64,000 nt of DNA from an uncultured Bacteroidota bacterium (GTDB lineage: Bacteria; Bacteroidota; Bacteroidia; Flavobacteriales; Flavobacteriaceae). Each line of letters opens with the position of its first letter. Within the stretch, counting starts at the first letter, position 1. Under the pieces are notes generated by a model, which searched no databases, was not told where the DNA came from, and saw only the letters and a list, made by a program, of their open reading frames with translations. The position numbers and the translations under genes are program-made. The stretch spans positions 1-64,000 of the forward strand of contig CABXBH010000004.1 in assembly GCA_902510415.1 (NCBI GenBank). The letters run 5' to 3'. Shown in pieces: positions 1-64,000 of the stretch.

Positions 1-78
1 AATTTTAAAATATTTTTAATAATATATATAATGTTTATAAGTATGCATTTATTTAATAATCGATATAATTAATAGCTA

Positions 79-86
79 TACTTTTG
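79..86 (+). promoter_or_regulatory. Bacteroidota -7 promoter box for rnr
   Basis: TACTTTTG matches the Bacteroidota sigma-A -7 consensus TAnnTTTG. Its last base lies 7 nt before the ATG at 93, so the transcript is predicted to start at or just before the start codon. I see no TTTG -33 element at the expected distance. Confidence 0.55.
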
Positions 87-92
87 TATAAA

Positions 93-2057
93 ATGAAAAA
101 TTACAACAGAAAACAAAATCTTAAAAAATATTATCAAGGCATAATAGATTTTTCAAATAAAAAAGACCCTATTATTTCGTGTGAAAAAATAGATCATATT
201 ATCAAACTTAAAACTGCTGTAATTAATTATATACATGGTGATGTTGTTGAGTTTGAAATATTAAGCAGAAAAAGAAAAGGATTTTATTTAGCAAACATAA
301 TTGGTTTATTAAAACGAGAAAAGAAAGAATATGTTGGTATAATTCAAATAAATAAAAATTTTGCTTTTGCTGTATTAGATGAGAGAAAAATACAGACAGA
401 TATTTTTATTCCTAGCACTAATATTGGTTTAGCAAAAGATGGAGATAAGGTTGTAGTAAAAATAGTTGACTGGAAGAAACAAGACCTTTCTCCTATTGGA
501 ATTATTAAAAAGGTATTAGGTAAACCAGGTGAACATGAAACAGAAATAGATTCTATATTATCAAAAAATAATGTAAATATTTCCTTTACATCTGATGTTT
601 TAGAATATACTAATTCAATAAGTGAAGTTATTTCAAAAGATGAAATAGAAAAAAGAAGAGATTTTAGAGAATGTCTAACTTTTACTATAGATCCAACAAA
701 TGCTAAAGATTTTGACGATGCTTTGTCTTTTAGAAAAATTAATAAAGATAAATTCGAAATAGGGATTCATATAGCTGATGTATCTCACTACGTTACACCT
801 GGTACATTACTAGACAAGGAAGCTTATAACAGAGCTACATCTATTTATTTAGTTGATAGAGTTATTCCAATGTTGCCTGAAAAACTATCAAACAAAGTAT
901 GTTCTCTTAGACCAAACGAAGAAAAATTAACTTTTTCAACCGTGATTGTAGTAGATAAAAAAGGTGTTATTCAGGATTATTGGTTTGGAAGAACTGTTAT
1001 TAATAGTAATTATAGATTTTCATATCAAGAAGCTCAGGAAATTTTAGACAATAAAACCAATGAAATTTCTGAAAAGGTTTCATTGACAGGGAAAAAATAT
1101 ACTATTAAAGAAGAAGTAGTAGAAGCTATTTTAGTGATGGATGAAATAGCTAAAAAAACAAGACAATCTAGAGAAAAACAAGGGTCAATTAATTTTAATA
1201 AAAAAGAAGTTTACTTTCAGCTAAATGAAAAGAAAGAACCAACAGCTGTTTTACTTAAAGAATCAAAAGACGCAAACAAACTTATAGAAGAGTTTATGTT
1301 AATTGCTAATAAAAAAGTTGCAGAGCTCTTCACAGAAATAAAAAAACAAAAATATATTTATAGAGTTCATGATTTACCTGATAATGAGAAACTAAAATCT
1401 TTAAAATATATTATTAAAAGTTTTGGATACACTATAGATTTAAGTAGTTCTAAAGGAATATCAAAATCCCTAAATAATTTATTAAGTCAAATTAAAGGAA
1501 AGGAAGAACAAAACTTAATTGAATCTTTAGTTTTAAGAAGTATGAGTAAGGCAGAATATTCAACAAATAATATTGGACATTATGGTTTAGCTTTTGTTAA
1601 TTATACTCATTTCACATCTCCAATTAGAAGATATCCTGATGTATTGGTTCACAGACTATTACAAGATATTTTGGATAAAAAATATGGGAAACTTGATAAG
1701 AGTTTACAGAAAAAAGCAACATATTGTTCAGATCAAGAAAACATAGCTGTTAAAGCAGAAAGAGAATCTATAAAATATATGCAGATTAAGTATATGCAAA
1801 ATAAAATTGGAGAAACTTTTAAAGGAATTATTTCAGGAGTATCAGACTGGGGAATTTATGTAGAGCTTGAAGAAAATAAATGTGAAGGAATGGTTTATGT
1901 TAAAGACATAAAAGACGATAAATATTACTATAATTCAGAGGAAGCAGCGCTGATAGGTAAGCAAAAAAAGAAAAAATATCAATTAGGAGACAACATTAAT
2001 GTTGAAGTGAAAAATGCAGATTTAGTCAAAAAGCACCTAGATTTTATAATTATTTAA
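93..2057 (+). CDS. rnr: Ribonuclease R (RNB-family 3'-5' exoribonuclease)
   Basis: Processive hydrolytic 3'-5' exoribonuclease acting in RNA turnover and quality control. After a short basic N-terminus come cold-shock-like OB folds, then the RNB catalytic domain with the diagnostic TIDPTNAKDFDDA motif near residues 197-210, whose aspartates bind Mg2+. An S1 domain occupies about residues 572-654 (GETFKGIISGVSDWGIYVEL). At 654 aa it is shorter than E. coli RNase R (813 aa) and lacks the long basic tail. A TTG lies upstream at 84 in frame but falls inside the -7 promoter box, so I chose ATG 93. RNase II is the alternative name, but this architecture in Bacteroidota is normally called RNase R. 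Confidence 0.95.
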   Translation: MKNYNRKQNLKKYYQGIIDFSNKKDPIISCEKIDHIIKLKTAVINYIHGDVVEFEILSRKRKGFYLANIIGLLKREKKEYVGIIQINKNFAFAVLDERKIQTDIFIPSTNIGLAKDGDKVVVKIVDWKKQDLSPIGIIKKVLGKPGEHETEIDSILSKNNVNISFTSDVLEYTNSISEVISKDEIEKRRDFRECLTFTIDPTNAKDFDDALSFRKINKDKFEIGIHIADVSHYVTPGTLLDKEAYNRATSIYLVDRVIPMLPEKLSNKVCSLRPNEEKLTFSTVIVVDKKGVIQDYWFGRTVINSNYRFSYQEAQEILDNKTNEISEKVSLTGKKYTIKEEVVEAILVMDEIAKKTRQSREKQGSINFNKKEVYFQLNEKKEPTAVLLKESKDANKLIEEFMLIANKKVAELFTEIKKQKYIYRVHDLPDNEKLKSLKYIIKSFGYTIDLSSSKGISKSLNNLLSQIKGKEEQNLIESLVLRSMSKAEYSTNNIGHYGLAFVNYTHFTSPIRRYPDVLVHRLLQDILDKKYGKLDKSLQKKATYCSDQENIAVKAERESIKYMQIKYMQNKIGETFKGIISGVSDWGIYVELEENKCEGMVYVKDIKDDKYYYNSEEAALIGKQKKKKYQLGDNINVEVKNADLVKKHLDFIII

Positions 2058-2069
2058 TAATTTTAAGAA

Positions 2070-2747
2070 ATGAAAAAGATTTTATACATAATACTTTTTG
2101 TTACAATTCCTTTGTTTTCACAAGTAAAAATTGATAGAGATTTAGGAGAATTTTCTAAAGTGGCTGTTTATGATGGCATAAATTTAGAATTAATAAAATC
2201 AGAGGAAAATAAAGTTGAAATCACGGGAAACAATACAAAGTTTGTTGTGGTAAAAAACAAAAACGGAGACTTAAAAATAAGACTAAATCTTGAAAAAAGG
2301 TTTTCCGGAGACAGAACAAAGGTTACACTTTTTTACAAAACACTTTATAGTGTTATTTCTCATGAAGGTTCAAATGTTTTTTCTAAAGAAACGATTAAAC
2401 AAGCAGATATTAATATCAAAGCTCATACTGGTTCAAGACAAAATTTAATTGTAGACTTAAACACATTAAATACAACGGCAGCAACAGGGGCTAATATTAA
2501 TATTTCTGGAAAAACAGAATACCACGACACATCCTCTTCTAGTGGAGCAGAAATCAAGGCAAAAGATTTAGTTTCAAACGAAACATACGCTACGGCAACA
2601 ACGGGAGGAGTTCTTAATGTCTCAGCAATAAAAGAACTTGAAGCAAACAGCAAATTTGGAGGCACTATTAATGTGCATGAAAAAACAGATAAAATAACTG
2701 AAAGTATATCTGTTGGAGGAGTGGTAAACTACCTATATCAAAACTAG
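2070..2747 (+). CDS. Secreted GIN-domain protein (DUF2807, putative autotransporter adhesin head)
   Basis: A 225-aa protein with an N-terminal signal peptide (MKKILYIILFVTIPLFSQ). The rest is a repetitive beta-rich chain with Gly/Asn/Thr-rich turns (TAATGANINISGKTE, SGAEIKAKDL, TTGGVLNVSA), the pattern of the DUF2807 GIN domain, which forms a beta-helix in Bacteroidota surface or periplasmic proteins. The molecular role is unknown; 'adhesin head' is a family label. The gene begins 12 bp after rnr and its stop codon overlaps the GTG start of the next gene, so the three are probably cotranscribed. Confidence 0.8.
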   Translation: MKKILYIILFVTIPLFSQVKIDRDLGEFSKVAVYDGINLELIKSEENKVEITGNNTKFVVVKNKNGDLKIRLNLEKRFSGDRTKVTLFYKTLYSVISHEGSNVFSKETIKQADINIKAHTGSRQNLIVDLNTLNTTAATGANINISGKTEYHDTSSSSGAEIKAKDLVSNETYATATTGGVLNVSAIKELEANSKFGGTINVHEKTDKITESISVGGVVNYLYQN

Positions 2748-3364
2748 TGGACTTTAATGTTTTAACCCCAATAACCATAGGTTTCTTTACAGCTTTTATT
2801 ATGGGTCCTGTTTTTTGGGTATTATTAGAGACAAGCATAACCAAAGGCTTTAAAGCTGCGATAGCCTTTGATTTAGGAGTAATGTTTGCCGATGTGTGTT
2901 TTATTGGTGTTTGCTATTTAGGAAGCTTCCAACTCTTAGAAGACGAACAAAACAAACAGGGATTATTTGTTTTAGGAGGAACAATATTGCTTCTGTACGG
3001 TCTTTTCTCATGGTTAAATAGAAATAAGAAAACCAAAGATCAGCCAGAAATAGTCGAGTCTAAAGAAAATTATTTTGGACTTGCCGTTAAGGGCTTTGCT
3101 ATAAACATTCTTAATGTAGGAGTTTTTATTTTTTGGGGAGGAATAACAATCGTTTCTTCACCTGCTAGCGGTAAATCTTTTACAACTTTCATTCTATTCT
3201 TTTCAATAGTACTTCTTTCATATTTTTTGACTGATATTTTAAAGATTTCAGTCGCTAATAGGTTTAAGAGTTTATTGACGGGAAAAGGAATAGTGATAGT
3301 AAATTCTATTATTTCTCTAATTCTTGTTATTTCGGGCGTAGTTTTAATTATAAAAGGCCTATAA
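2747..3364 (+). CDS. LysE/RhtB-type amino-acid exporter
   Basis: A 205-aa integral membrane protein with about six hydrophobic segments and the LysE-family opening TPITIGFFTAFIMGPVFWVLLET. A hydrophilic loop near residues 94-108 separates two halves. The family exports amino acids or small metabolites through the inner membrane; the substrate cannot be read from sequence. The start is a GTG whose first base is the last base of the preceding stop (TAGTG), which implies translational coupling to the GIN-domain gene. No usable ATG lies upstream in frame. Confidence 0.8.
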   Translation: MDFNVLTPITIGFFTAFIMGPVFWVLLETSITKGFKAAIAFDLGVMFADVCFIGVCYLGSFQLLEDEQNKQGLFVLGGTILLLYGLFSWLNRNKKTKDQPEIVESKENYFGLAVKGFAINILNVGVFIFWGGITIVSSPASGKSFTTFILFFSIVLLSYFLTDILKISVANRFKSLLTGKGIVIVNSIISLILVISGVVLIIKGL

Positions 3365-3384
3365 GAGGCTATTTTTTAAATGAC

Positions 3385-3392
3385 TACCTTTG
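3385..3392 (+). promoter_or_regulatory. -7 promoter box for the lipoprotein pair
   Basis: TACCTTTG matches TAnnTTTG, 45 nt upstream of the ATG at 3437. The predicted leader is about 38 nt and rich in A and C (AACACACC...AACTAACT). No clear -33 element. Confidence 0.5.
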
Positions 3393-3436
3393 TAGCGACT
3401 AACACACCTAACAACTAACTAAATACAACTTAAAAA

Positions 3437-3946
3437 ATGAAAAATATAATTTTTACAATCGCAACACTTTCTCTTATGTTCTCTTGCTATCAGGGGCCAA
3501 CAGTTGAGTTTGACGACGAAAAGTCACAAGCAGTTCAGGCAATTTTTGACGCCTATATGGCAAATGATATGCAGGGAGTTGCAGACGTTTATGCGGAAGA
3601 CGCATACGTGTTTTCTAACAGTACTGATTCGATACCAATTGCAGAAAACCTAGCACTTGTTGCCTCACATCATGAGATGTTTGACAATATAAAGTGTGTT
3701 TTTGGAGATGAAGGAAAGTCAGCTTGGATTGAAACAACAACATACAAAGAAGAAGACCTAACTATTACCAGAGCGTGGTTTTTATGGACAGGGGTTGGAA
3801 AAGCTAGCGGGGTTGCAGTAGAAGTTCCAACACAAATTTCTTATATGTGGGGAGATGACAACAGAATTCAAAGATCATACTTAAGAAACGATACTAGCGC
3901 AATGCTTAAAGAAGTAGATGCTGCTCAGTCAATGATGGTAGAATAA
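3437..3946 (+). CDS. NTF2/SnoaL-like lipoprotein, copy 1
   Basis: A 169-aa protein with a type II signal peptide (lipobox LMFSC, Cys at residue 17), so it should be lipid-anchored in the envelope. The mature chain (AVQAIFDAYMANDMQGVADVYAEDAYVF...) has the length and pattern of an NTF2/SnoaL cone fold, a shape used for ligand binding or enzymes of many kinds. No catalytic signature is evident. It is a clear paralogue of the following gene: both start with a short linker and (V/T)xFDD, and both end in a (M/K)WGDDxxIxxxY segment. Function unknown. Confidence 0.7.
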   Translation: MKNIIFTIATLSLMFSCYQGPTVEFDDEKSQAVQAIFDAYMANDMQGVADVYAEDAYVFSNSTDSIPIAENLALVASHHEMFDNIKCVFGDEGKSAWIETTTYKEEDLTITRAWFLWTGVGKASGVAVEVPTQISYMWGDDNRIQRSYLRNDTSAMLKEVDAAQSMMVE

Positions 3947-3971
3947 AAGAATTATTAATAAACCTTAAAAC

Positions 3972-4493
3972 ATGAAAAAAGTAATTTTAATCATATTTGC
4001 TGCGCTTTTATTTAGCGCTTGTACACAAGGACTTCAGGTTACGTTTGATGATGACAATTCAAATGCTATAAGAGGCCATTTTCAAAACTACTTAAACAAC
4101 GATATGGACGGCCTTAAAGAACTTTGGTCTCCTGATCTAAAAGTTTACCTAAACTCAAAAGAAGCAATTGGGCTTGATGAGCTGGTTTCAATGCTCGAAG
4201 CACAACACGCGGGCTTTGACCCAATACTTATGACTTTTGGTGAAGAAGGAGGAGAAGACTTGGGGGTATGGGTTCAAACCATTAATTACCCAGCTGTAGG
4301 TGAATACCCTCCAGCAACTTTAACTCAGTCATGGTTTGATTGGCGTGCCACAGGAAAAGTCACAGGAAAAACAATTGTTTTACCCGCACACATTGGCTTC
4401 AAATGGGGTGATGATGGAAAAATAATTGAAGAATACCACACTTACGACACTCAAGAAATGATGGCAGAATTAGCCTTGTCAGAGACGGAATAA
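3972..4493 (+). CDS. NTF2/SnoaL-like lipoprotein, copy 2
   Basis: A 173-aa lipoprotein (lipobox LLFSAC) directly after its paralogue and in the same orientation, 25 bp apart. Shared features with copy 1 include VTFDDDNSNAIRGHFQNYL against VEFDDEKSQAVQAIFDAYM, a tryptophan-rich centre (QSWFDWRATGKVTG against RAWFLWTGVGKASG) and FKWGDDGKIIEEYHTY near the end. This suggests an old tandem duplication with strong divergence. It is followed by a strong terminator. Function unknown. Confidence 0.7.
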   Translation: MKKVILIIFAALLFSACTQGLQVTFDDDNSNAIRGHFQNYLNNDMDGLKELWSPDLKVYLNSKEAIGLDELVSMLEAQHAGFDPILMTFGEEGGEDLGVWVQTINYPAVGEYPPATLTQSWFDWRATGKVTGKTIVLPAHIGFKWGDDGKIIEEYHTYDTQEMMAELALSETE

Positions 4494-4516
4494 GACCAAA
4501 AGCATATTTAAAAACT

Positions 4517-4550
4517 AAAAAACCCTTGTTTTATTAAACAGGGGTTTTTT
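4517..4550. terminator. Bidirectional intrinsic terminator
   Basis: A 15-bp stem (4517-4531 with 4536-4550) with one G-T pair and a four-base TATT loop. AAAAAACCC on the left and GGGTTTTTT on the right give a U-run in both directions. It can end the lipoprotein transcript on the plus strand and the tRNA-Cys transcript on the minus strand. It is the only strong terminator hairpin I recognised in the window. Confidence 0.85.
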
Positions 4551-4554
4551 GTTG

Positions 4555-4625
4555 AGGCGCCTGGCGGATTCGAACCGCCGTACAAGGTTTTGCAGACCTC
4601 TGCCTAGCCACTCGGCCAAGGCGCC
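4555..4625 (-). tRNA. tRNA-Cys (GCA)
   Basis: The minus strand folds into a full cloverleaf: acceptor stem GGCGCCT/AGGCGCC, D-arm with GGCCGAGTGGCTAGGC, anticodon loop CTGCAAA with anticodon GCA, and T-arm GGCGGTTCGAATCCGCC. The discriminator base is U, as expected for tRNA-Cys. The 3' CCA is not encoded (the next bases are CAAC) and must be added by the CCA-adding enzyme. Confidence 0.96.
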
Positions 4626-4641
4626 AAAATTACAATGAGGG

Positions 4642-4649
4642 CAAATTTA
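4642..4649 (-). promoter_or_regulatory. -7 promoter box for tRNA-Cys
   Basis: On the minus strand the sequence is TAAATTTG, matching TAnnTTTG, and it ends 17 nt before the tRNA 5' end. It lies between the folB stop and the tRNA, so the tRNA may have its own promoter in addition to read-through from folB. Confidence 0.5.
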
Positions 4650-4664
4650 TGATAAATTTTTAAC

Positions 4665-5033
4665 TTATTGAGCCTTTCTTTTTTCTGTTAAGCTAACTGT
4701 AACCCGCTCTACATCTGCATTAATTGGCGGACTTATCTTTGAAACAGAGATAGTAATTTCATCTAAAAAATCAATTTCATTAATGCAGGAAGAAGTGATT
4801 CTTTTTGCAACGGTCTCAAGCAGCTTAGACCTAATGGCCATTTCACGTTTTATAATTTTAGCTAGAACAACATAATCCACGGCAGACTCTATTTTGTCTT
4901 CAAAACTATCTTTTAATTCCCTACAAACTGCGGTAGCGTTAACAACGTAGTCACCGCCAATAACCTCTTCTTCTTTCATGCAACCATGAAATGCAAAAAC
5001 TTTTAGATTTTCAACTTTAACAGTAGCCTTCAT
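4665..5033 (-). CDS. folB: Dihydroneopterin aldolase
   Basis: Folate biosynthesis enzyme cleaving 7,8-dihydroneopterin to 6-hydroxymethyl-dihydropterin and glycolaldehyde. Starting at ATG 5033 gives 122 aa, the normal family length, opening MKATVKVENLKVFAFHGC. The active-site glutamate lies in the GCMKEEEVIGGDY segment and the conserved lysine in SVSKISPP. The frame stays open to 5114 upstream, but those 27 codons do not resemble the family and cross into the glnS start, so I excluded them. It is divergent from glnS and upstream of tRNA-Cys on the same strand. Confidence 0.9.
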   Translation of the reverse strand: MKATVKVENLKVFAFHGCMKEEEVIGGDYVVNATAVCRELKDSFEDKIESAVDYVVLAKIIKREMAIRSKLLETVAKRITSSCINEIDFLDEITISVSKISPPINADVERVTVSLTEKRKAQ

Positions 5034-5048
5034 TTGGTATAGTTTTGA

Positions 5049-5056
5049 TAACTTTG
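5049..5056 (+). promoter_or_regulatory. -7 promoter box for glnS
   Basis: TAACTTTG matches TAnnTTTG and ends 26 nt before the GTG start of glnS, predicting a leader of about 20 nt. It sits in the 48-bp folB-glnS divergent gap. Confidence 0.5.
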
Positions 5057-5081
5057 GTAAACTTATTAAAAACAAATTAGT

Positions 5082-6755
5082 GTGGAAAATAAACCAGAAA
5101 ATTTTATAGAGCAAATCATTAATGATGATATTAGCTCGGGTTTCAATCCTAAAGAACTAAAATTTAGATTTCCACCTGAACCAAACGGATATCTTCATAT
5201 TGGCCACGCAAAAGCTATAGGCCTAAACTTTGGCTTAGGAAAAAAATATGACGCACCCGTTAATCTTAGGTTTGACGACACAAATCCGGCTAAAGAAGAT
5301 CAAGAATTTGTAGCCGCGATAAAAGAAGACGTTAAATGGCTTGGTTATGATTGGTCAGAAGCAACATATTCGTCCGACAACTTTCAAAAGCTTTATGACT
5401 GGTCATTATTGCTTATCAAAAAAGGCAAGGCTTATGTTGATTCGCAAAGCTCAAAAGAAATGGCCCTTCAAAAAGGCACCCCAATTGAAGCAGGAACAAA
5501 CAGCCCTTATAGAGACAGGGCTGTAGAAGAAAACATTGATCTTTTTCAGGCGATGAAGAACGGGGACTATTCTGAAGGAACCCATGTTTTAAGAGCAAAA
5601 ATTGACATGAAGCATCCAAACATGCTAATGAGAGACCCTATTATATATAGAGTGCTGGACAAACCTCACCACAGAACCAATGATGCTTGGAAAATTTATC
5701 CGATGTATGACTGGGCACATGGACAGTGTGATTATCTGGAACAAGTTTCACACTCTTTGTGCTCTTTAGAATTTAAACCCCACAGAGATCTTTACGAGTG
5801 GTTTGTTAATGAACTAAAAGAATATACAACACAGCTTTCAATTATTCCTAAACAAAGAGAGTTTGCCAGACTAAACCTTAGCTATACAATTATGAGCAAA
5901 AGAAAACTAGCTGTTCTTGTTGAAAATAATATTGTTGATGGCTGGGATGATCCAAGAATGCCAACAATTTCAGGACTAAGAAGAAGAGGATACACTCCAG
6001 AATCTATAAGAAACTTTATAAACAAAGTGGGGGTGGCTAAAAGGGAAAACATTATTGATGTTTCGCTTTTAGAATTTTGTGTAAGAGAAGATCTTAACAA
6101 AAAAGCAGACAGAAAAATGGTTGTTCTTAATCCGGTTAAGCTTACAATCACTAATTATCCTGAGGACCAAACAGAAACACTTTTAACAGAAAACAATCCT
6201 GAAAATCCAACCTCTGGCTCTAGAGAAATCCCATTCGCTAAAGACCTTTATATTGAGCGGGAAGACTTTAAAGAAGAAGCAAACAGAAAGTTCTTTAGAC
6301 TAACTATTGGAAAAGAGGTCAGATTAAAAAGCGCGTATATAATCAAAGGCACAGGGGTTAACAAAGACCCTGAAGGAAAGATTGTTGAGATACTCTGCGA
6401 ATACGACCCAAAAAGCAAAAGTGGTTCCGGGACTGAAGAAAGTACAAGAAAAGTTAAAGGCACACTTCACTGGGTCACACAATCAAACAGCGTAGATGTT
6501 ATCGTGAAGAGTTATGACAGGCTTTTTATGGAAGAATCACCGGGGTCAAACTCAGAAGAAAACTTCTTAAAAGACGTAAACCCTAACTCTCTGGAAACAT
6601 TATACGCTAAGGCTGAGCCTTCAATTGTAAGTTCAAAAAACGGACAATCATTTCAGTTCCAGAGAAAAGGATATTTTACACCAGACACTAAAACTAAAAC
6701 CAACAAAATTGTATTTAACAAAACTGTTGGCCTTAGAGATTCTTGGAAAAAATAA
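5082..6755 (+). CDS. glnS: Glutamine--tRNA ligase
   Basis: Class I aminoacyl-tRNA synthetase charging tRNA-Gln with glutamine in the cytoplasm. The ATP-binding HIGH motif is in PPEPNGYLHIGHAKAIGLN near residue 40 and the KMSKS counterpart is MSKRK near residue 271. The C-terminal half carries the beta-barrel anticodon-binding domains, and 557 aa is the usual length. The start is GTG 5082 (GTGGAAAATAAACCA); no ATG is available. Together with gltX it indicates direct glutaminylation rather than complete reliance on the amidotransferase route. Confidence 0.97.
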   Translation: MENKPENFIEQIINDDISSGFNPKELKFRFPPEPNGYLHIGHAKAIGLNFGLGKKYDAPVNLRFDDTNPAKEDQEFVAAIKEDVKWLGYDWSEATYSSDNFQKLYDWSLLLIKKGKAYVDSQSSKEMALQKGTPIEAGTNSPYRDRAVEENIDLFQAMKNGDYSEGTHVLRAKIDMKHPNMLMRDPIIYRVLDKPHHRTNDAWKIYPMYDWAHGQCDYLEQVSHSLCSLEFKPHRDLYEWFVNELKEYTTQLSIIPKQREFARLNLSYTIMSKRKLAVLVENNIVDGWDDPRMPTISGLRRRGYTPESIRNFINKVGVAKRENIIDVSLLEFCVREDLNKKADRKMVVLNPVKLTITNYPEDQTETLLTENNPENPTSGSREIPFAKDLYIEREDFKEEANRKFFRLTIGKEVRLKSAYIIKGTGVNKDPEGKIVEILCEYDPKSKSGSGTEESTRKVKGTLHWVTQSNSVDVIVKSYDRLFMEESPGSNSEENFLKDVNPNSLETLYAKAEPSIVSSKNGQSFQFQRKGYFTPDTKTKTNKIVFNKTVGLRDSWKK

Positions 6756-6768
6756 AGATTAAAGCTTC

Positions 6769-7707
6769 TTAATTATCTATTTTTTCTTTTCCTTCTACAG
6801 ACTCTAATAATTTGTCTATTTTAGACTCTAAAGACAACAACTTTTCATCTCTAGCAAACATATTTATTTCCATTTGGGATAATTTATCTTCCTTTATTTT
6901 AAGTTGGTTTTGCATCTCTTTCATCATTTCTAGCTTAATATCTAATTGATCTTTTATTTCCTCGTCTTTAATTAAATAATCAACTATAGTTGCTGTAAAC
7001 GCGGCCACTAACACTAAGCCAGAAAATGTTAAAATAAATCCAAAAGCTAGAGCCTCACTGCTTTTCGGCATTACATTTTCGATTCCAATTCCAAAAACGG
7101 TATAGACCGACCACCAAAAAGCATCTATTGGAGATTTAATTGTGGTGCCTGGATAATCATACTCTAAATACCATATAGAAACAGATGAAGCTATTACAAT
7201 TATTATTGTACTAAACAACGTATAATTAAGTATATCTATTCCTTTTTTATATTTAAAAAGAAGGGTTAATATGTAGCGCAAACTTCTTAAAGCTCTTAAA
7301 ATTCTTAAAACCCTCAGTATTCTAAAAATCCTACAACATCTCAGAGGGCCATAATAAGGAATTGAGCCTATTAAATCAATCCAATGTATTTCAGTGTAAG
7401 TAAGCTTATTCTTTGACTTATATAGTCCATTAAAAAAATCAAAAATAAATATCCCACAAATAAAATTATCTATGAATATGAGGCTTTCCTTTGCTATATC
7501 AGATATTTTATCAGCAAAAGCAAAGCTGATAACAATTTCAACTAAAACGTAAACGGACAAGAGAATGACAATAAACTCCCACGCATCCATTTTATTATTA
7601 GACTTTGAGACTTCTTTGTAAAAAAGCTTACTTAAAATAAACCCAACAAGAAGGCCTAACCCAACAGTTGTTATAAGTTCTTGAAGATTAATGTAGCCCT
7701 CACCCAT
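6769..7707 (-). CDS. Voltage-gated-channel-like ion channel with a non-canonical pore filter
   Basis: A 312-aa membrane protein with the six-helix voltage-gated channel plan. S4 is strongly charged (RIFRILRVLRILRALRSLR, residues about 126-144). The pore helix DAFWWSVYT (residues 195-203) is followed by GIGIEN at 206-211 where K+ channels carry TVGYGD, then VMP and the S6 helix. Residues about 247-305 form a charged coiled coil, perhaps for tetramer assembly. It is named for voltage sensing and pore layout; K+ selectivity should not be assumed. No neighbouring gene suggests a partner. It converges closely with glnS (13 bp). Confidence 0.8.
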   Translation of the reverse strand: MGEGYINLQELITTVGLGLLVGFILSKLFYKEVSKSNNKMDAWEFIVILLSVYVLVEIVISFAFADKISDIAKESLIFIDNFICGIFIFDFFNGLYKSKNKLTYTEIHWIDLIGSIPYYGPLRCCRIFRILRVLRILRALRSLRYILTLLFKYKKGIDILNYTLFSTIIIVIASSVSIWYLEYDYPGTTIKSPIDAFWWSVYTVFGIGIENVMPKSSEALAFGFILTFSGLVLVAAFTATIVDYLIKDEEIKDQLDIKLEMMKEMQNQLKIKEDKLSQMEINMFARDEKLLSLESKIDKLLESVEGKEKIDN

Positions 7708-7774
7708 CTTTAACCAATTATCATCAAGTTAAAACAATTAAAATTAGTTTGCAATAGCTATCAGGTTCTTATAT

Positions 7775-7861
7775 TTAGGTTTCTTTATTAGATTTTACAG
7801 AACGCTTTAAATTATCAACGGCTCTTTGTTTAGGCTTTATCGTATTTTCATCAGGAATCAT
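7775..7861 (-). CDS. Possible 28-aa basic small protein downstream of the SPFH gene
   Basis: ATG 7861 opens a short frame encoding MIPDENTIKPKQRAVDNLKR followed by SVKSNKET. It overlaps the last 11 bases of the SPFH gene in a different frame, an arrangement typical of translational coupling. The peptide is hydrophilic and lysine/arginine-rich with no signal or membrane segment. I do not recognise a family. It may be a real small protein or chance; the only other sequence here is about 65 bases of AT-rich spacer before the channel gene. Confidence 0.35.
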   Translation of the reverse strand: MIPDENTIKPKQRAVDNLKRSVKSNKET

Positions 7862-8786
7862 CTTGCTTTTTTTGTTGTTTCATTCTTGCTTTTTTCATTT
7901 CTTCTCCAATTTGGTTACTAGCCGTAAATGACGCAACCATATTGTTAAGCATTTCAGAGCCTGCCTGAGGAGAGTTTGGTAATAAAATTAAATTACTGTT
8001 TGCTTCTGCACCTACAGACTGCAGCGTGTCATAATGCTGTGTTACAACAATTAAAGCCGAGGCCTCTTGAGAATTTATGTCAACCCCATTCAACACTTTA
8101 ACAGAGTCTTCAAGCCCTCTAGCTATTTCTCTACGCTGATCTGCAATACCTTGACCTTGAAGTCTTTTACTTTCTGCTTCGGCTTTTGCCTTTTCAACGA
8201 TTAATATTTTTTGAGCCTCCCCCTCAAATTGAGCAGCAACTTTTTCTCTTTCTGAGGCATTAATTCTGTTCATCGCCTCCTTAACCTGTTGGTCCGGATC
8301 AATATCAGTAACTAGAGTTTTAATGATATTATATCCATATTCTGTCATTGCTTCTTGAAGTTCTGTTTTTACAGCAATTGCGATATCATCTTTCTTGAGA
8401 AACACATCATCTAAAATTAACTTTGGAACTTCAGCACGCACAACATCAAAAATAAAGCTTGTTATTTGATCATGAGGGTTATCAAGCTTATAAAACGCAT
8501 CATAAACCTTTTCTTTGATTACCTTAAACTGTACAGAAACTTTAAGCCTAACAAACACATCGTCTTTTGTTTTTGTTTCTACCACAACATCTAATTGTTG
8601 AATTTTTAAGCTAAGCCTGCCGGCAACATTGTCGACTATAGGAATCTTTAATTGAAGGCCAGACTGTCTAACACTTACAAATTTTCCAAACCTTTCGATT
8701 ATTGCAGCAGACTGCTGTTTAACAATAAAAAAGGTAAAGAACAATAGCAAAAATCCAATAGGAAGAATAATAGTATAAAATAGCAT
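7851..8786 (-). CDS. SPFH/Band 7 (stomatin-like, QmcA/paraslipin type) membrane protein
   Basis: A 311-aa stomatin-like protein. An N-terminal membrane helix (residues about 3-22) is followed by the SPFH domain, beginning with QSAAIIERFGKFVSVRQSGL, then an alanine/glutamate-rich helical region (EAMNRINASEREKVAAQFEG) and a C-terminal SNLILLPNSPQAGSEML segment typical of this group. Such proteins oligomerise in the inner membrane and organise membrane microdomains or modulate proteases. The usual partner gene nfeD is not adjacent. It lies downstream of gltX on the same strand. Confidence 0.9.
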   Translation of the reverse strand: MLFYTIILPIGFLLLFFTFFIVKQQSAAIIERFGKFVSVRQSGLQLKIPIVDNVAGRLSLKIQQLDVVVETKTKDDVFVRLKVSVQFKVIKEKVYDAFYKLDNPHDQITSFIFDVVRAEVPKLILDDVFLKKDDIAIAVKTELQEAMTEYGYNIIKTLVTDIDPDQQVKEAMNRINASEREKVAAQFEGEAQKILIVEKAKAEAESKRLQGQGIADQRREIARGLEDSVKVLNGVDINSQEASALIVVTQHYDTLQSVGAEANSNLILLPNSPQAGSEMLNNMVASFTASNQIGEEMKKARMKQQKKQDDS

Positions 8787-8863
8787 TTTAAATAGTTTTG
8801 GTTCGTAACTAGCAAGATAACCAAAAGGGGTGCCTTTAAAAAAGTTTTTGTTTTAAAAAAATG

Positions 8864-10381
8864 TTAAATAACGGAATCTTTAAAATTTTTAGTTCTTTCG
8901 GCAACACTTTTTAGCCCAACAAAGTTGATTATGTCCTGAATACCGATTCCGCTAAGGTCTCCAACCAAAATCATTCTAAGCGTCATCATTATTTGCCCCG
9001 CAGCAATGTTTTTAGCACCGCCCCATTCTTTCATGTGGCTCACTAGACCTCCTTGAATATCATCACTAAGGCTTTTTTCCAACACTTCAGCAACAATTTT
9101 GTTTAACCCCTCCTTGTTCACCTTTTTAAGGTTATTCTCATTATAGTTTGTCGGCTCAAAAAAGAGGTATTTGCACAAGCCCCAAAGCTCATTAATTGTA
9201 TCTGCCCTATCTTTCACAAGCCCAATAGCTTTAATAAGTTTTTCTTCGTCCATTTCAGAACTATCAGGCTTAAGCTCTATCAGAATTTTTGCTAGTTTAG
9301 CATTGTCCGTTTGCTGGAGATATTTATGGTTAAACCACTTTAGTCTTTCAAAATCAAAATTAGCAGGAGCTTTTACAACCTTTTCTATTTGAAACATTTC
9401 GATTAATTCTAGCCCACAAATAATTTCAGACCCCTCTTTTGGGCTCCAACCCAGAGTTGCTAAATAATTCACCAAAGCTTTAGGCAATATTCCCGCCTCT
9501 CTAAATCCATCAAATGATTCATTTTCGTTCCAGTTTATAGGGAAAACAGGGAACCCGCCCTTCTCTCCGCTTCTTTTGCTTAGTTTTCCTTTTCCATTGG
9601 GGTTTAATATTAACGGTAGATGTGCAAAAACAGGCAGATCCCATCCAAATGCATCATATAAAAGGCAGTGTAAAGCAAGCGAAGGCAGCCATTCTTCACC
9701 CCTAATGACATGAGTAATTCCCATTGCATGATCGTCAACGACATTTGCAAAATGATATGTTGGTGTGCCGTCCGCTTTTAGCAGAACTTTGTCGTCTAAT
9801 ATTTTAGAATCAATAGTGGATTTGCCTCTTATCAAGTCTAGGGTTGTTACCTCTCCTTTTTCCGGCGAAAGAAAACGAACCACATATTTATCTCCATTTC
9901 CAATTTTTTTCTGAACCTCTTTTTTGCTCATGCTTAAGGAGTTTTTCAAAGAGTTTCTGTTGGCCCAATTATAGACGAAAGTTTCGCCTTTTTTCTCATG
10001 GTTTCCCCTAAGAGCTTTTAGCTCATCTTCAGAATCAAAAGCATAATAAGCCTTTCCACCAGCTAATAACTCACTTATAAAGGCTTCGTAAACATCTCCT
10101 CTTTTGCTTTGTTTATAAGGCGAATACTTTGTCTTATCCCCCGGCCTCTCATCAGGAGATATACCGCACCAGTTTAGCGAATCGATTATATATTTTTCAG
10201 CCCCCTTTACCTCTCTTTTTTTGTCAGTGTCTTCAATTCTCAAAATAAAATCACCACCGTTTTTCTTAGCAAAAAGGTAATTAAACAAGGCTGTTCTTAG
10301 GCCCCCTACATGCAAAGGCCCTGTTGGGCTTGGCGCAAACCTAACTCTTGGCTGTAATCGTTGGGATTTATAGGAAATCAT
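8864..10381 (-). CDS. gltX: Glutamate--tRNA ligase
   Basis: Class I synthetase attaching glutamate to tRNA-Glu. The N-terminal catalytic domain carries FAPSPTGPLHVGGLRTALFN (HIGH-type motif near residue 23) and the KMSKS counterpart KLSKRSGE near residue 268, followed by the helical anticodon-binding region. At 505 aa it has the common family length. ATG 10379-10381 on the minus strand gives MISYKSQRLQPRVRFAPSPT, and the extra residues before the conserved start are typical of flavobacteria. Confidence 0.97.
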   Translation of the reverse strand: MISYKSQRLQPRVRFAPSPTGPLHVGGLRTALFNYLFAKKNGGDFILRIEDTDKKREVKGAEKYIIDSLNWCGISPDERPGDKTKYSPYKQSKRGDVYEAFISELLAGGKAYYAFDSEDELKALRGNHEKKGETFVYNWANRNSLKNSLSMSKKEVQKKIGNGDKYVVRFLSPEKGEVTTLDLIRGKSTIDSKILDDKVLLKADGTPTYHFANVVDDHAMGITHVIRGEEWLPSLALHCLLYDAFGWDLPVFAHLPLILNPNGKGKLSKRSGEKGGFPVFPINWNENESFDGFREAGILPKALVNYLATLGWSPKEGSEIICGLELIEMFQIEKVVKAPANFDFERLKWFNHKYLQQTDNAKLAKILIELKPDSSEMDEEKLIKAIGLVKDRADTINELWGLCKYLFFEPTNYNENNLKKVNKEGLNKIVAEVLEKSLSDDIQGGLVSHMKEWGGAKNIAAGQIMMTLRMILVGDLSGIGIQDIINFVGLKSVAERTKNFKDSVI

Positions 10382-10411
10382 TTTTTTAGATTAAGAGACT
10401 TAAATTTTTAT

Positions 10412-10419
10412 CAAATATA
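10412..10419 (-). promoter_or_regulatory. -7 promoter box for gltX
   Basis: The minus strand reads TATATTTG, a match to TAnnTTTG ending 31 nt before the gltX start codon. It lies in the short divergent gap between gltX and ybeY. Confidence 0.5.
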
Positions 10420-10445
10420 AAACAATAATTTCTCAATTGATTGTG

Positions 10446-10453
10446 TAGCTTTG
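10446..10453 (+). promoter_or_regulatory. -7 promoter box for ybeY
   Basis: TAGCTTTG matches TAnnTTTG and ends 12 nt before ATG 10465, predicting a leader of only about 5 nt. This also argues against the upstream TTG at 10441 as start, since it would lie before the promoter box. Confidence 0.5.
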
Positions 10454-10464
10454 TCTATAATTTT

Positions 10465-10887
10465 ATGATACAATTCATATACAATACAAGCTTTAGACTT
10501 TCAAATGAAAAAACCGTTTCTGAGTGGGTTGCCTTTATCGCTAAGGCTGAAGATGTAACTTTAAAAAAAGTATTTTACAACTATATTTCCCCCAAAGACA
10601 TTAGAGCCCTAAACAAAAAGCATTTATCTCATGACTATGTCACAGACGTCCTTACCTTTGACTATTCTTCAAAAAAAGACATCTCGGGCGACGTCTTTAT
10701 TTGTCAAGAACAAGTTGAGGAAAACGCTAAAAACTACTCGCAAAGTGTTGAAAATGAGACCATTAGGGTTGTTTGTCACGCAATTCTTCATTTGTGTGGA
10801 TATTCAGACACAGCTGAAGATCAAATCTTGGAGATGCGTTCAAAGGAAGACCATTATTTGAAGGTTTTTCAAACAACTTTTAAATAA
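10465..10887 (+). CDS. ybeY: Endoribonuclease YbeY (rRNA maturation factor)
   Basis: Zn-dependent endoribonuclease involved in 16S rRNA 3'-end maturation and ribosome quality control. From ATG 10465 the protein has 140 aa and opens MIQFIYNTSFRLSNE. The DVLTFDYS segment and the metal motif HAILHLCGYSD are clear. The third position of the H-x3-H-x5-H motif is aspartate here; I recall this as common in Bacteroidota YbeY, so I do not treat it as inactivating. An in-frame TTG at 10441 would add eight residues not seen in the family. Confidence 0.92.
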   Translation: MIQFIYNTSFRLSNEKTVSEWVAFIAKAEDVTLKKVFYNYISPKDIRALNKKHLSHDYVTDVLTFDYSSKKDISGDVFICQEQVEENAKNYSQSVENETIRVVCHAILHLCGYSDTAEDQILEMRSKEDHYLKVFQTTFK

Positions 10888-10889
10888 TT

Positions 10890-10897
10890 TATATTTG
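10890..10897 (+). promoter_or_regulatory. -7 promoter box for mnmG, abutting parS
   Basis: TATATTTG matches TAnnTTTG. The predicted transcription start (about 10902-10904) coincides with the first base of the parS site at 10904-10919, so ParB bound there would cover the start region. TTTC near 10867 is a weak candidate -33 element. Confidence 0.5.
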
Positions 10898-10902
10898 CAC
10901 CA

Positions 10903-10932
10903 ATGTTCCACGTGAAACAAGCCTATGTTTAA
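10903..10932 (+). CDS. Possible nine-codon leader ORF encoded by parS
   Basis: ATG 10903 starts a frame encoding MFHVKQAYV that ends with TAA at 10930-10932. It overlaps the mnmG ATG at 10925 by eight bases in another frame. Most of it is simply the translation of the parS site. It lies where the mRNA is predicted to begin, so it could be read as a leaderless mini-ORF coupled to mnmG. It may equally be a by-product of the parS sequence. Confidence 0.25.
   Translation: MFHVKQAYV
10904..10919. other. parS: parS centromere site 1 (ParB-binding palindrome)
   Basis: TGTTCCACGTGAAACA matches the widely conserved chromosomal parS consensus TGTTNCACGTGNAACA, the binding site of ParB/Spo0J, with one departure from perfect two-fold symmetry. 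It lies between the mnmG promoter box and the mnmG start codon. The second site at 12798-12813 is its exact reverse complement. parA and parB are not in this window. Confidence 0.9.
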
Positions 10933-12796
10933 TCAAACTTATGACGTCATTGTTGTTGGGGGCGGCCATGCCGGCAGTGAAGCTGCTGCTGCTGCTGCTA
11001 ATCTTGGCGCTAAAACACTTCTTGTTACCATGAATCTCCAAACTATTGGACAGATGTCTTGTAATCCTGCAATGGGCGGAATTGCTAAAGGGCAGATTGT
11101 CCGGGAAATAGATGCTTTAGGCGGTTATAGCGGTATAGTTAGTGACAAGTCCTCGGTCCAATTTAAAATGCTGAACCTGTCTAAAGGTCCAGCTATGTGG
11201 AGCCCTAGAACTCAAAATGACAGATTTCTGTTTGCTCAATTTTGGAGAGAAATGTTAGAAGCCACCCCAAATCTTGATTTTTATCAAGAAATGGTCTCTT
11301 CACTTTGGATTGAAAACAATAAACTTCAAGGTGTATGCACAGGTTTGGGTCAAAAAATTAGATCCAAAACAGTTGTATTAACAAACGGAACATTTTTAAA
11401 CGGACTAATCCATGTCGGGGATAAAAATTTTGGAGGAGGGCGTGCTGGCGAGAAAGCCGCTACAGGAATTACTGAACAACTTGTTTCTCTTGGCTTTGAG
11501 TCTGGAAGAATGAAAACAGGAACTCCACCAAGAGTTGATGGAAGGTCTCTTAATTATTCAAAAATGATTGAACAACCAGGAGACAATAATCCTCAAAAGT
11601 TTTCCTATTTGAACTTGACATCTCCAATACAAAAACAGCTCTCTTGCCACATGACATATACTAGCCCCGAAGTTCACAACTTATTAAGAGAGGGCTTTGA
11701 TCGTTCGCCAATGTTTAATGGACGAATTAAAAGTGTTGGACCGCGCTACTGCCCTTCTATTGAAGACAAAATTCATAGATTTTCAGAACGTGAAAGACAC
11801 CAGCTTTTTGTTGAGCCTGAAGGATGGAACACTGTAGAGGTGTATGTTAACGGCTTTTCTACATCACTTCCTGAGGAGGTTCAATATCAAGCCCTTAAGG
11901 CAGTAGCTGGTTTTGAAAATGTTAAGTTTTTCAGACCTGGATATGCAATTGAATACGACTATTTTTACCCAACGCAACTAAAATATTCTTTGGAAACAAA
12001 GATTTTAGACAACCTCTTTTTTGCTGGACAAATTAACGGGACAACAGGCTATGAAGAGGCTGGTTCGCAAGGTTTAATGGCAGGAATAAACGCTGTTTTA
12101 AAGCTCAAAGAAAAAGACCCTTTTGTTTTAAAAAGAGATCAAGCGTATATCGGCGTTTTGATAGATGATTTAATAACAAAAGGCACAGAAGAACCATACA
12201 GAATGTTTACTTCCAGAGCAGAGTATAGAATGCTTTTAAGGCAAGATAATGCGGACCAGAGATTAACTGCCATGAGCCATATGATAGGTTTAGCTAGCGA
12301 CGAAAGATTGGAGGCTTGTAAACAAAAATATAAGGACTCAAACAGCTTAATTGATTTTTTAAAAAAACAAAGTATTACACCAAAAGAAATAAACCCTGTT
12401 CTTAATTCAAAAAAATCTTCTCCAATTAAGCAATCTGGTAAAGCAGACAAGATTTTGTCAAGGCCTAATATTTACATTAAAGACCTTAAAACATGTGACG
12501 CTATAGACTTTTTTATTTCAAAAAATAATTTTGAACAAGAAGTTCAAGACCAGGCTGAAATACAGATAAAATACAGCGGCTACATAAATAAAGAAAAAAA
12601 TAATGCTGATAAACTTAACAGGCTCGAAGCGGTAAGAATCCCAAAAGACTTTGATTATAAAAACCTCAAATCAATAAGTTCGGAGGCTATGGAAAAGCTT
12701 ATTAAAATTAAACCTGAAACAATTTCACAAGCGTCCAGAATTAGCGGGGTTTCCCCTAATGATGTTTCTGTTTTGTTGGTTTATATGGGGCGATAA
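10925..12796 (+). CDS. mnmG: tRNA uridine-5-carboxymethylaminomethyl modification enzyme MnmG (GidA)
   Basis: FAD-dependent enzyme that, with MnmE, installs the cmnm5 group at U34 of several tRNAs. The FAD/NAD dinucleotide-binding loop VVGGGHAGSEAA is near residues 10-21. Conserved GidA blocks follow: CNPAMGGIAKGQIVREIDALGG, GRMKTGTPPRVD with the MnmG cysteine upstream, and GQINGTTGYEEAGSQGL. 623 aa is normal. ATG 10925 is the family-consistent start. The gene is bracketed by two parS sites and its last base is followed immediately by the start of the next gene. mnmE is not in the window. Confidence 0.97.
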   Translation: MFNQTYDVIVVGGGHAGSEAAAAAANLGAKTLLVTMNLQTIGQMSCNPAMGGIAKGQIVREIDALGGYSGIVSDKSSVQFKMLNLSKGPAMWSPRTQNDRFLFAQFWREMLEATPNLDFYQEMVSSLWIENNKLQGVCTGLGQKIRSKTVVLTNGTFLNGLIHVGDKNFGGGRAGEKAATGITEQLVSLGFESGRMKTGTPPRVDGRSLNYSKMIEQPGDNNPQKFSYLNLTSPIQKQLSCHMTYTSPEVHNLLREGFDRSPMFNGRIKSVGPRYCPSIEDKIHRFSERERHQLFVEPEGWNTVEVYVNGFSTSLPEEVQYQALKAVAGFENVKFFRPGYAIEYDYFYPTQLKYSLETKILDNLFFAGQINGTTGYEEAGSQGLMAGINAVLKLKEKDPFVLKRDQAYIGVLIDDLITKGTEEPYRMFTSRAEYRMLLRQDNADQRLTAMSHMIGLASDERLEACKQKYKDSNSLIDFLKKQSITPKEINPVLNSKKSSPIKQSGKADKILSRPNIYIKDLKTCDAIDFFISKNNFEQEVQDQAEIQIKYSGYINKEKNNADKLNRLEAVRIPKDFDYKNLKSISSEAMEKLIKIKPETISQASRISGVSPNDVSVLLVYMGR

Positions 12797-13636
12797 ATGT
12801 TTCACGTGGAACAAAGCAATATACACATAGAGACCTTAGATTATTTTCTTACAAAAGAAAAATTTCAGCTTGTTAAAACATCTCAGCCAGGACTGCTAAA
12901 AACAACCCCTAAACCTTTCAAAGAAAACATTAATCTTTACTATGCTTCTAAAAATTACATCTCTCACAATACTAGAAACAGGGGTGTTTTTAGTTTTTTT
13001 TATAGGCTTTTCAGAGCCTTAAATTTTGTATATAAATTAAGTTTTATTAAAGGAGTTAAACAAAATGAAAGCGTGCTGGACTTTGGATCAGGCGACGGAT
13101 ATTTTTTAAATAATCTTTTAAAAAAAGGCTACAGTGCGTTTGGAGTAGAACCTATCAAAAAGTCTAAAGAACAAAATGTGTACCCATCAGTTTTTGACAA
13201 TGATTTAAAAAAAAGAAGCTTCAAACATATAACCGCTTGGCACTCTATTGAACATGTTTACGACTTAAAAAAAACAATAAAAGCCATGTATGATTTGCTA
13301 GAGGAAAATGGCACTTTGATTCTTGCTGTTCCAAACTACTCTTCTTATGACGCTAGACATTATAAACAATATTGGGCAGGCTTTGATGTTCCGCGACACT
13401 TGTGGCACTTTGACAAAAAAGCAGTCCAAGAAATTTTTACCAAGCTAGGGTTTTCTTTTGTATCTAGTCACCCCCTACTTATCGATTCATATTATGCTTC
13501 GCTTTTATCAGAAAAATATAAAAAATCAAGCCTAAAAACTTTAAGAGCATTTTTTGTTGGCACTCTTTCTAACCTCAAAGCAGTTTTTACAAAACAGTAT
13601 TCTTCAAATATTTTTGTGTTTAAAAAACTACCTTAA
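12797..13636 (+). CDS. Class I SAM-dependent methyltransferase
   Basis: A 279-aa protein with a methyltransferase fold: motif I VLDFGSGDGYFLNNLLKKGY (residues about 92-111), an acidic residue after beta-2 (GVEP), and post-motif segments HSIEHVYDLKKTIKAMYDLL and GTLILAVPNYSSYDA. It belongs to the broad Methyltransf_23/11 group; the substrate is unknown. The ATG at 12797 directly abuts the mnmG stop, and the first codons (MFHVEQ) are the translation of parS site 2. Cotranscription with mnmG is likely. The 3' end overlaps the converging kinase gene by 9 bp. Confidence 0.85.
   Translation: MFHVEQSNIHIETLDYFLTKEKFQLVKTSQPGLLKTTPKPFKENINLYYASKNYISHNTRNRGVFSFFYRLFRALNFVYKLSFIKGVKQNESVLDFGSGDGYFLNNLLKKGYSAFGVEPIKKSKEQNVYPSVFDNDLKKRSFKHITAWHSIEHVYDLKKTIKAMYDLLEENGTLILAVPNYSSYDARHYKQYWAGFDVPRHLWHFDKKAVQEIFTKLGFSFVSSHPLLIDSYYASLLSEKYKKSSLKTLRAFFVGTLSNLKAVFTKQYSSNIFVFKKLP
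12798..12813. other. parS: parS centromere site 2 (inside a coding sequence)
   Basis: TGTTTCACGTGGAACA matches TGTTNCACGTGNAACA and is the exact reverse complement of the site at 10904-10919. It begins at the second base of the methyltransferase ATG, so it is both ParB site and codons 1-6 (MFHVEQ). The centre-to-centre distance to site 1 is 1,894 bp. Confidence 0.9.
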
Positions 13637-14542
13637 ATATCGAAGGCCTTTCTTGACTACAAAATATTCAACTTTTCCCTCACCAAAAATCTCACCATCC
13701 CCTTGACATGTCAATAAGCCTTTTTTAGCGCTGATTTTTATTTTAGTGTCTGTGAGTGTCAAAACTTTTTGTTCTTTAAAAAGAGCCCCGTTAAAAAGAT
13801 TAAAAAAATTTCGGATTATATCAAATTTGCTAAATTCTTGTGCCACCGTAATATTTAGCAGGCCGTCATTTCCAGCAGGGTTTTTAATTAGCTGCATACC
13901 GCCGCCTGTAAATTTGCAAATTCCAACCCCCAACAAAAAAATGCTTGTCTGAATTTTTGAATTAGAAGTTTCTATTTCTACCGTGACATTTTCATAGCTC
14001 ATAAAATTCATTAATGAGCAAAATAAATAAGATAGTTTTCCAAGCCACTTATAGCCGTCTATCTTTTTTAACATAAATGAATCAAACCCTAGGCCAGAAT
14101 ATGTGATAAAGTATTTTGTTTGAATTCCTTTTTCGCTAATTATTTTAGCAACCCCAACATCTTGAAACATTTCTTTGTTGGATCTTAGAGATTTAACACT
14201 CTCAGAATAGTCTAAAGAAATTCCTTTAGACTTTGCCCAATCATTTCCTGTACCTGAGGGGATTAGGGCAAACAAAACTTTGTCATTAGGGATGTTTTTT
14301 TGCATCATAATTCCTGCTACAATTTTTTGAGCGGTGCCGTCTCCTCCGACTCCCAGAATTCTACGATAACCCTGTTTGGTTGCGCTTTCAACCATTTTGA
14401 TTTCATCTCCCGCTTTGTCAGTCAAATTGATAATGTGTTTTATACCGCTTTTGTTAAGCAGGTTTTCAATCTTAGAAATTGACCCCTTGGTTTTTCCAGA
14501 GTTTGAAAAACCATTAGCAATTACATACCAGCTGTTAAACAT
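13628..14542 (-). CDS. Diacylglycerol/lipid kinase family protein
   Basis: A 304-aa protein of the DAGK catalytic (YegS/DgkB/BmrU) family, which phosphorylates diacylglycerol or related lipids with ATP. The nucleotide-binding motif GVGGDGTAQKIVAGIM (residues about 68-83) and the SGTGNDWAK loop (residues about 107-115) are the family signatures. KNPAGNDGLLNI lies in the C-terminal beta domain. The true lipid substrate cannot be decided. The start ATG overlaps the end of the delta' gene, so the two form an operon. Confidence 0.88.
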   Translation of the reverse strand: MFNSWYVIANGFSNSGKTKGSISKIENLLNKSGIKHIINLTDKAGDEIKMVESATKQGYRRILGVGGDGTAQKIVAGIMMQKNIPNDKVLFALIPSGTGNDWAKSKGISLDYSESVKSLRSNKEMFQDVGVAKIISEKGIQTKYFITYSGLGFDSFMLKKIDGYKWLGKLSYLFCSLMNFMSYENVTVEIETSNSKIQTSIFLLGVGICKFTGGGMQLIKNPAGNDGLLNITVAQEFSKFDIIRNFFNLFNGALFKEQKVLTLTDTKIKISAKKGLLTCQGDGEIFGEGKVEYFVVKKGLRYLR

Positions 14543-15563
14543 TTTCTGCAGGCTTTAAATGCAGAAGTCTTGTAAGTTTTATTGAAATATCTAAAAAAAT
14601 AATTTTCGGATTTCCATTTCTTTCAATGTCTTCGTAGCCCTTTTGAAGCTCATTATAAAAAGACAATATATTTTCTTCGTGAACAAAAGGAGCGAATTTT
14701 TTAAGATCCAAATCTCCTTTATATTTTGTAGAACGATCAGAGAACTTATACCCAAATGAAATAGAGTCTCTAAAAACTTCTGAGCAAAAAATAAAAAATT
14801 CTTTTTGTTCTTCTCTAGTTTTTTTACTCAATTTTTCAGAAAATGCAATAAGGTCGTTTATTGCAGACTTCTTTCCTTTTACCCTAAATGCTGCTCTAAC
14901 CCACTCTACAAATAAACTTTCAAAATCAGACTTAAGTTCCTGATTATCAGGTTTTTGCCACCCAATATATATTTTTTGACACCTTGAGGTTATTGTTTTT
15001 AACATTCTTTTTTCATTTTCTGAAATTAAGATAAAAACTGTTTTTTTCGGAGGCTCCTCTAGCAGCTTTAACAATTTGTTTGAGGCAGTCAAGTTCATTT
15101 TTTCAGCCATCCAAATTACAAAAATCTTAACACCTCCTTCATAAGATTTTAGATGAGCGAGCTTAGATATTTTTTCAGCCTCGTCTTTGTTTATTGCTCC
15201 CTGCTTGTTTCCCAAGCCTATTTTCTTATACCAGTCTGTAATGCTGATTCGAGAATCATTTAACACCATTTCTCTCCAGTGATTAATAAAGTCGCTACTG
15301 CTCGGAGATTTTTTAAACTCGGGGGTTGTATTTACTGGGTAATAGTAGTGTATGTCTGCATTAGCTAGCCCTTTCAGCCTTTCTACAGACAGCTGTTGCT
15401 GTGCAATTTCTTGCCCCCAAGCAGGGCTTTTTAAAATTGCTTCTACCAAGCTTAACGCAGAACCAATTGCGTCTGATTGTGAATTACCAAGAATTAAATA
15501 CGTGTTAGCAACTTTTCCTTGTCCTACAGCTTTTTTAACATTATTTAACTCAACTTGACTCAT
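14535..15563 (-). CDS. holB: DNA polymerase III subunit delta'-like protein
   Basis: A 342-aa clamp-loader-like ATPase-fold protein. Recognisable parts are the early QGKVANTYLILG segment, KIFVIWMAEKMNLTASNKLL (delta' sensor/adaptor region), LEEPPKKTVFILIS and the SRC motif (TITSRCQKI), which in clamp loaders supplies the trans-acting arginine. The Walker A loop expected after YLILG is degenerate (GNSQSDAIGSA has no GKS/T), and I see no zinc-binding cysteine cluster, as fits a non-ATP-binding delta' subunit. The assignment rests on the SRC and LEEPP motifs. Confidence 0.82.
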   Translation of the reverse strand: MSQVELNNVKKAVGQGKVANTYLILGNSQSDAIGSALSLVEAILKSPAWGQEIAQQQLSVERLKGLANADIHYYYPVNTTPEFKKSPSSSDFINHWREMVLNDSRISITDWYKKIGLGNKQGAINKDEAEKISKLAHLKSYEGGVKIFVIWMAEKMNLTASNKLLKLLEEPPKKTVFILISENEKRMLKTITSRCQKIYIGWQKPDNQELKSDFESLFVEWVRAAFRVKGKKSAINDLIAFSEKLSKKTREEQKEFFIFCSEVFRDSISFGYKFSDRSTKYKGDLDLKKFAPFVHEENILSFYNELQKGYEDIERNGNPKIIFLDISIKLTRLLHLKPAENV

Positions 15564-15579
15564 AGATTTCTGTTAAAAA

Positions 15580-15587
15580 CAAAGATA
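15580..15587 (-). promoter_or_regulatory. -7 promoter box for the delta'/lipid kinase operon
   Basis: The minus strand reads TATCTTTG, matching TAnnTTTG and ending 17 nt before the delta' start codon. It lies in the 55-bp divergent gap with pgk; for pgk only a weaker TATATTAG (15594-15601) is visible. Confidence 0.5.
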
Positions 15588-15618
15588 AAGAATTATATTA
15601 GCCAGGTGTTATATAATC

Positions 15619-16803
15619 ATGAAATCAATTAAAAACATTTCTTTTTCTGGAAAAAAAGTTTTCATTAGAGTAGATTTTAATGTTCCGTTTAGCAGCTCTG
15701 GTAAAATCAGTGACAATTCAAGAATTGTTGCAGCCCTACCTACAATTAAATACATTTTATCAAAGAATGGGTCTTGCATATTAGCATCTCATTTGGGAAG
15801 ACCAAACGGCAAGACAACTGAATTGTCTTTAAAAAAGTTGGTGCCTGAACTGGAAAGACTACTTGATCAAAATGTTTCTTTTGTTGAGGACTGTGTGGGT
15901 GAAAAAACGGAAAAAATATGTTCTAAATTAGACCCTGGTCAGGTAGTGCTTTTGGAAAACCTAAGGTTTTATAATGAAGAGACAAAAGCAGATTACAAGT
16001 TCGCTAAAAATCTTTCTAAGCTTTCAGACATATATGTTAATGATGCTTATGGAACCACTCACAGAGAACATGCCTCGACAGCAACTATAGCGCAATTTTT
16101 TACAGACAAATGCCCAGGACTTCTTTTGGAAAAAGAAATAAATAGTTTAAAAAAATTAATGGACAATCCAGAAAAGCCTGTCACAGCAATTATAGGGGGA
16201 GCAAAGGTATCTTCCAAAATTTCGGTTATCTCTAACATGCTTGATGTTGTAGATAATTTATTAATTGGAGGAGGTATGGCCTATACATTTATTAAAAAAA
16301 AGGGAGGCAGTATTGGAGACTCAATTTTTGAAGAAGAAAGACTTAAAGATTGTGGAAAAATACTAGATGTTGCCAAAACTAAAAAAGTAAATATATTTTT
16401 GCCGTCAGACGTAATTGCCTCAAATAAATTTTCAAATACAGGAACTAAGAAGGTTTTAAATATTCAGGAGATACCTTTAGGTTGGCAGGGTTTGGATATC
16501 GGCCCAGACACTATTGATAAATTCAAAAAAGTTATTCAAAAAAGTAAAACTATTTTATGGAATGGGCCAATGGGGGTTTTTGAAATGTCATCTTTTGACA
16601 AAGGTACACACGCCATTGCAAAAGCAGTTGCAGAATCTACCCGAAACGGAGCTTTTTCTTTGATCGGCGGCGGCGATTCAGTCGCAGCAATTAAAAAATT
16701 CAATTTACAAGACCAAGTTAGTTTTATAAGTACAGGTGGAGGCGCTATGCTTGAAGGTTTAGAGGGAAAAACACTTCCTGGAATCAAAGCTTTATCGGAA
16801 TAA
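15619..16803 (+). CDS. pgk: Phosphoglycerate kinase
   Basis: Glycolytic and gluconeogenic enzyme interconverting 1,3-bisphosphoglycerate plus ADP with 3-phosphoglycerate plus ATP. Substrate-side motifs are KVFIRVDFNVPF near residues 13-24 and LASHLGRPNGK near residue 57. The nucleotide-binding domain has GGAKVSSKI, NGPMGVFE and GGGDSVAAIKKF. At 394 aa it has the expected length. ATG 15619 is the start. Confidence 0.97.
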   Translation: MKSIKNISFSGKKVFIRVDFNVPFSSSGKISDNSRIVAALPTIKYILSKNGSCILASHLGRPNGKTTELSLKKLVPELERLLDQNVSFVEDCVGEKTEKICSKLDPGQVVLLENLRFYNEETKADYKFAKNLSKLSDIYVNDAYGTTHREHASTATIAQFFTDKCPGLLLEKEINSLKKLMDNPEKPVTAIIGGAKVSSKISVISNMLDVVDNLLIGGGMAYTFIKKKGGSIGDSIFEEERLKDCGKILDVAKTKKVNIFLPSDVIASNKFSNTGTKKVLNIQEIPLGWQGLDIGPDTIDKFKKVIQKSKTILWNGPMGVFEMSSFDKGTHAIAKAVAESTRNGAFSLIGGGDSVAAIKKFNLQDQVSFISTGGGAMLEGLEGKTLPGIKALSE

Positions 16804-16809
16804 TTTAAT

Positions 16810-17958
16810 ATGAAAATTAAACACTTAGCACTAATTTTATCTATTTTTTTTACCTGTTCAAACTTTTCTCAAGCTGACAAGGAAGAGATAATTCTAAATG
16901 AGCACAACTTTCATTCAGACACTATTAAAAACAGATTAGAAATCCTAGACTCTAAAACACCTCTTGAATTATTTTTCACCCCAGAGGTAGAAGCCACAAT
17001 TAAAAAATACCTTAAAACTAGAGTAGGCTTTTATAAAAAAAACATTGACAAAATCAATTATTATCTTCCTCTTTTTGAAGAACACCTGCAGAATAAAAAT
17101 ATACCTCTAGAAATAAAATATCTACCCTTAATTGAATCAAGACTAGATCCAGCCGCTATTTCAAAAGTTGGCGCTACAGGCTTGTGGCAGTTTATGTTTT
17201 ATACTGCCGTAGAAAATGGGTTAACGATGAACAGTTATATAGACGAAAGAATGGACCCCGTAAAGTCAACAATGGCGGCGGCAACATATTTACAAAAACT
17301 TTATCAAATTCATTCTGAATGGAATTTAGTTCTTGCATCTTATAATGCAGGCCCTAGAACAATTTCAAAATCAATAAAAAGGTCTGGAGGCTATAGAAAT
17401 TATTGGAATATCAGACCATTTCTTCCAAGAGAAACAGCTAACTATGTTCCTTCATTTATTGCTACAATGTACATTTTAGAGTATGCGGACGAACATGGTA
17501 TAAATTTGTCAAAATCAAAAAAACCCCTTGCTGAATTGGATACAATTATTGTAAGCAAAAAACTGGCATTTGAACATGTCTCAAAATTTTTAGATTTTCC
17601 TAACGATTCGATTAAAAAACTCAACCCTTCCTATATTCACAGTATAATTCCAGGAGGAAATAAAAACGCTTTAAAGCTGCCTAAAGCTTTAGTTGATAAA
17701 ATTATAGAAAAGGAAAAAGAACTATATGCTTTTTCTGAATCGGAATTCAACAAGAGAGAAAAACCATTACCAGACTTATATTCTATAGACTCTAAGATTA
17801 TATACAAGGTTAGGTATGGGGAGTTTTTAGGAAAAATTGCGAGAAAATTTGGTGTGAAAGTTTCTGATATTCAACGCTGGAACAATTTAAAGAATGATAA
17901 TATTAAGGAAAATCAGAAACTAATTATTTTTCCGAAAAGAATAGATTTAATAAATTAG
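16810..17958 (+). CDS. Membrane-bound lytic murein transglycosylase with LysM domain (MltD-like)
   Basis: Periplasmic peptidoglycan-cleaving enzyme. A signal peptide (residues 1-21) is followed by a lysozyme-like SLT domain with the catalytic glutamate in LPLIESRLDP (Glu109), then GATGLWQFM, ASYNAGPRTI and NYVPSFIA. A single C-terminal LysM motif (YKVRYGEFLGKIARKFGVKV, from about residue 333) should bind glycan strands. At 382 aa it is shorter than E. coli MltD, which has more LysM repeats. It heads a run of cell-envelope genes. Confidence 0.92.
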   Translation: MKIKHLALILSIFFTCSNFSQADKEEIILNEHNFHSDTIKNRLEILDSKTPLELFFTPEVEATIKKYLKTRVGFYKKNIDKINYYLPLFEEHLQNKNIPLEIKYLPLIESRLDPAAISKVGATGLWQFMFYTAVENGLTMNSYIDERMDPVKSTMAAATYLQKLYQIHSEWNLVLASYNAGPRTISKSIKRSGGYRNYWNIRPFLPRETANYVPSFIATMYILEYADEHGINLSKSKKPLAELDTIIVSKKLAFEHVSKFLDFPNDSIKKLNPSYIHSIIPGGNKNALKLPKALVDKIIEKEKELYAFSESEFNKREKPLPDLYSIDSKIIYKVRYGEFLGKIARKFGVKVSDIQRWNNLKNDNIKENQKLIIFPKRIDLIN

Positions 17959-17972
17959 ACATTAAAATATGC

Positions 17973-18233
17973 ATGGATATAATTTTAATTATTACTGTAG
18001 GAATTTTTTTATTTAATCTTTTATTTCTTTATAGGGGGGCTGTAGGAAGAATTGAAAGGAGAAACCAAGCAACAGGCGAATACCAAGACTTAGGCCCTGT
18101 CAGTGAAAAAGAAGAAATTGCTTTTTTAGAAGGGACTCATAAATCTCTTGCATTTTTTCAAGCTTTAATAGGAGCATTTATATGGTCGTTAATAGCTTAT
18201 GGAATTATGCATCTGGTCAAATATGTTTTTTGA
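17973..18233 (+). CDS. Small two-helix membrane protein of unknown function
   Basis: An 86-aa protein with a hydrophobic segment at residues 2-20 and another at about 62-84, separated by a polar loop (RIERRNQATGEYQDLGPVSE...). No recognised domain. It is located between the transglycosylase and the DUF4837 lipoprotein, all on one strand with short gaps, suggesting an envelope role by context only. Confidence 0.6.
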   Translation: MDIILIITVGIFLFNLLFLYRGAVGRIERRNQATGEYQDLGPVSEKEEIAFLEGTHKSLAFFQALIGAFIWSLIAYGIMHLVKYVF

Positions 18234-18253
18234 CTCGCTATGATAATTTACAA

Positions 18254-19192
18254 ATGAAAAAAAGACTTTTTATTTTCTGGGCTTTAATTTTTTCCTGTGC
18301 TGATAATCAAAAACTATTGCCAGGTTCTAGCGGGAATATAAATAATATTTCTGTAGTCATTAATGATGAGCTTTGGGATGGAGAAGTCGGAGAGGAGATA
18401 AGAGAAAATTTTTCTAGACCCATTTATGGTTTGCCACAAATTGAACCGGTGTTTTCCCTAAATCATATTCCAACCAAAATCTTTTCAGGTTTTGCGACAA
18501 AGTCTAGGACAATATTGAAAGTTGATATTTCGGAAAGAGAGGGGTTGGCAAATTTTAAAAACACCTATGCCTCACCGCAGAGAATAGTTCAAGTTACAGG
18601 CAATACTTCTCAAAAACTTATTTCCATTCTAAACGAAAACATCAATTCAATTTATTCCACACTATATTTTAATGAAATAAAGGAAAAGCAAAGAAGAATT
18701 TCAAAAAACTTAAACCAAACTCAAAGCATTAAAAAACACACAGGGATATCATTGCGTTTCCCATCAGCGTATAGAGTAGCAAAATCAGACAGTAATTTTG
18801 TTTGGATAAGAAGAGACATTGAAACAGGCTCAGTTAACCTTTTTATTTCGCGACATACAAACAAAAACAACAAGTCAATTATTGAAGTTAGGGATTCAAT
18901 TTCAAAACACAACATTCCTGGTCCTACAGAAAATTCATTTATGATTACGGATATGATTTATAAACCAAACACACAGGAGGTTTATTTGGGAAAAAATCAA
19001 GCTTATGAAACAAGAGGCTTGTGGGAAATTGACGGGCAATTTATGGCAGGCCCTTTTTTAAACTACCTGATTAAAATAGACTCAAACGAAGATGAGTATA
19101 TAATGTTAGACGGCTTTGTCTATTCTCCGGGATCTAACAAAAGAGAGTATGTGTTTGAGTTAGAGGCGATAATGAGAAGTGTTGTGTACTAA
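18254..19192 (+). CDS. DUF4837 family lipoprotein
   Basis: A 312-aa protein from ATG 18254, opening with MKKRLFIFWALIFSCADNQK, a type II signal peptide with cysteine at about residue 15. The body matches the Bacteroidota DUF4837 pattern (SGNINNISVVINDELWDGEVG; FVWIRRDIETGSVNLFI; YETRGLWEIDGQFMAGPFLN near the end). Function unknown. The frame stays open to 18182 inside the preceding gene, but the lipoprotein signal fixes the start at 18254. Its stop overlaps the converging tatA stop (CTAA). Confidence 0.85.
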   Translation: MKKRLFIFWALIFSCADNQKLLPGSSGNINNISVVINDELWDGEVGEEIRENFSRPIYGLPQIEPVFSLNHIPTKIFSGFATKSRTILKVDISEREGLANFKNTYASPQRIVQVTGNTSQKLISILNENINSIYSTLYFNEIKEKQRRISKNLNQTQSIKKHTGISLRFPSAYRVAKSDSNFVWIRRDIETGSVNLFISRHTNKNNKSIIEVRDSISKHNIPGPTENSFMITDMIYKPNTQEVYLGKNQAYETRGLWEIDGQFMAGPFLNYLIKIDSNEDEYIMLDGFVYSPGSNKREYVFELEAIMRSVVY

Positions 19193-19389
19193 TCTTCTTT
19201 TTTTTCTGTATCCTCGTCACCCTCTTCTAAAGCTTTTTTAAACTCTTTAACTCCTTGACCAGTGCCTTTGACCAAGCCTCCTAATTTTTTCCCAAGACCG
19301 ACGGGTCCAAATACAATTAGAGCAACAACAATAATCACAACGACTTGTAATGGTCCAATAGTAAAAAGAGGGATAATAAATAAATCCAT
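19189..19389 (-). CDS. tatA: Sec-independent protein translocase TatA/E
   Basis: A 66-aa component of the twin-arginine translocase, which exports folded proteins across the inner membrane. It has the TatA layout: short N-terminus, membrane helix (about residues 10-26), the FGP hinge at residues 27-29, an amphipathic helix (KKLGGLVKGTGQGVKEFKKA) and an acidic tail. tatB and tatC are not adjacent; many flavobacteria keep tatC elsewhere. Confidence 0.93.
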   Translation of the reverse strand: MDLFIIPLFTIGPLQVVVIIVVALIVFGPVGLGKKLGGLVKGTGQGVKEFKKALEEGDEDTEKKED

Positions 19390-19476
19390 TGCAAATAATT
19401 TTAAGCTAAGTTAATAATAATAGGCGTAATTGCTACTATATCTTCCGGTTCTTATCTAGAGTAAGGTATTTTTAAT

Positions 19477-19484
19477 TATTTTTG
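19477..19484 (+). promoter_or_regulatory. -7 promoter box for the M23 peptidase gene
   Basis: TATTTTTG matches TAnnTTTG. Its last base is 7 nt before GTG 19491, predicting a leaderless mRNA. The upstream in-frame TTG at 19482 lies within the box and so cannot be the start of this transcript. Confidence 0.55.
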
Positions 19485-19490
19485 ACTATT

Positions 19491-20357
19491 GTGAAAAACA
19501 AAAAAGAAGACAAAGGATTCTTAAAGAGCCTAATTAACGACTACAAAATAGTCATTTCAAGTGAAGACACATTTGAAGAAAAGCTTTCTTTTAAAGCAAA
19601 TAAAATAAATGCTTTTATAATTATGCTTGTCTATTCAATAATATTAATTTCCTTTACAATAAGCATAGTTTTCTTCACCCAGCTTAGAGAGCTAGTGCCC
19701 GGATATTCTTCTTCAGACTTGCTAAATAGGGCTATATATTTGACCGAAAAAACAGATTCTCTAGAACAGCAAATTGCATTAAACAATAAGTTTTATCAAT
19801 CAATTGAAGATGTTCTTTCTGGAAAAACAGAGGATTTTATCCCAAAAGAGATCTTAGAGTCAGATACTAATTACAACAATTTTGACATAAATACAATTAA
19901 CCCAAATATTCAAGATTCAATTCTAAGAAGTTATGTTGACAACGAGGACAAGTTTAATCTAACCAAAAACGAATTAGTAATCGAAAACAAAATGTTTTTT
20001 ACACCAATTACGGGAGAAATAACACAAGGCTTTAATTCAAAAGACAATCACTATGCTTTAGATATTTCAGCCGATATCGGAACCCCTGTTAAGTCTATCT
20101 TGGAGGGTAAGATAATTTTTTCAGAGTGGTCTGTTGATACAGGCTATGTGATTATAATCGATCATGGCCAGGATATTATTTCTGTATACAAACACAACTC
20201 TAAAGCTTTAAAAAAGCAAAATGATTTTGTTCAGGCAGGGGAGGTTATAGCTTATTCAGGCAATCAAGGAAATTTAAGTACAGGCCCTCACCTACATTTT
20301 GAACTTTGGAAAAATGGAACACCCATCAATCCTCAGCCCTTGCTAAACTTCAACTAA
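19491..20357 (+). CDS. M23 family metallopeptidase (membrane-anchored peptidoglycan hydrolase)
   Basis: A 288-aa protein (GTG 19491) with a cytoplasmic N-terminus, one membrane helix (about residues 38-60), a predicted helical periplasmic stalk and a C-terminal LytM domain. The zinc ligands are intact: H-x3-D in HYALDIS and HxH in GPHLHFELW, with a further DHG segment between. It should cut peptide crosslinks in peptidoglycan. Flavobacterial homologues open with a similar cytoplasmic and membrane region. The GH3-family gene follows after 2 bp. Confidence 0.9.
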   Translation: MKNKKEDKGFLKSLINDYKIVISSEDTFEEKLSFKANKINAFIIMLVYSIILISFTISIVFFTQLRELVPGYSSSDLLNRAIYLTEKTDSLEQQIALNNKFYQSIEDVLSGKTEDFIPKEILESDTNYNNFDINTINPNIQDSILRSYVDNEDKFNLTKNELVIENKMFFTPITGEITQGFNSKDNHYALDISADIGTPVKSILEGKIIFSEWSVDTGYVIIIDHGQDIISVYKHNSKALKKQNDFVQAGEVIAYSGNQGNLSTGPHLHFELWKNGTPINPQPLLNFN

Positions 20358-20359
20358 GC

Positions 20360-21862
20360 ATGTTAGCGCATAAGCTTTTAAAATTAGCAGCCTATATAGC
20401 AAAAAACCGAATAAATAATTGGGCAAAGAATCCTATTAAAACTCAAGAAAACCAATTCAAGCAAATACTAAATAAGGGTTCAAAAACTTTATTTGGCAAA
20501 GACCATAATTTTGATAAAATTAAAAATTATGAAGATTTTAAGCAGAGTGTTCCTATTCGTGACTACGAGTCCCTTAAAAGCTATGTTGAACTGATTAAAT
20601 CTGGAAAGGAGAATGTTTTGTGGCCAGGCAAGCCTGTTTATTTTGCAATAACCTCGGGCACTACTTCGGGGGCAAAATATATCCCTATTACTAAAGATAG
20701 TTTACCGAACCATCTTAATGGCGCTAAAAATGCACTTTTAATGTATGTTGCTCAAACCGGAAAAACAAAATTCATAAAAGGAAAGTTTATTTTTATTCAA
20801 GGAAGTCCAGTTTTAACAAAAATCTCAGGAATATTAACCGGTAGACTTTCAGGCATATCTGCACACCACATACCTTTTTACATGAAAAATTTTATGCTTC
20901 CCTCTTGGAAGACTAATATTATTTCTGACTGGGAGAAAAAAGTAGATGAAATAATTAATGAAACCCTGAATGAGAACATGACCATAATTAGCGGAATCCC
21001 TTCATGGCTTCAGATGTATTTCGAGAAAATAACAGAAATTACAAATCAAAAAATTTCATCTGTTTTCCCAAACTTTAATCTTTTAATTTATGGCGGTGTA
21101 AATTTTGAACCCTATAATAAAAAATTCTATACTCTAATTGGAAAATCAATTGATAGTATAGAAATCTTTCCTGCCAGTGAAGGGTTTTTTGCCTTTCAAG
21201 AGAATCAAGAAAGAAAGGACTTGTTACTCATTTTAAATGCTGGAATATTTTATGAGTTTATTAATGTAAAAGATTTTAGAGAAAACAAAATGAATAGAAT
21301 TTCTATTGAAGATGTAGAGAAAAACATAAACTATTTGATGATTATTTCAAGCTCTGCAGGATTGTGGGGCTATAATACTGGTGATACAATAATGTTTACA
21401 AGCATTAAGCCTTATAAAATTAAAATTACAGGAAGAATTAAACAACAATTATCAGCTTTTGGAGAGCATGTAATCGTTAAGGAAGTAGAACATGCAATTG
21501 AGCAAGCAATTTCTAAAACAGGACATCTCGTTAATGAATTCACTGTTGCTCCTAGGTTTAAATCAGAACATCAAAATTCATGTCATGAGTGGTTTATTGA
21601 GTTTGCTAATGAGGACGCTAATATAGAAGTTTTCGCATCACATCTAGACAATGAATTACAAAAGCAAAACAAATATTATAAAGATCTTATTATTGGAAAA
21701 ATTATTGATAAACCAAGCATTAAAAAAGTTTCAAAAGGCGGTTTCAAAAAATACATGAATAGTATAGGAAAACTTGGCGGACAAAATAAAATTCCAAAAA
21801 TTGCAAACGACAGAAAAATTGTTGATGAAATAAAAAATCTTAATCTAATTACCAGAAGCTAA
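20360..21862 (+). CDS. GH3 family acyl-adenylating protein
   Basis: A 500-aa member of the GH3 branch of the adenylate-forming superfamily, known in plants for conjugating hormones to amino acids and common but uncharacterised in Bacteroidota. The ATP-binding motif is FAITSGTTSGAKYIP (about residues 93-107), with later motifs IEIFPASEGFFAFQ, GLWGYNTGDT and KITGRIKQQLSAFGEHV. The substrate is unknown. ATG 20360 is chosen because the frame upstream lies inside the peptidase gene. Position right after the M23 peptidase suggests cotranscription. Confidence 0.88.
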   Translation: MLAHKLLKLAAYIAKNRINNWAKNPIKTQENQFKQILNKGSKTLFGKDHNFDKIKNYEDFKQSVPIRDYESLKSYVELIKSGKENVLWPGKPVYFAITSGTTSGAKYIPITKDSLPNHLNGAKNALLMYVAQTGKTKFIKGKFIFIQGSPVLTKISGILTGRLSGISAHHIPFYMKNFMLPSWKTNIISDWEKKVDEIINETLNENMTIISGIPSWLQMYFEKITEITNQKISSVFPNFNLLIYGGVNFEPYNKKFYTLIGKSIDSIEIFPASEGFFAFQENQERKDLLLILNAGIFYEFINVKDFRENKMNRISIEDVEKNINYLMIISSSAGLWGYNTGDTIMFTSIKPYKIKITGRIKQQLSAFGEHVIVKEVEHAIEQAISKTGHLVNEFTVAPRFKSEHQNSCHEWFIEFANEDANIEVFASHLDNELQKQNKYYKDLIIGKIIDKPSIKKVSKGGFKKYMNSIGKLGGQNKIPKIANDRKIVDEIKNLNLITRS

Positions 21863-21907
21863 AATATTTTATTAAAATTCTCGTTTTAAACAAACAAAAA
21901 CAAACAA

Positions 21908-22882
21908 ATGAAAAATAATTTTAGAGAAAAGGAAGAGCTAGATATCATAGTGTTAATTGAAAAGTTAAAACTTATGTTACTAAGCATTTTCCTTCAAATA
22001 TTTAGAAGATCTAGACAGTTTCTTTCATCTTGGAAACAACTTTTAGCTATAATACTAACGGGTATTGCTTTAGGCTATTTTCTAACAGACAAAGACACGC
22101 CTGCTGCAAAAGAAGCAACGATTTTGGTAAAAATTAATTTTGATGCAGGGAATTATGTATACGATGCAGTTGATATGATAAATCTTAAAATTTCAAGTGA
22201 AGACTCTGAATTTTTTGCTCAAGAAATGAAATTAAATAAAGACGAGACAGTTGATGAGGTCTCTATTTCGCCTGTTATTGATATCAAAGATATTATGGCT
22301 AAAGATGTTAAGGCAAACGAAATAAGAGCTTTGTTTGAAAATTTAGAATATGAGGATGGGTTTTCCGTTACTGAAGGCTTTAAATCAGATTATGATTACC
22401 ATTTTATTAAAGTAAGGGTGTCCAACAATTCTTCAATTAGTACTGTAAACAAAATCATAGATTATTTTAATGATAATCCATTATTTACTGAGCTCAGAGA
22501 AAGAAATCTTCAAAGAATTTCAAGTATCATTTTAGATAATGAGCAAACTATTATGCAAATTGACAAACTTCTGAATTATTACATAAGCGACACTAAAACC
22601 AACAGCTCACAGCTTTACATTGACAATAAAGATGTTAGACCTAACGAGCTTATTAAAACTAAGATTTCCTTACAAAATGAGAATCAAGAACTAAAAAGAG
22701 AAAACCTGACAACTAAAGAAACAGTTATGTTAATAAATGAAGCAAACATTTTAATTGAAAACAATTCCATATCCTCAAACAAAATGGTCTATTATCCTGT
22801 ATTGTTTTTGCTGATTTATATTATTGTTTCTATAATAATTAGCCTATACTCATATCTTGATAAATTAGATAGAGCTAGTTAA
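21908..22882 (+). CDS. Wzz-like chain-length determinant family protein
   Basis: A 324-aa protein with two membrane helices (about residues 45-62 and 295-316) and a periplasmic, coiled-coil-rich middle, the layout of polysaccharide co-polymerases that set glycan chain length. It lacks the Walker-type tyrosine-kinase domain of Wzc, so it resembles O-antigen Wzz rather than a capsule regulator. Sequence match to the family is weak and the call leans on topology and on position as first gene of the polysaccharide locus. The leader contains an A/C-rich repeat (CAAACAAA). Confidence 0.6.
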   Translation: MKNNFREKEELDIIVLIEKLKLMLLSIFLQIFRRSRQFLSSWKQLLAIILTGIALGYFLTDKDTPAAKEATILVKINFDAGNYVYDAVDMINLKISSEDSEFFAQEMKLNKDETVDEVSISPVIDIKDIMAKDVKANEIRALFENLEYEDGFSVTEGFKSDYDYHFIKVRVSNNSSISTVNKIIDYFNDNPLFTELRERNLQRISSIILDNEQTIMQIDKLLNYYISDTKTNSSQLYIDNKDVRPNELIKTKISLQNENQELKRENLTTKETVMLINEANILIENNSISSNKMVYYPVLFLLIYIIVSIIISLYSYLDKLDRAS

Positions 22883-22883
22883 A

Positions 22884-24167
22884 ATGTCAATTAAGGATCT
22901 AACGCAAAAAAGTTTTTCTGTTTTAATAATCAGAAGTTTAGGAGTATTACTTTTATTCGGGTTCACCCTATTCATTACTAACTTTTTTACCGCTGAAAAT
23001 GTTGGCAGGTATGATTTCGTGAGATCTGCACTGATGGTTTTAGGAGGGCTTGCATTGATGGGCACAAACCAATCAATTATTTATTATTCGGGGCTACTAA
23101 AAGCGAGAAAAAGTATAGAGTCAATTAGAGCTATATATTCTAAAATGATTAAAATTATCTGCGTATTAAGCTTTATTGTTTTGGCCCTATACATTGTTTT
23201 CTTTAGCCAAGAAAGGGTTAATGAATTTTTCAACAATGAAGAGTCATTTTCACTTCTTTTGAAATCTATTTTGACGTTGGTTTTTTTCGCACTTACGATG
23301 CTTAATATAGACACCATTAGAGCGCTTCAAAAAACAGTTTTATCAGAGATTTATCGAAGCCTGTTTAGATATTTACCTGTATTTTTTCTAGCAGCTGTTT
23401 TGCTAAAGTTTAATCAACAAGCTTATTTGGTTGAAGCATATCTTGCAGGCTTTGTATTGCTTTCTTTTTTCTCGAGCGTTAGAGTCTATAAAATATTTAA
23501 AACACTACAAAACCCAAACAAAAAATCTGAAAGGTTTTCAATGCATGAAATTTTCAAAACTTCAGCTCCGATGGCTCTTAGCGCTATAGCATATTTTATT
23601 ATGCAAAGTATAGATATTATTATTTTATCAATATATGAGGGATTTGACCAAATTGCATATTATTCAGTGTCTGTAAAATTAGCAATGGTAACAACCTTAG
23701 CGCTGATGTCTGTAAATATTGTAATTGCCCCTAGAATTGCGGAAATATATGAAAAACAAAATCTGCAAGATATGCAGCAGCTAATTAAGCATTCTACAAG
23801 AATAATCTTTTTTATAAGTTTATTTGTTTTAAGCATTTTATTTCTTTTTTCTAAAGAGATATTAAGTCTCTTTGGGCCAGACTATATAAAAGCAAACCAA
23901 GCTTTACTTTTTTTGTTAGCTGCTCAATTTTTTAATGCAGTTTCAGGTCCAGGAGCCATTTATTTGAACATGACTGGGAGACAAAAAACTCTAAATAAGA
24001 TTCTAATTTTAGGCTTGATTATCAATATCTCTTTGAATTTTTACTTTATCCCGGTTGAAGGAATTAATGGTGCCGCTAAGGCAACACTAGTTAGTCTAAT
24101 AATTTGGAATGCAATAACTACTCTTCTTGTCTATTCAAAAGACAAAATCAAAATCTTTTTAACCTAA
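22884..24167 (+). CDS. Polysaccharide flippase (Wzx-like, MOP superfamily)
   Basis: A 427-aa protein with about 12 hydrophobic segments and the opening pattern of the oligosaccharide-flippase family (SVLIIRSLGVLLLFGFTLFI, FFTAENVGRYDFVRS). It should move lipid-linked repeat units across the inner membrane. The C-terminal half carries GPGAIYLNMTGRQKTLNKIL and SLNFYFIPVEGINGAAKATL, typical for Wzx. It begins one base after the Wzz-like gene's stop. Confidence 0.88.
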   Translation: MSIKDLTQKSFSVLIIRSLGVLLLFGFTLFITNFFTAENVGRYDFVRSALMVLGGLALMGTNQSIIYYSGLLKARKSIESIRAIYSKMIKIICVLSFIVLALYIVFFSQERVNEFFNNEESFSLLLKSILTLVFFALTMLNIDTIRALQKTVLSEIYRSLFRYLPVFFLAAVLLKFNQQAYLVEAYLAGFVLLSFFSSVRVYKIFKTLQNPNKKSERFSMHEIFKTSAPMALSAIAYFIMQSIDIIILSIYEGFDQIAYYSVSVKLAMVTTLALMSVNIVIAPRIAEIYEKQNLQDMQQLIKHSTRIIFFISLFVLSILFLFSKEILSLFGPDYIKANQALLFLLAAQFFNAVSGPGAIYLNMTGRQKTLNKILILGLIINISLNFYFIPVEGINGAAKATLVSLIIWNAITTLLVYSKDKIKIFLT

Positions 24168-24168
24168 T

Positions 24169-25068
24169 ATGAAAAAGCCAAATTTCATCATTTCAGGATT
24201 TCCAAAGTGCGGAACGACTTCTCTCCACCATTATTTAAACGAGCACCCACAGATTTTTATGCCCAGCCAAAAAGAGTTACATTTTTTCACATTTAAAATT
24301 CTATCAAAACTTAAAGGTGGACCAAAAGACAAAATTGTAAAAGAAACACAGATTGATAGTTCGGAAAAATATTTAAGATTCTTTAAAAACATTAAAAATG
24401 AGTTGGCTATGGGCGACACATCTCCTTCATATATAAATTATCCAAGCGAGTTTTTAAAAATAAAAAAATATTTAAATGACCCTAAGATTATAATTGTTTT
24501 GCGAGACCCGATTAACAGAGCATATTCAAACTATTTACATTTAAAAAGAGAGCAAAGAGAAACTCTTTCATTCAATGAGGCAATAGATGCTGAAGAGGAA
24601 AGAAAAAAAAACAAATACTCAGACTTTTGGTACTATAAATTTAATTCTACATATTTTGAAAAAGTAGTTAAAGCCAAAGAAGTGTTTAGCGACGTGCTAA
24701 TATTAACAATTGAACAACTGAATAAAAACCCTGAGAAAACAATTAAGCAGGTTTGTCAATTTTTAAAAGTGGACGACAGCTTTAAAATTGAACAAATTTC
24801 ACGGACGTTTAATTTAGGAGGAAACTACAAAATAAATTTAATCACCAAAATTCTTTTCCAGCCCTCTTGGTTCAAAAATAGAATTAAGCGAGTTATTAAA
24901 CCAACACCTTTTATCAAAATTATCTTAATGAAGCTTTCAAGTTTTTTTATTTCTAAGCCAGAGACAATTGATGATGAAACTCTAACACACTTAACAAAAT
25001 ATTTTAAAGAAGATGTTGCAAAACTAAAAAACATTAGCGTAGACACTTCAAACTGGAGAGAATATTAA
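24169..25068 (+). CDS. Sulfotransferase domain protein
   Basis: A 299-aa cytoplasmic enzyme of the PAPS-dependent sulfotransferase family. The 5'-phosphosulfate loop is FPKCGTTSLH (residues 11-20) and the 3'-phosphate-binding segment is IIVLRDPINRAYSNYLH near residue 107. A basic residue in the PSQKELHFF segment may take part in substrate handling, as in heparan-type sulfotransferases. In this locus it most likely sulfates the glycan repeat unit; this is inference. PAPS synthesis genes are not in the window. Confidence 0.88.
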   Translation: MKKPNFIISGFPKCGTTSLHHYLNEHPQIFMPSQKELHFFTFKILSKLKGGPKDKIVKETQIDSSEKYLRFFKNIKNELAMGDTSPSYINYPSEFLKIKKYLNDPKIIIVLRDPINRAYSNYLHLKREQRETLSFNEAIDAEEERKKNKYSDFWYYKFNSTYFEKVVKAKEVFSDVLILTIEQLNKNPEKTIKQVCQFLKVDDSFKIEQISRTFNLGGNYKINLITKILFQPSWFKNRIKRVIKPTPFIKIILMKLSSFFISKPETIDDETLTHLTKYFKEDVAKLKNISVDTSNWREY

Positions 25069-25069
25069 A

Positions 25070-26437
25070 ATGAACAAACTAACAATTAACAATATAATCC
25101 TTCCATTTTTGCTTTTAGGAATATTTTTTATTCCTTTTAATTCGTGGTCTGGTATTGGTTTTTTGGGAGAGTATTACAGAGACTCTTGTTTTTTATTCTT
25201 TTCCTTTGCTTTTGTGCTATCGCTATTTAAAAGAAAGATTGAAATTCCTTTAAATAATTTGATATTCCAGTTTTTAATTTTATTTATTCTATGGGCGCTA
25301 TTGGCTACGATATTAAATGCCAACAATATTTCGGAATACTATTTTAAACAGACCTCAGGAATAGGAAGGTTTGTAAATCAGTTTGGGTCTTTGATTATTG
25401 CCGCAATTATAATCCCCTTAACATTTTATAACGGCTTTAAAAAAATTAATATTAATAAGGTTTTTCGATTAATAAGAAGAGCGATTTTAGCATCTTTAAT
25501 TATAGCTTTCATATATTCTGTAATTGAGATTTTAATTGTGAAGATGAATATGCTATACTTAAAAAAACCACTTTTAAATCTATTTGATTATTTCCCTTTT
25601 ACCGAAGCTAAAACAGATATGAGACTTCAACGAATTTCATCTGTTACTTTTGAGCCACCAGCACTAGGAACATACTTGCTGTCAATAGCAGGATGGATGT
25701 TCAGTTATATATTAACCGAAAAGAAGCTTTTGAAATATTTCCCAACACTAATAGTCCTGTTTTTAGGTTTTATGTCCGGATCAAGAGCAGCTTTTTTCGC
25801 AATTATAATTCAATTTATAGTAGCAGTATTGTTTTTTGTTAAGCATAAAAATTCAACGAATAATATTTATAAAATAGTCCTTGGTGCTTCTGTCATTTCA
25901 ATTTTAATACTAGGATATTTTAACAAACCAATTATTGAATATATAAACAAAGAAATTAATTCCTTTAAGCTTGATGATTCAACACACTCCCTTTCCAACA
26001 AGTCTAGATTTGGTATTCAACAAGCAATGTTTAGAGTTTTTAAGGAAAACCCGATTTCTGGCACAGGATATGGGCTTCAAGCATTTGAATCAAGAAAAAA
26101 ATACCCATCATGGGCAAAGAGAAATAATTGGGAATTTAGATTAAAATATCTAAACCAAAATGATAAAAGATTTCCCCCGGGATACAACATGTATCTAAGG
26201 ATTCTTAGTGAGACAGGATTAGTGGGGCTATTGTTTTTTGGACTAATTTTATTACAAATATTTTTATGGTGCTACAACAACCTAAAATCTGAAAATGCAA
26301 TTATTGCTTTTATAATTTTAATTTCAATGATAGGCTTTTCACTTAATTGGTTTAAAATGGACTCATTTAGAATTTATTTTTTTTGGCTATGCTTGGCGCT
26401 GATATGGGTTATTGAACAAAAGACAGAAAATGGATAA
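25070..26437 (+). CDS. O-antigen polymerase/ligase family membrane protein 1
   Basis: A 455-aa protein with about 10-12 membrane helices and the Wzy_C/WaaL-type large periplasmic loop (roughly residues 290-370), framed by GSRAAFFAIIIQ and NPISGTGYGLQAF. After the loop comes GYNMYLRILSETGLVGLLFF. The position where ligases carry His-Asn-x-Tyr is Tyr-Asn-Met-Tyr here. That favours a polymerase over a ligase, but the family cannot be separated safely by eye. It overlaps the next gene by 8 bp. Confidence 0.75.
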   Translation: MNKLTINNIILPFLLLGIFFIPFNSWSGIGFLGEYYRDSCFLFFSFAFVLSLFKRKIEIPLNNLIFQFLILFILWALLATILNANNISEYYFKQTSGIGRFVNQFGSLIIAAIIIPLTFYNGFKKININKVFRLIRRAILASLIIAFIYSVIEILIVKMNMLYLKKPLLNLFDYFPFTEAKTDMRLQRISSVTFEPPALGTYLLSIAGWMFSYILTEKKLLKYFPTLIVLFLGFMSGSRAAFFAIIIQFIVAVLFFVKHKNSTNNIYKIVLGASVISILILGYFNKPIIEYINKEINSFKLDDSTHSLSNKSRFGIQQAMFRVFKENPISGTGYGLQAFESRKKYPSWAKRNNWEFRLKYLNQNDKRFPPGYNMYLRILSETGLVGLLFFGLILLQIFLWCYNNLKSENAIIAFIILISMIGFSLNWFKMDSFRIYFFWLCLALIWVIEQKTENG

Positions 26438-27227
26438 AAGATTAATTATAACAATTCCGCACTATAATAATTCAGAGGGCTTGACCCGTACAATTAAATC
26501 AATTAATGAGTCCTTTGAGATTGACATCATTATCACTGATGACGGCAGCAAAAACAAGTTAAACGAAAAAGCGATTAATTCTTCTTTTAAAAATAATGGA
26601 AGAATATTTTTTAAATATTTGGACAAAAACTATGGTGTCGGTATCGCAGCTAATAAATGCTTGGAGTTTGTTAAAAAGTCCAATTATAAATATGTGGCTA
26701 GACTAGACGCTGGAGATATTTGTTACAAAAACAAATTTTCAAAACAGATTGACTTTTTAGAAAAAAACAAAAAAGTTGTGTTGGTTGGCACATGGGCTAG
26801 GGTTTTAGATCATGAAGGAAATTTAATTTTTTATATAAAACATCCAACGAATCACAATACCATCAAAAGAAACATGTATCTAAATAGCATGTTTGTAAAT
26901 CCAACAGTATTATTTAAGACTTCAGTTTTACAAACTGTTCCAGAGTACCCGGTAAAATATAAGGATGCAGCTCAAGACTATGCATTTTTTTTCAAAGTAA
27001 TTAAGCGTTTTGAATGTGCAAATATGCCTGAGGTTATGCTAGATTATATTATCGATAAAAACTCTATTTCAACCAAAAAAAGAAAACTACAAGTAAAAAA
27101 TAGAATCAATATTATAATCGAAAACTTTAAGTTTGGTGTTTATCCAATTTATGGATTACTTAGAAATCTTGTGTTGTATTTCTTTTCTAGAGGCTCAACA
27201 ACGCTGATTAAAAAAAGATTAAATTGA
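26430..27227 (+). CDS. Glycosyltransferase family 2
   Basis: A 265-aa GT-A enzyme. It opens with MDKRLIITIPHYNNSEGLTR, then IDIIITDDGSKNKLNEKA with the nucleotide-sugar-binding acidic residues, and a DxD-type site in YVARLDAGDICYKNKF. It transfers a sugar from a nucleotide donor to the growing lipid-linked unit; neither donor nor acceptor can be deduced. ATG 26430 overlaps the previous stop and fits the family start; the TTG at 26412 is less likely. The C-terminus is basic with a hydrophobic stretch, suggesting membrane association. Confidence 0.85.
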   Translation: MDKRLIITIPHYNNSEGLTRTIKSINESFEIDIIITDDGSKNKLNEKAINSSFKNNGRIFFKYLDKNYGVGIAANKCLEFVKKSNYKYVARLDAGDICYKNKFSKQIDFLEKNKKVVLVGTWARVLDHEGNLIFYIKHPTNHNTIKRNMYLNSMFVNPTVLFKTSVLQTVPEYPVKYKDAAQDYAFFFKVIKRFECANMPEVMLDYIIDKNSISTKKRKLQVKNRINIIIENFKFGVYPIYGLLRNLVLYFFSRGSTTLIKKRLN

Positions 27228-27228
27228 C

Positions 27229-28431
27229 ATGAAAAATACATTAGAAAATATATATAATTATTTAGGCTTTTTAGTGTGTCTTTCAATTCCATATATGACA
27301 CAAGCAAAGGCTTTTGCCAATGTAGGTATGATTTGCTTGTTTCTAATTCTTATTGCCATATTTGACAAACAAAAACTTTTAGAAATAATAAAAAATAGAT
27401 TTTTTAAATTATTTTCAATATTTCTGTTATTTATAACCCTATTTACACTTTTTAATTTCACATTTTTTGTTGATTTTTCTGAAACCAGAAAAATAGCACA
27501 AATCATTCTCTTAATAACCTTGTTTTTGTTTGCCGATGATAAGCGTTTTTTGATATATGGATTTATATTTGGGGTCTTTATAAGCAGTCTTATATCTGGA
27601 ATAAACATCATAAATTATTATTTAAACTCCTTTGAGCTTTTAATGTTAAAAACTTCAGTTGAAGACTTATTTGTCACCCAGAGACTATACCTTGGATTTT
27701 TCATAATAATTTCAGTAATATTGCTGGGCCATATTTATCAAACCAGCATAAACAAAATTCAAAAGCATTCAAGCCTGCTGTTAATTTTTTATTTTATTTT
27801 CATGCTGTTTCTAATTTCATCAAGAAGCGCTTTAATAATTGCAGCTGTGGTTTTTATAACCACAATTATTTATCAATTTAAACCTCTACATAGTTTGCTA
27901 TTGCTGATTGGGATTGGTTTAATTTTTTCTACAATTATTTTTACAAACAAAAATTTATCCAGCAGATTTTTATATTCTGAAGACTCAGTTAGATCTTCTT
28001 TTTTTGATAAGATTAAAACACATGAGCCTAGATATGATATTTGGAAATTTTCAACTCAAATCTTTAAAGATGAAAAGCCGTATTTTTTTGGTATTGGAAC
28101 ATTTAGAACTCAGGAATTATTAGTTTCTAAATATCAATTAATGCCAATTGAAAAAAGAAAGAATTGGTTTATCGAAAGAAATTTTAACACTCATAACCAG
28201 TACATTGATATTGTTTTATCATACGGAATTATCGGGCTTTTAATCTTTATGATATTCATAAAAGAACTTATCACATTTTTCTATAAGAACATTTATTCCT
28301 TAAACTTGGTGCTAAGTTTAATTTTATTTTTATTTATTGAAAACTTATTTCATAGACAACTTGGCTCATTCATTTTTGCTCTAACTTTAGTTTTAGCATT
28401 ATCCATAATTAATTCAAAAAAACCCACTTAA
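27229..28431 (+). CDS. O-antigen ligase/polymerase family membrane protein 2
   Basis: A 400-aa polytopic protein with the Wzy/WaaL pattern: SSRSALIIAAVVFI mid-protein, a loop with EPRYDIWKFSTQIFKD and FGIGTFRTQELL, then NTHNQYIDIVLSYGIIGLL (about residues 317-335). This includes the His-Asn-x-Tyr segment typical of WaaL-type ligases. It is the second such gene in the locus. I infer that one polymerises repeat units and this one may ligate them to lipid A-core. Its stop shares a base with the next ATG. Confidence 0.75.
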   Translation: MKNTLENIYNYLGFLVCLSIPYMTQAKAFANVGMICLFLILIAIFDKQKLLEIIKNRFFKLFSIFLLFITLFTLFNFTFFVDFSETRKIAQIILLITLFLFADDKRFLIYGFIFGVFISSLISGINIINYYLNSFELLMLKTSVEDLFVTQRLYLGFFIIISVILLGHIYQTSINKIQKHSSLLLIFYFIFMLFLISSRSALIIAAVVFITTIIYQFKPLHSLLLLIGIGLIFSTIIFTNKNLSSRFLYSEDSVRSSFFDKIKTHEPRYDIWKFSTQIFKDEKPYFFGIGTFRTQELLVSKYQLMPIEKRKNWFIERNFNTHNQYIDIVLSYGIIGLLIFMIFIKELITFFYKNIYSLNLVLSLILFLFIENLFHRQLGSFIFALTLVLALSIINSKKPT

Positions 28432-29513
28432 TGAAAAAAATATTGGTTGTTGATTGGCTTGATAAGTATGGAGGAGCAGAAAGAGTTTTAACTGTTTTAA
28501 ACAAACAATTTGACTTTGATCAATGCTTTACATTGGTTAATGCAATGTCAAAGCAGGATTTAAAAAAAGTTTTCTCAAATAAAAAAATTCAAATTGTTGA
28601 ATCTAAACTAAGATTCCTAAAGTCTAGCTTTAGATATTTATTTTTTTTATTCCCTTTGCTTATTTCAAGATTTAAGCCAGATAAAAAAGTAAAGCTAATT
28701 ATCTCTTCCTCATTTTCTGTTGCGAAAGGCTTTAAAAAGAAAGCACATCAATTGCATATTTGTTATTATCAAGCCCGAAATCAAAGATACATTTGGGATA
28801 AAGAGGATATTTATTTTTCATCATGGCAAAAATTTGTTCTAGCTCCGCTTTTATATGTGTTGCGCAGCATAGATATCAGACACTCAAAAAGACCTGATTA
28901 TATGATTGCAAATTCTTTTTTTATAAAAAATTGGATTAAAGAAACTTATAATATTGATTCAACGGTCATTTACCCGCCTGTTGATACGGAGCTATTTAAG
29001 TTAGAAAAAAATAAAGAAGACTATTTCATCACAACAGCAAGGCTGGAGCCTTATAAACGAGTGGACTTACTAGTTAATGCTTTCAATAAGACTCAAGAGA
29101 CGCTATATGTAGTTGGTGATGGATCTATGAAAAAAAGATTAAGAAAAATTGCGAATCAAAACATAAGGTTTTTTGACTTTCTTGAGCCGAAACAAGTGAT
29201 GCAATTGGTTGGCAAGGCAAAAGCATTTGTTCATGCAGGTATCGAGGATTTTGGGATTGCGCCTGTTGAGGCTCAATCTTGTGGAACTCCAGTTATTGGT
29301 TATAACATGGGAGGGCTTTCAGAAACTGTAATTGACAATAAAACAGGAATATTATTTAACGAACAATCAATAAACGCAATTTTAAATGCAATAAAACGTT
29401 TTAAAATAACTGAATTTGATTATACTTATATAAGCAGGCATGCAAGTAAATTCTCAGAAGAGAATTTTGCCAAGAATATACAGGATTTTATAGATTCTAA
29501 AATAAAAGAATAA
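28431..29513 (+). CDS. Glycosyltransferase family 4
   Basis: A 360-aa GT-B enzyme. The N-terminal motif DWLDKYGGAERVL is the acceptor-side glycine-rich loop. C-terminal donor-site blocks are TTARLEPYKRVDLLVNAFNK, VVGDGSMKKRLRKIA and the EX7E region AGIEDFGIAPVEAQSCGTPV. This is a retaining transferase, often for mannose- or fucose-type donors, but the specificity is not readable. It starts at the ATG overlapping the preceding TAA and is followed after 8 bp by the initiating transferase. Confidence 0.88.
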   Translation: MKKILVVDWLDKYGGAERVLTVLNKQFDFDQCFTLVNAMSKQDLKKVFSNKKIQIVESKLRFLKSSFRYLFFLFPLLISRFKPDKKVKLIISSSFSVAKGFKKKAHQLHICYYQARNQRYIWDKEDIYFSSWQKFVLAPLLYVLRSIDIRHSKRPDYMIANSFFIKNWIKETYNIDSTVIYPPVDTELFKLEKNKEDYFITTARLEPYKRVDLLVNAFNKTQETLYVVGDGSMKKRLRKIANQNIRFFDFLEPKQVMQLVGKAKAFVHAGIEDFGIAPVEAQSCGTPVIGYNMGGLSETVIDNKTGILFNEQSINAILNAIKRFKITEFDYTYISRHASKFSEENFAKNIQDFIDSKIKE

Positions 29514-29521
29514 AATGCCAA

Positions 29522-30880
29522 ATGGTTAAAAAGTACGCAGGAAGGTATTCAAAATTTTTAAGACCAATTTCTATAGTTTTTGATTTATTGGTAGTTAGCT
29601 CTTTCGTTTATTTGTTTTTAGACAGAAGCCTGCTTAAGCCTATTCCTGTCTTAGTTTTTTCTACGCTATGGATCATTTCAGCAATGATAACCAATTTTTA
29701 TGAGGTCTACAGGTTTACTAAGTTGATTAGAATTCTCTACTATATTTTTTATCAATTATTGCTATTCTCTATTGCTGTTTTTGCTTTTTTTGGAGTCGTT
29801 GAAAACCCAAATCCTGGTTTATTTCAGACTTTATTTTTTCTCTTCTATACATTTTTATTAACATCATTGTTTAAGCTCACCTTGTTCTATGCACTACAAA
29901 GTTATAGGCTAGGTTTTGGGGGTAATTTTAGGAAGACCATCATTATAGGGAACAACGAATCTGTTTCAGAGCTAAAAGAGTTTTTTATTAATCAAAAGGA
30001 GCTAGGTTATGAAAATCGAAAGACATTCAAGTTTAATAATGCATCAGAGTTAAATCTTGAGGAATGTTTTGATTTTATAGTATCAAGAAATATTGATGAA
30101 GTTTATTGTTCTGCTAACGAATTAGATGAAAATCAAATCAACCTTCTCATTGAATTTTGTGAAAATAACTTTAAAATATTAAAATTTATTTCCAAAAGGG
30201 GAGGGTTATTATCAAAAAAATTAAAAACGGATACCTACGGCCTTTCTACAGTTCAATCTTTGAGAGAGATGCCGCTTTCCAATGATTTTAATACTTTTTT
30301 AAAACGCGTATTTGATATTACCTTTTCATTACTAATAATAATACTTTTTCTTTCATGGATTACCCCAATTATTGCACTTTTAATTAAAATTGAGAGCCGT
30401 GGCCCAGTTTTTTTTAAACAGACAAGAAATGGCATTAAATTCAGGGAATTTACATGTTATAAATTCAGGTCAATGATTGAAAATACTGACGCAGATATTC
30501 AACAAGCCACAAAAAACGATGAGAGGGTGACTGCTATTGGAAAAATATTAAGGAAAACAAGTCTTGATGAACTCCCTCAGTTTTTTAATGTGCTGATTGG
30601 CAACATGTCTGTGGTAGGCCCTAGACCTCACATGATTAAAGAAAACGAAAGATACTCTAAGTCTGTAAACAAGTTTATGGTCCGTCATTTTGTAAAGCCT
30701 GGCATAACTGGTTTAGCGCAGGTAAAAGGTTTTAGAGGAGAAATTGAACAAGACGAGGATATAATTAATAGGGTAAAGTACGATATTTATTATTTAGAAA
30801 ACTGGTCTTTAATCTTGGATTTAAATATTGTATTTTTGACATCAATTAATTTTTTAACAGGTCAAAAAAAGGCATACTAA
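29522..30880 (+). CDS. Undecaprenyl-phosphate sugar phosphotransferase (WbaP/WcaJ type)
   Basis: Initiating enzyme that places the first sugar-1-phosphate on undecaprenyl phosphate. The N-terminal part has four hydrophobic helices and a CoA-binding-like module. The C-terminal bacterial sugar transferase domain starts near residue 258 (FLKRVFDITFSLLIIILFL) and contains GPVFFKQTRNG, CYKFRSM, the catalytic region LRKTSLDELPQFFNVL and MSVVGPRPHM. At 452 aa it has the usual length. It is the last gene of the polysaccharide run before purD. Confidence 0.92.
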   Translation: MVKKYAGRYSKFLRPISIVFDLLVVSSFVYLFLDRSLLKPIPVLVFSTLWIISAMITNFYEVYRFTKLIRILYYIFYQLLLFSIAVFAFFGVVENPNPGLFQTLFFLFYTFLLTSLFKLTLFYALQSYRLGFGGNFRKTIIIGNNESVSELKEFFINQKELGYENRKTFKFNNASELNLEECFDFIVSRNIDEVYCSANELDENQINLLIEFCENNFKILKFISKRGGLLSKKLKTDTYGLSTVQSLREMPLSNDFNTFLKRVFDITFSLLIIILFLSWITPIIALLIKIESRGPVFFKQTRNGIKFREFTCYKFRSMIENTDADIQQATKNDERVTAIGKILRKTSLDELPQFFNVLIGNMSVVGPRPHMIKENERYSKSVNKFMVRHFVKPGITGLAQVKGFRGEIEQDEDIINRVKYDIYYLENWSLILDLNIVFLTSINFLTGQKKAY

Positions 30881-30893
30881 ATTTTAAATTTTA

Positions 30894-32165
30894 ATGAATG
30901 TATTAATATTAGGCTCAGGTGGCAGAGAGCATGCTTTCGCTTATAAAATTAAACAAAGTACTTTGTGTAAAAATTTATATGTTGCTCCTGGAAATTCGGG
31001 AACAAGGGAAATAGCTACTAACTTACAATTTCAGGTTAACCAATTTGAAGATATTGTAGAAGCTATTAAAAAGTTTGAGATTAAAATGGTTATAATTGGA
31101 CCTGAGGTTCCTCTCGTAAATGGCTTAAGTGATTATATCAGCGCAAATGATGAGATCAAAGAGACTATTGTAATAGGTCCAAACAAGCATGCATCTCAGC
31201 TTGAAGGAAGCAAAGATTTTGCAAAAGAGTTTTTAAATAGACACAATATTCCAACAGCATCTCACAAAACTTTCACCGCTGAAAACATAAAAGATGCATT
31301 TTCATATATAGACTCAATGATTCCTCCTTATGTTTTAAAAGCAGATGGCTTAGCAGCAGGGAAGGGTGTATTAATTATTGACAATCCTAACGAAGCAAAA
31401 AATGAATTGACAGAAATGTTATTAAATTCAAAATTTGGGGATGCCAGCAAAAGTGTCGTAGTCGAAGAGTTTTTGGATGGAATTGAATTAAGTTGTTTCG
31501 TTTTAACAGATGGCAAAAATTATAAATTATTACCAAGTGCAAAAGATTATAAAAGGATTGGTGAAGGTGATACAGGCTTAAACACAGGAGGCATGGGAGC
31601 AATTTCTCCTCCCCCATTCTTAACAAAAGATTTTATGCGAAAGGTTGAAAAAAAAATAATTCAACCAACTATAGACGGCTTAATGAAAGACAAAATAACC
31701 TATAAAGGATTTATATTTTTCGGACTTATAAAAGTAAAAGAAGAGCCATATGTGATTGAATATAATGTGAGAATGGGTGACCCAGAATCAGAGGCCGTTT
31801 TACCCAGAATTAAATCTGATTTATTAGAGCTTTTATATTCAGTAAGCAAAGGTCAGCTAAATCATCAGGAAGTTATCATCGACAATAAAGAATCAGCTAC
31901 CGTTTTTTTGGTGTCAGGAGGCTACCCTGAGCAATATGAAAAAAACAAAGAAATATTTGGTTTAGACAAAGTTTCAGGCTCTATAGTTTTTCATGCTGGA
32001 GCTAAGTATGAAGAGGGCAAGGTGAAGACAAACGGCGGAAGGGTAATTGCTATAACTTCAATGGGAGCCACAGTAAAAGAAGCTTTGGACAAGTCCTACA
32101 ATTCTATTAAAAATATTAGTTTTGAAAAAATGAACTATCGGGGAGATATTGGATTTGATCTATAA
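30894..32165 (+). CDS. purD: Phosphoribosylamine--glycine ligase
   Basis: Second step of de novo purine synthesis: ATP-dependent joining of 5-phosphoribosylamine and glycine. It opens MNVLILGSGGREHAFAYKI. The ATP-grasp core has VLKADGLAAGKGVLI, VVVEEFLDGIELSCFVLTDG, GLNTGGMGAISPPPFL and YNVRMGDPESEAVLPRI. 423 aa is normal. It follows the polysaccharide locus by 13 bp, possibly read from the same transcript, although its function is unrelated. Confidence 0.97.
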   Translation: MNVLILGSGGREHAFAYKIKQSTLCKNLYVAPGNSGTREIATNLQFQVNQFEDIVEAIKKFEIKMVIIGPEVPLVNGLSDYISANDEIKETIVIGPNKHASQLEGSKDFAKEFLNRHNIPTASHKTFTAENIKDAFSYIDSMIPPYVLKADGLAAGKGVLIIDNPNEAKNELTEMLLNSKFGDASKSVVVEEFLDGIELSCFVLTDGKNYKLLPSAKDYKRIGEGDTGLNTGGMGAISPPPFLTKDFMRKVEKKIIQPTIDGLMKDKITYKGFIFFGLIKVKEEPYVIEYNVRMGDPESEAVLPRIKSDLLELLYSVSKGQLNHQEVIIDNKESATVFLVSGGYPEQYEKNKEIFGLDKVSGSIVFHAGAKYEEGKVKTNGGRVIAITSMGATVKEALDKSYNSIKNISFEKMNYRGDIGFDL

Positions 32166-32387
32166 ATAATCGTGAGCTGTAATTGTCTTGTCTTCTTCAT
32201 TATTATCATCAAATTTTTTTAGTTGAATCATCCAGTAACAAAAAGCAGTGGAGCCAATGGCTAAAAATATCCAGACCATTATATTGGATAACCACCAATT
32301 ATAATCACCAATTTCTCTTAATGCATCAAATGGAATAAAAAAATAGTTAACAAAAAGATTTTCAATGGCATAAAAGATGTCTTTCAT
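32160..32387 (-). CDS. Small membrane protein (probable DUF6341)
   Basis: A 75-aa protein with a single strong hydrophobic segment (IMVWIFLAIGSTAFCYWMI, residues about 36-54), an aromatic-rich N-terminus and an acidic C-terminal tail. From memory this resembles the flavobacterial DUF6341 family found next to purD and a DUF6427 gene; function unknown. Its end overlaps purD's stop by 6 bp. Confidence 0.65.
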   Translation of the reverse strand: MKDIFYAIENLFVNYFFIPFDALREIGDYNWWLSNIMVWIFLAIGSTAFCYWMIQLKKFDDNNEEDKTITAHDYL

Positions 32388-32410
32388 TATATATATAATT
32401 ATTTACTTTG

Positions 32411-32418
32411 CAAATATA
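32411..32418 (-). promoter_or_regulatory. -7 promoter box for the small membrane protein gene
   Basis: The minus strand reads TATATTTG, matching TAnnTTTG, ending 24 nt before the ATG at 32387. It occupies the 42-bp divergent gap shared with the next gene. Confidence 0.45.
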
Positions 32419-32429
32419 CTAATCTTTAT

Positions 32430-33323
32430 ATGATAATAAGGTTTTTTAAAATTACAAAATTACCTCAAGTGATTACAGCTTCTATTGTGTCGCTAACAAT
32501 CATGCTTGTTCTTAAAAACGGACATACTTCATTTAATGACTTTATTTCTTTAACCGCTTTAATTTCAGCCTTTCTTTTATCACTCTTTATTATTTCAAAA
32601 AATTCAATTTTAAAAAACAATCAATTCACCACTCTAGGTTTAATTCTTTTCAGCGGAGCATATTTTAGAATGCCAACAGATATTAATATTGATATTTCAT
32701 ATATATTTTTATTGCTATCTATAAGGAGGATATATAGCTTAAAATCTAATAAAAATATAAGTAAAAAATTATTTGATGTAGGTTTTTGGTTAGCAATTTC
32801 ATGCTTTTTTAACCCTTATAATATTTTCTTTTTAATAACTGTTGTTTTAGGAATTTATTTTTTTTATAAAATTAATCTTAAAATTATATTAAAGTCAATA
32901 TGCGGCTTTTTAGTAGCAACTCTATTGCTTTTATTTTACACAAGCTATACTTCATTACAAACATTAAACGGAGATTTTATAATTAACTATTTAGATTTAT
33001 CTATTATAGCCTTGAACGCTGACAAAGCATCAATGAATAATGATTATTTTCATTGGTCTTTTGCAGTTTCATCCTGTATTCTATTTATATTTTATTCTTT
33101 TAAGTATTTTGGAAAAAATCTTTCAGAAAGAATAAAAAATCTTTTCCTTCTAATGTTTTTCTTAAATTCTTTGATTTTGGTTTTATTAATTAATGAGTAT
33201 TCGATTTTCTTATTCTTCCCTTTTCTGGTAACTTTGATAAAAATAATTTCTGAATTAAAGATGAACTTGTTTATTGAAATGACCATTTTAACAATTATTT
33301 TAATTAACTCCTATCCTTTTTAG
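32430..33323 (+). CDS. Polytopic membrane protein (probable DUF6427)
   Basis: A 297-aa, very hydrophobic protein with about eight predicted membrane segments and few charged residues outside short loops (RRIYSLKSNKNISKK; KYFGKNLSERIKN). It resembles the flavobacterial DUF6427 family by size, topology and genomic position (divergent from a DUF6341-like gene beside purD); the family label is from memory. Function unknown. The ATG at 32430 gives MIIRFFKITKLPQVITASIV. Confidence 0.65.
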   Translation: MIIRFFKITKLPQVITASIVSLTIMLVLKNGHTSFNDFISLTALISAFLLSLFIISKNSILKNNQFTTLGLILFSGAYFRMPTDINIDISYIFLLLSIRRIYSLKSNKNISKKLFDVGFWLAISCFFNPYNIFFLITVVLGIYFFYKINLKIILKSICGFLVATLLLLFYTSYTSLQTLNGDFIINYLDLSIIALNADKASMNNDYFHWSFAVSSCILFIFYSFKYFGKNLSERIKNLFLLMFFLNSLILVLLINEYSIFLFFPFLVTLIKIISELKMNLFIEMTILTIILINSYPF

Positions 33324-33341
33324 AAACTCAAAAAATATAAT

Positions 33342-33728
33342 ATGAAAGTAGAAGTATCAAATGGTGAATTGCTAGATAAATTATCAATACTAGAATTAAA
33401 AATGTCAAATATCAGTGATCAAAAAAAACTAGTTAATATTAAAAAAGAACATAACGAACTAGACCCTTTAGCTAAAGAATTGTTTAATAAGTACGGCTTA
33501 GACCTAGAAACTCTTTATAATAATTTATGCTCTATTAATAGTCAATTATGGGTAATTGAAGATGATATTAGAGAGTGTGAAAGAAATAAGAATTTTGGAG
33601 ACCAATTTGTTCAATTAGCTAGAGCCGTGTATGTTACAAATGATAAAAGAAGTGATATAAAAAAATCGATTAATTTGTTAACTGACTCAGGCTTTGTAGA
33701 GGAAAAGTCTTACGAAGATTATCAATAA
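33342..33728 (+). CDS. DUF6165-like cytoplasmic protein
   Basis: A 128-aa soluble, helical protein. It opens MKVEVSNGELLDKLSILELK and contains CSINSQLWVIEDDIRECERN and a conserved-looking ARAVYVTNDKRSDIKKSIN segment. I recall this pattern as DUF6165, often near lipopolysaccharide-core genes; the GT9 gene following 15 bp later supports that context. No enzymatic motif is visible. Confidence 0.65.
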   Translation: MKVEVSNGELLDKLSILELKMSNISDQKKLVNIKKEHNELDPLAKELFNKYGLDLETLYNNLCSINSQLWVIEDDIRECERNKNFGDQFVQLARAVYVTNDKRSDIKKSINLLTDSGFVEEKSYEDYQ

Positions 33729-33743
33729 ATATTATAGTTTATT

Positions 33744-34757
33744 TTGGGAAAGCATTTATTAATCATAAGACTATCTTCATTTGGGGATGTAGCCATGACA
33801 GTACCTGTCATAGGATTGCTAAGGTCTAAACACCCTGAAATAAAAATTACAATTCTTACCACGGAGTTTTTTTCTGCATTATTTAGTCAAGTACCCAATA
33901 TTAACTTTATTTTCTTTGAACCAAAACATAAAACACTTTCTGGCTTATACTCTCTTTCAAAGGATATTAATAATTTAAATCCAGATTATGTATTAGACCT
34001 CCACAATGTCTTAAGAACCAAGTTGTTAAGATTTTTTTCAGCCCTTTCTTGCAATAATATTAAAGCAAATTTTATACTTGATAAAGGAAGAAAAGAAAAA
34101 AAAGAATTAATAAAAGGAGTTACGTTTAAACAATTAAAATCAATGCACCAAAGATACGCAGATGTATTATGCAGGTTGAATATTAAACTAGATTTAAGAA
34201 ATTTTAAATATTATAAAAAGATTAATATTTCTAATAAAAATTACAATTTTAATACCCAAAATAAGATCATCGGTATTGCCCCTTTTGCAGGTCATATTTG
34301 TAAGGAATACTCTTTGACCAAAATCATTGAAATAATAGCTTTTTTAAACGACACATATGAGATATTAATTTTTGGAGGACCTGGAGATGAGACTAAAAAA
34401 ATTAAAGAAATTTGTAAAACAAACAAGAATACTTACAATATGTCAACAGATTATTCTTTAGAAGAGCAAATGGGTATTATTTCTAATCTTGATTTAATGA
34501 TTTCAATGGATTCTGCAAACGGTCATATAGCATCATTATTCGGAATTCATGTGCTAACAATATGGGGGGCAACACACCCATTCACAGGGTACGCTCCTTA
34601 TATGCAGCCTGAAATAAATTCTATAACACCTGATATAAAAAGCTATCCTAAACTACCCGTTACTATATATGGCTCCAATTGCCCAAGGGATTATTTAGAC
34701 GCTATAAATAGTATTAAGACAAAAACAATTTTAAAAAGAGTAGAAGAATTAATTTAA
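33744..34757 (+). CDS. Glycosyltransferase family 9 (heptosyltransferase-like)
   Basis: A 337-aa GT-B enzyme of the ADP-heptose:LPS heptosyltransferase family. It opens KHLLIIRLSSFGDVAMTVPV, the typical GT9 start, and has IGIAPFAGHICKEYSL, IFGGPGDETKKI and a donor site MISMDSANGHIASLFGIHVLTIWG. It probably adds a core sugar to lipid A. TTG 33744 is the only start codon that keeps the conserved N-terminus. The stop overlaps the converging ferredoxin stop within a TTAA palindrome. Confidence 0.88.
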   Translation: MGKHLLIIRLSSFGDVAMTVPVIGLLRSKHPEIKITILTTEFFSALFSQVPNINFIFFEPKHKTLSGLYSLSKDINNLNPDYVLDLHNVLRTKLLRFFSALSCNNIKANFILDKGRKEKKELIKGVTFKQLKSMHQRYADVLCRLNIKLDLRNFKYYKKINISNKNYNFNTQNKIIGIAPFAGHICKEYSLTKIIEIIAFLNDTYEILIFGGPGDETKKIKEICKTNKNTYNMSTDYSLEEQMGIISNLDLMISMDSANGHIASLFGIHVLTIWGATHPFTGYAPYMQPEINSITPDIKSYPKLPVTIYGSNCPRDYLDAINSIKTKTILKRVEELI

Positions 34758-35038
34758 ATATCGTCAACATCTACATATATTTCATCCGATGTAGGATATG
34801 CTTGACAAGTAATTATTAATCCCTCTTCGATTTCTCCATCTGTCAAAATATAATTCTGCTCTAATTCAACTGAGCCTGATTTCAATTTTGCTATACAAGT
34901 TGCACATGCCCCACCTCTGCAAGAATAAGGCGCATCAATGTCATTTTCAATAGCAGTATCTAAGACAGTTTGCTTTCTGTTTCCTTTAACGGAAGTTTCC
35001 AAACCATCAACTTTAAAAGTAATTTTTACCAACTCCAT
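34754..35038 (-). CDS. [2Fe-2S] ferredoxin (PaaE C-terminal-domain type)
   Basis: A 94-aa plant-type ferredoxin with cluster ligands Cys40, Cys45, Cys48 (SCRGGACATC) and Cys78 (LIITCQAYP). The QNYILTDGEIEEG segment between them is characteristic of the C-terminal ferredoxin domain of PaaE/HcR-type reductases, but the FAD/NAD reductase half is absent: the gene is a stand-alone electron carrier. No partner oxidoreductase lies nearby. Confidence 0.88.
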   Translation of the reverse strand: MELVKITFKVDGLETSVKGNRKQTVLDTAIENDIDAPYSCRGGACATCIAKLKSGSVELEQNYILTDGEIEEGLIITCQAYPTSDEIYVDVDDI

Positions 35039-35160
35039 TTCTTGTTTCTATACGAATTTACTTATTTTCTATCTTATAATAAAAAGATGACTATTTTTGT
35101 CCAAAGCACAATATCATTATCTATATTATGTTTTATAAAATAGAATACTAAGTTTAAATA

Positions 35161-37662
35161 TTGAAAAAATCATTATTAAATATTTTCCTGTTTTTGTTAG
35201 TCGTTATATTATTAGCGGGCTGCTCTAGAAAAAAAGATAAATTTTTGAATAAAAATTTTCACTCTTTAACAACAAAGTATAATTTTCTGTTTAACGGTAA
35301 TAATTTATATGCTGAAGGATTATCAGATTTAGAAAATGATATTAGAGAAAACTTTTGGAATTTAATTCCCATTGAAAAGTTTAAGTATTATGACTTAGAT
35401 GATGAAGAGCGAGAAACTAATTTTACAAGATCTGAAGAAAAAGCAACTTTAGCTATTCAAAAGCATTCTATGAATGTTGACGGAAAAGAAAGGAACCCTA
35501 TAATGGATCAAGCATATTTTCTTTTAGGGAAATCAAGATATTATGATAATAGATTTATCCCAGCTTTGGAAGCATTCAATTACATTTTATATAAATACCC
35601 TACAAGTGAATATATTAATAAAGTTAAAATTTGGAAAGAAAAGATTAATATTAGACTTGATCAAAACAAGTATGCAATTGATAACTTAAAAGAATTACTA
35701 GAGGAGGAGAATCTTTTGACGGAAGAAAAGTCAATTGCAAATTCATATATAGCTCAAGCCTTTATTAATATTGAAGAGATAGATAGCGCCACCCACTATT
35801 TAAAAAAATCAAATCAACAGCATAAGAATATTACAAACAATTTAAGAAAGACGTTCCTTCTTGCACAATTATACCAGGACCTTTCAATATCAGATACAGC
35901 ATACACATTATATTCAGAAATCATTGATTTGCACAGAAAAATTCCAAGAGAATTTTACATTAACTCTTTTATAAAAAGATCTATGGTTACAGATTCAATA
36001 GATGCAGAAATAGCAGAATTGAAACTTCTTACAGAAAATTTCGAAAACAATAATTTTACAGATATTATTTTTTATCAGATTGCCATGCTAAACTTAAAAA
36101 AAGCAAATTTGACTGAAGAGTTAGATTCTAATCAATTAGACTCTTTAGCAGTAATCAATTTCAATAAATCATTGAGGTCAGATCCGGATGATGAAATACT
36201 AATAGCGAAAAATTATAGAGAATTGGCAGAATTGAATTTTAGAAATAAGGAATATCTAAAGGCAGGATTATATTATGACAGTACTTTAAGTGAGCTTAAC
36301 ACTAGATCAAGAGAATTTCGAAGAATAAAGAAAAAAAGGGAAAATCTAGACGATTTAATTTTTTATGAAACCCTCTCCAGCGATTTAGATAGTATAATTA
36401 ATTTAGTTAAAATGTCTGACGATCAAAGGGAAGAATATTTTAACACTTATATTCTGAAACTTCAAGCCCAAAAAAAGCAATCCAAACAAAAAAACAAAAA
36501 TTATGGAAACTCAAACTCTTTAGATTCTAACGTAAACTCAGACCTCGCTTTGTTTTATTTTTATAATCAAACAGCAGTTGCTTTCGGTAAAAATGATTTT
36601 AAAAATAGATGGGGCAACAGAAGACTTGAAGATAATTGGAGGTGGTCTATATCACCATCATCAAAAGCCGACAAAAAAGCAAAGAACAACGATGTGTCAA
36701 TAAATAAGGATAGTATTTTTTCTGCTAATTATTATATTGGACTAATCCCAAAAGATCCATTAATAATTGACAGTATCAATAATCAGAGAAATAATGCTTA
36801 TTTCCGATTAGGCGCTATTTATAAAGACCAATTTGAAGAGTATTATATTTCAAATAATAAATTATTTTCACTACTTGAAAACCAGCCTTTAAATAGCCTA
36901 ATTCCACCATCAAAATATTTTATATATAAAAATTTTTTAGAACTAGACTCCTTAAATCAAGCTGAACAATTTAGAAACGATATTATTGTAAATCATAGTG
37001 ACACAAAATATGCGACAATATTATTAGACCCAAAATCTGCTATTGGCAATGTTCAAAATGCTATTGAAGTTTATCAGCAATTATACTCAAAGTATAATCA
37101 ACAAAACTATCTCAAGGTTATTCAGGAATGCGATGAAAATATTTTAAATTTTAATGGAGAGCCGATAGTTACAAAATTCGAATTTTTAAAAGCGCTAGCA
37201 ATAGCAAGATTATATGGATTCAAAGAATATGAAAAGGCTTTGAAATTTATAAAGATGAATTATTCTAGTACTCTTGAGGGGAAAGAGGCAGAATTAATTT
37301 TATCGGAGATTCTCCCAACTATAAAAAATGAAGAGTTTTTGGAAAATAAACTATCGGATAATTACAAAATTATCTACACTTTTGAGACAAAATCTGAAGA
37401 ACTTATAGATAATCAAATTAAGGAGCTTAAGTTATATATTGACAATGTAGATTACCTTGATTTAAGAGTATCTGAAGATTTTTACAATAATATTATTACA
37501 TTTGTTGTAGTACATGGACTTAAAAGTTATGATGGAAGCCTAGGGCTAACTGAAAGACTTGGAAACTCTATTGACATTCAGGCAGATTCGTTTTTTGTAA
37601 TATCATCTGATAATTACAAAACGATTCAAATTCATAAAAATTTAGATAAGTTTAACAATTAA
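35161..37662 (+). CDS. porW: Type IX secretion system TPR lipoprotein PorW/SprE
   Basis: An 833-aa lipoprotein (signal peptide with lipobox LLAGC) opening SRKKDKFLNKNFHSLTTKYN, the segment I associate with SprE/PorW. TPR-like helical repeats follow (QAYFLLGKSRYYDNRFIPAL; AKNYRELAELNFRNKEYLKA). In Flavobacterium johnsoniae SprE is needed for gliding and for secretion through the T9SS. The downstream bactofilin plus ATP synthase order is typical of flavobacteria and supports the call. The start is TTG 35161; TAAGTTTA at 35149-35156 is a one-mismatch promoter box. Confidence 0.85.
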   Translation: MKKSLLNIFLFLLVVILLAGCSRKKDKFLNKNFHSLTTKYNFLFNGNNLYAEGLSDLENDIRENFWNLIPIEKFKYYDLDDEERETNFTRSEEKATLAIQKHSMNVDGKERNPIMDQAYFLLGKSRYYDNRFIPALEAFNYILYKYPTSEYINKVKIWKEKINIRLDQNKYAIDNLKELLEEENLLTEEKSIANSYIAQAFINIEEIDSATHYLKKSNQQHKNITNNLRKTFLLAQLYQDLSISDTAYTLYSEIIDLHRKIPREFYINSFIKRSMVTDSIDAEIAELKLLTENFENNNFTDIIFYQIAMLNLKKANLTEELDSNQLDSLAVINFNKSLRSDPDDEILIAKNYRELAELNFRNKEYLKAGLYYDSTLSELNTRSREFRRIKKKRENLDDLIFYETLSSDLDSIINLVKMSDDQREEYFNTYILKLQAQKKQSKQKNKNYGNSNSLDSNVNSDLALFYFYNQTAVAFGKNDFKNRWGNRRLEDNWRWSISPSSKADKKAKNNDVSINKDSIFSANYYIGLIPKDPLIIDSINNQRNNAYFRLGAIYKDQFEEYYISNNKLFSLLENQPLNSLIPPSKYFIYKNFLELDSLNQAEQFRNDIIVNHSDTKYATILLDPKSAIGNVQNAIEVYQQLYSKYNQQNYLKVIQECDENILNFNGEPIVTKFEFLKALAIARLYGFKEYEKALKFIKMNYSSTLEGKEAELILSEILPTIKNEEFLENKLSDNYKIIYTFETKSEELIDNQIKELKLYIDNVDYLDLRVSEDFYNNIITFVVVHGLKSYDGSLGLTERLGNSIDIQADSFFVISSDNYKTIQIHKNLDKFNN

Positions 37663-37665
37663 TTT

Positions 37666-38052
37666 ATGAGTAATACAAATCAACAAAATATGATTACGCA
37701 AGGCACTACTTTAGTGGGCGATATTTTTAGTGAAGGGGATTTTAGGATTGAAGGAAATATAAAAGGAAATATTAAAACCTCAGGTAAAATAGTAGTAGGA
37801 AAAACGGGTGTTATAAATGGAAGTTTAGAAGGCGAAAACGCTGATTTTGAGGGCGGTTTTTCAGGCAAACTTAAGCTCTCAGGCATGCTAACATTAAGAT
37901 CATCAGCTTATATCGAGGGTGAGGTAGAAATTGCAAAACTTTCTGTTGAGCCTGGAGCTACCTTTAATGCTACATGTTCTATGAAAGGCGGCGTTAAAGA
38001 ACTAAACAATAGTGAAGAAAAACCAACAGAAAAGAAAGAAAAGTCTGCATAA
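37666..38052 (+). CDS. Bactofilin (polymer-forming cytoskeletal protein)
   Basis: A 128-aa protein with the bactofilin beta-helix: ITQGTTLVGDIFSEGDFRIE, then repeats of about 18 residues (GNIKGNIKTSGKIVVGKTG; GSLEGENADFEGGFSGKLK; GMLTLRSSAYIEGEVEIAK). Termini are polar and the C-terminus lysine-rich. Bactofilins self-assemble into filaments that organise envelope synthesis or cell shape. It is 3 bp from porW, and its end overlaps the atpZ-like gene by 41 bp. Confidence 0.93.
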   Translation: MSNTNQQNMITQGTTLVGDIFSEGDFRIEGNIKGNIKTSGKIVVGKTGVINGSLEGENADFEGGFSGKLKLSGMLTLRSSAYIEGEVEIAKLSVEPGATFNATCSMKGGVKELNNSEEKPTEKKEKSA

Positions 38053-38236
38053 TTTTATAATTTTTTCACAACTAGCATTCCAAATGCTAATAGTGATTGG
38101 TAGTGGAGTTTTTTTGGGTTTCACTTTAGACAAATATTTTTCTAATTCTTTTAATTTATTCACTATTATTTTTTCTTTGCTTTCTATATCTATGGCCATA
38201 TATTTTACTATTAGTCAAGTAAAAAAAAATGAATAA
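38012..38236 (+). CDS. AtpZ/AtpI-family small membrane protein
   Basis: A 74-aa protein with a basic N-terminus and two hydrophobic helices (about residues 16-36 and 46-68), joined by GFTLDKYFSNS, the usual AtpZ/AtpI hairpin. Such proteins help assemble the ATP synthase c-ring or transport Mg2+/Ca2+. The GTG at 38012 lies inside the bactofilin gene; the next ATG would delete the first helix, so GTG is preferred. Confidence 0.75.
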   Translation: MKKNQQKRKKSLHNFIIFSQLAFQMLIVIGSGVFLGFTLDKYFSNSFNLFTIIFSLLSISMAIYFTISQVKKNE

Positions 38237-38615
38237 TATTTTTAAACAAAATAAATTTTTTTTCTTCCTTACTATTTTCTCAGCCATTTTATACATTGTC
38301 CATTCAAATGTTAAAACTCAGGTTTTTTTATCTCACGAAATTCCGCTTGTATCAATTTATTTGTTTAATTATTTTGCTGTCACAGCATTTCTGTTTAGCT
38401 CAAGGTTAAATATTTTATTTCAGTTGTCAAATCCTCTCAGTTTTTTCATTCTATTAACTTTTATAAAAATGCTTGCTACAATCGTTTTCTTTCTCTACTA
38501 TAATATTTATTCAGACTTTAATATTATTAAGCTTGTGTTTCATTTTTTCCCTGTGTATTTTTTATTCTTAGCAATTGAAATAATTATTCTTAAAAAAACC
38601 TTCAATAATATTTAA
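38229..38615 (+). CDS. Membrane protein in the AtpI position (probable DUF6168)
   Basis: A 128-aa protein with four hydrophobic segments, overlapping the AtpZ-like gene by 8 bp. The four-helix layout and the location just upstream of atpB match ATP synthase protein I, though the sequence itself is not clearly AtpI; I recall the flavobacterial version as DUF6168. Likely an assembly factor, by context only. Confidence 0.65.
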   Translation: MNNIFKQNKFFFFLTIFSAILYIVHSNVKTQVFLSHEIPLVSIYLFNYFAVTAFLFSSRLNILFQLSNPLSFFILLTFIKMLATIVFFLYYNIYSDFNIIKLVFHFFPVYFLFLAIEIIILKKTFNNI

Positions 38616-38634
38616 AACTTCTTCTTTTTTTTTG

Positions 38635-38665
38635 TTTGAAATTTCCTTTTATGTATGTACATTTG
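38635..38665 (+). promoter_or_regulatory. Full Bacteroidota promoter for the ATP synthase operon
   Basis: TTTG at 38635-38638, a 19-nt spacer, then TACATTTG at 38658-38665, matching the TTTG-N19-21-TAnnTTTG consensus in both elements. It lies 33 nt upstream of the atpB ATG, giving a leader of about 27 nt. It is the best promoter match I found in the window. Confidence 0.75.
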
Positions 38666-38698
38666 CAACCATATTAATTAGAAGAAATTTTAGCAAAA

Positions 38699-40041
<1,343 letters not shown>

Positions 40042-40069
40042 ATACTTAAATTAATTTTAATTAGTTAAT

Positions 40070-40564
40070 ATGGATTTAGTTACACCAGACATTGGTCTTA
40101 TTTTTTGGACGACAGTTTCCTTTGCGATTCTTTATTTTGTTTTATCAAAATTTGCTTGGAAGCCAATTTTAGGCGCAGTAAATGAAAGAGAAAAATCAAT
40201 TAAAGAAGCACTTGCTGCAGCAGAAAAAGCAAAAGAAGAGATGGCTAATTTGAAAGCAGATAACGAAAAGATTTTAAATGAAGCTAAGCTTCAAAGAGAG
40301 TCATTGTTAAAAGAAGCAAGAGAAATAAAATCAAAAATTATAGCTGATGCTGAAAGCGAGGCAACTGAGAAAGCCAACAAACTTATTGAATCTGCAAAAA
40401 ATGCAATTCAAACAGAAAAATCTGCGGCCATGAAAGAATTAAAAAACACCGTTGTGGATTTATCTCTTGATATTGCAGAGAAACTTCTTTCAAAAGAACT
40501 TGATAATAAAGAAAAACAATTAGAGAATATTCAAGATATTCTTGATAAAACTAACCTTAATTAA
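40070..40564 (+). CDS. atpF: ATP synthase F0 subunit b
   Basis: A 164-aa peripheral-stalk subunit: an N-terminal membrane helix (IGLIFWTTVSFAILYFVLSK, residues 8-27), then a long charged coiled coil rich in Lys, Glu and Ala, with REKSIKEALAAAEKAKEEMA near residue 40. The stop codon shares its last base with the atpH start, implying coupled translation. Confidence 0.95.
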   Translation: MDLVTPDIGLIFWTTVSFAILYFVLSKFAWKPILGAVNEREKSIKEALAAAEKAKEEMANLKADNEKILNEAKLQRESLLKEAREIKSKIIADAESEATEKANKLIESAKNAIQTEKSAAMKELKNTVVDLSLDIAEKLLSKELDNKEKQLENIQDILDKTNLN

Positions 40565-41094
40565 TGCAGTCTAGAGCAGCCATAAGATATGCCAAGGCAG
40601 TTTATGAAATTGCCCATGATGAAAATTCTGTAAATGAAGTTTTCAATGACATGAGTCTTGTTAAAAAATTAAATGGCAGTTCGGCAGATTTTAAAACCTT
40701 ATTATCAAATTTTCAGATAAACTCTAGAGATAAGAAAAATGCGATTTTATCTCTTATAGACAATCATAATTCACTAACTATAAAGCTTTTAGACTTACTT
40801 ATTTTTAATAAAAGAGTTTCTATAGTTGGTGATATCGCAACTAGTTTTATACAATTATATAACAAGCATAATAATATAAAGGAAGCTTTGGTTATTACGG
40901 CATCACCAATTAATAAAGAATTGGAGTCCGAAATTTTGTCAAAGATTAATATTCCTGATGCAAAAGCTATTAATCTTAATAATATTGTAGATCCAAGTAT
41001 AATCGGAGGGTTTATAATAAGATATGACGGCAAAGAATACAATTCAAGTATAAAACAAAATTTAAATAACTTAAAAAAAGAACTTACAAATTAG
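40564..41094 (+). CDS. atpH: ATP synthase F1 subunit delta
   Basis: A 176-aa subunit linking F1 to the peripheral stalk. It has the typical opening [20 protein letters not shown], a six-helix N-terminal domain and the C-terminal conserved segment [20 protein letters not shown]. Normal length and operon position. Confidence 0.94.
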
Positions 41095-41099
41095 AGACT

Positions 41100-42674
41100 A
41101 TGGCCGAAGTAAATCCAGCTGAGATTTCAGCTATATTAAAAAAACAATTAAAAGATTTTGATTCATCATCATCTTTAAATGAAATAGGAAGTGTATTAAC
41201 TGTAGGAGATGGAATAGCCAGAGCCTATGGACTTTCAAATGCCCAATATGGAGAACTTGTAGAGTTTTCAAATGGTACTCAAGGTATTGTTTTAAATCTT
41301 GAAGAAGATAATGTAGGTATTGTATTGCTTGGCACATCTACAGATATTAAAGAAGGCGATACAGTCAAAAGAACATCAACAATTGCATCTGTTAAAGTAG
41401 GTGAAGGAATAGTGGGAAGAGTTGTCGATACTTTAGGAAATCCAATTGATGGAAAGGGAGATTTAAAAGGCGAATTATATGAGATGCCTCTTGAAAGGAA
41501 AGCTCCCGGGGTTATATTTAGACAACCCGTAAATGAGCCATTGCAAACAGGAATTAAATCTGTTGATGCGATGATACCTATCGGAAGAGGTCAGAGAGAG
41601 CTTGTGATTGGTGACAGACAGACAGGTAAAACGACTGTATGTATTGATACTATATTAAATCAGAAAGAGTTTTATGATGCTGGAGAGCCTGTATACTGTA
41701 TATATGTTGCTGTTGGTCAAAAAGCTTCTACGGTTGCTGGAATAGCAAAGATTTTAGAAGATAAAGGAGCCTTAGCTTATACAACAATTGTTGCAGCAAA
41801 TGCATCTGATCCTGCTGCCATGCAAGTATATGCTCCATTCACCGGAGCCTCAATAGGTGAATATTTTAGGGATACTGGAAGGCCTGCACTTATAATTTAT
41901 GATGACCTTTCAAAACAAGCTGTTGCATATCGTGAAATCTCATTATTACTAAGAAGACCTCCTGGTAGAGAGGCTTACCCCGGAGATGTGTTTTACTTGC
42001 ATTCTAGATTATTAGAGAGGTCCGCAAAAGTTATTAATGATGATGCGATTGCTAAAGAAATGAATGATCTTCCGGACTCTCTAAACTCCATAGTTAAGGG
42101 TGGCGGGTCTTTGACAGCACTTCCTATAATTGAAACACAAGCAGGTGATGTGTCTGCTTATATACCTACTAATGTAATTTCTATTACTGATGGCCAAATA
42201 TTTTTAGAATCAGATTTGTTTAACTCTGGGGTTAGGCCTGCAATTAATGTTGGAATATCTGTTTCTAGAGTAGGAGGTTCGGCACAAATTAAATCTATGA
42301 AAAAGGTTTCGGGTACTCTAAAGCTAGATCAAGCACAGTTTAGAGAACTTGAAGCTTTTGCAAAGTTCGGTTCAGATTTAGATGCAGCAACATTAAATGT
42401 TATCGAAAAAGGTAAAAGAAATGTTGAAATACTAAAACAGGCACAAAACGATCCTTTCAAAGTGGAAGACCAAGTAGCTATTATATATATTGGTTCTAAA
42501 AATTTATTGAGAGATATTCCAGTGGAAAGAATTAAGGAATTTGAATCGCAATATATAAGAGTTTTAAACGATAAGCATTCAAAAATTTTATCAATTATTA
42601 AGCAAGGAAAGTTAACAGAAGAGGTAACGGATACTTTAGAAAAAGTATGCGCAGACCTTGTTTCAAAGTTTTAA
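41100..42674 (+). CDS. atpA: ATP synthase F1 subunit alpha
   Basis: A 524-aa non-catalytic nucleotide-binding subunit. The Walker A loop is [10 protein letters not shown] near residues 175-184, the Walker B region is [12 protein letters not shown], and the alpha signature [13 protein letters not shown] is near residue 380. The C-terminal helical domain is complete. It begins 5 bp after atpH. The catalytic beta subunit is not encoded in this cluster. Confidence 0.97.
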
Positions 42675-42677
42675 TAA

Positions 42678-43532
42678 ATGGCTAATTTAAAAGAAATTAG
42701 AAATAGAATATCATCTGTATCATCTACGATGCAGATAACAAGTGCTATGAAGATGGTTTCTGCTGCAAAATTAAAAAAGGCTCAGGATGCTATTACTGCG
42801 ATGAGGCCATATTCAGATAAGCTTACACAAATGCTGGTTGATTTATCTTCCTCTGTTGATTTTGAAAATGAATTTTTACAGGCTAGAAAAGTTGAAAATG
42901 TATTAGTTGTTTGCATTACTTCAAATAGGGGTTTATGTGGAGCTTTTAATTCAAATGTTATTAAGGAATGTATAGGGTTAGCCAATAGCTCTAGTGACCC
43001 TGTTTCTTTCTTTTGCATAGGAAAAAAGGGCAATGATATTTTATCTAAAAAGCACAATGTTATCGAATCAAATAATGAAATTTTTGATGATTTAACATTT
43101 GAAAATATTTCAATTATTGCTGATTTGTTGATGAAAAAATATCTCGATAAAGAGTTTGATAAAATTCACGTTGTATATAATAAATTCAAGAATGCAGCTA
43201 CTCAAATCGTAACAAAAGAACAATTTTTGCCAATTGAAAATAACACTTCAAATGATTTAGAAAAAGGATCTTCTGATTATATTTTTGAACCTTCGCAAAT
43301 AGAAATTATTTCTGAATTAATACCAAAATCTTTAAAGACACAACTATATAAATCTATTAGAGATTCATATGCTTCGGAACATGGGGCTAGAATGACAGCA
43401 ATGCATAAAGCTACTGACAATGCAACTGAGCTAAGAGATCAATTGAAATTAACTTATAATAAAGCAAGACAAGCAGCTATTACTAATGAAATTCTTGAAA
43501 TTGTAGGTGGCGCAGAAGCACTAAACGGATAG
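42678..43532 (+). CDS. atpG: ATP synthase F1 subunit gamma
   Basis: A 284-aa central rotor subunit. The N-terminal helix has KEIRNRISSVSSTMQITSAM KMVSAAKLKKA in the typical order (residues 5-35), and the C-terminal helix has the conserved block ARMTAMHKATDNATEL followed by YNKARQAAITNEILEIV. It closes the cluster; atpD and atpC are absent here, as is common in Bacteroidota where they lie elsewhere. Confidence 0.96.
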   Translation: MANLKEIRNRISSVSSTMQITSAMKMVSAAKLKKAQDAITAMRPYSDKLTQMLVDLSSSVDFENEFLQARKVENVLVVCITSNRGLCGAFNSNVIKECIGLANSSSDPVSFFCIGKKGNDILSKKHNVIESNNEIFDDLTFENISIIADLLMKKYLDKEFDKIHVVYNKFKNAATQIVTKEQFLPIENNTSNDLEKGSSDYIFEPSQIEIISELIPKSLKTQLYKSIRDSYASEHGARMTAMHKATDNATELRDQLKLTYNKARQAAITNEILEIVGGAEALNG

Positions 43533-43599
43533 ACCGATACCAACCCTTTTTGTTTTCCAATTATTATTAGTTTATTTTTAGATTATAAAGACTTACAGT

Positions 43600-45066
43600 T
43601 TGGCAAAATTCATTCAATTATTTAAGCAAACATTTATTTACGGCATTGCAACTGTTTTCCCCAGAATAATTAGTGTTGTTCTTCTTAGGCTTCATACTGA
43701 TAAAAGTGTAATTAGTGAGTCTTCAGAGTATGGTACACTTTCACTTATTTTCACTTATATCGTTCTTTTCAATGTTATTCTTTCTCTCGGTATGGAAACC
43801 TCATTTTTTAGATTTTATAATAAAGAAAAAAACAAAAAAAACGTATTAAATACTGCTGCAATTTCAATAATTATTTCTTCTATTTTATTTGCTGCTTTAT
43901 TTAGTATTTTCAAATTCAATATTTCAGATTTTATCGGAATTAGTTCAAGTTATTTAAGCATAGTTGTTTGGATATTGGTTGTGGATGTACTTACTGTCAT
44001 TCCTTTTGCTTATTTAAGATTAAAAGGATCCGCATTTAAATATTCAATAGTCAAAATCATTAATATTCTAGTATACTTTTTATTAAATATTTTTCTCTTA
44101 ATTTATTTGAAAGATATGGCTAATAATTATAAAATATTACAATCTATATACATTGAAAATTTTGAAGTTGCATATATTTTTATTGCGAACCTAATTGCCA
44201 GTATTGTTTCATTATTACTGTTAGCTCCTTTCTATTTCGAAATTAACTACAAGGCCAATACTAAACTGCTTAAAAGAATGTTAGCTTATGGCTTTCCAAT
44301 TTTAATTTCAGGACTTGCCTTTAGTATTAATGAAACATTTGATAGAATTTTATTAGATTTCCTACTTCCTGCTTCCATCGCTAAAACTGAAATTGGAATT
44401 TATGCTGCTTGTTATAAATTGGCAATTTTTATGACATTATTTTCAACGGCTTATAAATTAGCCATTGAACCTTTTTTCTTTAGTGAAGCTCACAAGGAAA
44501 GTTCGAAACAAAGCTATGCATTGGTTCTTGAAACATTTGTCATAATAGGGTCCTCAATATTAGTTTTAGTTGTAGTTTCATTAGATATTTTAAAAGTAAT
44601 CTTTATTGGAGACCCTGAGTATTGGCAGGCTATGTATATAGTTCCTATCATTTTACTTGCTAATTTCTGCCTTGGTATTTATCAAAATTTGTCGGTTTGG
44701 TATAAAGTTACAGACATGACTAAATTTGCTGCTTATATTTCATCATTCGGAGCTATTATTACATTATTATCGAATATAATTTTAATTCCTAAGTATAGCT
44801 ATTTAGGGTCTGCTATAGCCACGCTGTTGGCTTATTCTACAATGGCATTTTTGTCTTATTTTATTGGAAAAAGATATTATCCTGTGCCTTATAATATTTC
44901 AAAAATGTTATTTTATGTATTATTATCGATTTCTTTATCATCTATTTCTTTTTACGGATTTAGAGATAATATATTAGTTGGAATTGTATGCATATTGGTA
45001 ATGAATCTCGTAATTTTGGTTATGGAAAAAAGACAAATAATTAAGTTATTTAATTTGATAAGATGA
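43600..45066 (+). CDS. Oligosaccharide flippase/lipopolysaccharide biosynthesis protein (MOP superfamily) 2
   Basis: A 488-aa protein with about 14 hydrophobic helices, opening [20 protein letters not shown] as in flavobacterial polysaccharide exporters. It contains [20 protein letters not shown] and [12 protein letters not shown]-like segments, and a C-terminal [20 protein letters not shown]. It differs from the locus flippase at 22884 and sits with dut and envelope genes, so it may serve another lipid-linked substrate. The start is TTG 43600, since no ATG precedes the conserved N-terminus. It overlaps dut by ATGA. Confidence 0.85.
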
Positions 45067-45494
45067 TTATAGATATAGTTAATATTTCAGATAATGAGCT
45101 GCCAAAATATGAAACCCTGCTTTCAGCCGGCATAGACTTAAGAGCATATTTAGATGACCCAATTGTTCTTAAGCCATTTCAAAGAGTATTGGTTAAAACA
45201 GGCTTATTTATTTCCTTACGTCCCGGTTATGAAGCTCAGGTAAGACCTAGAAGTGGACTAGCTTTAAAGAAAGGAATTTCTGTTTTAAATTCTCCAGGTA
45301 CAATTGATGCAGATTATCGTGGTGAAATTGGTGTGATCCTAATTAATTTATCTGATTTAGATTTTGAGATTAATTCTGGAGATAGAATAGCTCAGATGGT
45401 TATTGCAAAACATGAAACTATTTCTTGGAAAGTTGTGGATAAATTAGACAATTCTTTGAGAGGAGATAAAGGGTTTGGAAGTACAGGCAAATAA
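45063..45494 (+). CDS. dut: Deoxyuridine 5'-triphosphate nucleotidohydrolase
   Basis: Trimeric dUTPase keeping uracil out of DNA and supplying dUMP. All five motifs are visible in 143 aa: [14 protein letters not shown] (motif 2), [17 protein letters not shown] with the catalytic aspartate (motif 3), RIAQMVI (motif 4) and [11 protein letters not shown] (motif 5). The ATG overlaps the flippase stop. Confidence 0.97.
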
Positions 45495-45503
45495 ACTATA
45501 ATC

Positions 45504-46259
45504 ATGAAAAAAATTATTTTTTTACTTTCTTTTGTTTTTTTAAGCTCATGCTCTTTGTTTTATAATGCATCAACACACAGCCTTGAAAGTAGGAAAAAAT
45601 TTTCTCCGAAAAAGTCTATCCGAACAGCTAATAATAATATAAATAGTATAGAATATATTCAAGCAAAAGCAAAAGTTTCATTTAGAGATAATAATAAAAT
45701 GAAATCTAATACAATAACCTTACGGATTGCGTCAGACGAAAAGATATGGATTAATGCGTCTTTGGGAGCTGCAAGAATATTAATTGATAATGATTCTATA
45801 AAATATTATAATAAAATAGAAAAAAATTATTTTGCTTCTGATATTAATTATATAAATAACAAAATTGGATTTGAATCAAATTTCGAGATATTGCAAAATC
45901 TAATATTAGGTATTTTAATACATAAATTTGAACCTTCTTCTTTATACAAAAAAACAGAAAACAGCTACATATTTAAAGATGATAAATTCCTTTTAAATTC
46001 AAATGTTGTTCAATCGATTGTCTCAATTAGCCCCTTTAATTTCAGAGTTCTTAAACATTCCTTTACATATCAAAATAATTTTTTTGAAGTTTCATATGAT
46101 GACTACACTACCGTAGATGACCAAATTTTACCTACAAAAATCAGTTTTACCAATAACGGACTAGAAAGTCTATACATAGAGATTAAATCTATCTCTTCTT
46201 TAGAAAAAATAAATATTCCCTTTAGGATTCCTAAAAATTATAAGCGTATAAAACTATAA
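45504..46259 (+). CDS. DUF4292 family lipoprotein
   Basis: A 251-aa lipoprotein (lipobox FLSSC, Cys about residue 16). The mature chain has the LolA/LolB-like DUF4292 pattern, with IQAKAKVSFRDNNKMKSNTI, IWINASLGAARILIDNDSIK and DDQILPTKISF. DUF4292 proteins are suspected outer-membrane lipoprotein or lipid carriers, without firm evidence. The stop shares a base with the EnvC-like start, so the two are coupled. Confidence 0.82.
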   Translation: MKKIIFLLSFVFLSSCSLFYNASTHSLESRKKFSPKKSIRTANNNINSIEYIQAKAKVSFRDNNKMKSNTITLRIASDEKIWINASLGAARILIDNDSIKYYNKIEKNYFASDINYINNKIGFESNFEILQNLILGILIHKFEPSSLYKKTENSYIFKDDKFLLNSNVVQSIVSISPFNFRVLKHSFTYQNNFFEVSYDDYTTVDDQILPTKISFTNNGLESLYIEIKSISSLEKINIPFRIPKNYKRIKL

Positions 46260-47449
46260 TGAACTTATCTAGATTAGTATTTCTTATAATATTTTTTATT
46301 GCCTCTGGTCTTCATTGTCAGACAAAGCAGGATTTACAAAGCCAAAAAAAACAAATAAAAAATGAAATAAGGAAGATTGAAATTAAACTCTCGGAGTCTT
46401 TAAAACAAAAGGATTTAATTATCTCTAACGCTGAAGATATAAATTATAAAATAAACCTTCAGCAGAATTTGATAAACAATATTAATACTCAACTTAATCT
46501 TATTTTATCTGAAATTGAATACAACGAAGACGAACTATCAGATTTAAAAAACAGAGAGCTTTCATTAAAAAAAGATCTTTCAAAAATGTTACTGGTTGGT
46601 TATAAAAAGAAATCAAGTTTAAATAAAATTATGTATATTTTTTCTTCATCTTCTTTTCTCCAAGCCTATAAAAGAATTCAATATTTTAAGCAGTATGCTA
46701 ATTTTCAAAATAAAACAATTTCAAAAATTATAAATACTTCATCTGAAATCACAAATGTTATTATTAAACTTGATTCTCAGAAATTTAATAAAGAGATATT
46801 AATCGATGAAAATGAATTAATAAAAAAGAATTTAAGCAAGGAATTCAAAAATCTAAATAATTTGATTTCACAAGCAAATAAAAATCAAAAAAAATATGCT
46901 TCCGAAATTAAGAAGAAACAAAAATTATCAAAAGAAATAGACAAACAGATTCAAAAATTAATTACTCAGGCATTAGCCAATTCTAAAAAACAAAAAGATG
47001 GATTTGCATTAACTGAAGAAGCTAAATTAATATCAAAAAACTTTAATGCGAATAAAGGTAAATTGCCGGCGCCTGTTTCTAGAGGAAATGTTATATTAGG
47101 ATTTGGTAAGCAACCCCATCCAATTGTTAAAACTACTATTATACAAAGTAACGGAGTCAGAATTAGAACCTCAAGTGATATACAAGCAAGGTCAATTTTT
47201 GATGGTATAGTTTACTCAATTATTGTTTCTAAAAATAATACTCATACAATTTTAATCCAGCACGGAAATTTCTTCACCGTTTATAAAAACCTTTCTGAAA
47301 TATTTGTTTCAAAGGGAGATAAATTATCTACAAAAGATCCAATAGGAAAAATTGCAACAGACCCTTTAAATGGACAAACAGTTTTAAGCTTTAGTATATT
47401 TAATAATGGAGTTCCTCAAAATCCAAAATTATGGATATATAAAATGTAG
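46259..47449 (+). CDS. EnvC-like M23/LytM protein with degenerate active site
   Basis: A 396-aa periplasmic protein: signal peptide (residues 1-20), a long two-part coiled coil (residues about 22-250, e.g. LQSQKKQIKNEIRKIEIKLS) and a C-terminal LytM domain (about 275-396). The zinc ligands are lost: the first site is NGVRIRTSSD and the final HxH position reads VLSFSIF. Like E. coli EnvC it probably activates an amidase rather than cutting peptidoglycan itself. The M23 protein at 19491 keeps the intact site. Confidence 0.87.
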   Translation: MNLSRLVFLIIFFIASGLHCQTKQDLQSQKKQIKNEIRKIEIKLSESLKQKDLIISNAEDINYKINLQQNLINNINTQLNLILSEIEYNEDELSDLKNRELSLKKDLSKMLLVGYKKKSSLNKIMYIFSSSSFLQAYKRIQYFKQYANFQNKTISKIINTSSEITNVIIKLDSQKFNKEILIDENELIKKNLSKEFKNLNNLISQANKNQKKYASEIKKKQKLSKEIDKQIQKLITQALANSKKQKDGFALTEEAKLISKNFNANKGKLPAPVSRGNVILGFGKQPHPIVKTTIIQSNGVRIRTSSDIQARSIFDGIVYSIIVSKNNTHTILIQHGNFFTVYKNLSEIFVSKGDKLSTKDPIGKIATDPLNGQTVLSFSIFNNGVPQNPKLWIYKM

Positions 47450-47450
47450 T

Positions 47451-47906
47451 TTAGGAAAACAATGCTTTTAATTCGCTAGCATCATTAGCATTCATTTTCC
47501 CAGCTAAAACAAGGCTTAGTTGTTTTCTTCTAAGAGCGGCATCATATCTTTTTTGTTCTTCTTCGGTCTCTGGATGAATTTTTTCAATTTTCGTAGGTCT
47601 TCCATCGTTGTCAACAGCAACAAAAGTATAAATAGCTTCATTAGCCTTTATTCTTTTCCCCTTATCATCATCAACCCAAACATCTATAAAAACCTCCATA
47701 GATGTTGTAAAGGCTCTTGAAACTTTTGCTTCAATAGTTACAGTTGTTCCAATTGGAATAGCTTTTCCAAAAGAAACATGATTTACAGACGAAGTGACAA
47801 CAATTTTTTCGGCATGTCTTTTAGCTGAAATACTTGCCGCCCTATCCATTCTAGCAAGTAATTCTCCTCCGAATAAATTATTCAAAGCATTAGTTTCTCC
47901 AGGCAA
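47451..47906 (-). CDS. Acyl-CoA thioesterase (hotdog fold)
   Basis: A 151-aa protein (from TTG 47906) of the YciA/Acot-type hotdog thioesterases, with LNNLFGGELLARMDRAASIS carrying the conserved GG and catalytic aspartate, then SVNHVSFGKAIPIGTTV and KANEAIYTFVAVD. It hydrolyses acyl-CoA to free acid and CoA. The true N-terminus seems longer: the frame continues upstream with IKTPKDSLTILTDSVLPGET, which fits the family, but offers no ATG or GTG before the stop at 47955-47957. Start uncertain; ATC 47951 is the position that fits homologues. Confidence 0.85.
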   Translation of the reverse strand: MPGETNALNNLFGGELLARMDRAASISAKRHAEKIVVTSSVNHVSFGKAIPIGTTVTIEAKVSRAFTTSMEVFIDVWVDDDKGKRIKANEAIYTFVAVDNDGRPTKIEKIHPETEEEQKRYDAALRRKQLSLVLAGKMNANDASELKALFS

Positions 47907-47961
47907 TACGGAGTCCGTTAGAATTGTTAGTGAGTCCTTAGGGGTTTTGATATTTTAAATA

Positions 47962-48834
47962 TTAATTTTTAATCAGAAGCCATGCATTTATGTCTTCATC
48001 AAGTCTAATTTCAGCTAAAGCTAATCTTGCTTCATCTACTGTATCATAGCTGTTAAATGCAACTTGAAATAATCCAAATTTATTAACTCCAACTTTACGA
48101 GCTTCTATGAAACCTTTGTTTTTTAGTTGATTAATCTTTTTAGCTGAATTTTCTTCAAGCCTAAAAGAGCCTGCTATAATATGAAAATTTCCATATTGTT
48201 TTTTTATCGGAAGTTTTACAATAGGCAAAGAAGTTTTAATACTAAATGTAGCCTTTTGTATTTTTTGCTCTATTTCTGCATTTGCTTGTGCATAAGATTC
48301 TTCGTTAAACTTATTTATACTATCAATATAGTTTTTAGAAAAAATTCCAGTTAAAGCTAAAAAGACAATAAAAATTGCAGCATATTTCAGATAAGAGTTA
48401 TTAGTTGAGGGCTTTTCTCTTACGACCTCTGAAGAATCAATCGAGTTAAGACCAAAAGACTCTTTTAAAAAAATTGAATTTTGATTTGGAGTAAAAATAT
48501 ATTTTGAATTTTCTAAAGAAATAGATCCAATATTTTTTATTTCAAAATACCTGTTTTTTTCAATCCTTTTTTGACTTTTTGAAACCCAGCTTATTAATTT
48601 CTTTTCAGCTAATTCATAACTAATATTCTCAATCAATGAAATATTATTAATCAAAAGCCCATCATTTTTTACAAGATTTTTATTAAATGAAATTTCTTTA
48701 TTGGGGGGAAATATTTTAGTCTTATCAACACTAATTTTCGCGGAAATATTTCTCGACACAAAAGCGCCAAAACCCGGAATTATGACACAGTCATGCTCAT
48801 GTAATAAGTTAAAAATATGATTACTAATTTTCAT
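47962..48834 (-). CDS. HU-CCDC81 and SPOR domain protein
   Basis: A 290-aa single-pass protein. The N-terminal region (MKISNHIFNLLHEHDCVIIP GFGAFV) is the HU-CCDC81 domain 1, followed by a second domain (residues about 72-125). One membrane helix (YAAIFIVFLALTGIF, about 149-163) leads to a periplasmic C-terminal SPOR domain (YGNFHIIAGSFRLEENSAKK onward), which binds denuded peptidoglycan at division sites. This combination is characteristic of Bacteroidota and likely links a cytoplasmic structure to septal cell wall. Confidence 0.9.
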   Translation of the reverse strand: MKISNHIFNLLHEHDCVIIPGFGAFVSRNISAKISVDKTKIFPPNKEISFNKNLVKNDGLLINNISLIENISYELAEKKLISWVSKSQKRIEKNRYFEIKNIGSISLENSKYIFTPNQNSIFLKESFGLNSIDSSEVVREKPSTNNSYLKYAAIFIVFLALTGIFSKNYIDSINKFNEESYAQANAEIEQKIQKATFSIKTSLPIVKLPIKKQYGNFHIIAGSFRLEENSAKKINQLKNKGFIEARKVGVNKFGLFQVAFNSYDTVDEARLALAEIRLDEDINAWLLIKN

Positions 48835-48882
48835 GTATATGGTATTGAAAACTAAGATATAAAATTATATGAAATATTTATT

Positions 48883-49863
48883 TTAATAACCCAATTTTTT
48901 ACGCACTCTTTGCAATACATCATCTGCAGTAATTTTTGCTTTTACTGCCCCTTTAGATAAAATCTTTTCAACTTCATCTGGATTTGCAATGTAGTAAGTA
49001 AATTTTTCCCTTTCGGTTTTATATTTACTCAAAATAAGCTCACTTAGTTCTTTTTTGCCATGACCATATCCATACCCGCCTTTTTCATAATTTTCTTTCA
49101 TAATTTTGATTTGATCTTCATCAGCCAAGAGTTTGTAAATTTTAAATAAATTACATGTTTTCCAGTTTTTAGGTTTTTCTAATTCAGTCGAATCAGTTTG
49201 AATTGATTGGATTTGTTTTATCAATTCTTTTTCGCTAGCAAAAATATCTATGATATTATTTTTGCTTTTACTCATTTTTTCTCCATCAGTTCCGGGTATT
49301 AGTTTGGTTTCTTCTTGTAAATGTTCTTGTGGAAGAATGAAAGTGTCTCCAAAAACATTATGAAATCTACTTGCTACGTTTCTTGTAATTTCTAAATGCT
49401 GAAGCTGGTCTTTTCCCACTGGCACAACGTGGGCGTCATAAAGTAAAATGTCAGCAGCCATTAGAATGGGATAATTAAACAGCCCAGAATTTACATCATC
49501 TAATCTATCCTTTTTGTCTTTAAAACTGTGAGCTAGTGTTAAGCGATTATAAGGAAAAAAACAATTCAAATACCAAGCTAGCTCCGTTACTTGAGGCACG
49601 CCACTTTGTTTATAAAAAACGGTTTTTGCAGGATCTAAACCACAAGCTAACCAGGCTGAGGCAGTATATAAAGTATTTTGTTTTAATAATTTTGAATCTT
49701 TAATTTGAGTTAAAGAATGAAAATCAGCAATAAAAAAATAAGATTCTACATTATTGCCTTTAGAAAAATTAATAGCTGGGATTATAGCTCCAAGTATATT
49801 TCCTAGATGAGGAACACCTGTACTTTGAATTCCGGTTAATATTCTTTTCAATTTTTTGCCCAT
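48883..49863 (-). CDS. trpS: Tryptophan--tRNA ligase
   Basis: Class I synthetase charging tRNA-Trp. It has the HIGH-type motif TGIQSTGVPHLGNILGA near residue 11-27, a tryptophan-binding region (ILLYDAHVVPVGKDQLQHLE) and GEKMSKSKNN as KMSKS loop near residue 194. At 326 aa it has the usual bacterial length. ATG 49863 is the only family-consistent start. Confidence 0.97.
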   Translation of the reverse strand: MGKKLKRILTGIQSTGVPHLGNILGAIIPAINFSKGNNVESYFFIADFHSLTQIKDSKLLKQNTLYTASAWLACGLDPAKTVFYKQSGVPQVTELAWYLNCFFPYNRLTLAHSFKDKKDRLDDVNSGLFNYPILMAADILLYDAHVVPVGKDQLQHLEITRNVASRFHNVFGDTFILPQEHLQEETKLIPGTDGEKMSKSKNNIIDIFASEKELIKQIQSIQTDSTELEKPKNWKTCNLFKIYKLLADEDQIKIMKENYEKGGYGYGHGKKELSELILSKYKTEREKFTYYIANPDEVEKILSKGAVKAKITADDVLQRVRKKLGY

Positions 49864-49867
49864 ATAA

Positions 49868-49875
49868 CAAAGTTA
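49868..49875 (-). promoter_or_regulatory. -7 promoter box for trpS
   Basis: The minus strand reads TAACTTTG, matching TAnnTTTG, with only four bases between the box and the ATG at 49863. The mRNA must therefore be leaderless or nearly so if this box is used. Confidence 0.5.
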
Positions 49876-49899
49876 GAGTTTTTATTAAAATAAATTAAC

Positions 49900-49907
49900 T
49901 AGTTTTG
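49900..49907 (+). promoter_or_regulatory. -7 promoter box for plsC
   Basis: TAGTTTTG matches TAnnTTTG. Its last base is 7 nt before GTG 49914, the same spacing as at rnr and the M23 gene. The in-frame TTG at 49905 is part of the box, which argues for GTG 49914 as start. Confidence 0.55.
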
Positions 49908-49913
49908 AAACTT

Positions 49914-50672
49914 GTGAAAGCAGCAAAATACATTTTTTGGACATTCTACAATATATGGTTTTACTTACTAGTATTTGTATTTACCATAATAATTATTTTA
50001 CCATCTTTTATTTTTGTTATTATAAATAAAGGATGGTATAAGCATTTTTATAAAATGGGAGTTCTTTGGTCTGATTTAATTTTATTAGGAATGGGCTTGA
50101 TACCAATAAAAAATAAATCACCAAATACAATAAAAAATCATCCATATATTTTTGTTGCTAATCATGTTTCAATGATTGATGTTATGCTTTTGGTTTCAAC
50201 TATTAGACATAATCCTCTTGTATTTATTGGGAAAAAAGAATTAGAAAAAATACCAATTTTCGGTTTTATATATAAGCATACCATGATACTAGTTGATAGG
50301 TCTAGTAATGAAAGTAAGAAAAAAGTTTTTGAAGAAACTAAAAACAAATTAAATTCAGGAATAAGCTTGGGAATTTTTCCTGAAGGCACTGTCCCTGGTA
50401 TTGAAGTGGAATTAGCACCATTTAAACATGGCGCCTTTACAATGGCAATTGAACATCAGGTGCCAATTGTCCCAATGACTTTCCTAGATAATAAAAAACG
50501 CTTCCCTTGGAGTTATGGAGGGTTAATAGGTGGTTCAAAAGGTTCGCCAGGAAAATTAAGGGTAAAAATTCATGATCCTATACATACCACTGGGATGATT
50601 AAAGAAGACAGGGTTGCCCTAAGTGAAAAAGTCAGAAAGATAATTTTAGACGATTTAAGAAATACTAAATAA
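49914..50672 (+). CDS. plsC: 1-acyl-sn-glycerol-3-phosphate acyltransferase
   Basis: A 252-aa (from GTG 49914) inner-membrane enzyme making phosphatidic acid from lysophosphatidic acid. The catalytic NHxSxxD motif is [11 protein letters not shown] (about residues 83-93), with the second site FPEGTVPG and a [10 protein letters not shown] segment. An N-terminal hydrophobic helix (about residues 14-36) anchors it. It is divergent from trpS and overlaps recA's 3' end by 8 bp. Confidence 0.92.
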
Positions 50673-51657
50673 CCTCTTTTAATTTTGTTTCTAGTGTGTC
50701 CATTAATTCAAGGTTGTCTTTTAATAAGGTTTTAACAGCATCTCGTCCTTGCCCTAATTTTGTTCCTTCATAACTAAACCAAGAACCACTTTTATTTATT
50801 ATTTCCGCCTCTACAGCTAGGTCAATTATTTCCCCAACTTTTGAGATACCCTCACCATACATTATATCAAATTCAGCTAATTTAAAAGGAGGAGCAACTT
50901 TGTTTTTAACAATTTTCACTCTTGTTTTATTTCCCATAACTACACCATCACTACTTTTTATTTGAGTAGACCTTCTAATATCTAACCTAATCGAAGCGTA
51001 GAATTTTAAGGCATTACCTCCAGTTGTTGTTTCTGGATTACCAAACATTATTCCTATTTTTTCTCTTAACTGGTTTATAAAAAAGACAGCACAATTAGTT
51101 TTACTTATTGAAGCTGTAAGCTTTCTTAAAGCTTGAGACATAAGCCTAGCGTGAAGTCCCATCTTTGAGTCACCCATTTCACCTTCGATTTCACTTTTAG
51201 GTGTTAGAGCCGCAACAGAATCAATTATTACCATATCAATCGCTCCAGATCTAATTAAATTATCAGCAATTTCCAAAGCCTGTTCTCCGTGATCAGGCTG
51301 AGATATAATTAGATTTTCTATATCAACACCCAACTTTTCTGCATAAAATCTATCAAAAGCATGTTCCGCATCTATAAAAGCTGCAATACCACCTTTTTTC
51401 TGACATTCAGCAATAGCATGTAAAGTTAATGTTGTCTTACCTGATGATTCAGGACCATAAATTTCTATAACTCTTCCTTTAGGATATCCACCAACGCCTA
51501 ACGCGATATCCAAACCAAGTGATCCAGAAGAAATTGATTCTACATTTTCATTTGGAGAATCTCCCATCTTCATTACAGTACCTTTTCCGTAAGTTTTATC
51601 TAGTTTATCTAGGGTTAATTTTAATGCTTTTAATTTATCTGCTTTTTCGTTGGCCAT
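50665..51657 (-). CDS. recA: Recombinase RecA
   Basis: DNA-dependent ATPase for homologous recombination and SOS induction. Walker A is [18 protein letters not shown] (about residue 66-83). Other blocks are [11 protein letters not shown], the Walker B region [12 protein letters not shown], and [20 protein letters not shown] in loop L2. At 330 aa it is slightly shorter than E. coli RecA (353 aa) owing to a shorter acidic tail. No clear SOS-box or TAnnTTTG promoter was recognised upstream. Confidence 0.97.
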
Positions 51658-51738
51658 AACTAATTATTTTACATTACTAATTTAGGATATCTTTTTACAC
51701 AATACAATATAGAAAACGAGGATTTTATCTTTTTTATC

Positions 51739-51746
51739 TACTTTTG
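51739..51746 (+). promoter_or_regulatory. -7 promoter box for trhO
   Basis: TACTTTTG matches TAnnTTTG, ending 25 nt before ATG 51771. An in-frame TTG at 51744 overlaps the box and cannot start translation from this transcript. Confidence 0.5.
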
Positions 51747-51770
51747 TTATTAAATCAAAAAAAGTATAGC

Positions 51771-52802
51771 ATGCAACTGTACAATAAATTAAGCTCTGAA
51801 GAGCGTTCAAAGATTTTAGACGCTTCAAATCAAAAGAGAATTACACTCTCATTTTATCAGTATGCAAAAATAAAAAATCCTAAATCTTTTAGAGATGAGT
51901 TGTTTATATTTTGGAATAGTATTGATGTTTTAGGACGAACATATATTGCTAAAGAAGGGGTTAATGCTCAGCTTTCTTTACCAGAGGAAAAAATAAAAAA
52001 CTTTACAGAACATTTAAACTCAATTTCTTTCTTAAAAAATGTTAGATTAAATATTGCTCTTAAGCATGAAGCAAAGTCATTTCTTAAATTAAAAATTAAG
52101 GTTAGAGATAAAATTCTAGCTGACGGTTTAAACGATAAAACATTTGATGTTACAAAGAAAGGGGTTCATTTAAATGCTGAAGAATTTAATAATTTGATGA
52201 ATGATAAAAACTCTATTTTAATTGACATGAGAAATCATTATGAAAGTGAGATTGGACATTTTAAAAACGCAATTTGCCCAGATGTAGATACATTCAGAGA
52301 TTCTTTAGATCTGATAGAGAATAAATTAACTAAACATAAGGAAAACAAGAAGTTATTGATGTATTGTACTGGTGGAATCAGGTGTGAGAAAGCTAGTGCA
52401 TATTTTAAACATAAAGGCTTTAAAAATGTATATCAGCTTGAAGGAGGAATTATAGAATATGTGAAACAAGTGAAGGATAAGGACCTAAAAAATAATTTTA
52501 TTGGGAAAAACTTTGTTTTTGATAACAGAAGAGTTGAGAAAGTAAGCGAAGAAATTATTGCTAAATGTCATCAATGTGGAGCCCCTTTCGACATTCACAC
52601 TAATTGCGCAAACGACGCATGTCATTTGTTGTTTATTCAATGTGATAATTGTAAAGAAAAGATGAAAAATTGTTGTTCTTATAAATGTCTCGAGATAAAT
52701 GATATGCCTTTTGCTATTCAAAAAAAATTAAGAAAAGGTCAAAAAAATAGTAATGATATTTTCAAAAAGGGAAGAACAAATAACATAACAACTTTTGATT
52801 AA
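51771..52802 (+). CDS. trhO: tRNA uridine(34) hydroxylase TrhO (rhodanese family)
   Basis: Oxygen-dependent enzyme forming 5-hydroxyuridine at tRNA position 34. The 343-aa protein opens MQLYNKLSSEERSKILDASN, has the TrhO N-terminal domain (YIAKEGVNAQLSLP), the rhodanese domain with active-site cysteine in LLMYCTGGIRCEKASAYF and a C-terminal cysteine-rich segment (CHQCGAPFDIHTNCANDACH) like a metal site. A first gene in a probable operon with ricT, gldH and the penicillin-binding protein, all spaced by a few bases. Confidence 0.92.
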   Translation: MQLYNKLSSEERSKILDASNQKRITLSFYQYAKIKNPKSFRDELFIFWNSIDVLGRTYIAKEGVNAQLSLPEEKIKNFTEHLNSISFLKNVRLNIALKHEAKSFLKLKIKVRDKILADGLNDKTFDVTKKGVHLNAEEFNNLMNDKNSILIDMRNHYESEIGHFKNAICPDVDTFRDSLDLIENKLTKHKENKKLLMYCTGGIRCEKASAYFKHKGFKNVYQLEGGIIEYVKQVKDKDLKNNFIGKNFVFDNRRVEKVSEEIIAKCHQCGAPFDIHTNCANDACHLLFIQCDNCKEKMKNCCSYKCLEINDMPFAIQKKLRKGQKNSNDIFKKGRTNNITTFD

Positions 52803-52807
52803 TAGTA

Positions 52808-53896
52808 ATGGGTTGTAAAAATTGTAATACAGGAAATAATGGATTGCCTAAGGGCTGTAATAACAACGGAAGTTGTTCTAGTGGCTCGTGCGGCACATTC
52901 ACTGTTTTTGATTGGCTTGCAGATATTTCCTTAAATATTTCAGACCAATTTAAAATTGTTGAAGTTAGATTTAAAAATGGAAGAAAAGGATATTTTCGAA
53001 ATAGTGATTTACAAGTTTCGAAGGGCAATCCTATTATTACTGAAACTGAAAATGGATATGATATAGGAGAGGTTACACTTACAGGAGAACTGGTAAAACA
53101 CCAAATGAAAAAGAAAGGTATTAATATTGAGGATGATTTATTTTCGTTGCTTCGTTTCCCAAATGAAAATGAAATAAAAAAATGGCAGGAGCTGATAGAA
53201 AAAGAGTCTTCAGTTCAGGTTAAAGCTAGAGTCATTGCAATTCAGTTGGGCTTAAAAATGAAAATTTCAGATGTTGAATTTCAAGCGGATGGGTCTAAGG
53301 CGATATTTTATTATACCGCTGATGGTAGAGTAGATTTTAGAGAATTAATTAAACGTTATGCAAAGGAATTCAAGACCAGAATTGAAATGAAGCAAGTTGG
53401 GCTGAGAGAAGAAGCCTCCAGGCTTGGAGGAATTGGTTCTTGTGGTCGAGAGCTTTGTTGCTCAACATGGTTAAATGATCTAAGAAAAGTAAATACTTCT
53501 TCAGCGAGATACCAGAAATTAGCCATTAACCCCCAAAAGCTTGCAGGGCAATGCGGTAAGCTGAAATGCTGTTTAAATTATGAATTGGACACTTATTTAG
53601 ATGCACTAAAAGATTTTCCTAAAAAGGACTTTAAAATAAAAACAAAAAAAGGAGTGGCTTTACTTCAAAAAACTGATATTTTCAAGAAAAGAGTTTGGTA
53701 TTCTTATAAGGATAATTATAAGGACTGGTTTGAGTTTAGCTTGAAATCCTTAAATGAAATGATAGAGATTAATAAATCTAATCATGAGGTTTCTTCTTTA
53801 GAGGACTATTCTATTTTTCATCAAGATGAAATAAAACAAATCCCCGAAGATAGTATAACAAGATTTGATAAAAACAAAAAAATAAAACATGCGTAA
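52808..53896 (+). CDS. ricT: PSP1-domain protein RicT (YaaT homologue)
   Basis: A 362-aa protein whose homologue in Bacillus is part of the RicAFT iron-sulfur complex affecting RNA processing. It opens with a cysteine-rich segment (CKNCNTGNNGLPKGCNNNGS...) and has the PSP1 core: KARVIAIQLGLKMKISDVEF, YYTADGRVDFRELIKRYAKE, GSCGRELCCSTWL and QCGKLKCCLNYEL, with conserved cysteines. RicA and RicF partners are not evident here. It is followed by gldH with 8-bp overlap, a typical flavobacterial order. Confidence 0.92.
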   Translation: MGCKNCNTGNNGLPKGCNNNGSCSSGSCGTFTVFDWLADISLNISDQFKIVEVRFKNGRKGYFRNSDLQVSKGNPIITETENGYDIGEVTLTGELVKHQMKKKGINIEDDLFSLLRFPNENEIKKWQELIEKESSVQVKARVIAIQLGLKMKISDVEFQADGSKAIFYYTADGRVDFRELIKRYAKEFKTRIEMKQVGLREEASRLGGIGSCGRELCCSTWLNDLRKVNTSSARYQKLAINPQKLAGQCGKLKCCLNYELDTYLDALKDFPKKDFKIKTKKGVALLQKTDIFKKRVWYSYKDNYKDWFEFSLKSLNEMIEINKSNHEVSSLEDYSIFHQDEIKQIPEDSITRFDKNKKIKHA

Positions 53897-54368
53897 ATAC
53901 ATAATTTTTGCTTTTTTACTTTTATTTTTTTCATGTGATTCTAATATTGAATTCATTAATTATAATTCAGTCAATGGATCATGGCATAAAGACTCAATTC
54001 AAGATTTTAGTTTTGAGCTTAATAATTTACAAGAGGAGGAATATAAGACACACATTAACCTGAGAATCAACAACGATTATAAATTTAGTAATATATTTCT
54101 TATTGTTGTTTTAAGTGATTCTTTGAATATTATTACCAAGGATACTCTGAATTTTAAATTAGCTGATAAGTCTGGAAGATTTTTAGGGGATAAAAGAATT
54201 AATTTGATTGAAAACAGCTTATTACATAAAGAAAAGATTAGTTTAGAGAATAACATGAAATATTATGTTTCAATTGAACATGCCATGAGAGTTATCAATA
54301 AAGTTGGAGGCTTGGAGTATTTAAACGGAGTTGTTGATGTTGGATATAAAGTTGAAAAAATAAAATAG
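53889..54368 (+). CDS. gldH: Gliding motility lipoprotein GldH
   Basis: A 159-aa lipoprotein (lipobox LFFSC, Cys16). The mature part contains FINYNSVNGSWHKDSIQDFS and NNMKYYVSIEHAMRVINKVG, which fits GldH, a protein required for gliding in Flavobacterium johnsoniae. The location between ricT and a class A penicillin-binding protein is the usual flavobacterial context and raises confidence. Presence does not prove motility; some Gld proteins also occur in non-gliding relatives. Confidence 0.82.
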   Translation: MRKYIIFAFLLLFFSCDSNIEFINYNSVNGSWHKDSIQDFSFELNNLQEEEYKTHINLRINNDYKFSNIFLIVVLSDSLNIITKDTLNFKLADKSGRFLGDKRINLIENSLLHKEKISLENNMKYYVSIEHAMRVINKVGGLEYLNGVVDVGYKVEKIK

Positions 54369-54370
54369 AA

Positions 54371-56683
54371 TTGGAAAAAAAGTATAAATTATATTCATTT
54401 TTGTTGTGGTTATTTTTTTTAACCCCGATTATAATTATAACATTTATTTTTTACCATGCATCCGTTGGGGGGTTTGGTGACATGCCCGACTTAGAAGTTT
54501 TAGAAAACCCTAAAACTAATCTTGCCAGTGAAGTGATTAGTTCAGACGGTAAAACTCTTGGAAAATATTATTTTAATGACAATAGAACTCCTGTTACTTT
54601 TGAAGAGCTTCCAACCCATCTTGTCGACGCTCTTATAGCTACTGAAGACATCAGGTTTTATTCACATTCCGGGATAGACTTTAAAAGAACATTTGGAGCA
54701 GTTCTAAAGTTTGGAAAAGATGGAGGGGGAAGTACAATTACTCAGCAATTAGCTAAACTTTTATTCACTGGGGAAGGCTCTAGAGATATTATCGAAAGAT
54801 TATCACAAAAATTCAAAGAATACATTATAGCTGTTAGGCTAGAGAGACACTATACAAAAAATGAGATTATAACCCAATATTTAAATTTATATGATTTTGG
54901 AAATAATGGTGATGGTATCAGAAGTGCAGCTAGAATCTACTTTGGAAAAGAGCCAATAGATTTAGACACTAATGAGTCAGCAATTTTGGTGGGGATGTTA
55001 AAAAACTCATCATTATATAATCCAAGACCGCATAGAAACCCTATAGGTGTTAAGAATAGAAGAAATGTTGTTTTGAATCAAATGAAAAAGTATAATTATT
55101 TAGACAAAGTTATAGTTGACTCGTTAAAATTAGAACCTCTAAACTTAAATTATACTCCTGAATCACATCGTGAAGGGCTGGCAACTTATTTTAGGGAATT
55201 TTTAAGAGCTCATATGAAATCGTGGATTAATGATGAGAATAATAGAAAACCTGACGGATCAAAGTATAATCTTAATACTGATGGGTTGAAAATATATACA
55301 ACCATTAACTATACTATGCAAGAAATAGCAGAAAATGCAGTTACTCAGCATATGCCAAGATTACAAAAAGAATTTTTTGAGCAAAATGAAACACTTGACG
55401 ATTCTATAGCTCCATTTAGAGAACTAACAACCGGGGCAGTAGATACTTTATTAAGGATTTCTATGAGAAGGTCTGAGAGGTGGAGAAAAATGAAATATGA
55501 TCTAAAGAAAAGTAATGAGGAAATTGAAGAATCTTTTTATATACCAAAAGAGATGACTGTGTTTTCTTGGGGTGGTGAAATTGACACCATAATGACACCA
55601 TTAGATTCTATGAAATATTATAAATCTTTTTTTAGACCTGGAATGATGTCGATGGACCCTACTAATGGATATATTAAAGCCTGGGTTGGAGGAATGAATT
55701 ATCGCCATTTTCAATACGACATGGTAAAAAAAGGAAAGCGCCAAATTGGCTCTACTTTTAAACCATTTGTTTATGCAGCAGCCATTGACCAATTAAAATT
55801 GTCTCCATGTGATACATTCCCAGACAGTCAGTTTTGTATAGAAAAAAATAAATTTGGAAATGTAGAGCAATGGTGTCCAAAAAATTCAGGAGATAAATAC
55901 GGTAGGACTAGAACTTTAAAAAATGCTCTTGCAAATTCTGTAAACACAGTTACAGCTAGATTAATGGATAGAATTGGGCCACAGACTGTTGTTAAATTAG
56001 CTAAGGATTTGGGAATTGAACAAAGGATTTTAGCAGTACCTTCTATTGCTTTAGGCACACCTGATTTAAGTGTTTATGAAATGGTTGCAGCGTATTCTAC
56101 ATTTGCCAATAAAGGAGTTTATACTCAGCCGGTTTTTATAGAAAAAATAGAAGATAAAAATGGTACAGCATTATATGAAAATCAGCCTATTACAAGAGAT
56201 GTTTTAAGTGAAGAAGCTGCCTATGTAACTGTAAATCTGCTTGAGGGTGTAACAAAGGCAGGGTCTGGTACAAGACTTCGGACAACAGGTGCTGATGAGT
56301 ATAATCGGGCTTATCAAAATATTGTTACAGGTTACCCTTATGAATTTACAAATCCGATAGCTGGTAAAACAGGCACAACTCAAAATCAAAGTGATGGCTG
56401 GTTTATTGGTATGGTGCCAAATTTAGTTACAGGCGTATGGGTTGGAGCAGAAGATAGAGCTATTCATTTTGAAGATATTGCTTATGGCCAAGGAGCATCG
56501 ATGGCATTACCTATTTGGGGTGTATATATGAAAAACGTGTATCAAGATTCAACACTTATGATATCAAATGACTATTTTGAACGCCCTGACAGATTGACGA
56601 TAGAACTAGATTGTAATAAGTTTGTTGCTGATAGTATAGTTGGGAAAACTACTGATCAAGAGATTTTAGATATTGATTTTTAA
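54371..56683 (+). CDS. Class A penicillin-binding protein (PBP1A, bifunctional)
   Basis: A 770-aa inner-membrane enzyme making and crosslinking peptidoglycan. After one membrane helix (about residues 8-29) comes the GT51 domain with catalytic glutamate in ATEDIRFYSHSGIDFKR and GGGSTITQQLAK. The transpeptidase domain has GSTFKPFVYAA (SxxK), SVNTVTARL (SxN) and GKTGTTQNQSDGW (KTG). The start is TTG 54371, two bases after the gldH stop. Its 3' end overlaps the converging synthetase gene by 35 bp. Confidence 0.95.
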   Translation: MEKKYKLYSFLLWLFFLTPIIIITFIFYHASVGGFGDMPDLEVLENPKTNLASEVISSDGKTLGKYYFNDNRTPVTFEELPTHLVDALIATEDIRFYSHSGIDFKRTFGAVLKFGKDGGGSTITQQLAKLLFTGEGSRDIIERLSQKFKEYIIAVRLERHYTKNEIITQYLNLYDFGNNGDGIRSAARIYFGKEPIDLDTNESAILVGMLKNSSLYNPRPHRNPIGVKNRRNVVLNQMKKYNYLDKVIVDSLKLEPLNLNYTPESHREGLATYFREFLRAHMKSWINDENNRKPDGSKYNLNTDGLKIYTTINYTMQEIAENAVTQHMPRLQKEFFEQNETLDDSIAPFRELTTGAVDTLLRISMRRSERWRKMKYDLKKSNEEIEESFYIPKEMTVFSWGGEIDTIMTPLDSMKYYKSFFRPGMMSMDPTNGYIKAWVGGMNYRHFQYDMVKKGKRQIGSTFKPFVYAAAIDQLKLSPCDTFPDSQFCIEKNKFGNVEQWCPKNSGDKYGRTRTLKNALANSVNTVTARLMDRIGPQTVVKLAKDLGIEQRILAVPSIALGTPDLSVYEMVAAYSTFANKGVYTQPVFIEKIEDKNGTALYENQPITRDVLSEEAAYVTVNLLEGVTKAGSGTRLRTTGADEYNRAYQNIVTGYPYEFTNPIAGKTGTTQNQSDGWFIGMVPNLVTGVWVGAEDRAIHFEDIAYGQGASMALPIWGVYMKNVYQDSTLMISNDYFERPDRLTIELDCNKFVADSIVGKTTDQEILDIDF

Positions 56684-58571
56684 TACCTATAAACTCGTCA
56701 ATGCATTCAGGGTTTTTCATTGCACCTTTTGATATCACATTTGTTACTTTTTGACCCAACAGGATTTTCTTTATTGGAATTTCCATCTTTTTCCCGCTTA
56801 TTGTATAAGGAATTTGAGAGATAGAAAATATCAAGTTTGGTGTGTGTCTTGGAGAACATTTTGTTTTAATAAGATTATGAATCTTACTTTTCAGTTCGTT
56901 ATTAAGATTAGAAGTCGTTTGTATGAACAGGATTAATTTACTAGAATTATTAATTTCTAAATCAATTATTAGAGAGTCTTTAACTTCTTTTAATTTGTCT
57001 AAAACAGAATATATTTCAGATGTGCCGATTCTAATTCCATTTCTGTTAAGCGTAGCATCTGACCGTCCCTGCATTAAAATTCCTTTATTTTTATCTATGA
57101 AAATCCAATCACCATGTGTCCATACTCCTTCATTTTTATTAAAATATGAATCATGATATTTTTTAAAATCATTATCTCCCCAAAAAAACAATGGCATAGA
57201 AGGTAGAGGTTCTGTGATTACTAATTCACCAGTAATTAGTTCAACACTTTCTCCGTTTTCATTCCATGCTTCAATTGAAGCTCCTAACATATTACATTGC
57301 AGAAAACCGGAATAAACAGGTAGTTTTGTACACCCCCCAATAAATGCAGAACAAATATCTGTGCCACCACTTAAAGATATAATTTGTGCATTTGGAAGCT
57401 TTTTTTGAATCCATTCAAAAGCTTCTACTGACAAAGGCGACCCAGTTGCTCCAATTGTTTTGATACAATTTAAATCTTCATTATTAACATCTTTTATATT
57501 TTGCTTCATACTGGCAATAAATAACGGGGATCCATTTCCAAAATGATTTATTTTAACCGACTTGGCAAATCTCCATTGTACTCCAATATCTGGGAAATTA
57601 GCTGCCCCATCATATAAACAAAGCTTTGCGCCGCAAAGAAGTGATCCAATAGCATAGTTCCACATCATCCACCCGGTTGTAGTATTCCAGAAAAATCTAT
57701 CACCCTCACTGATATTTTGATGTAAAGAGTGTGACTTATATTGTTCAATAAGAATACCTCCAGTACTATGAGTTATTGCTTTTGGTTTTCCGGTAGTTCC
57801 AGATGAAAATAAAACCCAAATAGGATGATTAAATTCTACAGAAATAAAATCAAAATCTATCCAATATGTAGAGCTAAAATTCCAATCATCAAAGTCTGAA
57901 TCGAACAAAATCATTTGTTCAACAGATGGAAGTTTACTTTTTAGTTCTTCTATTTTTTTATTTTGATTGAATATTTTTCCATTGTAAGAATAGCTTTTAT
58001 GAGCTAATAAAACCTTGGGCTTAAGCTGATCAAATCGATTCACAATACTCTCCACTCCAAAATCAGGAGAACAACATGACCATATCGCACCTAAAGAATT
58101 TACGGCAATAAACGAAGCAATAGTATCAGGGTGATTTAACAAATAACCCGCAACTACATCTCCTTTTGAAATATTAGCAGAAATTAATTTTTTTCTTACT
58201 TCGTTTGCTTTTTCTAGTAAACTATTCCAGGATATATCAATAACATCAGAGTGCTCATTTTGATAAATAATAGCTGTTTCATTATTTTTTGCATAGCGCA
58301 GAAGATGATTAACATAACTTAATTCAGCTTCATTAAACCATTTAGTTTTATAAAAAGGGACGTCTTTTTTTAAAATATATTTATAGGGCTTTGAAAATTC
58401 AATTTTGAAAAATTCAGAAATTGACAGCCAGAATTCTTCAAGATTATTTATTGACCAACTATGCATTTCGGAATAATCTAAAAAATTTAAATTATAATTT
58501 TTAGAAAGAAATGATTCAAACTGAAATAAATTTGAGGCCTTATAATTATTTGGTGTCCAAATTTTATTCAT
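56649..58571 (-). CDS. Acetoacetyl-CoA synthetase (acetoacetate--CoA ligase)
   Basis: A 640-aa adenylate-forming enzyme that activates acetoacetate to acetoacetyl-CoA. The AMP-binding motif WVLFSSGTTGKPKAITHS is near residue 250. Family segments follow: FFWNTTTGWMMWNYAIGSLL, SLSGGTDICSAFIGG and VWTHGDWIFIDKNKGILMQG. Length matches acetoacetyl-CoA synthetases (about 650 aa) better than acetyl-CoA synthetase, and it lacks the typical Acs C-terminus. Two bases separate it from the upstream ABC gene. Confidence 0.88.
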   Translation of the reverse strand: MNKIWTPNNYKASNLFQFESFLSKNYNLNFLDYSEMHSWSINNLEEFWLSISEFFKIEFSKPYKYILKKDVPFYKTKWFNEAELSYVNHLLRYAKNNETAIIYQNEHSDVIDISWNSLLEKANEVRKKLISANISKGDVVAGYLLNHPDTIASFIAVNSLGAIWSCCSPDFGVESIVNRFDQLKPKVLLAHKSYSYNGKIFNQNKKIEELKSKLPSVEQMILFDSDFDDWNFSSTYWIDFDFISVEFNHPIWVLFSSGTTGKPKAITHSTGGILIEQYKSHSLHQNISEGDRFFWNTTTGWMMWNYAIGSLLCGAKLCLYDGAANFPDIGVQWRFAKSVKINHFGNGSPLFIASMKQNIKDVNNEDLNCIKTIGATGSPLSVEAFEWIQKKLPNAQIISLSGGTDICSAFIGGCTKLPVYSGFLQCNMLGASIEAWNENGESVELITGELVITEPLPSMPLFFWGDNDFKKYHDSYFNKNEGVWTHGDWIFIDKNKGILMQGRSDATLNRNGIRIGTSEIYSVLDKLKEVKDSLIIDLEINNSSKLILFIQTTSNLNNELKSKIHNLIKTKCSPRHTPNLIFSISQIPYTISGKKMEIPIKKILLGQKVTNVISKGAMKNPECIDEFIGIKNQYLKSLDQ

Positions 58572-58573
58572 AT

Positions 58574-60253
58574 TTAAAAAGAAGCTTTTATTAATTTTTT
58601 TGTGTATTCGTCTTTAGGATTTGAGAAAAGCGAATCGGCTTCTTGATATTCTACTGCTTTTCCGTTGTAAAGTACGATAATTTTATCCGACATATATTTA
58701 ACGACGGATAGATCATGCGATATAAAAATATATGTAAAATCATACTTTTCTTTTAAAGAATTTAACAGATTTAAAACGGTTGCTTGAATTGATACATCTA
58801 AAGCTGAAACAGATTCGTCGCAAATTAAAATCTTTGGGTTTACACTAATAGCACGCGCAATACATACTCTTTGTCTTTGTCCACCAGAAAGCTCGTGCGG
58901 ATAACGATTTAAATAAGTCTCATCGAGACCTACATCTTTCATTAGCTCTTTACACTTCTCAAAGATATTATTGCTGCTACATATTTCATGAAATCTTAAA
59001 GGTTCTGAAATAATTTGTTGGATTTTTTGCAGAGGGTTCAATGATGCATAGGGGTCTTGAAAAATAATTTGTATATTTTTTCTAAAGTCTAATAGTTTAT
59101 CACCTTTAATAGTAGAAATGTCTTCACCCATAAATGTAATTTCTCCTTTTTCAAAATTGTGAATTTTAAGAATGGCATTTGAAAGGGTGGTTTTTCCCGA
59201 ACCAGATTCACCTATAAGCCCTAAGGTTTCTCCCTTATATAATTCTAGGTTTATATTGTTTAGTGCTTGAAAATCTTTCTTGCTTTTAAAAATATTTTTA
59301 GAAGTATTGTAATATTTAGAAAGATTTTTGATTACAAGAATTGGTTTCCTTGAATAGATTTCATCTAATCTTTTTTTTCTTTCCCAATTTGATTCGTATA
59401 CATTTTCCAAATTAGTATCAAAACTTTCAACTGTAGGCAAAATTTTTAATCTTTTTTTATCATCAATAATTATTGATAATAACGCTTTTGTATAGTCTTC
59501 CTTTGGATTGTTCAAGATTGACTTATTTGTTCCGGCTTCTACAACCTCCCCATTTCTCAAAATCATTATTTTATCAGAAATTTTTGAAACAAGTTTTAGG
59601 TCATGAGAAATAAATAGTATTGATAGATTTTCACTTTGTTGTAAGTCTTTAAGAATATCAATAATTTCCTTTTGAATTGTAACGTCAAGAGCTGTTGTTG
59701 GCTCATCTGCTATAAGAAGTTTTGGGTTTGATGAAAGCGCCATCACTATCATTACCCTTTGTTTTTGACCTCCCGAAATTTCATGAGGATATTTTTCAAG
59801 AAGATTTTTCAAATTATTAAGCTTCACCTTTTTTAGTAGCTTTTTTATTCTTTTAACAGTGTTTTCAAAAGATAAATTTTTATGAGTTTTAAAAACTTCG
59901 TAGAGCTGTTCTCCTATTTTCATTGTTGGGTTTAAAGCACTCATTGGTTCTTGAAAAATCATAGAAATTTTAGAGCCTCGAATTCTCATTATGTCCTTTT
60001 CTTCTAGATTTAAAATATTTTCTCCTTCAAAAATAATTTCACCTGAAAAATTAAAATGTTTTTTTTCGAGAAGTCCCAGGATACTTAATGATGTTAATGA
60101 TTTTCCACTTCCTGACTCCCCAATTAGAGCAACAATTTCATTTACCCCTATATTAAATGAAATGTCTTTTAATAACTTTTTATTATTTGATTTTTTGTCA
60201 AGGCTAACGCAGAGGTTATTTATTTGAAGTAATATATTTTCCTTTTCTTTCAA
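58574..60253 (-). CDS. ABC transporter ATP-binding protein with two fused ATPase domains (oligopeptide type)
   Basis: A 559-aa cytoplasmic protein with two Dpp/Opp-type nucleotide-binding domains, as in YejF or GsiA. Domain 1: Walker A GESGSGKSLTSLS, signature ISGGQKQRVMIVMAL, Walker B LLIADEPTTALD. Domain 2 (from about residue 313): GESGSGKTTLSNA, LSGGQRQRVCIARAI, LICDESVSALD. It would energise import of peptides or similar solutes, but no permease or binding-protein genes lie nearby, so the partners are elsewhere. Confidence 0.92.
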   Translation of the reverse strand: MKEKENILLQINNLCVSLDKKSNNKKLLKDISFNIGVNEIVALIGESGSGKSLTSLSILGLLEKKHFNFSGEIIFEGENILNLEEKDIMRIRGSKISMIFQEPMSALNPTMKIGEQLYEVFKTHKNLSFENTVKRIKKLLKKVKLNNLKNLLEKYPHEISGGQKQRVMIVMALSSNPKLLIADEPTTALDVTIQKEIIDILKDLQQSENLSILFISHDLKLVSKISDKIMILRNGEVVEAGTNKSILNNPKEDYTKALLSIIIDDKKRLKILPTVESFDTNLENVYESNWERKKRLDEIYSRKPILVIKNLSKYYNTSKNIFKSKKDFQALNNINLELYKGETLGLIGESGSGKTTLSNAILKIHNFEKGEITFMGEDISTIKGDKLLDFRKNIQIIFQDPYASLNPLQKIQQIISEPLRFHEICSSNNIFEKCKELMKDVGLDETYLNRYPHELSGGQRQRVCIARAISVNPKILICDESVSALDVSIQATVLNLLNSLKEKYDFTYIFISHDLSVVKYMSDKIIVLYNGKAVEYQEADSLFSNPKDEYTKKLIKASF

Positions 60254-60256
60254 AAA

Positions 60257-61402
60257 TTATTCGATTGATTTTGCGAGTTTGTATCCTTCGGATATATATT
60301 TATATAAATCACCTGAGCCGTTACTAACTCTCCCCTTTTCGTTGAAATTTCCTTGTCTAACTATAATTATATTTTCATTTGGGAATGAAATAACAAATTG
60401 CCCACGATGACCATTCATTGTAAAAACCTTTTTACCTTCATAATTATAAAGCCACCATCCATATCCATAATATGGACTATCCTCAAACGAAGGTTTTATA
60501 GAAAGTTCCACAAATGAAGAGTCTAAAATAACTTCATCATTCCATTTCCCTTTATTGATATATAATTTACCAAATCTTGCGAAGTCTCTAGCGGTACTGG
60601 CTATGCAACAATATGCCTTTTCCATTCCATAATTATCACTGTCAAGCTGCCAAAGAGCAGTGTTTTCTGCTCCCATAGGTTCCCAAAAATGTTTAGTTAA
60701 ATAATCAGACAACGTTGTCCCAGTAGCTTTTTCGATTACCATCCCCAATAACTGTGTGTCTCCGCTCGAATATCTAAACCCCTGACCTGGTTTATTAATT
60801 ATTTTTTGTCTTAAAATCACTGATCTCAAATCATTAGTGAAGTAACTTTCAGATGTAATATTTATAACACTGTAATATTTTTCATTCCATTTCATTCCTG
60901 ATGACATTGTCGCTAAATCACCTACAGTTAATTCACTTGCCAATCCTTCATTATACTGCTCAAAATAATCACTTACAGGTTGATCAAGCCCTTTAATTTT
61001 ACCTTCCATTATTGCTTTGCCCAACATACTTGTAACAATACTTTTTGCCATGGAAAAGGAATTAGATATACTATTTTGATCATAGCCATCATAATATTTC
61101 TCAAACAAAATACTATCATTTTTAATCACAAGAAATGATTTAGTTTCTCTGTCTGTATTGAGCTTTTGTAGTATTTCGGACTCAGCTATTTTATTGTATT
61201 TTTTGTGAAGTGCCCACGGCTCAGGATCCGAACTTTTAATTTCACGATTGTCAAAATATTCATAGTCTGAAATAAAAGCAGTATTATTTCCAGTCAAATA
61301 AATTGTTCTTACTCCCCTAATTAGATATTCAATATTAAAAGCATATATTAATAAAATAAGTGCACCAAAAATCATTAATATCCACTTTAAAATCTTAGCC
61401 AT
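60257..61402 (-). CDS. Serine hydrolase of the class C beta-lactamase family
   Basis: A 381-aa protein with one N-terminal membrane helix (about residues 4-22), so probably periplasm-facing. The active-site motif is SMAK (Ser117, Lys120), the second motif is YSSG (Tyr-x-Ser) and the third region is NGHRGQFVISFP. This is the esterase/D-aminopeptidase-like branch of the family, not a proven beta-lactamase. Three bases separate it from the ABC gene downstream, so it may head that operon. Confidence 0.88.
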   Translation of the reverse strand: MAKILKWILMIFGALILLIYAFNIEYLIRGVRTIYLTGNNTAFISDYEYFDNREIKSSDPEPWALHKKYNKIAESEILQKLNTDRETKSFLVIKNDSILFEKYYDGYDQNSISNSFSMAKSIVTSMLGKAIMEGKIKGLDQPVSDYFEQYNEGLASELTVGDLATMSSGMKWNEKYYSVINITSESYFTNDLRSVILRQKIINKPGQGFRYSSGDTQLLGMVIEKATGTTLSDYLTKHFWEPMGAENTALWQLDSDNYGMEKAYCCIASTARDFARFGKLYINKGKWNDEVILDSSFVELSIKPSFEDSPYYGYGWWLYNYEGKKVFTMNGHRGQFVISFPNENIIIVRQGNFNEKGRVSNGSGDLYKYISEGYKLAKSIE

Positions 61403-61419
61403 GGTCTTGTTATTTTTGC

Positions 61420-61427
61420 CAAAGATA
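61420..61427 (-). promoter_or_regulatory. -7 promoter box for the serine hydrolase operon
   Basis: The minus strand reads TATCTTTG, matching TAnnTTTG, ending 18 nt before the ATG at 61402. On the plus strand, TAAATTTA (61494-61501) is a weaker box for the kinase gene. Confidence 0.5.
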
Positions 61428-61506
61428 TGAATTTAATATTCTAAATTTTTTCATAAAGAGTATGCTAAAATTTCGAGGTCAGTAAATTATTACTAAATTT
61501 AATTAT

Positions 61507-62940
61507 ATGCGAGAAAATAATATATCACTTAGCTCAAGGATTTTTTATTATATGATGGTATTTATTGTGGTTGAATCTATAATGATAGGTGGTGTGACTT
61601 TATACCAATTTAACAATCAAAATTCTGAATACCATGAAGGAAGACTTGAACGAAAAGAAAATCATTTACTGGTAGATATAAAATATGAAATTCAAAAAGC
61701 TAGTATAAATTCCCTTAGCTCATTAAATAATAGCACCATTTTAGAAATGGCAGATGTTCATAACTTAGAATTCGAACTTTATAATCTTGAAGGAATATTA
61801 TTAAAGAGTTCAACTGCTGTAACAGGGGTTCGTGGAAGAACTTTGTTAGATGAAGAGATAATTGACTATTTTAAAAATGACAAACCAATGAGATATGTTG
61901 AAGACGATAAAAATACAAGTTACTTTAAATCTTCATATAATTTAGTTTCAAATTTTGAAGGTAAGCCATTAGGAATAATTTATATTCCATATTTTGCGGA
62001 TGATACTAGCAGTAAGCAAGAACTAAGCGGATTTTTAATTCGGCTTGGGTTCGTACATGGAAATATGATACTTATTGCTTTTATTATAGCTTACTTTATA
62101 TCAAATTTTGTTACAAAATCTTTAGATTCAATTGGGGATACTATCAAAAAAACAAATCTTCAAAACCAAAATATAAAAATTGATATAGATAATACTCCAA
62201 AGGAGGTTGTAGCACTCATAGATTCTTACAATACTATGATAGATGAACTTAAAAGTAGCGCTGTAAAATTAGCAAAAAGCGAGAGGGAAACGGCTTGGAG
62301 AGAAATGGCTAAACAAGTTGCACATGAGATTAAGAATCCTTTAACCCCAATGAGATTGAGCATTCAAACTTTTGAAAGAGGTTATAGTAAAGGGGAGGAT
62401 TTTAGCAAGAAAAGAATTAAAGAATTTAGTGATTCATTGATACAACAAATTGACACTATGAGTTCGATAGCAACTGCTTTCTCAGACTTTGCCGAAATGC
62501 CTGAGCCTAAAAAAGAGATACTAAATGTTGTTGAGGTTGTAGAATTAGCCATAGATATATTTAATAGAGATCATATTAGTTTTAAAAGTAATTCGAAAAA
62601 AATAGAAGCAAATTTTGACAGGACACAACTGATAAGGGTAATTACAAATTTATTGAAAAACGCATTTCAAGCTATTCCGGAAGGAAGAACACCTGAAATT
62701 AGTGTCAACATTTCGGATAATGCATCATCGGTAAAAATTGCAATTTCAGATAATGGTTATGGCATTTCAAAAACTGATATGCAGAAAATATTTGAACCAA
62801 GCTTTACAACAAAATCTAGTGGAATGGGACTAGGTCTCTCCATGATAAAAAGTATTATCACAGCTTATAATGGGGATATTACTTTCATATCTAAGAGTAA
62901 TATTGGAACTACATTTAATATAACATTTCCAAAAAAATAA
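61507..62940 (+). CDS. Sensor histidine kinase (NtrY-like core)
   Basis: A 477-aa membrane kinase: helix 1 at about residues 11-32, a periplasmic sensor region of about 150 residues, helix 2 near 184-203, a HAMP-like linker, then the H-box MAKQVAHEIKNPLTPMRLSI with His273. ATP-binding boxes are LLKNAFQAIP (N), ISDNGYGI (G1) and GMGLGLSMIKSII (G2). The core resembles NtrY. No response regulator gene is adjacent, so it is an orphan by location. Confidence 0.9.
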   Translation: MRENNISLSSRIFYYMMVFIVVESIMIGGVTLYQFNNQNSEYHEGRLERKENHLLVDIKYEIQKASINSLSSLNNSTILEMADVHNLEFELYNLEGILLKSSTAVTGVRGRTLLDEEIIDYFKNDKPMRYVEDDKNTSYFKSSYNLVSNFEGKPLGIIYIPYFADDTSSKQELSGFLIRLGFVHGNMILIAFIIAYFISNFVTKSLDSIGDTIKKTNLQNQNIKIDIDNTPKEVVALIDSYNTMIDELKSSAVKLAKSERETAWREMAKQVAHEIKNPLTPMRLSIQTFERGYSKGEDFSKKRIKEFSDSLIQQIDTMSSIATAFSDFAEMPEPKKEILNVVEVVELAIDIFNRDHISFKSNSKKIEANFDRTQLIRVITNLLKNAFQAIPEGRTPEISVNISDNASSVKIAISDNGYGISKTDMQKIFEPSFTTKSSGMGLGLSMIKSIITAYNGDITFISKSNIGTTFNITFPKK

Positions 62941-62945
62941 TCAAT

Positions 62946-63722
62946 ATGTCATATAATAATTTAATATACACAATAGAAGATAGAGTAAACACTATTTCAA
63001 TTAATAGACCAGATAAATTAAATGCTTTAAATATTGAAACCTTTTCAGAAATAGATCATGCTATTAAGTCATCAGTTTCAAATCCTGAAGTTAGATTAAT
63101 TATTATAACTGGAGTTGGAGACAAAGCATTTGTAGCTGGTGCTGACATAAAAGAGTTTGTGAATTTTACAATGGAGCAAGGTTTTGAGTTGTCGGAATCA
63201 GGACATAAAATTTTAACTGAAACTATTGAAAATTGTCCTAAACCAATCATAGCAGCTATTAATGGTTATGCTCTTGGAGGAGGTTTAGAGATTGCAATGG
63301 CATGCCATTTAAGAGTAGCCTCTGAAAATTCAAAAATGGGTTTACCTGAAGTTTCACTTGGGGTAATTCCTGGATATGGTGGTACTCAAAGACTTGCACA
63401 ACTAATCGGTAAAGGTAGAGCTCTAGATATGATTATGACTGGAAAAATGATTGATGCTGAAAAGGCTTTAGATTACGGTTTAATAAATTACAAAACATCT
63501 CCAGAACAATTGATGATTTTTACAAAAGAGTTGACGGAGAAAATTTTATCTAACTCGTCAAATGCAATAAAACATGCAATTAAAAGTGTTAATGCAAATT
63601 ATCAAGATGGTTTAAATGGGTTTGAAATAGAGATGAATGAGTTTGGCAAATGCTTTGAAACGAAAGAGTTTGTTGAGGGCACATCAGCATTTTTAAATAA
63701 AAGAAAACCTGACTTTAACTAA
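62946..63722 (+). CDS. Enoyl-CoA hydratase/isomerase family protein
   Basis: A 258-aa crotonase-fold enzyme, probably hydrating trans-2-enoyl-CoA in fatty-acid or amino-acid breakdown. The oxyanion-hole segments are AFVAGADIKEF and NGYALGGGLEIAMACHLRVA, and the catalytic glutamates lie in GGGLE and in LPEVSLGVIPGYGGTQRL. The start is ATG 62946, five bases after the kinase gene. Cotranscription with the kinase is likely, though a functional link is not evident. Confidence 0.93.
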   Translation: MSYNNLIYTIEDRVNTISINRPDKLNALNIETFSEIDHAIKSSVSNPEVRLIIITGVGDKAFVAGADIKEFVNFTMEQGFELSESGHKILTETIENCPKPIIAAINGYALGGGLEIAMACHLRVASENSKMGLPEVSLGVIPGYGGTQRLAQLIGKGRALDMIMTGKMIDAEKALDYGLINYKTSPEQLMIFTKELTEKILSNSSNAIKHAIKSVNANYQDGLNGFEIEMNEFGKCFETKEFVEGTSAFLNKRKPDFN

Positions 63723-63787
63723 ATATTATGGGTTTTTTAACATCTAGTTGTTTAAAAAATTAAGATATTCATAACAAATTTTATCTA

Positions 63788-64000
63788 TTGAAAAAAGTAT
63801 TCGTCCTTTTAACAATTTTTGCAATTCAATTTTCATATTCTCAGGGTACAGATTTTGTCGAAATTAATATTAATGCTCAAGTCTTGGACTATGAAAGCAA
63901 AACAGCAATTCAATTTTCTGAAGTTAAATTCTTGGATAAAAATATAGGCGCCCTTACCAATGAAGAGGGAAAATTCTCTTTGAATTATTTACAGAGAAGT
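63788..64000 (+). CDS. Start of a secreted protein with a carboxypeptidase-like regulatory domain (partial)
   Basis: A frame opening at TTG 63788 and running off the window end (71 codons visible). It begins with a signal peptide (MKKVFVLLTIFAIQFSYSQG), then INAQVLDYESKTAIQFSEVK and IGALTNEEGKFSLNYL, the pattern of the CarboxypepD_reg-like (DUF4480/SusC-plug-type) beta-sandwich found at the N-terminus of many Bacteroidota outer-membrane proteins. The full product (TonB-dependent receptor or DUF5686-type) cannot be told. The start could differ, as TTG is the only candidate seen. Confidence 0.7.
   Translation, partial: MKKVFVLLTIFAIQFSYSQGTDFVEININAQVLDYESKTAIQFSEVKFLDKNIGALTNEEGKFSLNYLQRS

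Follow-up and report, generated by a model that had tools for sequence, protein, structure and literature searches.

The window, meaning the whole 64,000-nucleotide stretch of DNA analyzed here, carries between positions 21908 and 30880 eight open reading frames, all on the + strand (Table 1). The gaps between them, in order along the locus, are 1, 1, 1, -26, 1, -1, and 8 bases, and with junctions between -26 and +8 bases the eight tightly packed, co-directional genes of an earlier sequence-only reading are confirmed. For the GT2 gene, the in-frame ATG at 26430 is the probable start, and the overlap with the gene for Wzy_C protein A would then be shorter. The "GH3" of the left flank is the acyl-amido-synthetase family (PF03321), not glycoside hydrolase family 3, and the protein scores 399.7 against the OlsH-like model NF052613, under the cut-off of 620.

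Table 1. Genes of the locus and its flanks. Positions are those of the window; scores are in bits, with the cut-off of the model, where given, in parentheses.
Feature	Position	Strand	Length (aa)	Evidence
Left flank, GH3 acyl-amido-synthetase family protein (OlsH-like)	20306..21862	+		PF03321 141.4
wzz-like putative chain-length protein	21908..22882	+	324	No Pfam/NCBIfam match; topology and position
wzx flippase	22884..24167	+	427	MatE 59.3 (24.9), Polysacc_synt 39.7 (28.2)
PAPS-type sulfotransferase	24169..25068	+	299	PF13469 61.1 (27), PF00685 57 (22); residues 3-297 match PDB 3rnl, E 4e-49
Wzy_C protein A (polymerase or ligase)	25070..26437	+	455	Wzy_C 61.4 (31.7)
GT2 glycosyltransferase	26412..27227	+		PF00535 67.9 (23.3)
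Wzy_C protein B (ligase or polymerase)	27229..28431	+	400	Wzy_C 59.7 (31.7)
GT4 glycosyltransferase, WbaZ-like	28431..29513	+	360	PF00534 98.7 (26.4); residues 183-324 match PDB 2f9f 'wbaZ-1', E 4.5e-22
WcaJ/EPS-like polyprenyl-phosphate sugar-1-phosphate transferase	29522..30880	+	452	PF02397 223.4 (27); TIGR03025 358.3 (295.55)
Right flank, purD	30894..32165	+		TIGR00877 471.6 (288)

Profile searches uphold the flippase, for which both families are above the Pfam cut-off, the two glycosyltransferases, GT2 and GT4, and the presence of a polymerization gene, in that two Wzy_C proteins pass the cut-off. The same can be said, at the level of sequence, of the PAPS-dependent sulfotransferase: both family scores are above the cut-off, and the PAPS-binding blocks GFPKCG and RDP..RAYSNY are invariant in 18/18 homologous loci. 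The protein has no hydrophobic segment. The initiator had been called WbaP type, and the NCBIfam scores speak against this: it scores 223.3 against the WbaP model TIGR03022, far under the cut-off of 403. Its top-scoring model is WcaJ (TIGR03023), narrowly missed at 395.1 against 410.75, and it passes the broader TIGR03025. By these scores, the initiator is WcaJ/EPS-like.

In 17 complete intervals of the Flavobacteriaceae genus, GH3 and purD are the fixed borders of the island. The interval holds the sulfotransferase cassette, with its gene order kept, in 14 of the 17, and in the other three an unrelated cassette in which a flippase and a pyruvyltransferase (PF04230) come with a Wzy_C protein, a GT4, and a PGT. 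This is the swap of gene content between GH3 and purD that the sequence-only reading had proposed to look for, and the makeup of the alternative cassette fits exchangeable O-antigen loci. The locus is also present in two further small-genome genera, with the order kept in 4/4 fetched loci; together with the 14/17 intervals, such conservation is not expected from chance. Larger-genome relatives have the core of the locus, and 5/8 fetched regions include cysC/D/N. Identity-matrix correlations among loci also support exchange. The relatives exchange the island piecewise, its interior between fixed flanks.

Is the sulfotransferase part of this island, or does it merely ride in the operon and act on a lipid or a small molecule? 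Sequence is silent on the acceptor, the neighboring GH3 protein resembles an ornithine-lipid enzyme, and no APS kinase was found in any of the four genomes (75-84% complete) from the two sister genera that share the locus and the small genome size. But the gene has wzx on one side and a wzy gene on the other in 18/18 loci of three genera, it adjoins or lies near wzyA, gt2, and wzyB in 6/8 fetched large-genome regions, and in the 3/17 intervals with the alternative cassette it has been replaced along with everything else. We regard a non-glycan acceptor as quite improbable.

Which of the two Wzy_C proteins would be the polymerase and which the ligase is a matter on which two lines of evidence conflict. 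Over 14 loci, the pairwise identities of wzyB follow those of gt4 (r 0.90), and such co-divergence is the behavior of a polymerase. The alternative cassette, however, keeps a Wzy_C protein at the place of wzyB and has a polytopic 352-aa protein with no Pfam match at the place of wzyA, by which wzyB would be the ligase. Searches of PDB sequences with the Wzy_C proteins gave nothing that tells Wzy from WaaL; the single match, a poxvirus fusion-complex protein, was taken as chance. We also considered as a housekeeping ligase the fourth Wzy_C match of the genome (C22:303), which is weak and under the cut-off. This candidate was dropped, and we take it as FtsW since its neighbors read as murG, murC, ftsQ, ftsA, and ftsZ.

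The role in length control given to the first gene is putative, and comes from its position and from hydrophobic stretches near both ends of the protein (residues 291-320, and another in the N-terminal region). Neither Pfam nor NCBIfam has a match to it at E 0.05, and 3 of its 23 relatives match PF02706 (Wzz) weakly, with a best E of 0.085. A profile of the protein does not match the Wzc-like proteins of the same genus, and compared with PDB it establishes no Wzz identity. A single-sequence structure model has a mean pLDDT of 42.6, too low for use.

Put together, gene content, gene order, family membership, motif conservation, and an interior that is exchanged while the flanks stay fixed make it likely that this is a Wzx/Wzy-type surface-polysaccharide island, for a short sulfated repeat unit that is polymerized and then ligated, most likely to LPS. 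What we infer is the order of the steps, that the product ends up as an O-antigen, and that it is sulfated. The initiator would load a sugar-1-phosphate onto undecaprenyl phosphate, and GT2 and GT4 would then add sugars until a short repeat unit is complete. The sulfotransferase, presumably cytosolic, would sulfate the lipid-linked unit from PAPS, and Wzx would flip the unit afterwards. Of the Wzy_C proteins, one would polymerize, the other would ligate the chain, most likely to LPS, and the 324-aa protein perhaps sets the chain length. A small sulfated O-antigen-like glycan is our best reading of the product, and the eight genes probably serve this small-genomed marine bacterium to build a sulfate-bearing surface sugar chain.

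The polymer could instead be a capsule or an exopolysaccharide, exported by a Wza/Wzc-like system. That sugar-nucleotide genes, Wza, and Wzc are missing had been noted from the sequence; this stands for the locus and does not extend to the genome, where a separate locus on contig C1 has a Wza match (C1:18518) and a 787-aa protein that reads as Wzc-like. This exporter could in principle serve the polymer of the purD locus, and it is with WcaJ/EPS models that the initiator scores highest. Against it, the locus on C1 brings a PGT of its own, the second of the genome (C1:16641), and its own Wzy_C protein, and so looks self-sufficient. Two Wzy_C proteins in the purD locus are what we would expect if one is a ligase, and a GT9 gene lies just downstream of that locus. 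We consider a capsule or exopolysaccharide unlikely.

We infer a supply of PAPS from an APS kinase on contig C22 of this genome (TIGR00455 259.4, cut-off 138.7). Beside APS kinase, in this genus, lies a gene for a 151-aa HIGH-type adenylyltransferase. This HIGH gene is adjacent or one gene off in 10/12 APS-kinase loci of the genus, and the other two loci have CysD/CysN in its stead; in the two genomes with CysD/CysN, the HIGH gene was not found. Sat was found in 0/21 genomes. The genus has APS kinase but, outside those two genomes, no recognized ATP sulfurylase. In these counts, CysD stands for the 2 strong PF01507 matches (E <= 1e-43) among the 10/21 genomes with any match, the remaining 8 (E 7e-5 to 9e-4) not being counted, and HIGH leaves out G010:C7 and G018:C27, which are weak (E about 4e-6) and in long frames. 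A similar association appears in phage contigs, where HIGH and an APS-kinase-like gene are paired in 92/93 loci, from few independent lineages, with a sulfotransferase in 68/93. In phage phrog_10255 proteins the two are one chain.

HIGH and APS kinase may form a compact PAPS-making module. In full, and tentatively, at a little less than an even chance, we propose a previously unrecognized compact PAPS synthase that activates sulfate for the glycan, in which a HIGH-type adenylyltransferase of ~110-150 aa would act as the ATP sulfurylase beside APS kinase (or, in some phages, fused with it). The module would replace CysDN in this genus, whose members are streamlined marine flavobacteria, and be shared with phages, the pair usually coming with a sulfotransferase. 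In titles and abstract openings, with subscription papers and preprints outside the scope, we found no description of the HIGH-APS kinase pair.

It is an evenly balanced question whether HIGH is instead an NMN (or other) adenylyltransferase unrelated to APS, the ATP sulfurylase gene for PAPS being missing from incomplete genomes. The sequences nearest to HIGH with solved structures are NMN adenylyltransferases (best E 4.8e-14), and structure prediction gives it a fold that matches those of NMN and phosphopantetheine adenylyltransferases; no ATP sulfurylase is among the listed PDB matches to either profile or fold, which need not exclude that activity. To the NMN adenylyltransferase model TIGR01527 it scores 41.1, under the cut-off of 181.2. 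The flavobacterial protein has no match to the Pfam ATP sulfurylase PF01747 at E 0.05, and its relative L173 scores 18.4 (cut-off 24.3, E 0.0015). In 3/3 loci from Deltaproteobacteria/Dadabacteria MAGs, HIGH has no APS kinase within the available stretch. Where phages encode the fusion, a sulfotransferase is absent from the vicinity in 7/7 loci, and in phage Bhz60 the fusion gene adjoins a NADAR gene. What argues against an unrelated adenylyltransferase is the genomic pattern: the company of APS kinase in the genus, the substitution by CysD/CysN with no Sat found, and the pairing in viral loci.

The two sister genera that carry the glycan locus seem to be without both APS kinase and HIGH genes. 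This counts against the compact PAPS-making module, and the lack of an APS kinase match there also counts against our reading of the locus as one for a sulfated glycan. We had also entertained the rule that a genome with no sulfotransferase has no PAPS module, and dropped it on a counterexample, G010, whose cassette is the pyruvyl one and which gave no sulfotransferase match, yet has a HIGH gene at a contig edge.

With a sulfotransferase in some versions of the exchangeable 9-kb island and a pyruvyltransferase in others, it seems that relatives trade charged surface decorations; that phages or grazers exert the pressure behind this trade is a guess. If the compact PAPS module is real, it adds to the ways of activating sulfate a further and very small one, present in this genus and in many phage contigs, and would suggest where phage sulfotransferases obtain their PAPS. 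Our impression is that little is known about sulfated glycans on the surface of uncultured ocean bacteria with small genomes; a literature search aimed at them brought up one review, on an unrelated subject.

Wzx/Wzy-dependent O-antigen clusters have a PGT, glycosyltransferases, Wzx, and Wzy_C between conserved flanks, with the interior exchanged. The present locus shares all of these features, and differs in having a sulfotransferase in mid-operon and two Wzy_C proteins, and in being without sugar-nucleotide genes and without a recognizable Wzz domain.

Among marine systems, Vibrio sp. KMM 8419 is reported to have a putative O-antigen and capsule locus of 80 genes and 95 kb, with cysNDC, sugar-nucleotide genes, and an ABC exporter, and with no wzy (PMC11641403). 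Common to both is the presence of sulfotransferase(s) in a marine surface-polysaccharide locus, and the O-antigen part in Vibrio has wzx and a sulfotransferase gene as here (PMC11641403); our locus has eight genes, and is without cysNDC, sugar-nucleotide genes, or an ABC exporter. The sulfated capsule of Cobetia marina KMM 1449 is reported to be of the ABC-transporter type, with about 70 genes including cysN/C, cysD, and cysQ (PMC11766843). What it has in common with our system, where sulfation is predicted, is a sulfated polysaccharide of a marine bacterium, with genes for PAPS and for a sulfotransferase; our locus is of Wzx/Wzy type and has its PAPS genes elsewhere.

Finally, human PAPSS has APS kinase and ATP sulfurylase in one chain (PMC11697783). 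Similarly, APS kinase is joined to a HIGH-type nucleotidyltransferase, as adjacent genes here and as one chain in the phage phrog_10255 proteins; unlike in PAPSS, the HIGH unit is of 110-150 aa, has no significant Pfam ATP-sulfurylase match, and is of putative activity. The kind of locus is one already known, and the possible route to activated sulfate, by a small enzyme pair that is also phage-borne, is the more unusual part.

Eight genes on the + strand fill the interval between the GH3 gene and purD, with gaps of 1, 1, 1, -26, 1, -1 and 8 bases and a GC content of 0.294, against 0.312 in the remaining window (see the table for gene order). The genome is of Flavobacteriaceae type (family f1, genus g1; 1.25 Mb, 68% complete), and the window is its contig C4. 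The sequence-only reading, which saw here a small sulfated O-antigen-like glycan, was broadly right and the locus is real, corrections apart; for instance, the initiator it took to be of WbaP type is WcaJ/EPS-like instead.

Features of the glycan locus, its surroundings and the APS kinase-HIGH pair
Feature	Location	Strand	Remarks
GH3 gene	window 20306-21862		left flank
Locus genes 1-4	within window 21908-30880	+	324-aa protein without family (wzz-like), Wzx flippase, 299-aa sulfotransferase, Wzy_C protein A
Locus genes 5-8	within window 21908-30880	+	GT2, Wzy_C protein B, GT4 (WbaZ-like), polyprenyl-phosphate sugar transferase (PGT)
DUF6165 and GT9 genes	window 33342-34757 (and 32430-33323)		downstream of purD
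Alternative cassette	L046, L047, L048		wzz-like, Wzx, polysaccharide pyruvyltransferase PF04230, polytopic 352-aa protein, Wzy_C, different GT4, PGT
GH3 paralogue	G000:C6:2188-3669
Second glycan locus	L119 (G000:C1:6000-25999)		PglC-like PGT, Wza, Wzc-like, Wzy_C proteins
APS kinase, then 151-aa HIGH	L120:9951-10988 (G000:C22)		between ftsZ/galE/yqeY-like and metH/metK-like genes
132-aa gene	L071:2005-2403		between APS kinase and HIGH; relatives L067, L072, L073, L074
APS-kinase-like gene, HIGH, sulfotransferase	L173:1110-2606 (G413:C22)		in that order; phage-like stretch
Fused APS-kinase-like + HIGH proteins	L293:2608-3348, L294:2599-3330, L199:1580-2362, L200:3515-4351		phage; phrog_10255 'kinase'

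If the locus is an O-antigen island, its content should be exchanged among close relatives between GH3 and purD, and this is what we observe. The comparison set adds 20 genomes of the genus, 21 with the window's own. The GH3 gene was detected in 20 of the 21; the remaining one, G003, shows a paralogue alone. We fetched 18 of the 19 other GH3 loci, leaving out G008, where the match lies about 2 kb from a contig end. Sixteen of them reach purD (L041 and L017 stop in or right after the wzz-like gene), which with the window makes 17 complete intervals. The sulfotransferase eight-gene cassette occupies 14, and a seven-gene cassette the other three (G007, G010 and G018). The latter was scanned with Pfam in one genome, and each gene in the other two has 76-92% identity to its counterpart there; the cassette's PGT has 70% identity to the window's, and the pyruvyltransferase that replaces the sulfotransferase is another anionic decoration.

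Replacement also happens inside the sulfotransferase cassettes. Two of the 14 carry a swapped gt4 (20% and 23% identity to the window's, 62% between themselves), both together with a wzyB at 40-41%, and a second PGT type (48-52%) occurs in four. Across these 14 loci, pairwise-identity matrices correlate at 0.88 for GH3-purD but at only 0.15 for gt4-purD and 0.06 for gt4-pgt, so that the flanks are co-inherited and the interior is exchanged. Correlations are likewise high for wzx-sulf (0.90), wzyA-gt2 (0.87) and wzyB-gt4 (0.90), which does not prove functional coupling, as neighbouring genes co-vary in any case.

The GH3 protein belongs to the acyl-amido-synthetase family and is nearest to the lyso-ornithine lipid synthetase OlsH, at 399.7 bits, under the cut-off of 620. 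The genome also holds a paralogue. In the three pyruvyl-cassette loci, no homologues of DUF6165 or GT9 were seen from purD to the next conserved gene, and the DUF6427 gene was seen in only one (L047); DUF6165 and GT9 are possibly LPS-core genes accompanying the cassette.

Of the 397 family genomes sampled, 37 have relatives of the sulfotransferase at E <= 1e-20; two of the 37 belong to g1. We fetched 12 of the regions outside the genus, four from small genomes and eight from large ones. The order M23-GH3-eight genes-purD is identical in the four small-genome regions, from genera g160 and g175 (L325, L326, L327, L328). Relatives of wzyA, gt2 and wzyB accompany the sulfotransferase in six of the eight large-genome regions, three of which (G034, G136, G394) also have M23-GH3 upstream; the other two (G441, G284) show no clear wzyA.

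The sulfotransferase lacks hydrophobic segments; its residues 3-297 match PDB 3rnl, and its two PAPS-binding blocks are kept in 18/18 loci. Because PAPS is cytosolic, sulfate would be added to the unit before flipping, and two transferases plus an initiator suggest a repeat unit of about three sugars. On contig C1, a Wza match is found along with a Wzc-like protein, another PGT and a further Wzy_C protein. This looks like a distinct locus of capsule type, and so makes an O-antigen fate likelier for the one beside purD. The gene content of the C1 locus is strongly different in G006, G016 and G004.

Where does the PAPS come from? APS kinase was detected in 12 of the 21 genus genomes (completeness 56-86%), a Sat-type ATP sulfurylase in none, and a clear CysD in only two, G004 and G017, where CysD and CysN adjoin APS kinase (CysN-CysD-CysC; L125/L126 on G004:C2; L076, L077). 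The other ten genomes have alongside APS kinase a HIGH-type adenylyltransferase (HIGH), directly in five and in five across a 132-aa gene, a second nucleotidyltransferase (PF01467, from a scan of L071 alone). HIGH was detected in 11/21 genomes (including G000 and G006), and the genome search found it in neither genome with CysD; G004 has an unbroken ftsZ-metK stretch that lacks the pair, a true absence at the usual place. APS kinase adjoins CysD in 13/13 large-genome relatives examined that carry the sulfotransferase, and in five of the eight large-genome regions fetched (G034, G319, G395, G441, G284) cysC, cysD and cysN share the region of the sulfotransferase. The APS kinase-HIGH pair is a candidate compact PAPS synthase. 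Against this, the four g160/g175 genomes with the full glycan locus (75-84% complete) yielded neither APS kinase nor HIGH, and G010 has HIGH, yet no sulfotransferase was detected there.

The 397 sampled family genomes gave no other close HIGH relatives outside the genus: there is one 36% match (G413), in a stretch taken for a phage, and 11 weaker ones (E 3e-5 to 9e-4). The trio found in G413 recurs in many IMG/VR contigs, and in L279 and L280 a PF03567 sulfotransferase sits between APS kinase and HIGH. We took 94 IMG/VR loci: from one scan the best 80 of its 173 relatives, and from a second scan all 14. A HIGH ORF is present in 93. Of these, 92 have an APS-kinase-like gene fused to it (seven loci) or no more than two ORFs away, 68 have a sulfotransferase at most four ORFs away, and none has CysD/N nearby. 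These 93 form just eight clusters at 80% identity, 72 of them in a single cluster, and so represent few independent cases; one cluster of four has the sulfotransferase in one locus. The fused forms speak against a PAPS role, with no sulfotransferase near any of the seven viral ones; L293, L294, L199 and L200 have none nearby in the stretches examined (for named phages, by annotation alone). All four fused proteins scanned match phrog_10255 over its length and exceed the Pfam APS_kinase cut-off, and two exceed that of CTP_transf_like. Also against it, HIGH relatives in three Deltaproteobacteria/Dadabacteria MAGs do not adjoin APS kinase. In one of these genomes APS kinase lies in a different place, a glycan locus with no CysD/N alongside; in the other two it was not detected.

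An alignment of 30 HIGH proteins has invariant GRxQPxHxGH, R52, NP, GRxVGY and SATxIR, among others; the GRxVGY block may resemble a GRD loop present in ATP sulfurylases. In its AlphaFold model (mean pLDDT 87), HIGH folds as NMN and phosphopantetheine adenylyltransferases do, but this predicted adenylyltransferase fold does not tell the substrate. The closest solved relatives, NMN adenylyltransferases, count against a PAPS role; human ATP sulfurylase requires its HNGH motif (PMC11697783). The APS kinase-HIGH pair is the finding that most deserves an experiment. The glycan locus itself is a further example of an already known kind of locus.
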